Assembly (NCBI GenBank): GCA_003648765.1
Contig: QMPV01000006.1
Location: 1 to 39,253 of the forward strand
Source of the DNA: Candidatus Aminicenantota bacterium
Lineage (GTDB): Bacteria > Acidobacteriota > Aminicenantia > Aminicenantales > Aminicenantaceae
Reading direction: 5' to 3'
Length of the DNA stretch: 39,253 nucleotides
The position numbers and the translations under genes are program-made. The notes under the pieces were generated by a model. The model worked only from the letters and a program-made list of their open reading frames with translations, ran no database searches and had not been told where the DNA came from. Position 1 is the stretch's first letter. Each line of letters opens with the position of its first letter. Shown here piece by piece: positions 1 through 39,253 of this stretch.

Positions 1-395
1 TTCAAATCCGCCCGTCCCGACCAGATTTATTTTTATTTCTCGAGGAAATTTCCCTGAAAGAAAGCGAAAGAGAAGGTATCTCTTAACAAATTTCCTTCCT
101 AATTGAGGCTAAATTAGAGTCAAAAACACTTCCTTACCACTCAAAATGGCGATGAGGCGATGGGCATCCTTTCTGAATAACATTCCTATTAAAATCACTT
201 TACCTTTTGGACCACATTTGTTTTCAAAACAACAGAAATACTTACTTTCATATTTTTTTCTACTCACGTAAAGAAAGCCATGTTTTACTTAACTTTCAAG
301 ACCTTTCCCATCTGGGTTTAACTCCAAAAGGAACAGCTCTGCCTTCTTCCAAATTTAACTTTCTTCACCCAAAATCGGCCTTTCCTACTGCCTTT
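1..395. other. Gene-free left edge
   Basis: I see no convincing gene here. The plus-strand 92-codon ORF of the track (207-485) is low-complexity, lacks a Shine-Dalgarno sequence and runs antisense into the 3' end of the HTH regulator gene. No clear terminator hairpin follows the regulator stop codon. Confidence 0.5.
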
Positions 396-1721
396 TCAAG
401 AAGCTTCTCTGCTGAACCAATATTTATTCGGAGTGGCCTTCTTCTGCCATTTTTCTCCGTCCCAGTAAAGAACGTTGTTCAATAATTTTTTGGTGTCCAA
501 AGAAGCAAGGGGTTCTTTTATTTTTCCTTCTTGCCGCAATTGTTCATATTTGAAAATAAATTCATCTCCAAAATAAACATAGGTAGTTTCCAAAAGGTAG
601 TTAAATTCATAAATAATCCGGGAGAAGTTAGTGCAAATCTGCAACCTATTATTTTTAAACAAATCGATTGAATCTACGGTCTCGTACAAATAGAATAATC
701 GCCCCAATTTATTAGGAGGAATTAAAAGATAATATTTTTCTGTGCCCCGCCCCAATTCAGAACAGGAAAACCGGGGATCATTATTTCTGGGGGAACAGCC
801 ACTCATCTTTCTTATATCCAAAACAAGCAAACAGGCTTTCCGATAGCTATTATTGACTCCCCCGAGAATAATTTCCTGAAAACCATCATTATCCAAATCA
901 GCAATCTCCACACAATTCAAATGGCCAATATTCCAATATTCACCCATTATCTTCCCTTGAAAATCCAAAACTACCACCCGGCTGGGAAAATGGACTTTAT
1001 GACAGGCAATGATCACCGTCTCTAAATAACCATCTTGATTAAGGTCAACTACTCTGAGTAAACGGACACAGAAATCTTCTGAAATCAAATAATCCCCAAA
1101 CCGAACAGCTCGTCCGGGGATAAAGGACCAGATTACTTTCCCTCGTTCATCAAAACACAGAACTTTTTCTCCTGATTCATTCTTTGTTTGAACGCCAAAG
1201 ATAACATTTATCTTCTTATCCTGATCAATATCTTTAAAATAAACATTCAGATTTGCCTTAGAGGAAAGACCACTGGCCGGCAATTCTTTCCTTTTATAGG
1301 CTGAATAGTCCAAACTCTCTTTTAATTCATGAGTCCACAGTTCCTGGCCGGTAGAATTATAAATAATTAAACGCGAATTCTTCACTTCAAAATCTGCTGG
1401 AATTAGATTTTCGTGGCCAGGCAAGAAAATAAAGACAATCAGAGCAAAAATGATAATAACTAGGAATATAGAAGAAAATCCAATTACGGCGAGAGGCTTT
1501 TTAGTTCCATAAAATTTTTTGAAAATATTGCGGGAGCGAATTCTTTTTTCAAACCATTTATCCAGTTCATCAGTATAAGCAAAGACATAAGCCTTATCCA
1601 ACTCGTTTATTCGGTGGACAGGCAAACCTAATTCCTTCTCCCACCTCTGAGCCGTGCGGACTCTAATTTTCAAATAAGCTGCAATTTCTTTCCAGGAAGT
1701 AACTATTCTTCTCTCACTCAT
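396..1721 (-). CDS. Membrane-tethered HTH regulator with FG-GAP-like sensor domain
   Basis: The first ~60 residues form a MerR/excisionase-like helix-turn-helix (SWKEIAAYLKIRVRTAQRWE, then LPVHRI). This opening is common in Acidobacteriota-type one-component regulators. A single membrane span follows at about residues 72-98, then a ~340-residue domain that should lie outside the cytoplasm. That domain carries Asp-rich, FG-GAP/VCBS-like loops (DQDKKIN, DLNQDGYLE, DLDNDGFQE), suggesting a Ca-binding beta-propeller. The architecture is ToxR/CadC-like: DNA binding inside, sensing outside. The ATG is preceded by GAGGAGGGG and by a TTGACA promoter-like box. The target genes and ligand are unknown, and no co-directional neighbour lies close by. 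The HTH and membrane span are clear; the sensor fold is inferred from loop motifs only. Confidence 0.8.
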   Translation of the reverse strand: MSERRIVTSWKEIAAYLKIRVRTAQRWEKELGLPVHRINELDKAYVFAYTDELDKWFEKRIRSRNIFKKFYGTKKPLAVIGFSSIFLVIIIFALIVFIFLPGHENLIPADFEVKNSRLIIYNSTGQELWTHELKESLDYSAYKRKELPASGLSSKANLNVYFKDIDQDKKINVIFGVQTKNESGEKVLCFDERGKVIWSFIPGRAVRFGDYLISEDFCVRLLRVVDLNQDGYLETVIIACHKVHFPSRVVVLDFQGKIMGEYWNIGHLNCVEIADLDNDGFQEIILGGVNNSYRKACLLVLDIRKMSGCSPRNNDPRFSCSELGRGTEKYYLLIPPNKLGRLFYLYETVDSIDLFKNNRLQICTNFSRIIYEFNYLLETTYVYFGDEFIFKYEQLRQEGKIKEPLASLDTKKLLNNVLYWDGEKWQKKATPNKYWFSREAS

Positions 1722-1742
1722 CCCCTCCTCTCTTTGGTCCTA

Positions 1743-1771
1743 TACATAATCAAATTCACCGCAACTGTCAA
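1743..1771 (-). promoter_or_regulatory. Putative sigma70 promoter of HTH regulator
   Basis: On the minus strand a perfect TTGACA (1771-1766) is followed 17 nt later by TATGTA (1748-1743), a weak -10. Transcription would start near 1736, giving a short leader that contains the GAGGAGGGG ribosome binding site. The -35 is strong and the -10 poor, which would fit an activated or autoregulated promoter. Confidence 0.4.
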
Positions 1772-2354
1772 TTAATTACTTTCTTGCCCCCTTAGTCAGG
1801 AGAAAATACTCTTAAAACCTCCCCCGATAAAGACTGTTCGAGTGTGCGGAAAAGCAATTTAATTGAAGTTGTCATTTATAATTTTATTTATTATTTTGTC
1901 GCTTTTTATCTAAATTTAATGGCGGAAATATTGTTATTTTTGGAATAATTGAGCTGTCTGTCGAACTGATTTCCTGGTCGAAATTGAGGATTAATGCTTT
2001 GCCTTTCATAAATCTTTTAGCCTAAATACAAACAGGCTAAAAATCGAGAGCAGCCAATTAGAGCTAGGTCTGGTCTTAACCTTTCACCTTTAATTAAAAA
2101 AGTCCTTGTGCCTTTCCCACAGGCAAATCTTGAAACTCCCTCCCCTTTAGAGCTTCGTTTTATCCAATATGATAATCACCAAGATAACGATTACCCTAGG
2201 CAGTAGATTGCTGTGGGTCTCCAGCCCCCGCCCGTAAATCTTAGCGGTTCTCACCTGAGCCATTACTGGCCAAACCAGTGCCAGGATAAAAGAAAAAAAT
2301 TAATTTTCAAATCAACCAACAATTCCTTCAGTAAACTTACCTCAACTTCAGGTC
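1772..2354. other. Gene-free region upstream of repeat copy 1
   Basis: No ORF is supported here. The stretch is AT-rich. It holds one clean inverted repeat (2015-2042) and a short segment near 2065-2093 (GGTCTTAACCTTT) that resembles 9743-9760 in the gap carrying repeat copy 3. Nothing else is recognisable. Confidence 0.5.
2015..2042. repeat. 9-bp inverted repeat
   Basis: TTTTAGCCT and AGGCTAAAA pair perfectly over 9 bp with a 10-nt loop. No T-tract follows on either strand, so it is not a standard intrinsic terminator. Its role is unknown. Confidence 0.5.
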
Positions 2355-2664
2355 AAAGGGGAAAGATGAAGACCTAAAAGATGAAGGCCTCGTCCATTAA
2401 AAATAGAGGCGAATATAAAGCCAGAGATTTAACCCAGTGTCTTTCACCAAGCCCAATTGGTAACTCTACGGTGCCTTTTTGCTCACTCTCTAACACGCCC
2501 ACATTTTGGGTCTCACAGGTATAGGGTGTCACCTTGTATATGGGTAGGGTGTCAGACACCCAAAAATTAGGCGACACATTACTTGTGATACTTGTGAGTG
2601 TCTGACACCCAAGAATTATATGACACACCGTACTTGTAGGTGTCTGTTTTAGGTGTCTGACACC
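2355..2664 (-). repeat. GTGTC-palindrome interspersed repeat, copy 1
   Basis: The segment contains three GTGTCwGACAC palindromes (2548-2560, 2598-2608, 2652-2664). Its minus strand aligns by eye with 24840-25010 over roughly 170 bp, sharing blocks such as GAGAGTGAGCAAAAAG, CCAATTGGGCTT and GACACTGGGTTAAATCTCT. It is therefore an interspersed element in inverted orientation relative to copy 2. Palindromes of this kind are typical of REP-like elements mobilised by Y1/RAYT transposases; no such transposase is present, so that link is inference. The 133-aa minus ORF of the track (2374-2775) mostly translates this repeat. Confidence 0.85.
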
Positions 2665-2921
2665 ATTCTTGTATAACGCTGATATGCCCTCTCTAAATAC
2701 TTCATCCGAAACTCCTTGTTCAAGGCCTAACCTCCTTCCTAATAAGGTTAGGTTATATTTACTCTCGACCTTCATGTCTACCTTCGGTTAGATTTTTAAA
2801 TGACAAGATGATTACCTCTCAGGTAGATTTTAGATGATTTGATTCGGGCTCTTTCCTCCCAACAGGAATAATGTTAAAATGTTTGATTCATTTAAATTTT
2901 AAGTGAGCTTCAATTTGAACA

Positions 2922-3716
2922 ATGACTGAGCATTCAAATAAACCCCTTATTTTATTAACTAATGACGACGGTTTCTTCGCTCGAGGTATTCGGACCCTGG
3001 CCCAGCAACTCCAGGATCTAGGCGAAGTTTTCATAATTGCTCCATATCAAGAAACAAGTGCTACTTCTCTAGCTTTAACTCTCCACCATCCCTTACGGAT
3101 TCACAACATTGATTCTCACACGGTAGCCGTTGAAGGAACCCCCGCTGATTGCGTTTATATGGCTTGTCAGCTCCTGCTCCCCCGGTTGCCGGACATTCTC
3201 CTTTCGGGATTAAATCATGGTCCTAATGTCGGCCAACAAGATATTGCTTATTCCGGAACTGTGGCCGGAGCTCTTCAGGGAACTTTTCTGCAAATCCCCT
3301 CGGCCGCTCTATCTCTTTATCCGGATGAAACAGGGAAGCTTCATTTTGAATTTGGAGCTCAGGTAGGACGCTTCATAGCCGAGTTTCTTCTCCAGCATTC
3401 TCTTCCCCCAGGGATAACTCTAAATGTCAACATTCCCCCGCCTCCACCTCGGGGGGTAAAGGTGGCTAAATTAGGCGAAAAGAGATATCATCCGGAAATT
3501 ATCACTAAAACTGATCCCCGGGGTCGAACCTATTACTGGATCGGCACAGGCAATCCCCAAGCCATTGGAGATGAAACAAGTGACGTCCACATTATCCAGC
3601 AGGGTTTTATCACTTTAACCCCTCTCCACCGGGATTTAACCGCTTTCAATCTTATAGAAGACACAAAATTCCAAAAATCTCTGGAAAACCTAGCCCGGAA
3701 AAAGCTGAATTTCTAA
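2922..3716 (+). CDS. surE: 5'/3'-nucleotidase SurE
   Basis: This enzyme dephosphorylates nucleoside 5'- and 3'-monophosphates in the cytoplasm, using a divalent metal, and is linked to stationary-phase survival. The N-terminal LLTNDDG (residues 11-17) carries the metal-binding Asp pair. EGTPADCV and SGLNHGPNVGQQ..YSGTVAGA are the other signature blocks. At 264 residues it is of normal length and complete. No strong Shine-Dalgarno sequence or consensus promoter is visible upstream; the gene starts ~250 bp beyond repeat copy 1. Its stop codon overlaps that of the converging COG2426 gene (TAA and TAG share bases at 3713-3716), so there is no room for a separate terminator. Confidence 0.96.
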   Translation: MTEHSNKPLILLTNDDGFFARGIRTLAQQLQDLGEVFIIAPYQETSATSLALTLHHPLRIHNIDSHTVAVEGTPADCVYMACQLLLPRLPDILLSGLNHGPNVGQQDIAYSGTVAGALQGTFLQIPSAALSLYPDETGKLHFEFGAQVGRFIAEFLLQHSLPPGITLNVNIPPPPPRGVKVAKLGEKRYHPEIITKTDPRGRTYYWIGTGNPQAIGDETSDVHIIQQGFITLTPLHRDLTAFNLIEDTKFQKSLENLARKKLNF

Positions 3717-4192
3717 AAGAAAGACACTAAACAGCTCACAATAATGCCAGCAATAGTTACTCCCCCAATTATTGCAGGAAAGGCATAACGCGGTTTTATG
3801 TCAAAAATAATGGCCGCCACTGAGCCTGTCCAGGCACCTGTGACGGGCAGGGGAATGGCCACAAATAAAGTTAATCCGATGGCTCCATATTTCATTACTT
3901 TCCGACTTCGCCGGTAAGTCCGCCGATAAAGCCAGTCAAAAAATTTTTTAAAAAAAGAAACACGGGAAAGAAATTTTCTAATTGGCTCCAGAAAATAAAT
4001 AAGGGGCAAAACAGGCACTAAATTACCCACCCAGGCTAGCAAATAAGCCCAGGCCAAAGGCATTTTAAAATGGAGAACAGCTAGCGGAATGGCGCCGCGT
4101 AGCTCAAAAATAGGTAACATACTCACACAAAAAGTGATGAGTTCCTGGCTGAAATGAAGATTTTTCAGAAAAGATACAAATGACTCCAGCAT
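3713..4192 (-). CDS. COG2426 / small multidrug-export family membrane protein
   Basis: The protein has about four hydrophobic segments with the signatures SMLPIFELRGAIPLAV near the start and FVAIPLPVTGAWTGS in the second half. These match the COG2426 / Sm_multidrug_ex family (PF06695), whose transport role is poorly established. The ORF track begins at a GTG (4303). I prefer ATG 4192, giving 159 aa, for three reasons: the family is usually about that long, the 37 extra residues are polar and non-conserved, and a near-consensus promoter (TTGACA-16-TATAGT, 4227-4200) lies inside the supposed extension. Transcription from it would begin at about 4193, one or two bases before this ATG, so the mRNA would be leaderless. 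The gene is divergent from the radical SAM gene and convergent with surE. Confidence 0.85.
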   Translation of the reverse strand: MLESFVSFLKNLHFSQELITFCVSMLPIFELRGAIPLAVLHFKMPLAWAYLLAWVGNLVPVLPLIYFLEPIRKFLSRVSFFKKFFDWLYRRTYRRSRKVMKYGAIGLTLFVAIPLPVTGAWTGSVAAIIFDIKPRYAFPAIIGGVTIAGIIVSCLVSFF

Positions 4193-4199
4193 CCCATTT

Positions 4200-4227
4200 A
4201 CTATATCCAAAAAAATGACGTTGTCAA
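4200..4227 (-). promoter_or_regulatory. Near-consensus promoter giving a leaderless mRNA
   Basis: Minus strand: TTGACA (4227-4222, 6/6), a 16-nt spacer, TATAGT (4205-4200, 5/6). The -10 ends only 7 nt before ATG 4192 (AAATGGG then ATG), so the expected start site is at or next to the initiation codon. There is no Shine-Dalgarno sequence. Confidence 0.7.
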
Positions 4228-4261
4228 TTGAACTATTTTCAGCCACTCCCGGCTGCTTCAG

Positions 4262-4290
4262 TTGCTCCTGCCTGTTTTCTGGCTTATAAT
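4262..4290 (+). promoter_or_regulatory. Promoter of the radical SAM gene
   Basis: TTGCTC (4262-4267), a 17-nt spacer, then a perfect TATAAT (4285-4290). The expected start is near 4297, leaving a leader of about 25 nt before ATG 4322. It lies back to back with the minus-strand promoter at 4200-4227. The same TTGCTC-17-TATAAT pair recurs before the DUF3014 gene. Confidence 0.65.
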
Positions 4291-4321
4291 TTCCCATCAT
4301 CACTTATGGCCGGATTGATGA

Positions 4322-5323
4322 ATGATTAATCCAGAAGAAAAGATTAAAAGAATTGACCGAGCTCTGAAATCTTTGGCATCACAGGCAAAGGATTGCCGTC
4401 TTTGCCCACGAGATTGTGGGGTTAATCGACTAGCTGGAGAAACAGGGTATTGCGGAGAAACTTTAACTCTCCGGATTGCTTATTGCGGGCCTCATTTCGG
4501 CGAAGAACCTGTTATTAGTGGTTGCCAAGATTATTTCCAACAACAGGAACAACAATTAGGCGGTTCCGGTACCATTTTCTTTACCGGCTGTAATTTAAGA
4601 TGCTTGTACTGCCAGAACTATCAGATTAGCTGGTTAAATCAAGGAGAATCTGTAGACGAAATAACTCTGGCTCAAAAAATGCTCCAGCTCCAAGCAGAAG
4701 GAGTTTTTAATATCAATTTGGTGACTCCCACTCACTTTCTCCTTCCCCTCCTCAAAAGTCTCCGTTTGGCTTATCAACAAGGACTGAAGATACCAATTGT
4801 TTACAATTCAAGTGGCTATGAAAAAGCAGAAGTAATTTCTCTGCTTGACCAAATAATTGATATTTATCTGCCTGATTTCAAATACGCCTCTCCCTCTCTC
4901 GGGCAGAAATTATCTCGAGCTCCCGATTATTTTCAATTCGCTGCTTCAGCGCTTCGGGAAATGAAAAACCAACAACCTTATCTCCGACTTGATAAAAATA
5001 ACTTAGCCCGTCAAGGTCTAATTTGCCGCCATCTCATTCTGCCTGGTTATTTGGATAATACTCGAACTATCATTAATTGGTTGGCTACCCATCTCGCTCC
5101 TGATATCGGCTTAAGTTTAATGAGTCAGTATCGTCCTTGTTTCAAAGCACCAACCGAGCTAAACCGCACTCTTACCCCTGAAGAATATCAAGAGGCCATC
5201 AATTGGGCTGAAAAAGAACCTTGGGAGATTCTCTTCCTTCAACCTCTCAAATTTTCCTCTGAAGAACACCTTCTGCCTGACTTTAACCTACCTGATCCTT
5301 TTGGTTGGCAAAAACAAAAATAA
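4322..5323 (+). CDS. Radical SAM protein, PflX/COG1313 type
   Basis: The CxxxCxxC cluster motif (GCNLRCLYC; C90, C94, C97) binds a 4Fe-4S cluster and S-adenosylmethionine. An N-terminal Cys-rich segment, CRLCPRDCGVNRLAGETGYC (C25, C28, C32, C44), is typical of the PflX-like COG1313 group related to pyruvate-formate-lyase activases. The substrate of this group is not established, and no glycyl radical enzyme lies in the window. At 333 aa it is full length. It is transcribed alone from its own promoter, divergently from the COG2426 gene. A bulged hairpin (AAAAGCCC/GGGTCTTTT) follows immediately after the stop and could aid termination, though it lacks a clean T-run. Confidence 0.88.
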   Translation: MINPEEKIKRIDRALKSLASQAKDCRLCPRDCGVNRLAGETGYCGETLTLRIAYCGPHFGEEPVISGCQDYFQQQEQQLGGSGTIFFTGCNLRCLYCQNYQISWLNQGESVDEITLAQKMLQLQAEGVFNINLVTPTHFLLPLLKSLRLAYQQGLKIPIVYNSSGYEKAEVISLLDQIIDIYLPDFKYASPSLGQKLSRAPDYFQFAASALREMKNQQPYLRLDKNNLARQGLICRHLILPGYLDNTRTIINWLATHLAPDIGLSLMSQYRPCFKAPTELNRTLTPEEYQEAINWAEKEPWEILFLQPLKFSSEEHLLPDFNLPDPFGWQKQK

Positions 5324-5638
5324 AAGCCCTTTCTTGGGGTCTTTTCCACCTTAGCTGAGGGCCAAATTAGTCTTCAGTCTAGGTAAGAATTAGCCACTCC
5401 TGCTTTTTCCAACAACTAATACTTCGGCTTCCCTTAATCTTTCTTTAGCCACTCAAATCATTCCAAAGACTTCCCACTTAGAACACAATGCGAAAAGGAG
5501 AAATCTATGAAATCCAATTTATCTTGATTTACCGCTCAGCTAACGTCAAATCAAGAAAGATTTTTTCTTTTTTCCCCATTTAGAGAAACTTTTCCAGGCT
5601 ATTTAAAAACTTCAGATCCCTCAGATAAGCGCTCGAGC
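5324..5638. other. Convergent intergenic region
   Basis: This lies between the radical SAM gene and the converging DUF3014 gene. Apart from the bulged stem just after 5323 and T-rich runs around 5560-5580, I see no gene or defined element. Confidence 0.5.
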
Positions 5639-6412
5639 TTACTTCTTTAAAGCCTCGTAAAACTCCCGTAATTTGGTTTTAATAATCTCCACATTACTGG
5701 GGCCCATTCGCAAAAGATGCTTCTGAGCGTCTGATAATTTTTCCAAGTCCTCTCTTCGGAACAGATAGGAAGTTACTCGGGGAACCACTTCTATCTCTTC
5801 CTCAATGACTGGCACAGCCAGTAATTCTTCAATAGCCCGCAAAAGTACAGGATGGAAATCCTGGTTAGGATAGCCCAATTCAGTATAGGCGGCCTGAATC
5901 GGTTTTTGAAACTGCCAATAAAGCCGCACACATCCTTCAGTATCAAGAGAAGCTAGCACATCGGCCACCACATCATACCGCTTATAACTGGAGGGGTCGA
6001 TATAAAAACGACCATTCTTCTTAATCACTTTGAATTTCTCTGGCAACTGGAAGAAATCAAGATGAGGCCGTGGGCTCTGACCCTGAGCAATGTTGTTCAC
6101 AGCGGCGACAAATTTCTGAATAATATCCTGGGTCAATAGCCAGCGGGCAAATTGGGGATGGAGGGAAAGACTTCGAGCCATTTCTCGTAACCGACGATCA
6201 CTTTCTGCGAGTGAAATCTCTAAAGCTTGAGGATGGGGCTCTTTCTCCCCCAAGGATTCAACTTCTTCGGTAGGCTTTATTTCCTCTACTTTTAAGGGTT
6301 CTTCCTCGACTTTACGAGCCGGGCTGATGACCAGGAAATAAATCAACAAAGCTCCAACCAGTAAAACGATAATAATCGTTCCTGTGAGGAAAACCTTCTT
6401 CGATTCTTCCAT
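5639..6412 (-). CDS. DUF3014 membrane-anchored protein
   Basis: A short cytoplasmic N-terminus and one membrane span (about residues 8-30, GTIIIVLLVGALLIYFLVIS) are followed by a Pro/Glu-rich linker and a DUF3014-like domain (about residues 75-255). Typical blocks are LHPQFARWLLTQDIIQKFV, RFYIDPSSYKRYD, GYPNQDFHPVLLRAI and VTSYLFRREDLEKLS..QKHLLRMGP. The domain is expected in the periplasm and has no known biochemical function. At 257 aa it matches the family. The ATG has a strong GAGGAGGG ribosome binding site. The gene stands alone behind a consensus-like promoter carrying two dyads, so its expression may be controlled by a repressor. Confidence 0.8.
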   Translation of the reverse strand: MEESKKVFLTGTIIIVLLVGALLIYFLVISPARKVEEEPLKVEEIKPTEEVESLGEKEPHPQALEISLAESDRRLREMARSLSLHPQFARWLLTQDIIQKFVAAVNNIAQGQSPRPHLDFFQLPEKFKVIKKNGRFYIDPSSYKRYDVVADVLASLDTEGCVRLYWQFQKPIQAAYTELGYPNQDFHPVLLRAIEELLAVPVIEEEIEVVPRVTSYLFRREDLEKLSDAQKHLLRMGPSNVEIIKTKLREFYEALKK

Positions 6413-6423
6413 TTTCCCTCCTC

Positions 6424-6471
6424 AATCAATCAGGTTGATTTTATTATAACCTGCTTCCCTGCAGGGAGCAA
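6424..6471 (-). promoter_or_regulatory. DUF3014 promoter with two operator-like dyads
   Basis: Minus strand: TTGCTC (6471-6466), 17 nt, TATAAT (6448-6443). A perfect 12-bp palindrome TCCCTGCAGGGA (6456-6467) fills most of the spacer and touches the -35. A second dyad AATCAA-N5-TTGATT (6424-6440) covers the expected start site. Both are well placed for repressor binding. No regulator is identified. Confidence 0.6.
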
Positions 6472-6556
6472 AATTAATTTCGTTTGATGATCTTAATGAT
6501 AAGGGAACGGTGGTCAGTGTCTAAAAAGCTTTCTCCAAAAAATTAAGGAAAGTTTT

Positions 6557-6590
6557 TTCTCAGGAAAAGAATAGACTTTTCCCTGGAGAA
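6557..6590 (-). terminator. Imperfect hairpin after FKBP gene
   Basis: On the minus strand TTCTCCAGGGAAAAG pairs with CTTTTCCTGAGAA, with two bulges and a 6-nt loop, ~40 nt after the FKBP stop. It is followed by A-rich rather than T-rich sequence, so it is at best a weak or factor-assisted terminator, or an mRNA-stabilising stem. Confidence 0.3.
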
Positions 6591-6630
6591 AGAATTCCGT
6601 TAGTCAAAGTTACAGGGTGAAGCTAAATAA

Positions 6631-7062
6631 TCAGGCTATCTCTAAAAGCTCTATATCAAAAACAAGAACTTTGCCCGCTAAAGGATGGTTGGCATCCAGA
6701 ATAATGGCTTCTTCTTGAACTTCCTTGACTACAACTGGTAACTTTTGCCCGCTTTGACTGATCAACTGAAGTTCCATGCCAATCTCTGGAGTAATATCTT
6801 CAGGCACACGGTCCAAGGGCATAGTTAAAACCAAGTTATCATCATAGTCGCCATAGGCATCCTGAGGCTCAACCCGGACTGTCTTTTTTTCACCAGGAGC
6901 CATACCGATCAAGGCATCTTCAAATCCCCTAATCAGCATCCCGGCACCAACGGTGAATTCTAACGGGTCCCGACCTTCAGAACTATCAAAAACAACTCCA
7001 TCTTCAAATCGACCGGTATAATGAACCTTCACGGTATCTCCATTTTTCACTGTTTGAGCCAT
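6631..7062 (-). CDS. FKBP-type peptidyl-prolyl isomerase, SlyD/SlpA-like
   Basis: This is a cytoplasmic proline isomerase and chaperone. The FKBP core starts at VKVHYTGRFEDGVVFDSS and includes GRDPLEFTVGAGMLIRGFEDALIGM. The insert-in-flap region (YGDYDDNLVLTMPLDRVP) and the return strand ANHPLAGKVLVFDIELLEI identify the SlyD/SlpA branch. It lacks the metal-binding His/Cys-rich tail of SlyD, which makes it SlpA-like. Length (143 aa) is normal. AAGGAG lies 7 nt before the ATG. It begins 26 bp after the stop of the RRM gene and should be co-transcribed with it. Confidence 0.93.
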   Translation of the reverse strand: MAQTVKNGDTVKVHYTGRFEDGVVFDSSEGRDPLEFTVGAGMLIRGFEDALIGMAPGEKKTVRVEPQDAYGDYDDNLVLTMPLDRVPEDITPEIGMELQLISQSGQKLPVVVKEVQEEAIILDANHPLAGKVLVFDIELLEIA

Positions 7063-7088
7063 TTTTCTTCTCCTTAGTTAATCATTCC

Positions 7089-7337
7089 CTACTGGGACTT
7101 AGCCCGGTTAACCCGAAGATTCCGGCCTTCTACTTCTTTGCCATCAAGACTCTTAATGGCTTCATTGGCCTCTTCTGAATCAGACATCTCAACAAAGCCG
7201 AAGCCTCTTGACCTGCCGGTCATCCGATCCTTGATGATTTTAGCGGAGACAACTTCGCCATACTGTTCAAACAGTTTCCTCAAGGATTCTTCAGACATAC
7301 GGTAGTTCAGGTTACCTACGTAAATGTGAATGGACAT
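7089..7337 (-). CDS. RRM-domain RNA-binding protein
   Basis: This is a single RNA recognition motif with little else (82 aa). RNP2 is IYVGNL near the N-terminus and RNP1 is RGFGFVEM in the middle. Small stand-alone RRM proteins of this type occur in cyanobacteria and several other phyla, often cold-induced, and bind single-stranded RNA. The ORF track starts at TTG 7349. The ATG at 7337 is preferred because GAGGTG sits just before it and the RRM begins at once (MSIHIYVGNL). A promoter with an ~87-nt leader lies upstream, which leaves room for post-transcriptional control. It is the first gene of a pair with the FKBP isomerase. Confidence 0.92.
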   Translation of the reverse strand: MSIHIYVGNLNYRMSEESLRKLFEQYGEVVSAKIIKDRMTGRSRGFGFVEMSDSEEANEAIKSLDGKEVEGRNLRVNRAKSQ

Positions 7338-7430
7338 AATACACCTCAAAATAATTTTTGGCTTACGCCTTACTCCTGAATGAATCCCCTTTTGCGTGGG
7401 ACGCTAAAGAGTATCCATTAAGAGAAAAGT

Positions 7431-7459
7431 ATTATGGCATAAAAGCTTCTGAATAGCAA
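7431..7459 (-). promoter_or_regulatory. Promoter of RRM-FKBP operon
   Basis: Minus strand TTGCTA (7459-7454), 17 nt, CATAAT (7436-7431). The expected start is near 7424, giving a leader of roughly 87 nt. Confidence 0.5.
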
Positions 7460-7574
7460 TAGATGAATTTTGAACTACTTAGATTTTACTTGGCCCCTGA
7501 AGAAAATAAAGCTTCCTCTCTCCTTTTCCCAAGCAATGGTCAACCCTTAAGAGCCAGAAACTATTTCTTTTGGT

Positions 7575-7599
7575 AAGATGACTCATATTAAGTCATCTT
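7575..7599 (-). repeat. Perfect hairpin downstream of the GGT-family gene
   Basis: AAGATGACT and AGTCATCTT form a perfect 9-bp stem with a 7-nt loop, 16 bp beyond the GGT-family stop codon. No T-tract follows on the minus strand, so termination would not be classical. It may protect the mRNA 3' end. Confidence 0.5.
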
Positions 7600-7615
7600 G
7601 ATTCCTCTTCCTTAA

Positions 7616-9463
7616 TTACCAGGCTAGCCCGTAATCTTCACCATAGTTACTAGAGCCTCCCCAGAAAGTTCTATGTTTCCAGTCAAAGAAAATAGCATTT
7701 AATGGACCCGAAGTATGGGAGCGAAAGTCCAAATGATAGCCCATCTTCTGAAGAGCCTGTCTGACCCAAGGAGGCACTCGTTCATGGAGGGTAAGTCTTC
7801 CCGGACGAGAATCATGTTCTCCAAAAGAACTTTTCATTTGATAACTGGTGAAATTGGCGGCTTCACATGCTTCCTGAACATTCATTTCAAATTCAATCAT
7901 ATTTAATAAAAACTGAAGGGTGTTTTGGTCCTGAGTATCTCCGCCCTGAACTGCCACTGAGATATAAGGGCGACCATCCTTCAGGACAATTGTGGGAGTG
8001 AGAGTGGCCCGAGGCCGCTTTCCCGGGGCCACAACATTAAAAGGATTCTCCGCCTCATCTAACACAAAGCTCTGCATACGTTGGCTTAAACCAATGCCGG
8101 TCCGGCCGGCCAGACAAGCAGGGATCCAACCTCCGCTAGGAGTCATGGAAACTACCCAACCTTCCTCATCGGCTGCCTGGACAGAGGTTGTCCCGGCCAA
8201 AAAGCTAGCCTCAAATTCCTGATCACTGCCTTTCTTTTCCTTTTGAGGAGGCCAATCCTTCAAATAATGAAGAAAGGGATTCTTTTGACCCATGAAAGGA
8301 TAAGGGTCCCCAGGTTTTATCTGGGGATCATTTCGAGAGGGATTAAACAATTTCAATCTTTCCCGGGCATATTCTTTAGACAAAAGCCCTGCCAATGGCT
8401 CTTCAGGCGGAAAATAAGGATCACCGTAATAAAAATCACGATCAGCAAAGGCCAGATTCATTATTTGATAAAGAGTATGAATATAACGGGCTGAATTGTA
8501 ACCCATCGACTTTAAATCAAAATGCTCGAGCATATTCAGCATTTGGAGTAAAACTGGACCCTGGACCCAACAGGTCAACTTATAAACCTCAAAATCTTTA
8601 TATCTGGTCTTGACCGGTTCTTCAATGTAAACCTTCCACCGGGCTAAATCCTCCAGTGTGATGAGTCCTCCCTGTTCCTGGACGCCTCGGACAAACTCCC
8701 GGGCGATATCGCCTTTATAGAACCGATCATAAGCGGCATAAATAGCTTCCCGACGACTTTTGCCAGCGGCCAGAGCCTGTTGTTCCGCCTCGATCAATTT
8801 AGTCAGAGTCTGATAAAGGTCGGGCTGGCTAAATATTTCGCCAGGATAAGGAGCTTCATACTCTTCTCCGAGATGAGGCAGCAACACCTGGCGGGAATAG
8901 GGCCACTTTTTAATTCGTTCTTTGTTCCTTTCAATGCTTCTCGCTAGCTGGGCTTCGATGGGATAACCTTTGGCCATCTCCAGAGCTGGAGCGAGTACTT
9001 CCTTCAAACTCATTGTGCCAAATTCCGCTAGCATGACCATCAAGCCACCCGGGGTACCTGGAGTTACAGCGGCTAAGGGGCCGTAAGCCGGGGGATATTT
9101 CAACCCCTTTTTCTTGAAAAATTCAGCCGTCGCCCCTGAAGGGGCCACTCCTAAGGCGTTTATCCCATAGACCTTTTTCGTCTTAGGATTATAAATCAGG
9201 GCCTGGGTTTCACCACCCCAACTCAAAACATCGTACATGGTACAAGTGGCCGCTAACATGGCACAGGCAGCATCCACGGCATTACCACCTTTCATGAAAA
9301 TCATGGCTCCGGCTGTAGCGGCCAGAGGTTTGCCGGTAATCGCCACCCAATGCCGACCATGGAGCACCGGTTTCTCTGTCCGAGCTAAGGCCAGAGTAAA
9401 GGGGCTGAATACAAAGAAAAGACAGAGTAAACTCAGCGAAAAGATTTTTCCTAAAGAGAGCAT
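7616..9463 (-). CDS. Secreted gamma-glutamyltransferase-family (Ntn-hydrolase) protein
   Basis: An N-terminal signal peptide (LSLLCLFFVFSPFTLALA) directs export. The body matches the gamma-glutamyltranspeptidase family: AGAMIFMKGGNAVDAACAM near the start, ALAPALEMA-like and ITLEDLARWKV blocks in the large subunit, and GGDTQDQNTLQFLLNMIEF near the C-terminus. These are autoprocessed enzymes that hydrolyse or transfer gamma-glutamyl groups. The likely processing nucleophile is Thr425 (AGTTSVQAAD), followed by WVVSMTPS. The TTHxS form of classical GGT is replaced by TTSV, so it is nearer the YwrD-like branch and the substrate may not be glutathione. Length (615 aa) is slightly long for the family. 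AAGGAGGGG precedes the ATG. It is monocistronic. Confidence 0.85.
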   Translation of the reverse strand: MLSLGKIFSLSLLCLFFVFSPFTLALARTEKPVLHGRHWVAITGKPLAATAGAMIFMKGGNAVDAACAMLAATCTMYDVLSWGGETQALIYNPKTKKVYGINALGVAPSGATAEFFKKKGLKYPPAYGPLAAVTPGTPGGLMVMLAEFGTMSLKEVLAPALEMAKGYPIEAQLARSIERNKERIKKWPYSRQVLLPHLGEEYEAPYPGEIFSQPDLYQTLTKLIEAEQQALAAGKSRREAIYAAYDRFYKGDIAREFVRGVQEQGGLITLEDLARWKVYIEEPVKTRYKDFEVYKLTCWVQGPVLLQMLNMLEHFDLKSMGYNSARYIHTLYQIMNLAFADRDFYYGDPYFPPEEPLAGLLSKEYARERLKLFNPSRNDPQIKPGDPYPFMGQKNPFLHYLKDWPPQKEKKGSDQEFEASFLAGTTSVQAADEEGWVVSMTPSGGWIPACLAGRTGIGLSQRMQSFVLDEAENPFNVVAPGKRPRATLTPTIVLKDGRPYISVAVQGGDTQDQNTLQFLLNMIEFEMNVQEACEAANFTSYQMKSSFGEHDSRPGRLTLHERVPPWVRQALQKMGYHLDFRSHTSGPLNAIFFDWKHRTFWGGSSNYGEDYGLAW

Positions 9464-9864
9464 AATGACCCCTCCTTAATCACTGGAATAGAATTCATAA
9501 ATAAATTTAAATGAAAATGTCTCTCTCGAAACACTTTATCCAGTCTAATAAGCCCAACCTTTTTGTCAAGAAAAATCAAGCCGACTAACCTTCCAAAGGC
9601 CAGCTATAATTTATCGTGAAGAAAAGTTCTCCCTGAAAAAATTAGTCTAAAGAGCGATCAGTGATTTCTCTTATCCCCAGAAAAGTTGGTTTAGTTAAAC
9701 GGTCTTAATGAAAAGATTGACTAGAAAAGCGAAATTTGCGGCCAGGTCTTAACCTTTTAATCTTAATTGGAAATTACCTATTAGAAAGACTATTCACTGG
9801 CTCTTTACCCCTTCATTCCAGCTGACTCATATGATAGAAAAATATAAGTCAAGATTTTAAAGGG
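9464..9864. other. Gene-free region upstream of the GGT-family gene
   Basis: No gene is supported. This must hold the GGT-family promoter, but no convincing -35/-10 pair stands out. A GGTCTTAACCTTTT stretch near 9745 resembles one near 2068, in the gap of repeat copy 1. Confidence 0.4.
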
Positions 9865-10005
9865 CAAGATGAAGACCTCGTACGTTGAAAAATAGATGTA
9901 GAGATCTAACAAAGTGTCTGACACCCAATGAAAGGTGTCAGACACCCAAGAATTATGCGACACAATTGTGAGTATGTAACATCAAAATGCTGGACACAGT
10001 ATCTG
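9865..10005 (-). repeat. GTGTC-palindrome interspersed repeat, copy 3 (internally deleted)
   Basis: Two adjacent GTGTCwGACACC palindromes (near 9915 and 9935) are flanked by sequence shared with the other copies. The reverse complement of GGACACAGTATCTGACC matches GGTCAGATACTGTATCC at the left end of copy 2. GATGAAGACCTCGT resembles the other end of copies 1 and 2. The central block present in copies 1 and 2 is missing, so this copy is a shortened derivative. Confidence 0.75.
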
Positions 10006-10072
10006 ACCACAACTTTTTCCACACTCGAAAAAAATTGCTCAGCAAATTTAACTAACCCAAGCCTTCTTTTTT

Positions 10073-10137
10073 GAAGAAGAAGAAGAAGAAGAAGAAGAAG
10101 AAAAAGAAAAAGAAAAAGAAAAAGAAAAAGAAAAAAA
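10073..10137. repeat. Purine microsatellite (GAA)10 then (GAAAAA)6
   Basis: Ten GAA units run directly into six GAAAAA units, making a 65-nt pure-purine tract on the plus strand. It starts just after a CTTC-T6-GAAG dyad. It lies between repeat copy 3 and the kinase stop codon. Such tracts slip during replication and can form triplex DNA; any role here is unknown. Confidence 0.97.
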
Positions 10138-10319
10138 TTGACCTGAGAAATGAATTCTACTGAGCCAGAAGTCAGAGTTCCATGGTGGGGAACTTGAAGA
10201 ATATCAGCCTGAAGTAGATATCCTTTGTGAATTAACTTTTTTTCGATATTATTAGGTAAAAGAAAATTACTTTTCTTTTCAATGATACTTCCAAAGTTTT
10301 TGGTTGAGATGATTCTTAA

Positions 10320-11456
10320 CTACTTTTTAAAGGAAATGAAATAAGCCGTTCCTTGGTGCCGCTCCATCCTGATTTCCCCTCTTAACTGCTGAACCAAGTC
10401 GTGAATCAGCCGCAATCCCAAAGTTTTACTCTGGAATACATCTATTTCTGGTGGCACACCCACTCCATCATCGCTGATTTGCAAATAAACTTGATGGTCC
10501 TTGGCTCTCATTTCAATGTTGATTTCTCCCCGATCTCTATCAGGAAAAGCATGTTTAAAGGCATTAGTAATAATTTCATTGACAATTAGCCCACAGGGGA
10601 TAGCTTTTTTTAGGTCCAAATAAATATCTTCCACCTTAATCTTTATCTGAATATCTTTATTGGCCACTGACTCCATTTGCTGAAGATGAGAAATCAGATT
10701 TTTGATATATTGGGCAAAATTTACCTCTCCTTGGTAGAACGATTGATACAACATCTCATGGATGAGCGCCATCGAACGAATCCGGGCTTGGCCTTCTTGA
10801 AGTGCCCGGCGAGCCTCCTCGGAAGAAGTGTTAAACGCCTGTAAATTAAGAAGCGAACAGACTAACTGAAAATTATTTTTCACCCGATGATGAATTTCTT
10901 GAAGAAGAACTTCCTTCTCTTTCAATGATTGTTTCAATTCCTGCTCAATCTGGCGTCTAATTTTGATTTCAACCCGCAATCTCTTGTTGGTTTCTCTGAG
11001 CTTCCTGGTTCGTTCTTCCACTAATTCTTCCAGCTTCTGACGATACTTCTCCAGCTCCTCTTCCGCCTTTTTTCGTCGAGTAATATCCCTGACTATGCCT
11101 AAAGCGAAATGCCGCTCGCCGACATGGAGCAAGGAAAGCGTCAATTCAATGGGAAAAACTTCTCCATTTTTCCGAATGGCCTCCAGTTCCAAGGTCCGGC
11201 CAATAACCTTCCCCCTCCCCTCAGCGCTAAATTTTGGATAACCCTGCTGATAAGCTGAATGATATTGGGGTGGCGACAGGACTAGATGGGCCTCTTTGCC
11301 TAGAATTTCACTTTTCTTATAACCGAAAATTCGGCTGGCCATGGGATTCCAATAGACAATTCGTCCCTCATCATCAAGAATGATAATGGCATCCTTGGCT
11401 ATATTAGCAATCGAGGTGAAGGGAACTTTTTCCGGGACAAAAGAATTTTTTAGCAT
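10320..11456 (-). CDS. PAS-HisKA_2 sensor histidine kinase
   Basis: This is a soluble two-component kinase. A PAS domain fills about residues 12-130 (DAIIILDDEGRIVYWNPMA, ending in the PAC-like GIVRDITRRKKAEEEL). A coiled coil of ~50 residues follows, then a HisKA_2 dimerisation/phosphotransfer box with EIHHRVKNNFQLVCSLL, and a HATPase domain (NEIITNAFKHAFPD, DDGVGVPPE, LGLRLI). HisKA_2 kinases of this kind usually act with output regulators carrying RNA-binding or diguanylate domains. No response regulator is present here, so it is an orphan. There is no membrane span, so the signal is cytoplasmic, perhaps redox or a small ligand. The ORF track starts at a TTG; ATG 11456 is chosen because the promoter at 11489-11518 gives it a ~26-nt leader. 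Confidence 0.92.
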   Translation of the reverse strand: MLKNSFVPEKVPFTSIANIAKDAIIILDDEGRIVYWNPMASRIFGYKKSEILGKEAHLVLSPPQYHSAYQQGYPKFSAEGRGKVIGRTLELEAIRKNGEVFPIELTLSLLHVGERHFALGIVRDITRRKKAEEELEKYRQKLEELVEERTRKLRETNKRLRVEIKIRRQIEQELKQSLKEKEVLLQEIHHRVKNNFQLVCSLLNLQAFNTSSEEARRALQEGQARIRSMALIHEMLYQSFYQGEVNFAQYIKNLISHLQQMESVANKDIQIKIKVEDIYLDLKKAIPCGLIVNEIITNAFKHAFPDRDRGEINIEMRAKDHQVYLQISDDGVGVPPEIDVFQSKTLGLRLIHDLVQQLRGEIRMERHQGTAYFISFKK

Positions 11457-11488
11457 TATTTTCAATTAACCTATTCATTTTTTGAACA

Positions 11489-11518
11489 AATATAACCATG
11501 ATAAGGAGAAAAAAGCAA
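11489..11518 (-). promoter_or_regulatory. Promoter of histidine kinase
   Basis: Minus strand TTGCTT (11518-11513), an 18-nt spacer, TATATT (11494-11489). The expected start is near 11482. No clear Shine-Dalgarno sequence precedes the ATG. Confidence 0.5.
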
Positions 11519-11785
11519 CCCTTTACAGAAATTTTTCATTAGCAATAATTGCCTTAACTCGGGCCAATAAGGCTCACCAGCGATAAACCAGCCAAGGCCT
11601 TTTTAGATAAAAAATCCCTCGCTTATAAAAATCAGGCAAAATCAAACCCAAGGCTTAACTTCACCGGACAGCTTTAATGAATTCACTTTTAAAATAGGAA
11701 AGAGGAGTAAAAATAGGAAGTTCCCAAAAACTTGTTCCATCGGATACTATTAATTAAACCCAACTTCTAAAATAATTTATTCTCT

Positions 11786-11813
11786 TTGTGAGTAACAACT
11801 CCATGCTTATATT
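11786..11813 (+). promoter_or_regulatory. Probable promoter of S9-S10 peptidase operon
   Basis: TTGTGA (11786-11791), 16 nt, TATATT (11808-11813). It would give a leader of about 125 nt before ATG 11946, long enough for extra regulation. Confidence 0.4.
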
Positions 11814-11945
11814 TCTTGCCAAACCTAAGTCTGCTCTGGAACGTGATAACTATCCCTAGAATTGCTTAATCTGCTTGATTTTAGAAAGTGTATTTTTTAT
11901 GCTGGATTCTCAGAAGCTCAGAGTCTAAAAGCAGGAGGTTTAATA

Positions 11946-14024
11946 ATGATTTCTAAAAAAAGATTTAAATTTCTCCTTATTGTTCTTTGCTTACTCATTT
12001 TTTCTTGGTTTTATTTAACTCTTCCTCTCCAGGCCGCTCCCCAAAAAACACGGCGGCCGATGACCGTTGATGATGCCCTGAATATGATTAGAGTTGGCAA
12101 CGTCCTCATCTCCCCTGATGGCCACTGGGTCTTTTTCTCAAAATCAGAATTAAATTGGGAAAAAAACCGTCGTGATACCAAGTATTATCTTATCTCAGCC
12201 GAAGATGGAGAAGAATTCCAATATATCGGCCGGGAAGGTGGTAGTTCCTTCCAATATTCCCCCGACGGTAAATATTTATCTTTTAAAAGAAGTGTCGACA
12301 AAAAAAGTCAGCTTTTTCTCATGAGAACCTCAGGAGGCGAAGCCATTCAGGCGACCAAACATAAAACTAGTGTTGGCTTTTATCGGTGGTCGCCGCGGTC
12401 AGATAAAATCTTTTTTATTGCTGACCGACCCCGTTCCCCTGAGGAGGAAAAGAAATACAAAGCTGGGGAAGATGTAATTTTCGTTGATGAAGGACCCAAT
12501 GGTCAAAGAGAAGGGCGCTGGAAACAAATCTGGGTCTTTGACCTAAAAACTAAGAAGGAAACTCTGCTCTTAGATAAAGAGTTGATTATTAATGAACTTG
12601 ACATCTCTCCTGACGGAAAACAGGTTCTTTTTACTGCACGAGAAACTAACCGGCGTAATGACGGATATAAGAATGAGATCTATCTCCTGGATGTAACCAC
12701 CAAAAAAATAACTCGTCTCACCCAAAACAAAGCTCCTGAATCATCACCTCTCTGGGCCCCTAATGGTCAGGTTTTCGTCTATCTGGCTGCTGATGATAAG
12801 GAATGGCTGAATCGAAATTCAAAAATCTGGTTGATGGACCCTAAAACCCGCCAATATGAACTTCTTTCAGCCAATTTCGAAGGCAGCATCCGCGGTCTCT
12901 TTTGGACACCTGACAGTCAGTACATTTACTTCAACGGCCAACAAGGGGTTAATACCAATCTCTTTCGGCTTCATGTTCCAAGTAAAAAAATAGAAAAGAT
13001 AACTGATATCCAAGGGACTTTAAGAGTGACGGGTTTTTCCCGCGACCGCAGCCGTTATGTCTACATCTTCAGTGACTACGATACACCGCCTGATGTTTAC
13101 ACCTCCACGGTTTCTGCCTTTAAGCCCATCCGTTTAACCCGGCTCAATCCCTGGGTGGAAGAAGAGATTGAACTGGCCACTATGAAACTAATTCGCTGGA
13201 AAAGTGTCAAAGATTTTGAAATCGAAGGACTTCTGCATCTGCCGGCTAACTACAAGAAAGGCACCCGGTTACCCTTAATCCTTCATATTCACGGTGGCCC
13301 GGCAGGTTGCTTTACCAATAGCTTCCGCGCCTCCTATCATATCTGGGCTGGCCTGGGATATGCCTCCCTTTCCCCTAATGTTCGGGGAAGCAGCGGTTAT
13401 ACCGACCATCTCCGCGAAGGCAACACCGTGCAGCAAGGAGACGGCATCGGCAAAGGTGATTACTGGGATCTGATGTACGGGGTGGATAAAGTCATTGCTG
13501 AAGGTTACGTTGATCCCAATCAATTGGGATTGCGAGGCTGGAGCTATGGTGGCATTTTGGGTGGTTGGACCATTACTCAGACCAATCGATTCAAGGCTGC
13601 TTCCATCGGCGCTGGGGTCTATGATTGGTCTTCTGAATACGGGATGGGCTTCAACCACGATGTGCGGTTGTGGCATATCGGAGGGACCCCTTGGGATAAT
13701 CCCCAAGCTTACCGCGCCCAATCAGCTTACACTTACGTCAAAAATGTCACTACCCCGACCCTTCTTATCCACGGCATGAAAGATACGACCGACACGGAAG
13801 GTCAAAGTCTGCTTTTCTTTACTGCCCTGAAAGATATCGGGAAAGCTCCCTGTCGCTATCTCCGAGTTCCCCGGGAACCCCACGGTTTCCGCGAACCCCG
13901 TCATCAACGCATTCGAGATATTGAGGAAATTAAATGGATGCAGAAATATGTCCGGGGCATCGATTGGACTCCCTGGGAAAGAAAAGAAGACAAGAAAAAG
14001 GAAGAAGACCAGGAGAAAAAATAA
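11946..14024 (+). CDS. Secreted S9 family (prolyl oligopeptidase-like) peptidase
   Basis: This is an exported serine peptidase that should cut oligopeptides, in the acylaminoacyl/dipeptidyl-peptidase branch of S9. ATG 11946 is chosen over the track start (11862) because GCAGGAGG lies just before it and a signal peptide follows (FLLIVLCLLIFSWFYLTLPLQAA). A WD40-like beta-propeller (about 40-410) contains repeated SPDG-type turns (ISPDGHWVFFS, YSPDGKYLSF, ISPDGKQVLF). The alpha/beta-hydrolase domain carries Ser533 (GWSYGG), Asp613 (HGMKDTTD) and His646 (EPHGF), so the triad is complete, plus HGGPAG for the oxyanion region. It ends in a Lys/Glu-rich tail. The S10 peptidase gene starts 21 bp later, so the two form an operon. 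Confidence 0.94.
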   Translation: MISKKRFKFLLIVLCLLIFSWFYLTLPLQAAPQKTRRPMTVDDALNMIRVGNVLISPDGHWVFFSKSELNWEKNRRDTKYYLISAEDGEEFQYIGREGGSSFQYSPDGKYLSFKRSVDKKSQLFLMRTSGGEAIQATKHKTSVGFYRWSPRSDKIFFIADRPRSPEEEKKYKAGEDVIFVDEGPNGQREGRWKQIWVFDLKTKKETLLLDKELIINELDISPDGKQVLFTARETNRRNDGYKNEIYLLDVTTKKITRLTQNKAPESSPLWAPNGQVFVYLAADDKEWLNRNSKIWLMDPKTRQYELLSANFEGSIRGLFWTPDSQYIYFNGQQGVNTNLFRLHVPSKKIEKITDIQGTLRVTGFSRDRSRYVYIFSDYDTPPDVYTSTVSAFKPIRLTRLNPWVEEEIELATMKLIRWKSVKDFEIEGLLHLPANYKKGTRLPLILHIHGGPAGCFTNSFRASYHIWAGLGYASLSPNVRGSSGYTDHLREGNTVQQGDGIGKGDYWDLMYGVDKVIAEGYVDPNQLGLRGWSYGGILGGWTITQTNRFKAASIGAGVYDWSSEYGMGFNHDVRLWHIGGTPWDNPQAYRAQSAYTYVKNVTTPTLLIHGMKDTTDTEGQSLLFFTALKDIGKAPCRYLRVPREPHGFREPRHQRIRDIEEIKWMQKYVRGIDWTPWERKEDKKKEEDQEKK

Positions 14025-14045
14025 TCTGGCAAGCGGGAGGGAATA

Positions 14046-15581
14046 ATGAAGAGTAAAATAAATATTTTAATTTTCAGCCTGGTTTTCTCTTTTATGATTT
14101 GTCTGGCTCTGGCCGCAGATAAACCTGTTGTTTCCAAGGCCCCTAAAAATTTCCCTCATTTAAAAGAAGATGTTCTCTCTGTTACCCATCACACCATCAA
14201 GCTCAATAACCAGGTCATTCCTTATACAGCCACGGCCGGGTATCTCACTCTTAAGACCGAAGAAGGGAAAAGTAAGGCTAATGTTTTCTTTGTGGCTTAT
14301 ACAAGGGATGATGTCAAGGACTTAACCCAGCGCCCCTTGACTTTTGCTTTCAACGGCGGTCCTGGCTCTTCCACAGTCTGGCTGCACCTCGGAGCTTTAG
14401 GCCCCAAGAAGGTTCTTCTTGATGACCAAGGTTTTCCCTTACCTCCCCCTTATAAGTTAATCGACAATCCTTATTCCTTATTGGACGTCTCAGATATTGT
14501 CTGTCTCGATGCTATCTCCACCGGCTTTAGTCGAGCTCTGCCAGGAGAGGACCCCCGCCAATTTCATGGGGTTAAAGAAGATATCGAAGCAGTTGGGGAG
14601 TTCATCCGACTTTATCTCACCCGAAACCAACGGTGGTTATCCCCTAAATTTATCCTGGGGGAAAGTTATGGCACTACCCGAGCCACCGGCCTGGCCGGCT
14701 ATCTCCAGGGACGACGTTTCGGCCTTTATCTCAATGGAATCATCCTGGTTTCTTCTGTCCTTGATTTCCGAACCCTTGACTTTTCTCCTGGAAACGACCT
14801 GAGCTACATTCTATTCTTACCCTCTTATACAGCTTCAGCCTGGTATCATCGACGACTTCCCCCTCCTCTCCAAGAAAAATCACTCCGAGAAGTCCTCGAT
14901 GAAGCCGAAAGGTTTGCTTTGAATGATTATGCCTTGGCTCTCCTCAAAGGCAATACTCTTACTTCAGAAGAAAAAAAACAAATAGCTACTAAAATCAGTC
15001 ATCTCACCGGACTTTCTCCAGAATACTTGCTCCAAGCCAACTTAAGAGTCAGCGCTCACCGTTTTTTTAAAGAACTGCTGAGAGACAAACACCTCACCAT
15101 CGGCCGGCTAGATAGTCGCTTCACTGGTCGAGAAGCTGATGCCGCCGGTGAGCGTCCCCAATTTGACCCTAGCAGCACTGCTATTACTGGGCCTTTCGGA
15201 GCTCTCATCAATCATTATCTCCGAGTGGATCTTAAATTCCCCTCAGATTTAACCTACGCCATCTATGGCCATGTTCGGCCCTGGCGTTGGATTTATGAAG
15301 AACAGGGACGGACACCCAATATTTATATGGCTGAAACTATGCGGCAGGCTCTCACGCAGAACCAATTTCTCAAGGTTTTTGTGGCTAATGGATATTACGA
15401 CTTAGCAACTCCTTATTTTGGCACCAAATACACTTTCAATCATATCGGTCTAAACGGAGAATTTAAAAACCGGATCAAAATGGGGTATTACGAAGCTGGA
15501 CACATGATGTATATTCACCGGGCTTCCCACGCCCAACTGAAAAAAGACCTGGCTGAATTTATCACTTGGGCCAGTAAATAA
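14046..15581 (+). CDS. Secreted S10 serine carboxypeptidase-like protein
   Basis: This is an exported peptidase of the carboxypeptidase Y fold. The signal peptide (ILIFSLVFSFMICLALAA) is followed by the family hallmark FNGGPGSS, then Ser207 in LGESYGTT, Asp452 in NGYYDLATP and His486 in AGHMMYIH. The triad is complete. S10 enzymes remove C-terminal residues at acidic pH; bacterial members are usually annotated only as S10 family peptidases. Length (511 aa) is normal. A GCGGGAGGG ribosome binding site precedes the ATG, and the gene is in an operon with the upstream S9 peptidase. Endo- or aminopeptidase plus carboxypeptidase activity would suit stepwise breakdown of peptides in the periplasm. 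Confidence 0.93.
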   Translation: MKSKINILIFSLVFSFMICLALAADKPVVSKAPKNFPHLKEDVLSVTHHTIKLNNQVIPYTATAGYLTLKTEEGKSKANVFFVAYTRDDVKDLTQRPLTFAFNGGPGSSTVWLHLGALGPKKVLLDDQGFPLPPPYKLIDNPYSLLDVSDIVCLDAISTGFSRALPGEDPRQFHGVKEDIEAVGEFIRLYLTRNQRWLSPKFILGESYGTTRATGLAGYLQGRRFGLYLNGIILVSSVLDFRTLDFSPGNDLSYILFLPSYTASAWYHRRLPPPLQEKSLREVLDEAERFALNDYALALLKGNTLTSEEKKQIATKISHLTGLSPEYLLQANLRVSAHRFFKELLRDKHLTIGRLDSRFTGREADAAGERPQFDPSSTAITGPFGALINHYLRVDLKFPSDLTYAIYGHVRPWRWIYEEQGRTPNIYMAETMRQALTQNQFLKVFVANGYYDLATPYFGTKYTFNHIGLNGEFKNRIKMGYYEAGHMMYIHRASHAQLKKDLAEFITWASK

Positions 15582-15676
15582 GGGAGCTAAAGTAAGTCTC
15601 TCTAGGGAGACCTTAAAAAAAACTAAACAATTCGTTATTTAAATTCAAACAAAGAGGGAGAAGAATATTTTTTTTC

Positions 15677-15706
15677 TTGACCTTCTTTTTTTAAAAGAAA
15701 TAAAAT
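15677..15706 (+). promoter_or_regulatory. Promoter of permease operon with very short leader
   Basis: TTGACC (15677-15682), 18 nt, TAAAAT (15701-15706). The expected start is near 15713, only ~9 nt before ATG 15722, and no Shine-Dalgarno sequence is visible. The message would be near-leaderless. Confidence 0.55.
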
Positions 15707-15721
15707 GTTTTCTTACTTCCG

Positions 15722-17035
15722 ATGGAAACTCAAATTTTAATTATCACTCTGATTACTGTTTTAGGTTACACCATAGCCAAATTAAAGAAAGCCTCAGTTG
15801 AAATCAGTATGTTAATCGCCACCTTGGCGGGTGGGATAGCGGGAGCCATTTATAAAACACCTGTCTTGAGTGATCTTCCCCGACATCTAATTGAGGGGGC
15901 CTTTACTTATTTTGACGTTATTCTTGTTTTTTCCACGGCCACTCTCTTCATGGCTATTCTGAGTGAGTCTGGAGGGGTAGCCTACCTTGTCCGCGGCACT
16001 CTCAAAACCTTTGGACATCTTCGGCTATTGGCTCTTTTGATACTCATGATAATTATCCTTATTCCTGGAGCTCTAACAGGAGCTGGCAGTGTCTCTTTGC
16101 TAGTAGTGGGCGCTCCAGTGGCTTTAGCCCTGCAAGAATTAGGTATTTCCAAAAGAAGGACAGCTGCGATTTTATTTATCATTGCCGGCTTAAGCGCGGC
16201 GGCGCCGCCGGTCAACATCTGGGCCATGATTGTTTGTGCTGGCACAGCTATTCCTTATGTCGGATTTGAACTGCCTTTGGGAATTCCTGTTCTCATCCTA
16301 GGTACTTTCACCATTTTGACCCTGGGCTGGAAAAAAGAACCCTTACTCGATCGCAAAAAAGACGAGGAGATCTTTGCGGCCATTCCGGAAAGAATGGCCT
16401 GGTGGCGGGTGATTCTTCCTTTTATCGTCTTTTTCGGCCTTATTGCTGCTTCCCGACTTTGGCCCTTCAGCTTACCGGTTTTTGGTCTCCCCCTGGAATT
16501 TACCATTGCTGCTCTAGTAGCCTGGTTGCTAAGTCCAATTCGTCTCAATATTCTCCAGCTATCCCGTCGAACCATGGACCGTTTGCTTCCTCTCCTGGCC
16601 ACTATGGTGGTAGTCGGCATGCTTCAGCAGATAATGACCGCCACTGGAATTAGAGGCCTCCTGGCCTATGCTGTCATAAGTATTCCTTTAGTCCTTCTCT
16701 TTATTTCTTTAGCCGCTGTCATCCCTCTCTCTGAAGGCATCTTAACTTATGGTGGAGCGGCTGTCTTCGGCATCCCCCTCATCTGGTATTTAGACTCCAT
16801 TGGACTCCACGCTACTGTGGCTATGGCCGGCTTAAGCCTCCTGTGGCCCTTGGGCGACGGTTTGCCCCCAACGGCTCTTATCGGCCGGTTAAGCGTGATG
16901 GTTACCGAATATAAAGAAAGTTATTGGCGCTTTCTTAAAAGCACTTGGCTACCTTGGATAGTGATTACCATTGTCGGTATTTTAATGGTCGTTTACAGCA
17001 CTAAATTGGAATTTCTAGTGAAATGGAGTATGTAA
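15722..17035 (+). CDS. Ion-transporter superfamily (DctM/CitMHS-like) permease
   Basis: This is an integral membrane protein with about 11-12 spans and no soluble domain. Features of the IT superfamily can be seen: two similar halves, a small-residue-rich re-entrant-type stretch LIPGALTGAGSVSLLVVGAPVALAL followed by GLSAAAPPVNIWAM, and in the second half SEGILTYGGAAVFGIPL and PLGDGLPPTALIG. Members carry carboxylates or related anions with Na or H ions. It resembles TRAP DctM subunits, but no DctP or DctQ gene is present, so it is probably a secondary carrier. The substrate is unknown. Ten bases after its stop comes a 52-codon gene, then an M14-like hydrolase. Linkage to amide-hydrolysing enzymes suggests an acylated amino acid, small peptide or dicarboxylate cargo (inference). 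Confidence 0.65.
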   Translation: METQILIITLITVLGYTIAKLKKASVEISMLIATLAGGIAGAIYKTPVLSDLPRHLIEGAFTYFDVILVFSTATLFMAILSESGGVAYLVRGTLKTFGHLRLLALLILMIIILIPGALTGAGSVSLLVVGAPVALALQELGISKRRTAAILFIIAGLSAAAPPVNIWAMIVCAGTAIPYVGFELPLGIPVLILGTFTILTLGWKKEPLLDRKKDEEIFAAIPERMAWWRVILPFIVFFGLIAASRLWPFSLPVFGLPLEFTIAALVAWLLSPIRLNILQLSRRTMDRLLPLLATMVVVGMLQQIMTATGIRGLLAYAVISIPLVLLFISLAAVIPLSEGILTYGGAAVFGIPLIWYLDSIGLHATVAMAGLSLLWPLGDGLPPTALIGRLSVMVTEYKESYWRFLKSTWLPWIVITIVGILMVVYSTKLEFLVKWSM

Positions 17036-17045
17036 GGAAAGAAAG

Positions 17046-17204
17046 ATGATAACCATCATCATGATTGTTTATTATTTTATCTGTGCTTATCTGGCAGGTA
17101 TTTTGTTCTGGAGTTTTATTAAGGAAAAAAAATCGTTGAATAATCTAATCCTTTATTTGCTGGTAATTTTCCCCTTAATTCTCCGACTCCTAAGGATAAA
17201 ATAA
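17046..17204 (+). CDS. 52-aa two-span membrane protein, missing from ORF track
   Basis: ATG at 17046 opens 52 codons ending in TAA at 17202-17204. The product starts MITIIMIVYYFICAYLAG and has two hydrophobic segments (about 3-24 and 33-50) joined by a charged turn, FIKEKKSLNN. AAGGAAAG lies at the right distance before the ATG, 10 bp after the permease stop. Its stop overlaps the start of the next gene by one base (TAATG), a coupling arrangement. Both junctions argue that it is a real gene. It matches no family I recognise. A small accessory subunit of the preceding permease is the simplest idea. Confidence 0.75.
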   Translation: MITIIMIVYYFICAYLAGILFWSFIKEKKSLNNLILYLLVIFPLILRLLRIK

Positions 17205-18367
17205 TGAATCGACCTCTAACGACAAAACTAATTCTTCTGGCTGTGACTTGTTTAATTTTAATTCCAGGCTCAATTCATCTTTATCAGCATCGTCATTTCA
17301 ATACGCCTATTGTCCAAGGGCCGGGTGTAACCCAAGTAGTTCACTTGAGTCATTATTTTTCCGGGCTTAAGGGCACCCAAGCGGACACGCCGGTTTTTAT
17401 TCTCCAGGGTAAAAAACCCGGTGGGAAAATACTAATCATGGCCAATACCCACTCCAACGAGCCCGCCGGAATGCTTGCTGCCGTCATCTTTATTGAAAAC
17501 GCCCTAGTCCAACAAGGAACGGTTTATATAATTCCCGTTTTCAATAACAGTGGCAGTCGCACCACCAAGCCAGGTGATGGTTATCCTCTCTACTTTGAAA
17601 TCAAAACCCCTTGGGGTAAACGTCGTTTCCGTATGGGTAACCGGAACGCTTCACCCCTTGATCAATGGCCTGACCCGGATGTCTATATTCATTATCCTGA
17701 TCGCCAATTGCTTTCTTTTATTGATGCTCGTAACACTAACCGGACTTGGCCCGGCCGACCTAATGGTCTGCTCATGGAAAGAGTTACTTACGCTGCCATG
17801 GAACTGCTCCGGCAGGAAAAGGTAGACCTGGCGATTGATCTCCACGGAGCAGAAACTATGTTCCCGGTGACTAATTGTATCGTCGCCCCAGAAAAATCCA
17901 TCAAATTAGCTACTCTGACTTCCTTAACTGTTAAAGCTCTGGAGGGATTTGATAACCATGTCGAACCCTCCCCCAGTAAATTTAGAGGGCTTTCCCATCG
18001 GGAAATCGGGGACTATTCAGAGACATTGCCTTTTCTTTTGGAAGCCCCCATCCCCTTTCTCGACCAGCCCACCGGCCCCAAAACGGTCGAACTCCTGCTC
18101 GAAGGCAAAGACCCCTTTCTTCTCCGCCTGGCGAAAAAAAAGAAATTATTTGTGCCCTATGATAAAACCGGTTGGCCAATGGCCAAGCGTGTCGGTCAAC
18201 ATTGTTCCGTAATATTAGAACTAATCCGGCAATACTCCCGCAAAAATCCTGAGCGGGCCATTAAATTGACCAATGTTCCCCGTTACCGAGAAGTTGTGGC
18301 TAAGGGAGTAGGTTATTTCTTCCGGAATCCTGAAAAAGCTGACCGCGAAAAAATTGTCGACATTTAA
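17204..18367 (+). CDS. M14-like zinc hydrolase, succinylglutamate desuccinylase/aspartoacylase type
   Basis: The N-terminal hydrophobic segment (about 8-24) is an uncleaved anchor or signal peptide, placing the enzyme in the periplasm. The catalytic domain has the M14/AstE-ASPA zinc ligands His83 and Glu86 (NTHSNEPAG) and His214 (IDLHGAE), the substrate-binding NTNRTWPG (Arg180) and a candidate catalytic Glu280 in LPFLLEAP. All key residues are present, so it should be active. Relatives cleave the amide bond of N-acylated amino acids or C-terminal residues of peptides. Being extracytoplasmic separates it from cytoplasmic AstE. It is translationally coupled to the 52-aa membrane protein and lies in the permease operon, which points to trimming the cargo before uptake. 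Confidence 0.85.
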   Translation: MNRPLTTKLILLAVTCLILIPGSIHLYQHRHFNTPIVQGPGVTQVVHLSHYFSGLKGTQADTPVFILQGKKPGGKILIMANTHSNEPAGMLAAVIFIENALVQQGTVYIIPVFNNSGSRTTKPGDGYPLYFEIKTPWGKRRFRMGNRNASPLDQWPDPDVYIHYPDRQLLSFIDARNTNRTWPGRPNGLLMERVTYAAMELLRQEKVDLAIDLHGAETMFPVTNCIVAPEKSIKLATLTSLTVKALEGFDNHVEPSPSKFRGLSHREIGDYSETLPFLLEAPIPFLDQPTGPKTVELLLEGKDPFLLRLAKKKKLFVPYDKTGWPMAKRVGQHCSVILELIRQYSRKNPERAIKLTNVPRYREVVAKGVGYFFRNPEKADREKIVDI

Positions 18368-18455
18368 TTCTAGAAACATATAAAATTCAAGAAGAGACAA
18401 AGGACAACTAGAGTTCTAATATAATGATAAAAATTTTGAAATCAAGGAGGTAATG

Positions 18456-19121
18456 ATGAAACATAGACTATCTTTGACCAGTCTAATCCTCGTTATTTTT
18501 ATTTTACTCACACTCCAAATTTTTTCTCAAAACCCTGCCCCTGAGATCCCCAAAGCTCAACTGCCCGTACTTATTACTTCGGCTGGTCAAAGCCCTGACG
18601 TGACCACTGTTAATATTATTGCTGAGGAAGCGGGTGTTCCCTACGATTACTGCGATGTGCCCACGGTGGACCTGGTCAAAGCTGGAGTAGGATTAGCTGA
18701 TAAAGAATCAGGACCAGGGTTCCATGTGGAGATCCATTCGGACTTAGAGAAGCATCCCAAAGGAACAGCTTACAAAACCATGATTTTTGCTATTGGAGCC
18801 AGCCTCAAAGGTATGGGGGCTTCAGGGCTTACTGTCGAAAGTGAACTGAAACGACTCCAGTCGCTAATTGATTATTGTCAGAAAAACAACATCTTTATCA
18901 TAGCCATTCATGTTGGAGGAGCCTCTAAACGTGGGGCGCCAGGAAGCGATAACGAACGAATGATCGACGCTGTAGCTCCTTTCGCTAATTTAATTATTGT
19001 CACTAAAGACAGCAATAAAGATGGCCGCTTTGACCAAATTGCCCAAGCTAAAAATATCCCTCTCCTTCAAGTAGACAATGCTCTAGAAATTGTTGAGATT
19101 TTCAAAAAAATTTTCCTCTGA
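18456..19121 (+). CDS. Secreted DUF6305-like protein
   Basis: A signal peptide (LTSLILVIFILLTLQIFS) precedes a ~190-aa Rossmann-like domain: PVLITSAGQSPDVTTVNIIAEEAGV at the start, TMIFAIGASLKGMGASG in the middle, then FIIAIHVGGASKRGAPGSDNERMIDAVAP and LIIVTKDSNKDGRFDQIA. I tentatively place it in DUF6305, which has no known function. ATG 18456 is preferred to 18453 because it sits 5 nt after AAGGAGG, rather than 2. It follows the M14-like gene by 88 bp, where a TATAAT (18420-18425) without a good -35 might be an internal promoter. Position and export suggest a periplasmic binding or accessory protein for the permease (inference). It converges on the antiporter gene with only 7 bp between the stops. 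Confidence 0.65.
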   Translation: MKHRLSLTSLILVIFILLTLQIFSQNPAPEIPKAQLPVLITSAGQSPDVTTVNIIAEEAGVPYDYCDVPTVDLVKAGVGLADKESGPGFHVEIHSDLEKHPKGTAYKTMIFAIGASLKGMGASGLTVESELKRLQSLIDYCQKNNIFIIAIHVGGASKRGAPGSDNERMIDAVAPFANLIIVTKDSNKDGRFDQIAQAKNIPLLQVDNALEIVEIFKKIFL

Positions 19122-19128
19122 GAATTAA

Positions 19129-20856
19129 CTACTTTTTCTCCTGTTCATCGCTGAGGAGACCAACTGCTAGCTCTTCACAAACGACTTCTGGGCGTTTAAC
19201 CTTCTCAATGGCTTCAAAAAGATCTTTCAAAGCCAGAATCTCTTCCATAACAATTAAAGAAACGAGCGCCCGATTTTCTTCAGAAGTACTGAGCTCAATC
19301 TGGCCTTGTTTCTGCTGGAGAGTAATAAAAATATCTTCCTTTTTAATATGATAAATCAAGCCCTCAATGTTGAGGCGATGAACAAAGAATTCTTCATTTT
19401 CAAAAGCCTCGATAATGCGATTCCGAATAAAACTGGCTATATGAGGAGAAGGAAATTCTAACTTAATGCGACAACCTCTTTCCTCTTTTTTCAGGAGACT
19501 TTCTTTTCTTAAGCCCGAACCGCCATCAAAACTTTTCACCAAGATCGGGGGGGCAATGATACTGGCGATTAATAAAGTCACAATAGCTACTCCAAAGAGA
19601 TCAGCCCCAATTGCTCCAGCCGAGAGGCCTACGCCAGCGATAATAAGAGTTACTTCCCCCCGGGGTAACATGCCAGCCCCAACTCGAAAGGCTCCTCGCA
19701 GATTAAAGCCCATGAGATAAGCCGGCACTCCACAACCAACCACTTTACCCATTATGGCGAAGGCCGCATAGATCAGTCCAAAAATAAGAATGCCTTTCAT
19801 GGCGGCAAAATTTACCATCATACCCATCACACAGAAAAAAACCGGCACTAAAAAGTTATACACTCCATGGAGTCTATTACGTAACTCACTAGCAATATCA
19901 GTCTGGGAAAGAGAAAGTCCCATGATATAAGCCCCGATAATCATGGCTAATCCAGCCATCTCAGCTAGGCCCGCCAGAAACAAGGCCAAACCCAAGGCCA
20001 CTCCAGCAATGGCGTCGTTGGAACGTAACCATTTTAGCCCTCGAGTGAGACGATTTGCGGAAAGAATGCCTAAGACAGTACAAATAATCCAGAAACCAAA
20101 GGCTTTGAGGGCGATAGCTCCGATATGGGCCCATTCAACTTCACTCCCCCCAGCTTGAACTCGAGAGATACCCACAACCACGGCCAGAATAACAATTCCC
20201 AAAACATCATCCAGAACCGCACCCGCCAAAATAGTCACCCCTTCGGGTGAAGACATTTTTCGGCGTTCATTAAGAACCCGGGCCGTAATACCCACCGAGG
20301 TGGCTGTGGAGAGGGCTCCGAGAAAAAGAGCAGCTGGAGAAATAAAAGAATCTACGCCCGGTAAAAGCAGAACAGCAATTAGCGCCCCCAGAAAAAAAGA
20401 AAGAACAACCCCACCTACTCCGACTGCAGTGCCCACTAGAGAAAAACGGATGAAAGTCGGCAGATCGGTCTCCAGACCGGACATAAAAAGCAAGACGATA
20501 GAAGCTATCACCGCCAAACCATACAACTCTGGGGTAACAGGCAGAAATCCTTCTCCCCGAGGGAAAAGCGGGCTATTTAAAAAGGGGAGAGAAATGGCCC
20601 CCAAAGCATAAGGCCCAATAGCCATGCCAGCCACTAACTCTCCCAAAACCCGAGGTTGGTGGAAAAACCGATTGAAAATTATGCCGAAAAAACGGGCGGT
20701 AATGACAATTAAAGCTAATTGAAGAACCAAGAGGGTCATCTTCTGACCCATTTCATGCGTTTGCTCCTTGGCCAGGAGAGACAGTCCGCCCATACTTAAG
20801 AATAAAAACAAAAAGGCCAGGAAATTTTTTCTTTTACTTGAAAGAGACACTTTCAT
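19129..20856 (-). CDS. CPA2-type Na+(K+)/H+ antiporter with unusual C-terminal domain
   Basis: The first ~430 residues form a Na_H_Exchanger (CPA2) membrane domain of about 12-13 spans, starting after a hydrophobic leader and including FHQPRVLGELVAGMAIGPYALG, SVGITARVLNERRKMSSPEG, AGAVLDDVLGIVIL (the ion-binding DD-type motif) and LPRGEVTLIIAGVGLSAG. CPA2 proteins exchange Na or K for protons. The last ~130 residues are soluble and begin after the linker LRKESLLKKEERG; they do not look like the TrkA-N domain usual in KefB-type proteins. The ORF-track TTG start is replaced by ATG 20856, which overlaps the upstream EIIA stop in the form ATGA. That coupling suggests the EIIA-like protein controls the transporter. 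Confidence 0.88.
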   Translation of the reverse strand: MKVSLSSKRKNFLAFLFLFLSMGGLSLLAKEQTHEMGQKMTLLVLQLALIVITARFFGIIFNRFFHQPRVLGELVAGMAIGPYALGAISLPFLNSPLFPRGEGFLPVTPELYGLAVIASIVLLFMSGLETDLPTFIRFSLVGTAVGVGGVVLSFFLGALIAVLLLPGVDSFISPAALFLGALSTATSVGITARVLNERRKMSSPEGVTILAGAVLDDVLGIVILAVVVGISRVQAGGSEVEWAHIGAIALKAFGFWIICTVLGILSANRLTRGLKWLRSNDAIAGVALGLALFLAGLAEMAGLAMIIGAYIMGLSLSQTDIASELRNRLHGVYNFLVPVFFCVMGMMVNFAAMKGILIFGLIYAAFAIMGKVVGCGVPAYLMGFNLRGAFRVGAGMLPRGEVTLIIAGVGLSAGAIGADLFGVAIVTLLIASIIAPPILVKSFDGGSGLRKESLLKKEERGCRIKLEFPSPHIASFIRNRIIEAFENEEFFVHRLNIEGLIYHIKKEDIFITLQQKQGQIELSTSEENRALVSLIVMEEILALKDLFEAIEKVKRPEVVCEELAVGLLSDEQEKK

Positions 20857-21299
20857 GAGCAAAATAATTCCAAAACTTCTTCTTGACTGGAGGCCTGAAG
20901 AATTTTTTCTCTTTTCTCCTTGCTTTTCAAAAGGCGAGTGACTTCGGCTAAGAACTGAATGTGGGGTCCGGAGCGGTTTAAAGGAGAAAGAGTCATGATA
21001 AAAATCTGAGCTGGTTGCCCATCAATAGAATCAAAATCTACTCCTTCCCTTTTTAAGGCGATGGCCGCCACTAATTCTTTGACCGCCTCACACTTTCCAT
21101 GAGGTAGAGCGACTCCCTTTTCTAAGCCAGTGCTCATTTTTTTCTCGCGTTCAAGAATAGCCCGAAGAGCAGCTTCGCGGTCATCAATTTTACCTCTTCT
21201 ATAGAGGTGATCAACCATCTCTTTAATCACCTCTTCTTTAGAAGAGGCTTCTAGGGAAATAATGATATCTTCTGGAGAAAGAACTTTTTTCAGATTCAT
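20853..21299 (-). CDS. PTS EIIA(Ntr/fructose)-type regulatory protein
   Basis: This is a 148-aa single-domain EIIA of the mannitol/fructose class. The phosphorylatable His is His67 in STGLEKGVALPHGKCEAVKE. The tail RSGPHIQFLAEVTRLLKSKEKREKIL is typical of PtsN-like proteins. No EIIB or EIIC sugar permease is near, so a regulatory rather than sugar-import role is likely. PtsN is known to act on K transport in Proteobacteria. Here its stop overlaps the antiporter start by 4 nt (ATGA), giving equal co-expression. GAAGGAAG precedes the ATG. Similar EIIA-antiporter pairs occur in other phyla, so function by analogy is reasonable but unproven. Confidence 0.9.
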   Translation of the reverse strand: MNLKKVLSPEDIIISLEASSKEEVIKEMVDHLYRRGKIDDREAALRAILEREKKMSTGLEKGVALPHGKCEAVKELVAAIALKREGVDFDSIDGQPAQIFIMTLSPLNRSGPHIQFLAEVTRLLKSKEKREKILQASSQEEVLELFCS

Positions 21300-21366
21300 G
21301 GTTGCTTCCTTCAGCTGATCCTGAGTTGAACAACTATTTTGAATTGTCTCATTTTTTCTCCCTTGT

Positions 21367-21395
21367 AGTGGGGCGGGGACGAGAACCGTCCCACT
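21367..21395. repeat. REP-like GC-rich palindrome
   Basis: The 29-bp dyad AGTGGGGCGGGGACG-AGAAC-CGTCCCACT can fold in two registers: GGGACG/CGTCCC inside, or AGTGGG/CCCACT outside. It is a GC island in AT-rich surroundings. GGGACGGTTCTCGTCCC-type palindromes resemble REP elements linked to Y1 transposases. Only one copy is seen in the window, so this is a tentative call. Confidence 0.45.
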
Positions 21396-21834
21396 CTGGA
21401 AGGCCTAAAATAAGCTTACCCAAATACTTATAACTTCAATTGAGAAGTTATTTTATCACAATCAGCTAAAAATTATAAATATTATTTATTTTGGGAAAAT
21501 TAAATTTCCGCTTAACTTTTCCCAACAGGCGATTAGATCAGCCCTTTTATATTTGCCTAGAGGCAATCATATAAACCAAAATTCTAAATTGGGGTCATGT
21601 CTAATTGCCCCTTCCTCATTCAACTCAAAGAAATCTAATGCGAGATGGCATGAATAACCCTTCTCAGAACGCTTCCAACTAAAGGTTAACGTTCTTGAGC
21701 TGCTCAAATTCCTGAACAATTTCTATAAATGGTGATAAAGCTAATGATTATCAAATGTGGAAAATGAACACTTGATTATCATCTTCTCAATTGCCAAGAA
21801 AATTCCCACATCCTTGACTCCCAAATTGCTCGGC

Positions 21835-21863
21835 TTGTGATAAAAAAATGAATGATATATGAT
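21835..21863 (+). promoter_or_regulatory. Promoter of aldose 1-epimerase gene
   Basis: TTGTGA (21835-21840), 17 nt, TATGAT (21858-21863). The expected start is near 21870, with a leader of about 58 nt. Confidence 0.45.
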
Positions 21864-21927
21864 GTTTAAAAATCGGTAAAGGCCAACTAATAATGCTTAT
21901 ATTTGAGAAGTTCGAAAGGAGATGAGA

Positions 21928-23094
21928 ATGGTGACTAAGCCACATTCCCTGGTTTGCTTACTCAGCAGCCTAATTACTTTATTTCTGGCTTTAAGTTGTT
22001 CTTCTCCTCCAGAAGAAAATCTCTCACTTAAATCATCGGGAGGACCGGCTATGTCTTTAACCAAGGAAATTTTCGGGTATTTACCGGAAGGACAAGCGAT
22101 CGAAATCTATACCCTGGCTAATTCCCAAGGAATGAAGGCCAAAATCATGACCTACGGAGCCACTCTAGTAGCTCTAGAAGTTCCGGATAAAAACGGAGTG
22201 AGTGAAGACATCACCCTGGGCCATGACCATTTAGAGGGTTATTTAAAAGCTTCGCCTTATTTTGGGGCTACTGTGGGTCGCTATGCCAACCGCATCGCCC
22301 AGGCCCAATTCCAGCTCAACGGTCAGACTTATCATTTAGCCGCCAATGACGGCCCCAATCATCTGCATGGAGGACTTAAAGGCTTCGATAAAGTCATCTG
22401 GCAAGCTACACCTGTCAAAGAAAAAGACTGGGTCGGCGTGCATTTCTCTTATTTCAGTCCTGATGGAGAGGAAGGCTATCCTGGCAACCTGAAGGTGACC
22501 GTTACCTATCAGTTAACCTCTGATAATCAGTTGAAAATTCTTTATGAGGCTGAGACAGATAAGCCCACCCCGATCAATCTAACTCACCACAGCTACTTCA
22601 ATCTCCATGGTCAAGGAAAAGGTAATATTCTTGATCACCTTTTAATGATCAACGCCGATTATTTTACTCCGGTAGACAAGCAGCTGATACCTACAGGAGA
22701 AATAAAACTGGTTAAGGGCACACCCTGGGACTTCACCTCCCCTCATCCGATTGGCCAACGTATCCAGGAAGTTCCTGGAGGCTATGACCATAATTATGTG
22801 CTCAATAAAGAAGAAGGCGAACTATCTCTAGCGGCCCGCGTCTTCGAACCCCAGAGCGGCCGAATAATGGAAATCTACACCACTGAACCTGGTCTTCAGT
22901 TCTATTCCGGCAATTTCCTCGACGGCAGTATCACCGGTAAAGCCGGTCGAGTCTACCCCAAACATTCCGGTTTCTGTCTGGAACCACAGCACTTTCCCAA
23001 CTCGCCCAATCAACCTAATTTCCCTTCAACCATTCTCCAGCCAGGAGAAAAATATAAGAGTCAGACTATCTTCAAGTTTTCAGTCCAAAAGTAA
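21928..23094 (+). CDS. galM: Lipoprotein aldose 1-epimerase (mutarotase)
   Basis: The enzyme interconverts alpha and beta anomers of hexoses such as galactose. Family blocks in order: MKAKIMTYGATLVALEVPDK, TVGRYANRIAQAQF, NHLHGGLKGFDKVIW, INLTHHSYFNLHG (catalytic His region), GYDHNYVL and SGFCLEPQHFPNSPNQP (catalytic Glu). All are present. The N-terminus is a lipoprotein signal, LFLALSCSS, so the enzyme is attached to the envelope rather than cytoplasmic. The second ATG (21928) is preferred to 21922 because AAAGGAG is only one base before the first. Without the signal the length is normal (~350 aa). It is transcribed alone; no other galactose genes are in the window. Confidence 0.92.
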   Translation: MVTKPHSLVCLLSSLITLFLALSCSSPPEENLSLKSSGGPAMSLTKEIFGYLPEGQAIEIYTLANSQGMKAKIMTYGATLVALEVPDKNGVSEDITLGHDHLEGYLKASPYFGATVGRYANRIAQAQFQLNGQTYHLAANDGPNHLHGGLKGFDKVIWQATPVKEKDWVGVHFSYFSPDGEEGYPGNLKVTVTYQLTSDNQLKILYEAETDKPTPINLTHHSYFNLHGQGKGNILDHLLMINADYFTPVDKQLIPTGEIKLVKGTPWDFTSPHPIGQRIQEVPGGYDHNYVLNKEEGELSLAARVFEPQSGRIMEIYTTEPGLQFYSGNFLDGSITGKAGRVYPKHSGFCLEPQHFPNSPNQPNFPSTILQPGEKYKSQTIFKFSVQK

Positions 23095-23141
23095 AACAAC
23101 CCTTAAGAAACTTTACCTACAATTTATTTTCACGCCAGCTC

Positions 23142-23169
23142 TTGCCTTCACTCCAGCTTATACTATAAT
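23142..23169 (+). promoter_or_regulatory. Promoter of GT-A glycosyltransferase gene
   Basis: TTGCCT (23142-23147), 16 nt, perfect TATAAT (23164-23169). The expected start is near 23176, with a ~70-nt leader ending in AGGAG and ATG 23249. Confidence 0.6.
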
Positions 23170-23248
23170 ATGCTATCAACTAGAGACACCAGAGAGGCAA
23201 ATTAATTTGATATTTCTCTTATTGACTCTCTTAATCAGGAGATAAATT

Positions 23249-24466
23249 ATGGCCAATCCTGCCCGAAGGAAGTTGTTTGAGCTAATTGTGGGGATACCTT
23301 CTTATAACGAAGCAGACACTATCAGTTTCGTAACTCAACAGGTGGACCGTGGATTACAAAAATATTTTTCTTCTTTTCAGACGATCATTGTTAATGTGGA
23401 CAATAATAGTCAAGACAATACTAAAGAGGCTTTTTTAGGTACTCAGACCAAAATTCCGAAAGAATACATAACTACCCCCAAAAACGTTAGGGGAAAAGGT
23501 GCTAATCTGCATAACCTTTTTCAATTTGCTCGCCAGCAAGGAGAATTTCTCAAAGGAGTAATTTTGGTGGACGCCGACTTGAAGTCAATTACTCCTGAAT
23601 GGATTCGCTATTTAGGTGAACCCATTCTCAAAGGCTTCGATTATACTTTACCTTATTATTCCCGCCATCAATTCGACGGCACCATTACCAATCACATTTG
23701 TTACCCTTTGATTTATGGTTTACTTAACCAAAATATCCGCCAGCCCATCGGCGGTGAATTTGCCTTGTCTGCCCGTCTTGTTCGTCATCTATTGGAACAA
23801 GAATGGGAAGAGACAACTCGCCAATACGGAATTGACATTTTTATGACTCTTCAGGCTATCTTTGGCCATTTCAAACTGTGTGAAGCTGGGTTGGGATCCA
23901 AAGTTCACAAAGCCAGTGCTCCTAAGCTCGGCCCTATGTTTACTCAAGTCGTCAGGACGCTCTTTGACCAACTCTTGATCCGCGAGCCGGAATGGCTGCC
24001 TATGCCCGCCAAACAACCCCAGACATTAAAAAGATTCGGGCTAAAAAAACTCTGCCCTCCCCAGGAATTAAAAATAGATATCCGCGACCTCAAAGAAAAA
24101 CTCCGCTCGGAATACTATCCCCGTCGGGATCTGCTCAAAAAATATCTCCACGATTACACCGTCAGTACCATTGAAGGCATGTTTGAAGAGGATAATTACC
24201 ATGTTGATATCCTACTCTGGACCCAGATTGTTTACCAACTTCTCTACTATTACCACAACGCCACTCCGGAGGAACGCAAAGAAATAATCGAAGCTCTTAA
24301 ACCTCTCTACTTTGCTCGCTCAGTGACTTTTAACTATCAAACCTGGCGGTATAACGTTAATTATGCCGAAGAAGCCATTCTTGAACAGGCCAAGGCTTTC
24401 GCTTCCCAAAAACCCTACTTGATGGGACTTCACTTAAACGGAGTGATGGAGAAAATCCTCCATTAA
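23249..24466 (+). CDS. GT-A glycosyltransferase resembling mannosylglycerate synthase (GT78/GT2)
   Basis: This is a soluble nucleotide-sugar transferase. The GT-A start VGIPSYNEADT (14-24) and NVDNNSQDNTKEAF bind the nucleotide, and VDADLKSITPEWI (DAD at 108-110) is the metal site. The stretch IRQPIGGEFALSARLV, followed by RQYGIDIFMTLQAI and the late His/Lys pair GSKVHKA, recalls Rhodothermus mannosylglycerate synthase, from memory and without alignment. The C-terminal ~150 residues are helical. That resemblance suggests synthesis of a compatible solute such as mannosyl- or glucosylglycerate, but other acceptors are possible. No partner phosphatase is adjacent, as expected for a single-step synthase. 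Ribosome binding site and promoter are good; it is a single-gene unit. Confidence 0.75.
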   Translation: MANPARRKLFELIVGIPSYNEADTISFVTQQVDRGLQKYFSSFQTIIVNVDNNSQDNTKEAFLGTQTKIPKEYITTPKNVRGKGANLHNLFQFARQQGEFLKGVILVDADLKSITPEWIRYLGEPILKGFDYTLPYYSRHQFDGTITNHICYPLIYGLLNQNIRQPIGGEFALSARLVRHLLEQEWEETTRQYGIDIFMTLQAIFGHFKLCEAGLGSKVHKASAPKLGPMFTQVVRTLFDQLLIREPEWLPMPAKQPQTLKRFGLKKLCPPQELKIDIRDLKEKLRSEYYPRRDLLKKYLHDYTVSTIEGMFEEDNYHVDILLWTQIVYQLLYYYHNATPEERKEIIEALKPLYFARSVTFNYQTWRYNVNYAEEAILEQAKAFASQKPYLMGLHLNGVMEKILH

Positions 24467-24621
24467 ATTTCCTTGATCCCTCCTTCAGCGATTTCTTAAA
24501 GCCTTTCTCGGGCTAATTCATAAAGGGATAAAGATACCTGGGGACATCCTCTGGCTTACTTTGTTGGGGTGCTCGTTTTGCCAACCACACCGTAAAATCA
24601 GTTTAGGGTAATGATGAGTAC
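24467..24621. other. Downstream region of the glycosyltransferase gene
   Basis: No gene is seen. It leads into repeat copy 2 and has no clear terminator, only a short AGCC/GGCT stem near 24500. Confidence 0.4.
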
Positions 24622-25010
24622 CTGACCTCGAGGTCAGATACTGTATCCAATATTTTGGTGTCAGACACCTACAAACATAGTGTTAGACACCTACAAGCAT
24701 TTTGGTGTCAGACATCTACAAGTATGCTGTATTGCATAAATTTTGGGTGTCTTTTAATTTTTGGGTGTCTGACACTCACAAGTCTCATAAGTAGTGTGTC
24801 GCATAATTTTTAGGTGTCTGACACCCTACACTTGGGTGTCTGACACCCTACACCTGTGACACCCAAAATGTGCGCCTGTGAGAGAGTGAGCAAAAAGACA
24901 CCGTACAATTGCCAATTGGGCTTAGTGTCGGACACTGGGTTAAATCTCTAGCTTTTCTATTCGCTTCTATTTTTAACTTTCGAAGTCTTCATCTTTCACC
25001 TTTGCCCTAG
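24622..25010 (+). repeat. GTGTC-palindrome interspersed repeat, copy 2 (longest)
   Basis: This starts at a perfect 16-bp palindrome, CTGACCTCGAGGTCAG (24622-24637), followed by GGTCAGATACTGTATCC. It then runs through at least six exact or near-exact GTGTCwGACAC units between about 24657 and 24850, spaced irregularly by 15-50 nt with AT-rich text such as ATAATTTTTAGG. The right part (24840-25010) matches the reverse strand of copy 1, and the left end matches copy 3. No ORF is present. It is the most complete member of the family in the window. Confidence 0.88.
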
Positions 25011-25444
25011 AGGCAAGCTTCTCGAAGAAAAAGTTTTTGGTTACCTGGTTCAAAATTGGTCTCCCTCTCTATTATCTTCCTTTTTTGAGACCCACCTTGA
25101 CTATTGGGGAGGTCTGGCTAGTAGAAAAATTTTTTTAAATCAAGGCCTGACTAACAAAGAGTGAAAAATTTTGCTCTTAAAATGGGCTCGATTAGTACCG
25201 GACCCCAAAGATGATTTGTGAAAGGTAAAACCCTGGCCTCAACTCCATTATCACCTTGAATCAAAAATTCTAATTCTTAGGAAAAGAGACTAATTATCAC
25301 CCCAAAAATTCAAAATAAACACTATCTGAAAATTCAATAAATACAGCCCCGCCGATTAGAAGTTAAAGAAGGATTTAAGGAATGATTATTCCTTCATCCC
25401 AATAATTAACCTGGTCTATTCATAAATCAAAAAATTTGAGCCAA

Positions 25445-25495
25445 GAACAACCAAAAATTTTAGCCGGTGATGGGTCCCATCTTTTTTGGTTGTTC
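25445..25495. other. Strong nested hairpin, possible bidirectional terminator or small RNA
   Basis: GAACAACCAAAAA (25445-25457) pairs perfectly with TTTTTGGTTGTTC (25483-25495), 13 bp. Its loop holds a second stem GATGG-gtc-CCATC (25469-25481). Pyrimidine-rich sequence with a T5 run follows on the plus strand, and ATTTTTTG follows ~10 nt on the minus strand. It is ~190 bp beyond the stop of the BNR gene, so it could end that operon. Confidence 0.6.
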
Positions 25496-25522
25496 CCTCT
25501 CTCTTCTTTTTCTAACATATTT

Positions 25523-25534
25523 CGTATTAATACG
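25523..25534. promoter_or_regulatory. 12-bp palindrome CGTATTAATACG
   Basis: This perfect self-complementary 12-mer sits in AT-rich DNA next to TATAAA. It has the size of an operator half-site pair, but no gene starts nearby in either direction, so its role is unclear. Confidence 0.3.
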
Positions 25535-25682
25535 TTATAAAGGAAAAGACCTTTTTTTATGAATTATCCAGGTTAATTAAGCGGCCGTTCAGTCTTAAAA
25601 CTATCAATGGGCTTATTTTGAGTTGATACCTCTGGTTCTATTGTGCCGATTTTATATCAGCCATTAAACTTATCTGGCCGGG

Positions 25683-28652
25683 TTACTTTTCTCCTTTTAA
25701 CGGGTCTTCTCTCACCAGTAAGGTACTCCGAAAAACCTGCCCTTTATACTTCATCTCAATAATATATTCGCCGGCGCCCACCTCAGTTCCTCGAAGAGGC
25801 CGGAGGAAAAGTCGTCGGGAAATCAATGTCCGGAATTTCTCTGTCAAGGCAGCCCACACCTGATTCATTTCAGCCGGGGTAACCGCCTTTGCCCACTGCT
25901 GTTGAAGTTTCTTTAAGTCTTTTTTCAACTCTCCCCTGACTTTTCCCTGGAGATCTTTAAAAAGGGAGTCCATCCGCCGACGAAAGATTTTCACGGCTGT
26001 GGCCGAAGGGTCAGCCCGAAGGTTCCACCAATAACGATTGAGTCCGGCATCTGCTTCCACTCGAGCTACTTTAATCACCTGCCCATCTGGTTTACAAATT
26101 CTCAGGGAAAGCGGTTGGGCGGGTTTCTCTTTTAGCCAGAAATGAATGGCCGCAGAGTTGACTAACCTGGTGGGTGAGTTGCTCGGCGGCACCTGGGACA
26201 TAGATAAAGGATTGCGGCCGATAAAAAGCTGGTGCCCCCGCGTAGCGCCCCGACTGATAGCTTCCCATTTGGTCGCCCGGCGATTCTGAAAAAGGAAAAA
26301 TTCTTTCTCCCAAACCTCCGGGGTCATCTGCCTCAAAGGAGTAATATCATCCAAAATCCAGGCGCTGCGACCATGGGTACCGGCAATCAAATCCGCCTCC
26401 CGGGGATGAATCACCAGATCATGAACAGCCACTGTCGGCAGTCCCTTTCCCAGAGGAGACCAGTGTTGGCCTCCATCTAAAGAAGCAAAGGCACCAAACT
26501 CAGTGCCGACAAAAAGCAAAAGGGGATTAACCGGGTCTTCCCGGATAACATAAACACAATGGCCCTCCGGCAAGTTAGAGGTAATGTCCACCCAAGTTTG
26601 ACCAAAATCGGTTGTTTTAAAGACAAAAGGCTGGAAGAGGTCACTGCGGTGACCGTCCAAAGTCACGTAAGCTGTGCCTTCATCAAAATGGGAAGCCTCG
26701 ACCCGACTCACCCATAGACCGGCAGGAACCCCTTTCAAATTAGGAGAAATCTTCTCCCAGGTCTGACCATCATTGCGGGTGACCCAGATTTGGCCATCAT
26801 CAGTGCCCACCCAGATTAAACCAGCCTTTAAAGGAGATTCCGAAATGGTAGTGATGGTACAGTGAGTTTCTGCCCCCGTCACGTCCCGCGTTAATCCTCC
26901 ACTCTCCCGTCGTGTCTTTTCGGGGTCATTGGTGGTCAAATCCGGACTAATGACCCGCCAGTGGTCGCCCCGGTCAACGCTTTTAAAGAGAAAATTAGCG
27001 CCATAGTAAATCGTCCGGGGATTGTGGGGTGAAAGGATAAAAGGAGTATTCCAATTCATTCGCACCACCGGACGCTCAGGATCTTTATTTGGAGGTATCT
27101 TCTCCTTCCAGTTATAAGTATTATCTTGACGAGGCGTAATGTTCACCGAAAGCTGGCGGAAGAGAGCATGGTTGCGTCTCAGCCGCCCATTTTGGCTTTC
27201 AGAATAAACCGTGGTCCAATCCGTCGGATCAACGGCAGTGTAAAAGCCATCGCCACTATGAAATTTAAACCAGTGGTCATTGAGGATACCGTTAAAATCC
27301 CGACTGTTACTCGGACCGCCCCAGACACCATTATCCTGGAGGCCGACATAAACATAGTAAGGGTCTCGCAGGTCCACCGAGACAGCGTAAATTTGACCGA
27401 TGGCCAGGTTGTCAAAAAAATTAAAGTGTTCCCCCTGATCATGAGTTAAAGAAATCCCTTTATCATTGCCTACATAGAATCTGTCGCGACAATGAGGGTC
27501 AAGCCACATCACATGAAAATCTCCCGCGATACCGGGAAAACCAGGTTGAAAAGTCCGGCCGCCATCAGTGGAAATCATGGCCCGGGTGCCCATGGCGTAC
27601 ACCAGCTGGTCATCCAAGGGGTTGATATAGATCTGACTGTAATAAAAAGGTCGATTATTGTAACGATTCACATAAGTCCAGCTCTCTCCACCATCTTCTG
27701 AGCGATAAACCCCGCTACCTAACTTAGTCATGTCTTCATAGTCTTTACTTCCCCTGGGAGGCTGAAAACCATGTTCAATGATAGCCATAATTATCTGAGG
27801 ATTCTGACGATAAATAGCTAGACCTATTCGGCCCACCTCTCCTTGGGGCAAGCCCTTGGTCAACTTCCGCCAGGTCCGGCCGCCATCAGTCGATTTGAAA
27901 ATCCCACCATTGGGCCCGCCACTTAAAAACCGATAGGGATAACGAATCCTTTCCCAGAAAGCGGCGTAAAGAATCTCGGGATTCTGGGGGTCCATTTCAA
28001 TCTCTGTACAACCGGTCCGACCATCATCAGGCAAACCATTGGTCAACTTTACCCAGGTCCGACCACCATCAGTGGTTTTAAAGAGCCCTCTCTCCCCCGT
28101 ATATCCCCAAAGATGACCCTGGGCGGCTACATAAACAATATTGGGATCGGTCGGGTGAGTGATTATCCGGGCGATGTGATGAGTATCTTCCAGGCCCATC
28201 TTGACAAAAGTCCGCCCTCCATCAACCGATTTATAGATGCCATCTCCCCAACCGACGCTATTACGCACATTGGCCTCACCAGTCCCGACCCAGATAATAT
28301 TGGGGTCTCTCTGAAAGATGGCTACGGCACCGATTGAAGCTGAACCGTAAGTATCAAAAATGGGCTCCCAGGTAGTTCCGGCATTGGTTGACTTCCAGAC
28401 TCCTCCTGAGGCTGAGGCGACAATCACCATCCGAAAATCATCATCTAGGGCCTGAATATCTGAGATGCGGCCACCCATATTAGCCGGACCTATGCACCTC
28501 CAGGTGAATTTCTGGAAAAGAGAGGCTGGTTCAACGCCAGATTGGAGAGGAACACAGGTAAAAAGCAAACCAATGATCAAGTAAAATAGGCAGAAGGTAA
28601 TAATTTTTAAGGCCAAAAAATAGGTATACTTTTTCTTTTCATGAAAAAACAT
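25683..28652 (-). CDS. Giant exported BNR/VPS10-sortilin-type beta-propeller protein
   Basis: The 989-aa protein has an N-terminal hydrophobic export signal (residues ~12-33, ending LLFTC, a possible lipobox). About eleven Asp-box/BNR repeats of the S-x-D-x-G-x-T-W kind follow, e.g. KSTNAGTTWEPI, KSVDGGRTFVKM, KTTDGGRTWVKL, KSTDGGRTWRKL and TRNDGQTWEKI, ending near SLDGGQHWSPL. These build two seven-bladed propellers as in the VPS10/sortilin and oligoxyloglucan-cellobiohydrolase folds. A C-terminal ~170-aa domain contains a helical section and a beta-sandwich (GAGEYIIEMKYKGQ). Such proteins are often auto-annotated as glycosyl hydrolases, but no catalytic residues are evident, so binding or scaffolding is equally likely. 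AAGGAG precedes the ATG. It begins 61 bp after nnr. Confidence 0.85.
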   Translation of the reverse strand: MFFHEKKKYTYFLALKIITFCLFYLIIGLLFTCVPLQSGVEPASLFQKFTWRCIGPANMGGRISDIQALDDDFRMVIVASASGGVWKSTNAGTTWEPIFDTYGSASIGAVAIFQRDPNIIWVGTGEANVRNSVGWGDGIYKSVDGGRTFVKMGLEDTHHIARIITHPTDPNIVYVAAQGHLWGYTGERGLFKTTDGGRTWVKLTNGLPDDGRTGCTEIEMDPQNPEILYAAFWERIRYPYRFLSGGPNGGIFKSTDGGRTWRKLTKGLPQGEVGRIGLAIYRQNPQIIMAIIEHGFQPPRGSKDYEDMTKLGSGVYRSEDGGESWTYVNRYNNRPFYYSQIYINPLDDQLVYAMGTRAMISTDGGRTFQPGFPGIAGDFHVMWLDPHCRDRFYVGNDKGISLTHDQGEHFNFFDNLAIGQIYAVSVDLRDPYYVYVGLQDNGVWGGPSNSRDFNGILNDHWFKFHSGDGFYTAVDPTDWTTVYSESQNGRLRRNHALFRQLSVNITPRQDNTYNWKEKIPPNKDPERPVVRMNWNTPFILSPHNPRTIYYGANFLFKSVDRGDHWRVISPDLTTNDPEKTRRESGGLTRDVTGAETHCTITTISESPLKAGLIWVGTDDGQIWVTRNDGQTWEKISPNLKGVPAGLWVSRVEASHFDEGTAYVTLDGHRSDLFQPFVFKTTDFGQTWVDITSNLPEGHCVYVIREDPVNPLLLFVGTEFGAFASLDGGQHWSPLGKGLPTVAVHDLVIHPREADLIAGTHGRSAWILDDITPLRQMTPEVWEKEFFLFQNRRATKWEAISRGATRGHQLFIGRNPLSMSQVPPSNSPTRLVNSAAIHFWLKEKPAQPLSLRICKPDGQVIKVARVEADAGLNRYWWNLRADPSATAVKIFRRRMDSLFKDLQGKVRGELKKDLKKLQQQWAKAVTPAEMNQVWAALTEKFRTLISRRLFLRPLRGTEVGAGEYIIEMKYKGQVFRSTLLVREDPLKGEK

Positions 28653-28713
28653 TAATTACTCCTTTCCCCAAAAATTGAGAGAGCGCACCAAAACCCAGCC
28701 ACGTTGGTCGGTT

Positions 28714-30288
28714 TTAAATTACAAACACTGACCCATAATAGTCTTCGAGAATTTCACCATATTTTTCCCGAAAGACATCAACGGCCAAAGGAAGATACTC
28801 AAGAATATCTTCGGCGGTAATGCCGTCCAGCCCCTTGTCTTCGGCTGCCAAGTCACCCGCTAATCCATGAAGGAAAACTCCTGTCCTCACTGCTTCACCT
28901 AATTCCAAACCGAGACCATAGGCAGCCGCAATAGTGCCAGTCAGCACATCTCCCGAACCGGCACTGGCCATGCCTGAGTTGCCACTTAAATTAATAAACA
29001 CCCGGCCATCAGGATACCCAATCAACGAATGAGCACCTTTTAAAACAACAAAAGCCTGCCATTCTTGAGCTGCCTGGCGAAGGACTTCAACTCGGTGTTC
29101 TTTGATATAAGGAATTGGCACTTCCATTAATCGCGACATTTCCCCAAGATGGGGAGTTAAAATAGTGGAATTTTCTCGATGAGGCAAACTCTCGATGTCC
29201 ATAGCCAGAGCGGTCAATCCATCACCGTCAATCAAAACTGGTTTGTTTATCCGACGAACTAAGGCTCTCACCAACTCCTGGGTTTCGCTCTGAAGAGAAA
29301 GGCCGGGCCCGATGACCACCAGATCAACCAGTTCCGCCAACTCCAGTAATTTTTCCAGATTGGCCAAAGCAATCGAGCCAGCCTTGGTCTCTTCTAGAGG
29401 AATAAAAACAATCTCACTTCCCTTAGTGGCCACTACCTGACATACCGAAGGAATACTGGCCAACCGGGCATAACCGCCGCCGGCTTTGAGTAAAGACCGG
29501 GCCGCGAAGTAAGGAGCACCAAAATAATTGGAGGCTCCGGCCACAAAGAGAACATCACCAAAATCGCCTTTATGACCGTCTTCCTGGCGTTCAGGCAGGT
29601 AAGGAGGGAGATTGATTTCCGTCTTGAGGCTTTCCCGACGAGTGAGTTGAGGGGGAAAAGAAATATGGGTCACAAAGAGAAAACCACCGTGGCCGTAACC
29701 TGGATAAAGGAGATTACCGAGTTTGGGTAAACCGAAGGTAATCGTGTAATCCGCCCAGATGGCCTCACCCATCTCCAGACCATTATTACCACTAATGCCC
29801 GAGGGGATATCCAGACTGACCACTATTTTGTCAGCCTCATTAACCCGCTGGATGACTTCCCGATATATTCCTTCCACCGCCCGGTCCAGACCTGTCCCGA
29901 AAAGAGCGTCCACCACTACCTCACAGCGGCTTAAAGCCTCCTGCAATTCCTCAATCGACTCCAGCTTCTTCAAGGGGAAGCCCAACTTGGTGGCAATTTC
30001 ATAATTTTTCTGAGCTGCTCCTCGATATTTCTTTTCCTCGCCCAAAACAAAAACTTCAACCTGACCACCAGCTGAATGAAGTTTTCGGGCTACAACGAAG
30101 CCATCGCCACCATTATTTCCACCTCCACATAAAACTAAAAACTTAACTCCCTCAACGCCTATTTCTTCTTCAATCACTTGAAAAGAAGCCAGGCCGGCAT
30201 TTTCCATCAGGAGTTCTTCACTGATGCCGAACTCCTCAATCGCTTGCCGGTCTAGCTGTCTCATTTCTTCAACAGTTGTTACTTTCAT
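28714..30288 (-). CDS. nnr: Bifunctional NAD(P)H-hydrate epimerase/dehydratase
   Basis: This repairs damaged NAD(P)H: the N-terminal YjeF_N domain (about 1-215) epimerises NAD(P)HX and the C-terminal YjeF_C domain (about 225-510) dehydrates the S form with ADP. N-domain motifs: ENAGLASFQV, CGGGNNGGDGFVVARKL, DALFGTGLDR and SLDIPSGISG. C-domain motifs: KGDFGDVLFVAGASNYFGAP, VVIGPGL, ILTPHLGEMSRL, VVLKGAHSLI and the nucleotide-binding GNSGMASAGSGDVLTG. All are intact and the length (524 aa) is typical. GAGAGG precedes the ATG. It lies 171 bp after citF and 61 bp before the BNR gene, a loosely linked minus-strand cluster. Confidence 0.96.
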   Translation of the reverse strand: MKVTTVEEMRQLDRQAIEEFGISEELLMENAGLASFQVIEEEIGVEGVKFLVLCGGGNNGGDGFVVARKLHSAGGQVEVFVLGEEKKYRGAAQKNYEIATKLGFPLKKLESIEELQEALSRCEVVVDALFGTGLDRAVEGIYREVIQRVNEADKIVVSLDIPSGISGNNGLEMGEAIWADYTITFGLPKLGNLLYPGYGHGGFLFVTHISFPPQLTRRESLKTEINLPPYLPERQEDGHKGDFGDVLFVAGASNYFGAPYFAARSLLKAGGGYARLASIPSVCQVVATKGSEIVFIPLEETKAGSIALANLEKLLELAELVDLVVIGPGLSLQSETQELVRALVRRINKPVLIDGDGLTALAMDIESLPHRENSTILTPHLGEMSRLMEVPIPYIKEHRVEVLRQAAQEWQAFVVLKGAHSLIGYPDGRVFINLSGNSGMASAGSGDVLTGTIAAAYGLGLELGEAVRTGVFLHGLAGDLAAEDKGLDGITAEDILEYLPLAVDVFREKYGEILEDYYGSVFVI

Positions 30289-30459
30289 TTGGCCTCTCTC
30301 CCTACTTATTTGCTTTCAAATTATCCCAACTCACCCTTCAGGTCAAGAAAGAAGCTCATGACTGTCAATCCCCCTTTTAAATGAATTTCCATCCCAAAAA
30401 AGAAAAATCATTCTCTCTCCCTGAAGCTGGATAAGCCTTCTGATAAAATCATTTCTTCT

Positions 30460-32034
30460 TTAATCTTTCTTCAAAGGTCGACGGATGACATCTAAAAGAG
30501 TTCCATCCCGCCATTCAATGGCATGAACAATTTCTTCTGTAGTGGGCTGGCGGGGAGGAATTTTCCCCAATTGTTTAGCCTTCTCCAGTGAACGTAAATG
30601 CAGTTCATCAATAGGCAGTAATTGAAGACCGAAATCCTTGGCCCTCTCTAGAATATTTTGCTTATAGGGACTATTACTGCGAGGATTAACGGCGGCATAA
30701 TTCTCCGTGACGACAACGTCAATCACTTCCCCCGGGGTGGTCCGGGTATAAACTTTCTCTACTACTCGAGGAAAACCCCATTCACCTTTGCCGGTGGCCA
30801 GAGGCAGAAAGATAATGGTTAAAGCTGCTCCGGCGGCCACATCCTGACCACCGCCGATACCCCCGATAATCCGACCATTGGCACAAACCGTATTGACATT
30901 AAACTCCAGGTCGACCTCAAGTGCCGAAAGCACCGCCAAGTCAAGCAGATTAACCGCACATTCCTTATTGGCCACCGAAGCATAATAACCCGTGGTAATT
31001 TCGAGATGGCGGGGATGTTCCAGGAGGGAAGTGATGACTTTAGGACTGGGTTCAAATAATTGCCCATGAAGCAAATAACGAACCAGGCCTTCTTCCAGCA
31101 TATCCACATGAAGGGAAGTGATACCTCCGATAGAAAAATTAGCCGCCACTTTCATCTCCCGCAGAATCTGCCGGATATTTTCCAGAACAATTAAGCCCGC
31201 TCCACTGCCTACTTGAAAAGAAAAATTTTCTTTAACCACGCCGGCGGCTTTAATCACCCGGGTGACATTCTCGGCCACCGCCGTATTAAAGGGATTGGCT
31301 TTAGCCTTCTGCATATCCAGGGTACCGCTGCCTATACCGGCCGCCAGGCCGGGTTCTTTTACAGGCACAACAAAATCAACATTCTCCATGGATAAAGAAA
31401 AAGGCATAACCAGATGCTCACTGACCTCACCCGCCAGCAGACAGACATAATCGGCAAATTCAGCATCGGCGGCGAACAAGCCCAGCGGACCACATAATTG
31501 TTCGGGCCGACCCTTTAAGCCAGTAGCATTACCGTAAACATCCGCCAGAGGCACGGGACCAAAGGCCACTTTGACTTTAACTTCGCCTGTTTGTAACTTT
31601 CGAACGCGATTTCCATGGGAAAAGCCGACACTAACCCAAGGCAGAAGCTCGCCGGCGGTGACGTAAGCCCCGAACTTGCGGTAGACATTCCCGTACAGCC
31701 CCCTCAAAGTTCCATCGCGAAAGGCTTCAATCAACCAGGGGTCAGTGTGGTCAAAAAAGGCATTACCATAGAGAATAATATCTTTTTTGCCTTTCTCTCT
31801 GAGTTTCTCCACTACCATCTGCAGTCCTTTATCCCCCGCCCGATAATAATGAGGATAGGAGATGACATCGCCATCTTGGAGTAAGTCAATGACTCTATCC
31901 AGAGTGGTCACTTTGCGGCGCCGGTGAGGAATGGGCGAGGCTCCCCGGCGGCCAACAATATAACTAGCATAAGACTCATCATTAAAGGCTGACTTAAAGG
32001 ACTGATAGACTTTATCATTTATCTTGAGACTCAT
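30460..32034 (-). CDS. citF: Citrate lyase alpha subunit (citrate CoA-transferase), CitF-like
   Basis: CitF swaps citrate for acetate on the acyl-carrier thioester of citrate lyase; it is a class II CoA-transferase. Signatures: GRRGASPIPHRR near the start, DVISYPHYYRAGD, KDIILYGNAFFDHTDPWLIEAFRDG, SHGNRVRKL, FGPVPLADVYGNATG, then the second half GSGAGLIVLENIR, SIGGITSLHVDMLEEG, GYYASVANKECAVNLLDLAVLSALEVDLEFNVNTV and GGIGGGQDVAAGA. Length (524 aa) fits. AAAGGAG precedes the ATG, and it starts 33 bp after the S9D peptidase stop, so they are co-transcribed. The partner genes citC, citD, citE, citX and citG are absent from the window, so it may use partners encoded elsewhere or have become a different CoA-transferase. 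Confidence 0.88.
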   Translation of the reverse strand: MSLKINDKVYQSFKSAFNDESYASYIVGRRGASPIPHRRRKVTTLDRVIDLLQDGDVISYPHYYRAGDKGLQMVVEKLREKGKKDIILYGNAFFDHTDPWLIEAFRDGTLRGLYGNVYRKFGAYVTAGELLPWVSVGFSHGNRVRKLQTGEVKVKVAFGPVPLADVYGNATGLKGRPEQLCGPLGLFAADAEFADYVCLLAGEVSEHLVMPFSLSMENVDFVVPVKEPGLAAGIGSGTLDMQKAKANPFNTAVAENVTRVIKAAGVVKENFSFQVGSGAGLIVLENIRQILREMKVAANFSIGGITSLHVDMLEEGLVRYLLHGQLFEPSPKVITSLLEHPRHLEITTGYYASVANKECAVNLLDLAVLSALEVDLEFNVNTVCANGRIIGGIGGGQDVAAGAALTIIFLPLATGKGEWGFPRVVEKVYTRTTPGEVIDVVVTENYAAVNPRSNSPYKQNILERAKDFGLQLLPIDELHLRSLEKAKQLGKIPPRQPTTEEIVHAIEWRDGTLLDVIRRPLKKD

Positions 32035-32067
32035 GGCTCAACTCCTTTAGAAGTTGCTTCTATTTGG

Positions 32068-34635
32068 TTATTTTTCAGGTGTCTTTTCTGCTTCGGGGTG
32101 CTTAACGTATTTATCAAAGAAAGCTAACCACCTGGCCCAGAGGTCGAAATAAGTCTCCAGACAACGCGGGCCATGGGATTCAAAAGGATAAATATAGAGA
32201 ACGGCTTTTTTACCCAATCCGGTGAGAGCCTGAATCATTCGTTCCGACTGAATGAGAAAGGTGCCCGTATTGTTATCCTCGGCTCCATGATACATGAGGA
32301 GAGGCGTTTCCAGATGGTCGGCTTCAAAGAAAGGTGACATTTCAATATAAATATCCTGGGCCTCCCAGATAAACCGCCGTTCATTCTGGAAAGTCATAGG
32401 GGTTAAGGTGCGATTATAAGCCCCGTCGCCGGCGATACCCGCTTTAAAGAAAGGGGTATGAGCCAGAATATTCGCTGTGGCGAAGGCGCCGTAACTGTGC
32501 CCCCCGTGGCCGATCCGGTCGACATCAACATAACCTAGGGCATCAACCTTGCGGATGGCGGCATACATCGAATCCACCAGATGAGCAATATAGTTATTGT
32601 TGTACTGATTACCCTTGCCGATAATCGGAATATCGGGAATAACCACGGCATAACCCTGAGTCAGCCAAATCTGGGAGGCATTCCGGGTACTGAAATGACG
32701 GAAAGCATTGAGATTATAAGAACGAATCACCGAGCGCTTATATTCCTTAAATGATTGATATTCACGAGGATAGGTCCAAAAGACCGCCGGGACTTTCTCT
32801 CCTTGGTGATAATCCAGAGGGAGAAGAATCCAGCCATGAATCTCCAATCCGTCTCGCCGTTTAAAGGTAAAGTGTTCCCGCCGGGCGGCGGTTATTTCCG
32901 GATAAGGATCCTTATTGGCGGTTAACTGCTCTTTAACTTTACCCTTCTGCCAGAGAAAACAATCAGGGAAATCCGTGGGGCTTTCCCGCTGGATAACTAC
33001 TTCTTGGAGATTATCATCAAGGGGAACCAACGGCTGTTCAAAAACATCGGCTGAGCCTTCAAAAAGGCGGACCTTTTTCCCTGTTTTAATTTCAATTCGG
33101 TCAATAAAAGGCCTGGGTTTCAAATCTTCCTGATATCCCCTGCCCTGGAGATAGACTTTCTTCTTATCGCAGCTTAGGAGAACGTAAGAAAGTCCATTGG
33201 CCGTTCGCCGGGTCAGCACATCGCCCGGATGGTGGAGAAGATCATTGGGGTCTATATCTTTCACCAGAGTATAAGCTCGGGGGGGACGGCGTCGGAGGTC
33301 GTAGGCGACAATCTCCTGGCGGGTCTGATCGGCTTCATTCCGGCCGCTCAAAGTGGCTACGGCGAAAGAGCCATCTCTGGTTAAATCAACACTGATAAAT
33401 CTTTTTTCTGTAGCTACCAAAGTAATAGCTTGATCCAGTTTAAAAGGTGATGGAAGGAACATTAATCTGTCTTTGCGCTTGCCTTTAGCCTCCTTTTCTT
33501 CTTCCTCTTTTTTGGCTTTTTCTCGCCAGAGGAAAATCAAACCTTTCCCGTCGGGCCGCCATTTCACGTCGCGGGGAAGATCCTCTGTCGGTCCTCTGTC
33601 CCGGGACATGGCTTCCTGAAGAGGTGTTTTCCGAATAGTGGAAATTACTCGGCCAGTATCGTCCAATACTTCCAGAACTCGAGGAAAACTGCGAAAACTG
33701 ACAATGTAGGAAAAGGGTTCGGTTAACCGCTCAGCTAAGATAAATTTTCCATCAGGACTAACGGAAAGACTCATAAACATGCCCGGTTGCCCGATATAAC
33801 GGGGAGCTTGTCCTGGATAGAGAATAGCCAGCTGGGAAGTAGTGTAATATTTAAAGAGTTCCTGGTCGTAAGGTGTCCGCAGCAGGAAAGGGAAAGTGCG
33901 CGTAGGTGTGGGTTTGGAACGCGTCCGGCGAATAAGAGGAGTTGTGGGAATAGCCGGAGGTGAGGGCTCCGGACCTCGCTCAGGCGGGACAAGTAAGGTC
34001 ACTAGACTGCCGTCAGGCCGCCATTGTAACATCTCCGAGGGAGGACCACTGGTGCGTCGGTAGTAACTGCGCACGCCGCTCAAGGTGGCCATCACCCAGG
34101 CTTCTGAGACGGGTTGAGCCTCGCCGGTGGCCACATCCGCCACCCATACCTGAGTGCCCTTTTCCAGATGAGCCAGAAAGGCAATTTTTTTCCCATCAGG
34201 AGACCAGACAAAATCCGAGACAAGAATATCCGGTGGCAGTTTCACCGCCCACGTCTTTTTCTGCCGAAGAGAGTAAATCCTCAAGCCTTTAACTCCGTAA
34301 GTGGACAGCCGCCACTCGCGGTTAACGTCCGGACAAAATTCCAGCATGGCTAAACGCAAAGTCCGTTGAGTCATCCGGGCCAGAGAAGAAAATTCCTGGC
34401 GGACAGGAATAAGAAAATGGTCTTTATCAGGACTCAAATTGACTAAAACATCATAATGTCTATCCCGGGTTAATAACTCTTGAACTTCCGCCGGTGGTTT
34501 GAGATACGCTTCCTGATAGAGAATCTCTTTCTCATTTTTCTCTTTTTCTCCGGCCAGCGCCACCTCTCCCAGAAAAAGAGAAACCACCAGGAAAAAGATG
34601 AAAAATTTAAAGGGAGATAGTTTAAGCCTGGTCAT
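32068..34635 (-). CDS. Secreted S9D-type (glutamyl endopeptidase-like) peptidase
   Basis: The 855-aa exported prolyl-oligopeptidase relative has a signal peptide (FFIFFLVVSLFLGEVALA), a long beta-propeller region (about 60-590, with WSPDGKKIAF, WRPDGS, VSPDGKFILAE, WRPDGKGLIFLW) and an alpha/beta-hydrolase domain with Ser714 (GGHSYGAF), Asp787 (HGAEDNNTG) and His821 (FESHG). The blocks AGIAGDGAYNRTLTPMTFQNERR and NNTGTFLIQSERM are characteristic of subfamily S9D, which includes the chloroplast glutamyl endopeptidase, so cleavage after Glu is plausible. There is one low-complexity insertion (KAKKEEEEKEAKGKRK). AAGGAGG precedes the ATG. It is the first gene of a minus-strand cluster with citF. 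Confidence 0.92.
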   Translation of the reverse strand: MTRLKLSPFKFFIFFLVVSLFLGEVALAGEKEKNEKEILYQEAYLKPPAEVQELLTRDRHYDVLVNLSPDKDHFLIPVRQEFSSLARMTQRTLRLAMLEFCPDVNREWRLSTYGVKGLRIYSLRQKKTWAVKLPPDILVSDFVWSPDGKKIAFLAHLEKGTQVWVADVATGEAQPVSEAWVMATLSGVRSYYRRTSGPPSEMLQWRPDGSLVTLLVPPERGPEPSPPAIPTTPLIRRTRSKPTPTRTFPFLLRTPYDQELFKYYTTSQLAILYPGQAPRYIGQPGMFMSLSVSPDGKFILAERLTEPFSYIVSFRSFPRVLEVLDDTGRVISTIRKTPLQEAMSRDRGPTEDLPRDVKWRPDGKGLIFLWREKAKKEEEEKEAKGKRKDRLMFLPSPFKLDQAITLVATEKRFISVDLTRDGSFAVATLSGRNEADQTRQEIVAYDLRRRPPRAYTLVKDIDPNDLLHHPGDVLTRRTANGLSYVLLSCDKKKVYLQGRGYQEDLKPRPFIDRIEIKTGKKVRLFEGSADVFEQPLVPLDDNLQEVVIQRESPTDFPDCFLWQKGKVKEQLTANKDPYPEITAARREHFTFKRRDGLEIHGWILLPLDYHQGEKVPAVFWTYPREYQSFKEYKRSVIRSYNLNAFRHFSTRNASQIWLTQGYAVVIPDIPIIGKGNQYNNNYIAHLVDSMYAAIRKVDALGYVDVDRIGHGGHSYGAFATANILAHTPFFKAGIAGDGAYNRTLTPMTFQNERRFIWEAQDIYIEMSPFFEADHLETPLLMYHGAEDNNTGTFLIQSERMIQALTGLGKKAVLYIYPFESHGPRCLETYFDLWARWLAFFDKYVKHPEAEKTPEK

Positions 34636-35257
34636 TTTAAGCCTCCTTGACTTAACTCCAAAAATCAGCCTTTTGTTTAAAAGAATTGTTGTCAGACTTT
34701 AAAATCATTTGACCGAAAACTACCACGCTGACTGCCTGGTAAAATAAGAGTGTTTTAGGAACAGGCTCTGGATTTTGAGCGGTGGGGAAAAGATAACAAG
34801 AAAATTTTCTGTAATCAACCCACTCATCGAGAGGGACTATTTACCACATCTCTCTGAGTAAGTCAAAAAGTAGAAATCCTTTCCTTAGATAAAGAATCAA
34901 GATGGTACCTTTTTCCTCTGTTCTTCCGGCTGATTTTCCATGTTTCTGAACTTGCAACCTTGAAACATCTCTAAATCATAGTTGTCATTTCTTTACTTTT
35001 TTCCCTAAAAGGAAGAATAAATTAAATTATTGATTTCCTGAAATCGAATAAGAAATCTGTCAGGTTTAAAAGTTATTTAAAGCAAATGGACACCTCCATT
35101 AAATCAACCTTGACCTCTCAGATAAAATCATTTTTTCCTGCTTCTCCCTTGAGGCTCAGCCAAGCTCGGAGGAGAAAACATCCAAAAACAAGGTCTATCT
35201 ATTGATGCAGCCTTTCTCTTCTGTTATCTTAACTCCAGATTCTCAATTTTTAAAATA
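34636..35257. other. Divergent intergenic region
   Basis: This is the spacer between the S9D peptidase and GT39-like genes. It carries a probable promoter for the latter near its right end. I see no ORF, repeat or strong hairpin elsewhere. Confidence 0.5.
35202..35230 (+). promoter_or_regulatory. Possible promoter of GT39-like gene
   Basis: TTGATG (35202-35207), 17 nt, TATCTT (35225-35230). The expected start is near 35237, giving a ~21-nt leader. No Shine-Dalgarno sequence precedes ATG 35258. Both boxes match consensus in four of six positions only. Confidence 0.35.
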
Positions 35258-37693
35258 ATGGCTGACCTAACAAAAAGAATATTTCCTGCCTTGGGGCTTT
35301 CTCAACAAGGCCAAATTCTTTTAGGTGGTGAGGCCTCTGGCTTGGCCACTCTCCTTTTTCATCAGACTCTTCTTCATCAAAAAATTTTTCAATGGCCCTG
35401 GCTAGCTCAACTAGCAATTTATCTTTTCCTTCTGCTTTTCTCTTTCAGCTTACTTGTTCTTGGGCTATCTTTTCTCGAAAGAGAATTCTCAGAAAGTAAT
35501 CCTTTAAAACTTCTCCTCAGTCTCTCTCCCTTATGTCTCGCTCATGCTCTATGGCTAGGACATGTTTATTTTCTTCACGACTTTCGTGCTGAGTTAACTT
35601 GGAGTATCCTCTGGGGCATAATTTTTATACTTATCATTATTAAACCCATATCCGGAACTCCTCGCCCGTTGAACAAGATAGTCCGAAACTGGTCAAACCT
35701 AAAACCGAAAACAATGGCCTTTCTCCTGGGCAGCGGTGTCCTCATTGTTTACAACATCATCTCCATAGGAATAATTACTCCTTCTTGCCCTCTTACTGGA
35801 GACGAACCTCACTATCTCCTCATCACTACCAGCCTTCTTCAAGACCGAGATACAGATCTAGCCAATAATTTCCAAAACAAAGATTACTTAATCTTCTATC
35901 CCGGCCAATTTTCGCCTCATACTTTTCCCGGTCGAAAGAATGGGTCAGCCTATTCACGTCATGGCCCGGGCCTACCTTTGTTGCTTTTACCCACCTTGGT
36001 TCTTGCTCGCCAAATCGCCCCTGTCTTTCCAAGTAAAAATTCTTTCAGAAAAATAACCATCTGGCTTAGTCGCTGGCCGATAACTCTATTCTCAGCTCTC
36101 TTGGTTAGTTTCTTCTTCTTAGTGATAGTTAAAATCTTTAATCACAAAACTTTGTCCTTCTTTCTAGCTCTATTCTTTGGCCTCAGTCCCCCTCTAATTT
36201 TCTATTCCTACTTAATTTATCCTGAAATACCAGCAGCTCTAATCCTGTTAATCTGTTTTTGGATTTCGATTTCTAGAGAGAGAACATCTTTCCTCACCTG
36301 GAAAATACTTATCGGTAGTCTGGGTCTGGCCTTTCTTCCCTGGTTAGGAGTGAAATATATTCCCCTGACTGTAGTTGGAATTATAATTCTGGGGGGATAT
36401 GGCCTCACCTCTCTCCGCAAACAGAGGAAGACAAGATTTCCTGCCCTAATTGCTTTTTTCTTACCTTTGGTTCTCTCGGGAAGTTTTTTAACTCTCTACA
36501 CTTTGAAAATTTACGGTAGTTTCTCGCCCGTTTCCTTTTATCGAGGGACCACTCCAGGTGAACATATCTCCCACTTCTTCCACTTTTCTCCTCTAGAATT
36601 CTTCCGCTGTGCATTAGGGTATTTTTTTGATCAACGAGCTGGACTTCTCCCCTATAACCTTATTTTCTTTTTGACTCTGGCCGGGGCCTTTATTTTTATT
36701 AGAACCAAGTTAAAAATATTTTTACCCCTCCTGGCATTTTTGGGCTCTTATTGGGGGTTCACTTCTCTAGGATATTACTGGGGAGGTTACTGCCCTCCAG
36801 GACGAACCTTGTTACCCTTAATCTGGATATTCTGGCTTCTGGTAACAGCTGCAATAGTCAACCACCGGCCTTTGACTCGACTCCAAAAAGCAATTTTTAT
36901 TTATTTATTTTCATTGACTTGTCTCCTGACCGGCACCGTTTTAACTCACCCTGAGTTTCTCTATCACCTTAATTTGTCCTTCTCTTTCAATTCGGAAGGC
37001 TTGGTTAGTCATCTTTTCCAAGCTTTAAGCAATCATTTTATTAATTTCACTCTATTAATCCCTCATCTCTCCTCTCTTTCTCTCTTTAATCCTTGGAGCC
37101 TGGCAATCTGGATAATGACTTTAGGGGTGATTACTGTTGTTTTCCGTCCCTTCACCCACTCAGCCAAAGCTCACTTTCTCTCTCCAATGAGCATCGCCCA
37201 CCAGATATCTCTTCTTCTTTCCACCTGGTTGATAATCGGACTCATTTCAGTCTATGCTTTTTTTGATATCCACCTAGATAAAATTTGTTCTGAGCCAGGT
37301 AGGTTTTGGGTAGTCTATGCTCAAGACAAAAATTCTTTTGGACCAGAAGGGGGTGGCCTCTGGGTAAGAGGTAAAAGCAAGGCCGATTTTCTTCTTCAGA
37401 GCTCAGGTAAAATTACTAACCTAAAATTAAAGCTTACCTCTCCTGTCCCCATGATGGTGGAAATTCGGCATGGATATACCTTTAGAAAAATAAAACTTCA
37501 TCCTCAGCAATCTCAAGAAATCGCGTTCTCTCGGCCTTCGTTAGTCTTTTTCCCCTGGAAAAAGCACTTCTACTATCCGCTTACGGTTAAAACTAACCAG
37601 GGTTTCTTTCCTTTCCGCCTCCATAAAACAAGCACCGATCGTCGTTGGCTGGGAGTTTTCCTCCAGCTAACTCCCTCAAAAAAACGTCACTAA
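35258..37693 (+). CDS. GT39/PMT-like polytopic glycosyltransferase
   Basis: The 811-aa GT-C fold protein has about 13 membrane spans. The first large extracytoplasmic loop carries TGDEPHYLL (about residue 178), an acidic catalytic-type motif of GT39/ArnT-like enzymes, followed by YSRHGPGLPLLLLPTLVLA, a typical second block. These enzymes move a sugar from a polyprenyl-phosphate donor to protein or lipid outside the membrane. A C-terminal ~130-aa soluble region (from GRFWVVYAQDKNSF) looks beta-rich and is expected in the periplasm; I do not recognise it. The acceptor and donor are unknown. The gene converges on the MOP-like transporter, with 168 bp between them, and has no operon partner. Confidence 0.72.
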   Translation: MADLTKRIFPALGLSQQGQILLGGEASGLATLLFHQTLLHQKIFQWPWLAQLAIYLFLLLFSFSLLVLGLSFLEREFSESNPLKLLLSLSPLCLAHALWLGHVYFLHDFRAELTWSILWGIIFILIIIKPISGTPRPLNKIVRNWSNLKPKTMAFLLGSGVLIVYNIISIGIITPSCPLTGDEPHYLLITTSLLQDRDTDLANNFQNKDYLIFYPGQFSPHTFPGRKNGSAYSRHGPGLPLLLLPTLVLARQIAPVFPSKNSFRKITIWLSRWPITLFSALLVSFFFLVIVKIFNHKTLSFFLALFFGLSPPLIFYSYLIYPEIPAALILLICFWISISRERTSFLTWKILIGSLGLAFLPWLGVKYIPLTVVGIIILGGYGLTSLRKQRKTRFPALIAFFLPLVLSGSFLTLYTLKIYGSFSPVSFYRGTTPGEHISHFFHFSPLEFFRCALGYFFDQRAGLLPYNLIFFLTLAGAFIFIRTKLKIFLPLLAFLGSYWGFTSLGYYWGGYCPPGRTLLPLIWIFWLLVTAAIVNHRPLTRLQKAIFIYLFSLTCLLTGTVLTHPEFLYHLNLSFSFNSEGLVSHLFQALSNHFINFTLLIPHLSSLSLFNPWSLAIWIMTLGVITVVFRPFTHSAKAHFLSPMSIAHQISLLLSTWLIIGLISVYAFFDIHLDKICSEPGRFWVVYAQDKNSFGPEGGGLWVRGKSKADFLLQSSGKITNLKLKLTSPVPMMVEIRHGYTFRKIKLHPQQSQEIAFSRPSLVFFPWKKHFYYPLTVKTNQGFFPFRLHKTSTDRRWLGVFLQLTPSKKRH

Positions 37694-37861
37694 TCTTTCC
37701 TAGCCCCGCAATTATCCATAATTTTTATAAGTTAATTACTAAAATTTCTCCTAACTTCAACTAAAATCAAAAACTTTCTTGGCAACTCTAGAAAAACCAC
37801 TCCACTCAATCAAAAATGGACATCTCCTCTGACAATAATTCCCTCTTGAAATAAATTATCC

Positions 37862-39187
37862 TTAAGCCGCTTCGAATTTAAAGGCTCTTTTCACGATCAT
37901 AATGGGATAGATAAGATAAACATCAGCCAGAAATCGGCCTAAAATCATAGCCATGGCTGCGGCAATAATGCCAATAAAATTAAGACTGTGAATCGTCAAC
38001 AAGAGAACACTAACAATGACTCCCACTTCAATTCCGGTAGCCACCGTAATGGGTTTGGTTACATGGTGACGAACCAAATAAGCTCGGAAAAAAGAAAGAA
38101 GCACAGTCAGAGCGGGTAAAAGCACCAGAATTCTGGTTGGCCATAAAGAAAAACGAGCCAACTCGGGAACCAATCCCGAGACCTTCTCAAACCAAAGGAG
38201 AGAAAGAGGAGTAAAAGCTACGAGCATGAGACTACCTGAAGCGAAAGCTCCCAGGCGGAAAGCAAATTTTTTTAAAGCCCCTAAATTTTCGTCCCTATCC
38301 CCTAAAAGAGCAATGCCCACTTCCTGAAAAGAAAGGCCCATACTTCTAAAGATGAAAACCAAAGAATTAATTACAGGTAAAACAGCTAAGGATTCCAGGG
38401 CCATTCGACTGTGCCCCAGAAAAAAAGTCACCAGAGGTTGGACCCCCAAAGCTAAAATCGAAGTCAGGGCTAAAGGATAATAAAAATGAAAAATTCGTCG
38501 ATATTTTAATTCCTTTTTGTGGGCATCATTACTCTTCTGCGTTCGGAGTCTGTGAACCGAACTATGGGCCATAAAGCGGCTGGCTATTGCTTCAGCAGTT
38601 ACCCCAGCTGAGAGAGCCAAACCTCCAATTGTAGCTCCCTCTAGAGGAAAATAACGAGCCCCAATCAAGGCCACCCCCATCATGGACAATACTCGGGTAA
38701 CTGTCCCGTAGGCCACTCGTCGGGTCAAGCCCCGGCTGATGAGAATACCCTGGTAAAAACGCCGGTAGCCGATGGCCGCCGGCCAGGGAAGCAGGGCCAG
38801 GACCGCCTGATGAGTGCGCCGGCTGACCTCTAAAGGCAAACCGATAATGCCTCTGGTTATATAATTAAAAAGAGGGGGGACCAAAAGAAGAAGCAGAATT
38901 AAAGTCAAACCTAAATTCAGACCATAAGTAAAATTCCTTAACCGAACAAAGCTTTGATTATCTTTAACCAAGGCCGTAGAAGCACTCATAATCATAATAA
39001 TCGGTGCTTCCACCAGCACGGCAAAAGAATAAGCTACCCCATAAGCAGCCAGATTTAATTCGGGAGAAGCCAGGCGGGCAATCACCGCTGCCAGAAACGG
39101 TCCTTCCGTGGCCATCATTAACCAAGTGGCGGCCATGGGAAACCAGAGTCGGAAAATCTCCGCCTGGGTGAGAGGTCTATCCTTCAT
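37862..39187 (-). CDS. MOP-superfamily (MATE-like) membrane transporter
   Basis: The 441-aa protein has about 12 membrane spans in two similar halves, each starting with a long amphipathic helix (FRLWFPMAATWLMMATEGPFLAAVIARL and IFHFYYPLALTSILALGVQPLVTFFLG). Blocks such as EAPIIMIMSASTALVKDNQSF and SMGLSFQEVGIALLGDRDENLGALKKF recall MATE/MOP proteins. Assignment to drug efflux, lipid flipping or anion export is not possible from motifs. A well-formed promoter lies immediately upstream near the window edge, and no Shine-Dalgarno sequence is evident. The gene is complete. Confidence 0.7.
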   Translation of the reverse strand: MKDRPLTQAEIFRLWFPMAATWLMMATEGPFLAAVIARLASPELNLAAYGVAYSFAVLVEAPIIMIMSASTALVKDNQSFVRLRNFTYGLNLGLTLILLLLLVPPLFNYITRGIIGLPLEVSRRTHQAVLALLPWPAAIGYRRFYQGILISRGLTRRVAYGTVTRVLSMMGVALIGARYFPLEGATIGGLALSAGVTAEAIASRFMAHSSVHRLRTQKSNDAHKKELKYRRIFHFYYPLALTSILALGVQPLVTFFLGHSRMALESLAVLPVINSLVFIFRSMGLSFQEVGIALLGDRDENLGALKKFAFRLGAFASGSLMLVAFTPLSLLWFEKVSGLVPELARFSLWPTRILVLLPALTVLLSFFRAYLVRHHVTKPITVATGIEVGVIVSVLLLTIHSLNFIGIIAAAMAMILGRFLADVYLIYPIMIVKRAFKFEAA

Positions 39188-39221
39188 GGCTGTTCAGAAA
39201 AAAGAGGAAAATAAGCTTAAG

Positions 39222-39250
39222 ATTATACAAATTATAAGTTAAGTTGTCAT
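39222..39250 (-). promoter_or_regulatory. Promoter of MOP-like transporter gene
   Basis: Minus strand ATGACA (39250-39245, 5/6), 17 nt, TATAAT (39227-39222, 6/6). The expected start is near 39215, with a ~28-nt leader. A second TATAAT-like box overlaps just upstream. Confidence 0.6.
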
Positions 39251-39253
39251 GAA

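Follow-up and report, generated by a model that had tools for sequence, protein, structure and literature searches.

Gene content of the locus

The window, the whole 39,253-nucleotide stretch of DNA analysed here, carries four genes on the + strand. In order they encode a DctM-like permease of the IT superfamily (15722..17035; 437 aa with about 12 TM-like segments), a small protein with two TM-like segments (17046..17204; 52 aa), an M14-like zinc hydrolase with an AstE/ASPA catalytic domain (17204..18367; 387 aa with one N-terminal TM-like segment) and a secreted DUF6305 protein (18453..19121; 222 aa with a signal-peptide-like N-terminus). The reading frames agree with the co-directional order and spacing given in the initial annotation: a 10 bp gap, a 1-base overlap (TAATG) and an 85 bp gap. 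The two secreted peptidases that it placed upstream are also present on the + strand, both with signal-peptide-like starts and Pfam matches. They are an S9 peptidase (about 11946..14024; PF00326, E=5e-42), which lies outside the conserved unit, and an S10 serine carboxypeptidase (14046..15581; PF00450, E=1.5e-13), which is genus-level context. Further upstream, on the - strand, is a gene for a secreted gamma-glutamyltransferase (GGT)-like protein (7616..9463) that scores 282 bits against TIGR00066, below the cut-off of 358; this gene lies near the unit in both the window and a congener (G002, locus L021).

Conservation of the unit

The window's version of the unit, type A, has all four genes together in 23/23 loci of the order Candidatus Aminicenantes. 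Besides type A, the unit exists in the order as two other ancient copies, types B and C, in which permease, DUF6305 and M14 genes are present at almost all loci. Types A and B are sister clades; the window permease is about 50% identical to type B and 31-34% to type C. A scan of GTDB genomes returned 499 loci, of which 80 were fetched, and module-bearing records span about 13 phyla. One carrier is a cultured commensal, Yanshouia hominis BX1 (L103). Among the fetched loci, 43 extend 4.5 kb or more on both sides of the unit; all 43 have permease and DUF6305, 41 have GGT and 21 have TIGR04332 (pgs).

The small protein (about 50 aa, range 47-53) lies directly 3' of the permease gene at 76/76 permease-bearing fetched loci. 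At 10 loci it seemed to be missing, but this came from imperfect detection, as all 10 hold a matching reading frame. The 52-aa frame is under purifying selection (pS 0.78, pN 0.10 against the congener G002). This selection and the 23/23 co-location of type A indicate that the arrangement is far from chance, and that the four genes are a conserved unit. The neighbourhood search thus bears out the earlier view of a single four-part module that recurs across phyla. It had also been said that no described system of this composition was known. We found none in the literature searched on DUF6305, on TIGR04332/pgsW with poly-gamma-glutamate and on the combined parts.

The permease and its small partner

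Assignment of the permease to the IT superfamily holds. PF06808 (DctM) is matched by 11/17 members of the permease family (best E 2.8e-12), the type-C paralogue from the window's own genome scores 37.3 bits, above the family's Pfam threshold of 23.8, and comparison of the permease with the true DctM of the same genome gave an hhalign E of 9e-05 (prob 59.5). The window permease alone has no Pfam family match at E<0.1, and the window's 52-aa protein by itself has none either. For the small protein a profile recovered 131 homologues, among which an Arg is conserved in 100% and a Tyr in 99%, with a C-terminal L-R-L-L-R-I-K motif. It has no consistent Pfam or NCBIfam family; matches are scattered and confined to single members.

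With TRAP (DctPQM) transporters, for example the genuine DctP-DctQ-DctM operon (L188) that this genome also carries, the module has in common a large DctM-homologous permease encoded alongside a secreted protein and a small membrane protein. The module is not a TRAP transporter: it has a DctM homologue and neither a DctQ nor a DctP. The small protein shows no similarity to the genome's DctQ and has 2 TM segments in 47-53 aa, whereas DctQ has 4 in 161 aa. The DUF6305 protein, unlike DctP, has another predicted fold and is unrelated to it by profile comparison (prob 0.6%), and an M14 hydrolase belongs to the unit.

The DUF6305 protein

The protein matches DUF6305 (PF19823) well above the cut-off (E=1.4e-44, 151.8 bits vs 25). 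The structure model (pLDDT 94.5) predicts an alpha/beta fold that could not be equated with a known one, as the best PDB TM-scores were just 0.27-0.40; DctP was absent among the top fold matches listed. Kinship with TIGR04332 was rejected (hhalign prob 1%), and weak PDB profile matches to integrin I-domains (E 0.04) were not accepted. G45, Q46, S117, K119, R134 and H153 are invariant. From sequence conservation, K119, R134, H153 and R160 would suit an acidic ligand.

The M14-like hydrolase

The M14 protein matches PF24827 (AstE_AspA_cat) with 27.8 bits against a cut-off of 25. Its catalytic set is intact, comprising the HxxE and His zinc ligands, the Asn-Arg substrate pair and the catalytic Glu. 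Across 55 homologues H83, E86, R180, D212, H214 and E280 are invariant and N179 is kept in at least 90%. The N-terminal TM-like anchor supports the earlier placement of the enzyme outside the cytoplasm; the soluble part spans residues about 33-387. Its nearest sequence relatives with solved structures are the AstE/ASPA/DoeB (EutE) deacylases, with which it shares the HxxE, NR, DLH and Glu motifs. Unlike them it is extracytoplasmic, anchored and encoded with a permease, and has the subfamily motifs QWPDP and GLSHREIGD.

Csd4, AstE/ASPA/DoeB and carboxypeptidases are the best PDB folds for the model (pLDDT 96.3). Csd4 is the top match and MpaA is matched too. These two M99/M14 peptidases, which the module enzyme resembles in fold and zinc site, cleave gamma-D-Glu-DAP bonds and hence gamma-glutamyl linkages, in keeping with the gamma-glutamyl role favoured below. 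The module might instead serve cell-wall recycling, the M14 enzyme cutting the same bonds in muropeptides and the permease recovering the released peptide or amino acid. We regard this as very improbable. The TM-scores to Csd4 and MpaA are just 0.40-0.44 and likeness to the Csd4 fold is common to all M14 enzymes. The gene context also differs from that of peptidoglycan turnover: GGT and pgs genes recur nearby, whereas no peptidoglycan amidase, glycosidase or mpl-like genes recur in the neighbourhoods examined.

Known gamma-PGA degraders are Ggt, PgdS and PghP/PghL. The M14 protein has no Pfam match to the PghP family and keeps the Asn-Arg pair, and was therefore rejected as a PghP/PghL-type endo-hydrolase; PghL is without the classical Arg/Asn-Arg carboxylate site (PMC6506827).

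Association with poly-gamma-glutamate genes

Across phyla the unit neighbours GGT, poly-gamma-glutamate synthesis genes, Asp/Glu racemase and N-formylglutamate-amidohydrolase-like genes, which indicates gamma-glutamyl or glutamate chemistry. The pgs neighbours exceed the NCBIfam equivalog cut-offs; the racemase, a secreted protein, was found with one copy of the unit, and the N-formylglutamate-amidohydrolase-like genes, together with CitB-type regulator genes, were recognised by eye. At loci such as L107 and L114 GGT-DUF6305-permease-small protein-M14-PgsB-PgsC-TIGR04332 form a single operon; others such as L101, L126 and L161 have a like operon with altered order or an additional M14 gene. 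In all, pgsB and pgsC adjoin the unit at about 30 of the 80 fetched loci.

Within the 198 genomes of the window's phylum, DUF6305 is present in 12/12 TIGR04332-positive genomes and TIGR04332 in 12/13 DUF6305-positive ones (p about 2e-18), with 10/12 of the genomes behind this statistic coming from a single order; outside that order the co-occurrence is 2/2 (p about 2e-4). Of 25 genomes in which pgs was mostly missing from the fetched locus, 22 encode TIGR04332 somewhere. The pgs system can do without the module, since 9/10 TIGR04332-positive Spirochaetota genomes are without DUF6305.

The shared operons resemble known poly-gamma-glutamate systems (PgsB/PgsC or CapB/CapC), as PgsB, PgsC and GGT share an operon in many genomes. 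The permease, the two-helix protein, DUF6305 and the AstE-like M14 enzyme go beyond the gamma-PGA systems described in the literature found. A CapB-CapC-CapA operon and PGA were reported for Cloacimonadota in 2026, and the available passages of that paper make no mention of DUF6305 or gamma-glutamyl enzymes (PMC13082233).

A co-directional operon with pgsB-pgsC-TIGR04332 in many phyla fits assembly of the polymer as well as its turnover, and some GGT-family enzymes attach capsular PGA to the wall. Instead of importing products, the module could therefore process or anchor new poly-gamma-glutamate at the envelope, with a CapD-like GGT transpeptidase and chain trimming by M14; DUF6305 would bind the polymer in the periplasm and the permease would move counter-ions or precursors. 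We consider this view unlikely, since some pgs loci (L168-L172) have no module, most DctM-like carriers of the IT superfamily work in uptake, and types A and C are not adjacent to pgs genes. Type B, the sister of type A, sits beside pgs at 10/20 loci and has adjoining pgsB and pgsC at 9/20.

The window copy is a diverged paralogue with no adjacent pgs genes; pgsB, pgsC and TIGR04332 of its genome sit on other contigs. In most genera other than the window's, the extra gene of type A is a C69 dipeptidase (19/23 loci). The type-A copy might scavenge peptides or N-acyl amino acids in general, with S9, S10, C69 and the M14 deacylase freeing amino acids for the permease. The peptidases directly upstream in the window's genus, the C69 genes and the deacylase relatives of the M14 enzyme speak for this reading. 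We judge it improbable, since the S9/S10 linkage is confined to that genus, GGT and pgs genes accompany the rest of the family, and the M14 active-site residues are the same across types A, B and C. Of the initial interpretation, then, the cross-phyla module, the DctM-like permease and the extracytoplasmic M14 enzyme stand; the N-acyl amino acid substrate is not favoured, given the GGT, C69 and pgs neighbours. This also corrects the substrate guess invited by the annotation 'succinylglutamate desuccinylase/aspartoacylase'.

Proposed model for module function

We see an even chance that the module serves gamma-glutamyl or glutamate metabolism through hydrolysis and uptake, in most lineages accompanying Pgs genes. 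We infer its substrate, direction of transport and subunit roles as follows. In the extracytoplasmic space, gamma-linked glutamyl chains would be attacked from the amino end by an Ntn hydrolase, either GGT or, for the A/B lineage, a C69 dipeptidase. The membrane-anchored M14 protein, which keeps its Asn-Arg carboxylate-binding pair, would be a zinc exo-hydrolase that cuts at the chain's carboxyl end or takes short gamma-glutamyl products as substrate. Import of the anionic product, captured by secreted DUF6305, would fall to the permease together with its obligate two-helix partner. The exact substrate of the window copy is less certain because it is the diverged paralogue; with no pgs adjacency and C69 dipeptidases in most genera, type A may act on other dipeptides or oligopeptides.

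Poly-gamma-glutamate metabolism is known mostly from Bacillus. DUF6305, a hitherto unassigned permease/M14 pair and a small membrane protein that is uncatalogued yet pan-phylum are now tied to it, and the tie reaches many uncultured and anaerobic phyla. Degradation and reuse of gamma-PGA outside Bacillus become testable, as does DUF6305 as a new kind of transport receptor. We suggest, tentatively and with considerable doubt, that the module may be a third binding-protein-assisted secondary carrier architecture besides TRAP and TTT, present in about a dozen phyla. It would consist of a DctM-like permease, a two-helix subunit and a DUF6305 receptor, be dedicated to gamma-glutamyl compounds and be coupled to an outward-facing M14 enzyme. 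The subunit of about 50 aa would be an obligate one, with an invariant C-terminal Arg.

Architecture of the module

The four co-directional genes recognised in the initial annotation were confirmed in coordinates, + strand and spacing. The permease (15722-17035, +; about 12 transmembrane-like segments by hydropathy, as for all four proteins) is followed after 10 bp by a 52-residue small protein (17046-17204, +; two such segments), which overlaps by one base an M14-like protein with a single N-terminal anchor (17204-18367, +). After a further 85 bp comes the DUF6305 protein (18453-19121, +), whose start resembles a signal peptide. Convergent with the module lies a cation/proton-antiporter-like protein in 10-bp overlap with a PTS EIIA-like protein (19129-21299, - strand).

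Within the permease family the match to DctM reaches 2.8e-12, with weaker matches to CitMHS, Na_H_antiporter and DcuC; this places the family in the IT superfamily, with DctM nearest. A genuine DctP-DctQ-DctM operon in this genome served as contrast: whereas the module permease is DctM-like, its DUF6305 and small proteins have no resemblance to the DctP and DctQ, respectively, of that genome. No Pfam or NCBIfam family contains the small protein; it is a real gene, since pS far exceeds pN in comparison with both the congener G002 (0.78 versus 0.10) and G001 (0.57 versus 0.13). Of 131 aligned sequences, all (100%) share one Arg and 99% share a Tyr.

The confidently predicted DUF6305 structure (pLDDT 94.5) is an alternating alpha/beta fold whose TM-scores to solved structures did not exceed about 0.4, and in this model the conserved residues (T42, G45, Q46, S117, K119, R134, H153, R160) mostly follow strands. 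For the M14 model (pLDDT 96.3), structural matches include Csd4, AstE/ASPA/DoeB and carboxypeptidases. Across 55 homologues of the protein, the zinc ligands, the Asn-Arg pair and the catalytic Glu show little or no variation. The endo-acting PghL lacks the Asn-Arg pair (PMC6506827), so the M14 protein, which keeps it, is more likely an exo-acting or small-substrate enzyme.

The literature search found neither mention of DUF6305 nor the module's parts in combination, and the large parts each come from a known superfamily.

Conservation and link to poly-gamma-glutamate genes

A single M14-protein motif, used in one scan of 84,980 GTDB genomes, gave 499 loci encoding relatives, 80 of which were fetched. 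By record name these span Acidobacteriota, Pseudomonadota, Myxococcota, Spirochaetota, Bacillota, Verrucomicrobiota, Synergistota, Gemmatimonadota, Ignavibacteriota, Fidelibacterota, Calditrichota, Bacteroidota and Bipolaricaulota, some MAG titles probably being binning errors; L122 (JARYMI010000042.1), titled Clostridiales, encodes an M14 protein identical to that of the Aminicenantes relative L062 and is probably mislabelled or misbinned. The permease is present at 76/80 loci, DUF6305 at 69/80 and gamma-glutamyltransferase (GGT) at 61/80; where at least 4.5 kb was available on both sides (n=43), the counts are 43, 43 and 41, with TIGR04332 at 21. The small protein accompanies the permease at 76/76 loci (66 labelled, the remaining 10 by eye). 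Six loci (L121, L136, L141, L145, L148, L149), partly alongside pgs genes in Clostridia, carry the permease/M14 pair in two tandem copies, most with a second small gene, which suggests sub-specialised modules.

Curated models identify the recurring partners, with which the module forms one operon in many records, as genes for PgsB (TIGR04012, 249 versus cut-off 223), PgsC (TIGR04011, 100 versus 96), the 'poly-gamma-glutamate system protein' TIGR04332 (329 versus 100) and GGT (TIGR00066, 528 versus 358). In a separate test on 198 genomes of the window's phylum, DUF6305 exceeded its cut-off in 13 and TIGR04332 in 12, all 12 shared (p ~2e-18; 10/12 from one order); with that order removed the overlap is 2/2 (p ~2e-4). 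TIGR04332 was also present in 22 of 25 genomes picked since most of their fetched loci lie without pgs genes nearby. The module accompanies the Pgs system but is not an essential part of it, because DUF6305 is absent from 9/10 TIGR04332-positive Spirochaetota genomes and pgsB-pgsC-TIGR04332 stands alone at five loci from such genomes. In the window's genome, pgsB, pgsC and TIGR04332 lie on other contigs beside a C69 gene, with no second module copy found there as far as the contigs reach.

Other neighbours include N-formylglutamate-amidohydrolase-like genes and, by eye in several phyla, a sensor kinase and/or CitB/DcuR-like response regulator adjoining module or pgs genes (L095, L096, L101, L103, L106, L115, L151, L161, L167). 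Directly upstream of one module copy is a secreted Asp/Glu racemase-like protein (L081:299-1360; PF01177, 2e-11); members of this racemase family usually reside in the cytoplasm. Together with GGT and pgs, the common theme of these neighbours is glutamate and gamma-glutamyl chemistry, and on this basis we propose that gamma-glutamyl chains or dipeptides would be hydrolysed outside the cytoplasm and the anionic product then taken up. In this scheme DUF6305 is likely to serve as a ligand-binding partner, and the small protein would be an obligate partner of the permease.

Paralogous types within the order

Across the window's genome and 40 relatives, each of the three large proteins occurs in 39-40/41 genomes. 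Comparison of the neighbourhoods of 60 loci and later additions shows three ancient paralogous modules, types A, B and C. In type A, that of the window, all four genes are present at 23/23 loci, and 19/23 also carry between one and three C69 dipeptidase genes. Type B has DUF6305 in 18/20 loci and is adjoined by pgsB/pgsC/TIGR04332 in about half. Type C has the order GGT-DUF6305-permease-small protein-M14 in a housekeeping context (scpA and scpB upstream, ispH and rpsA downstream, by eye). In the M14 protein tree, A (100), B (99) and A+B (100) each form one clade. The copy in the window, a paralogue that has diverged, may act on another glutamyl peptide.

In a few genera, a glycyl-radical enzyme, its activase and a LarA-like racemase lie upstream of type-B modules (L042, L043, L044). 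Near type-B modules and pgs loci there is also a conserved membrane protein, roughly 195 residues long (cluster c15) and unassigned to a family (L042, L043, L045-L047, L049, L058, L059, L087, L174, L175, L186).
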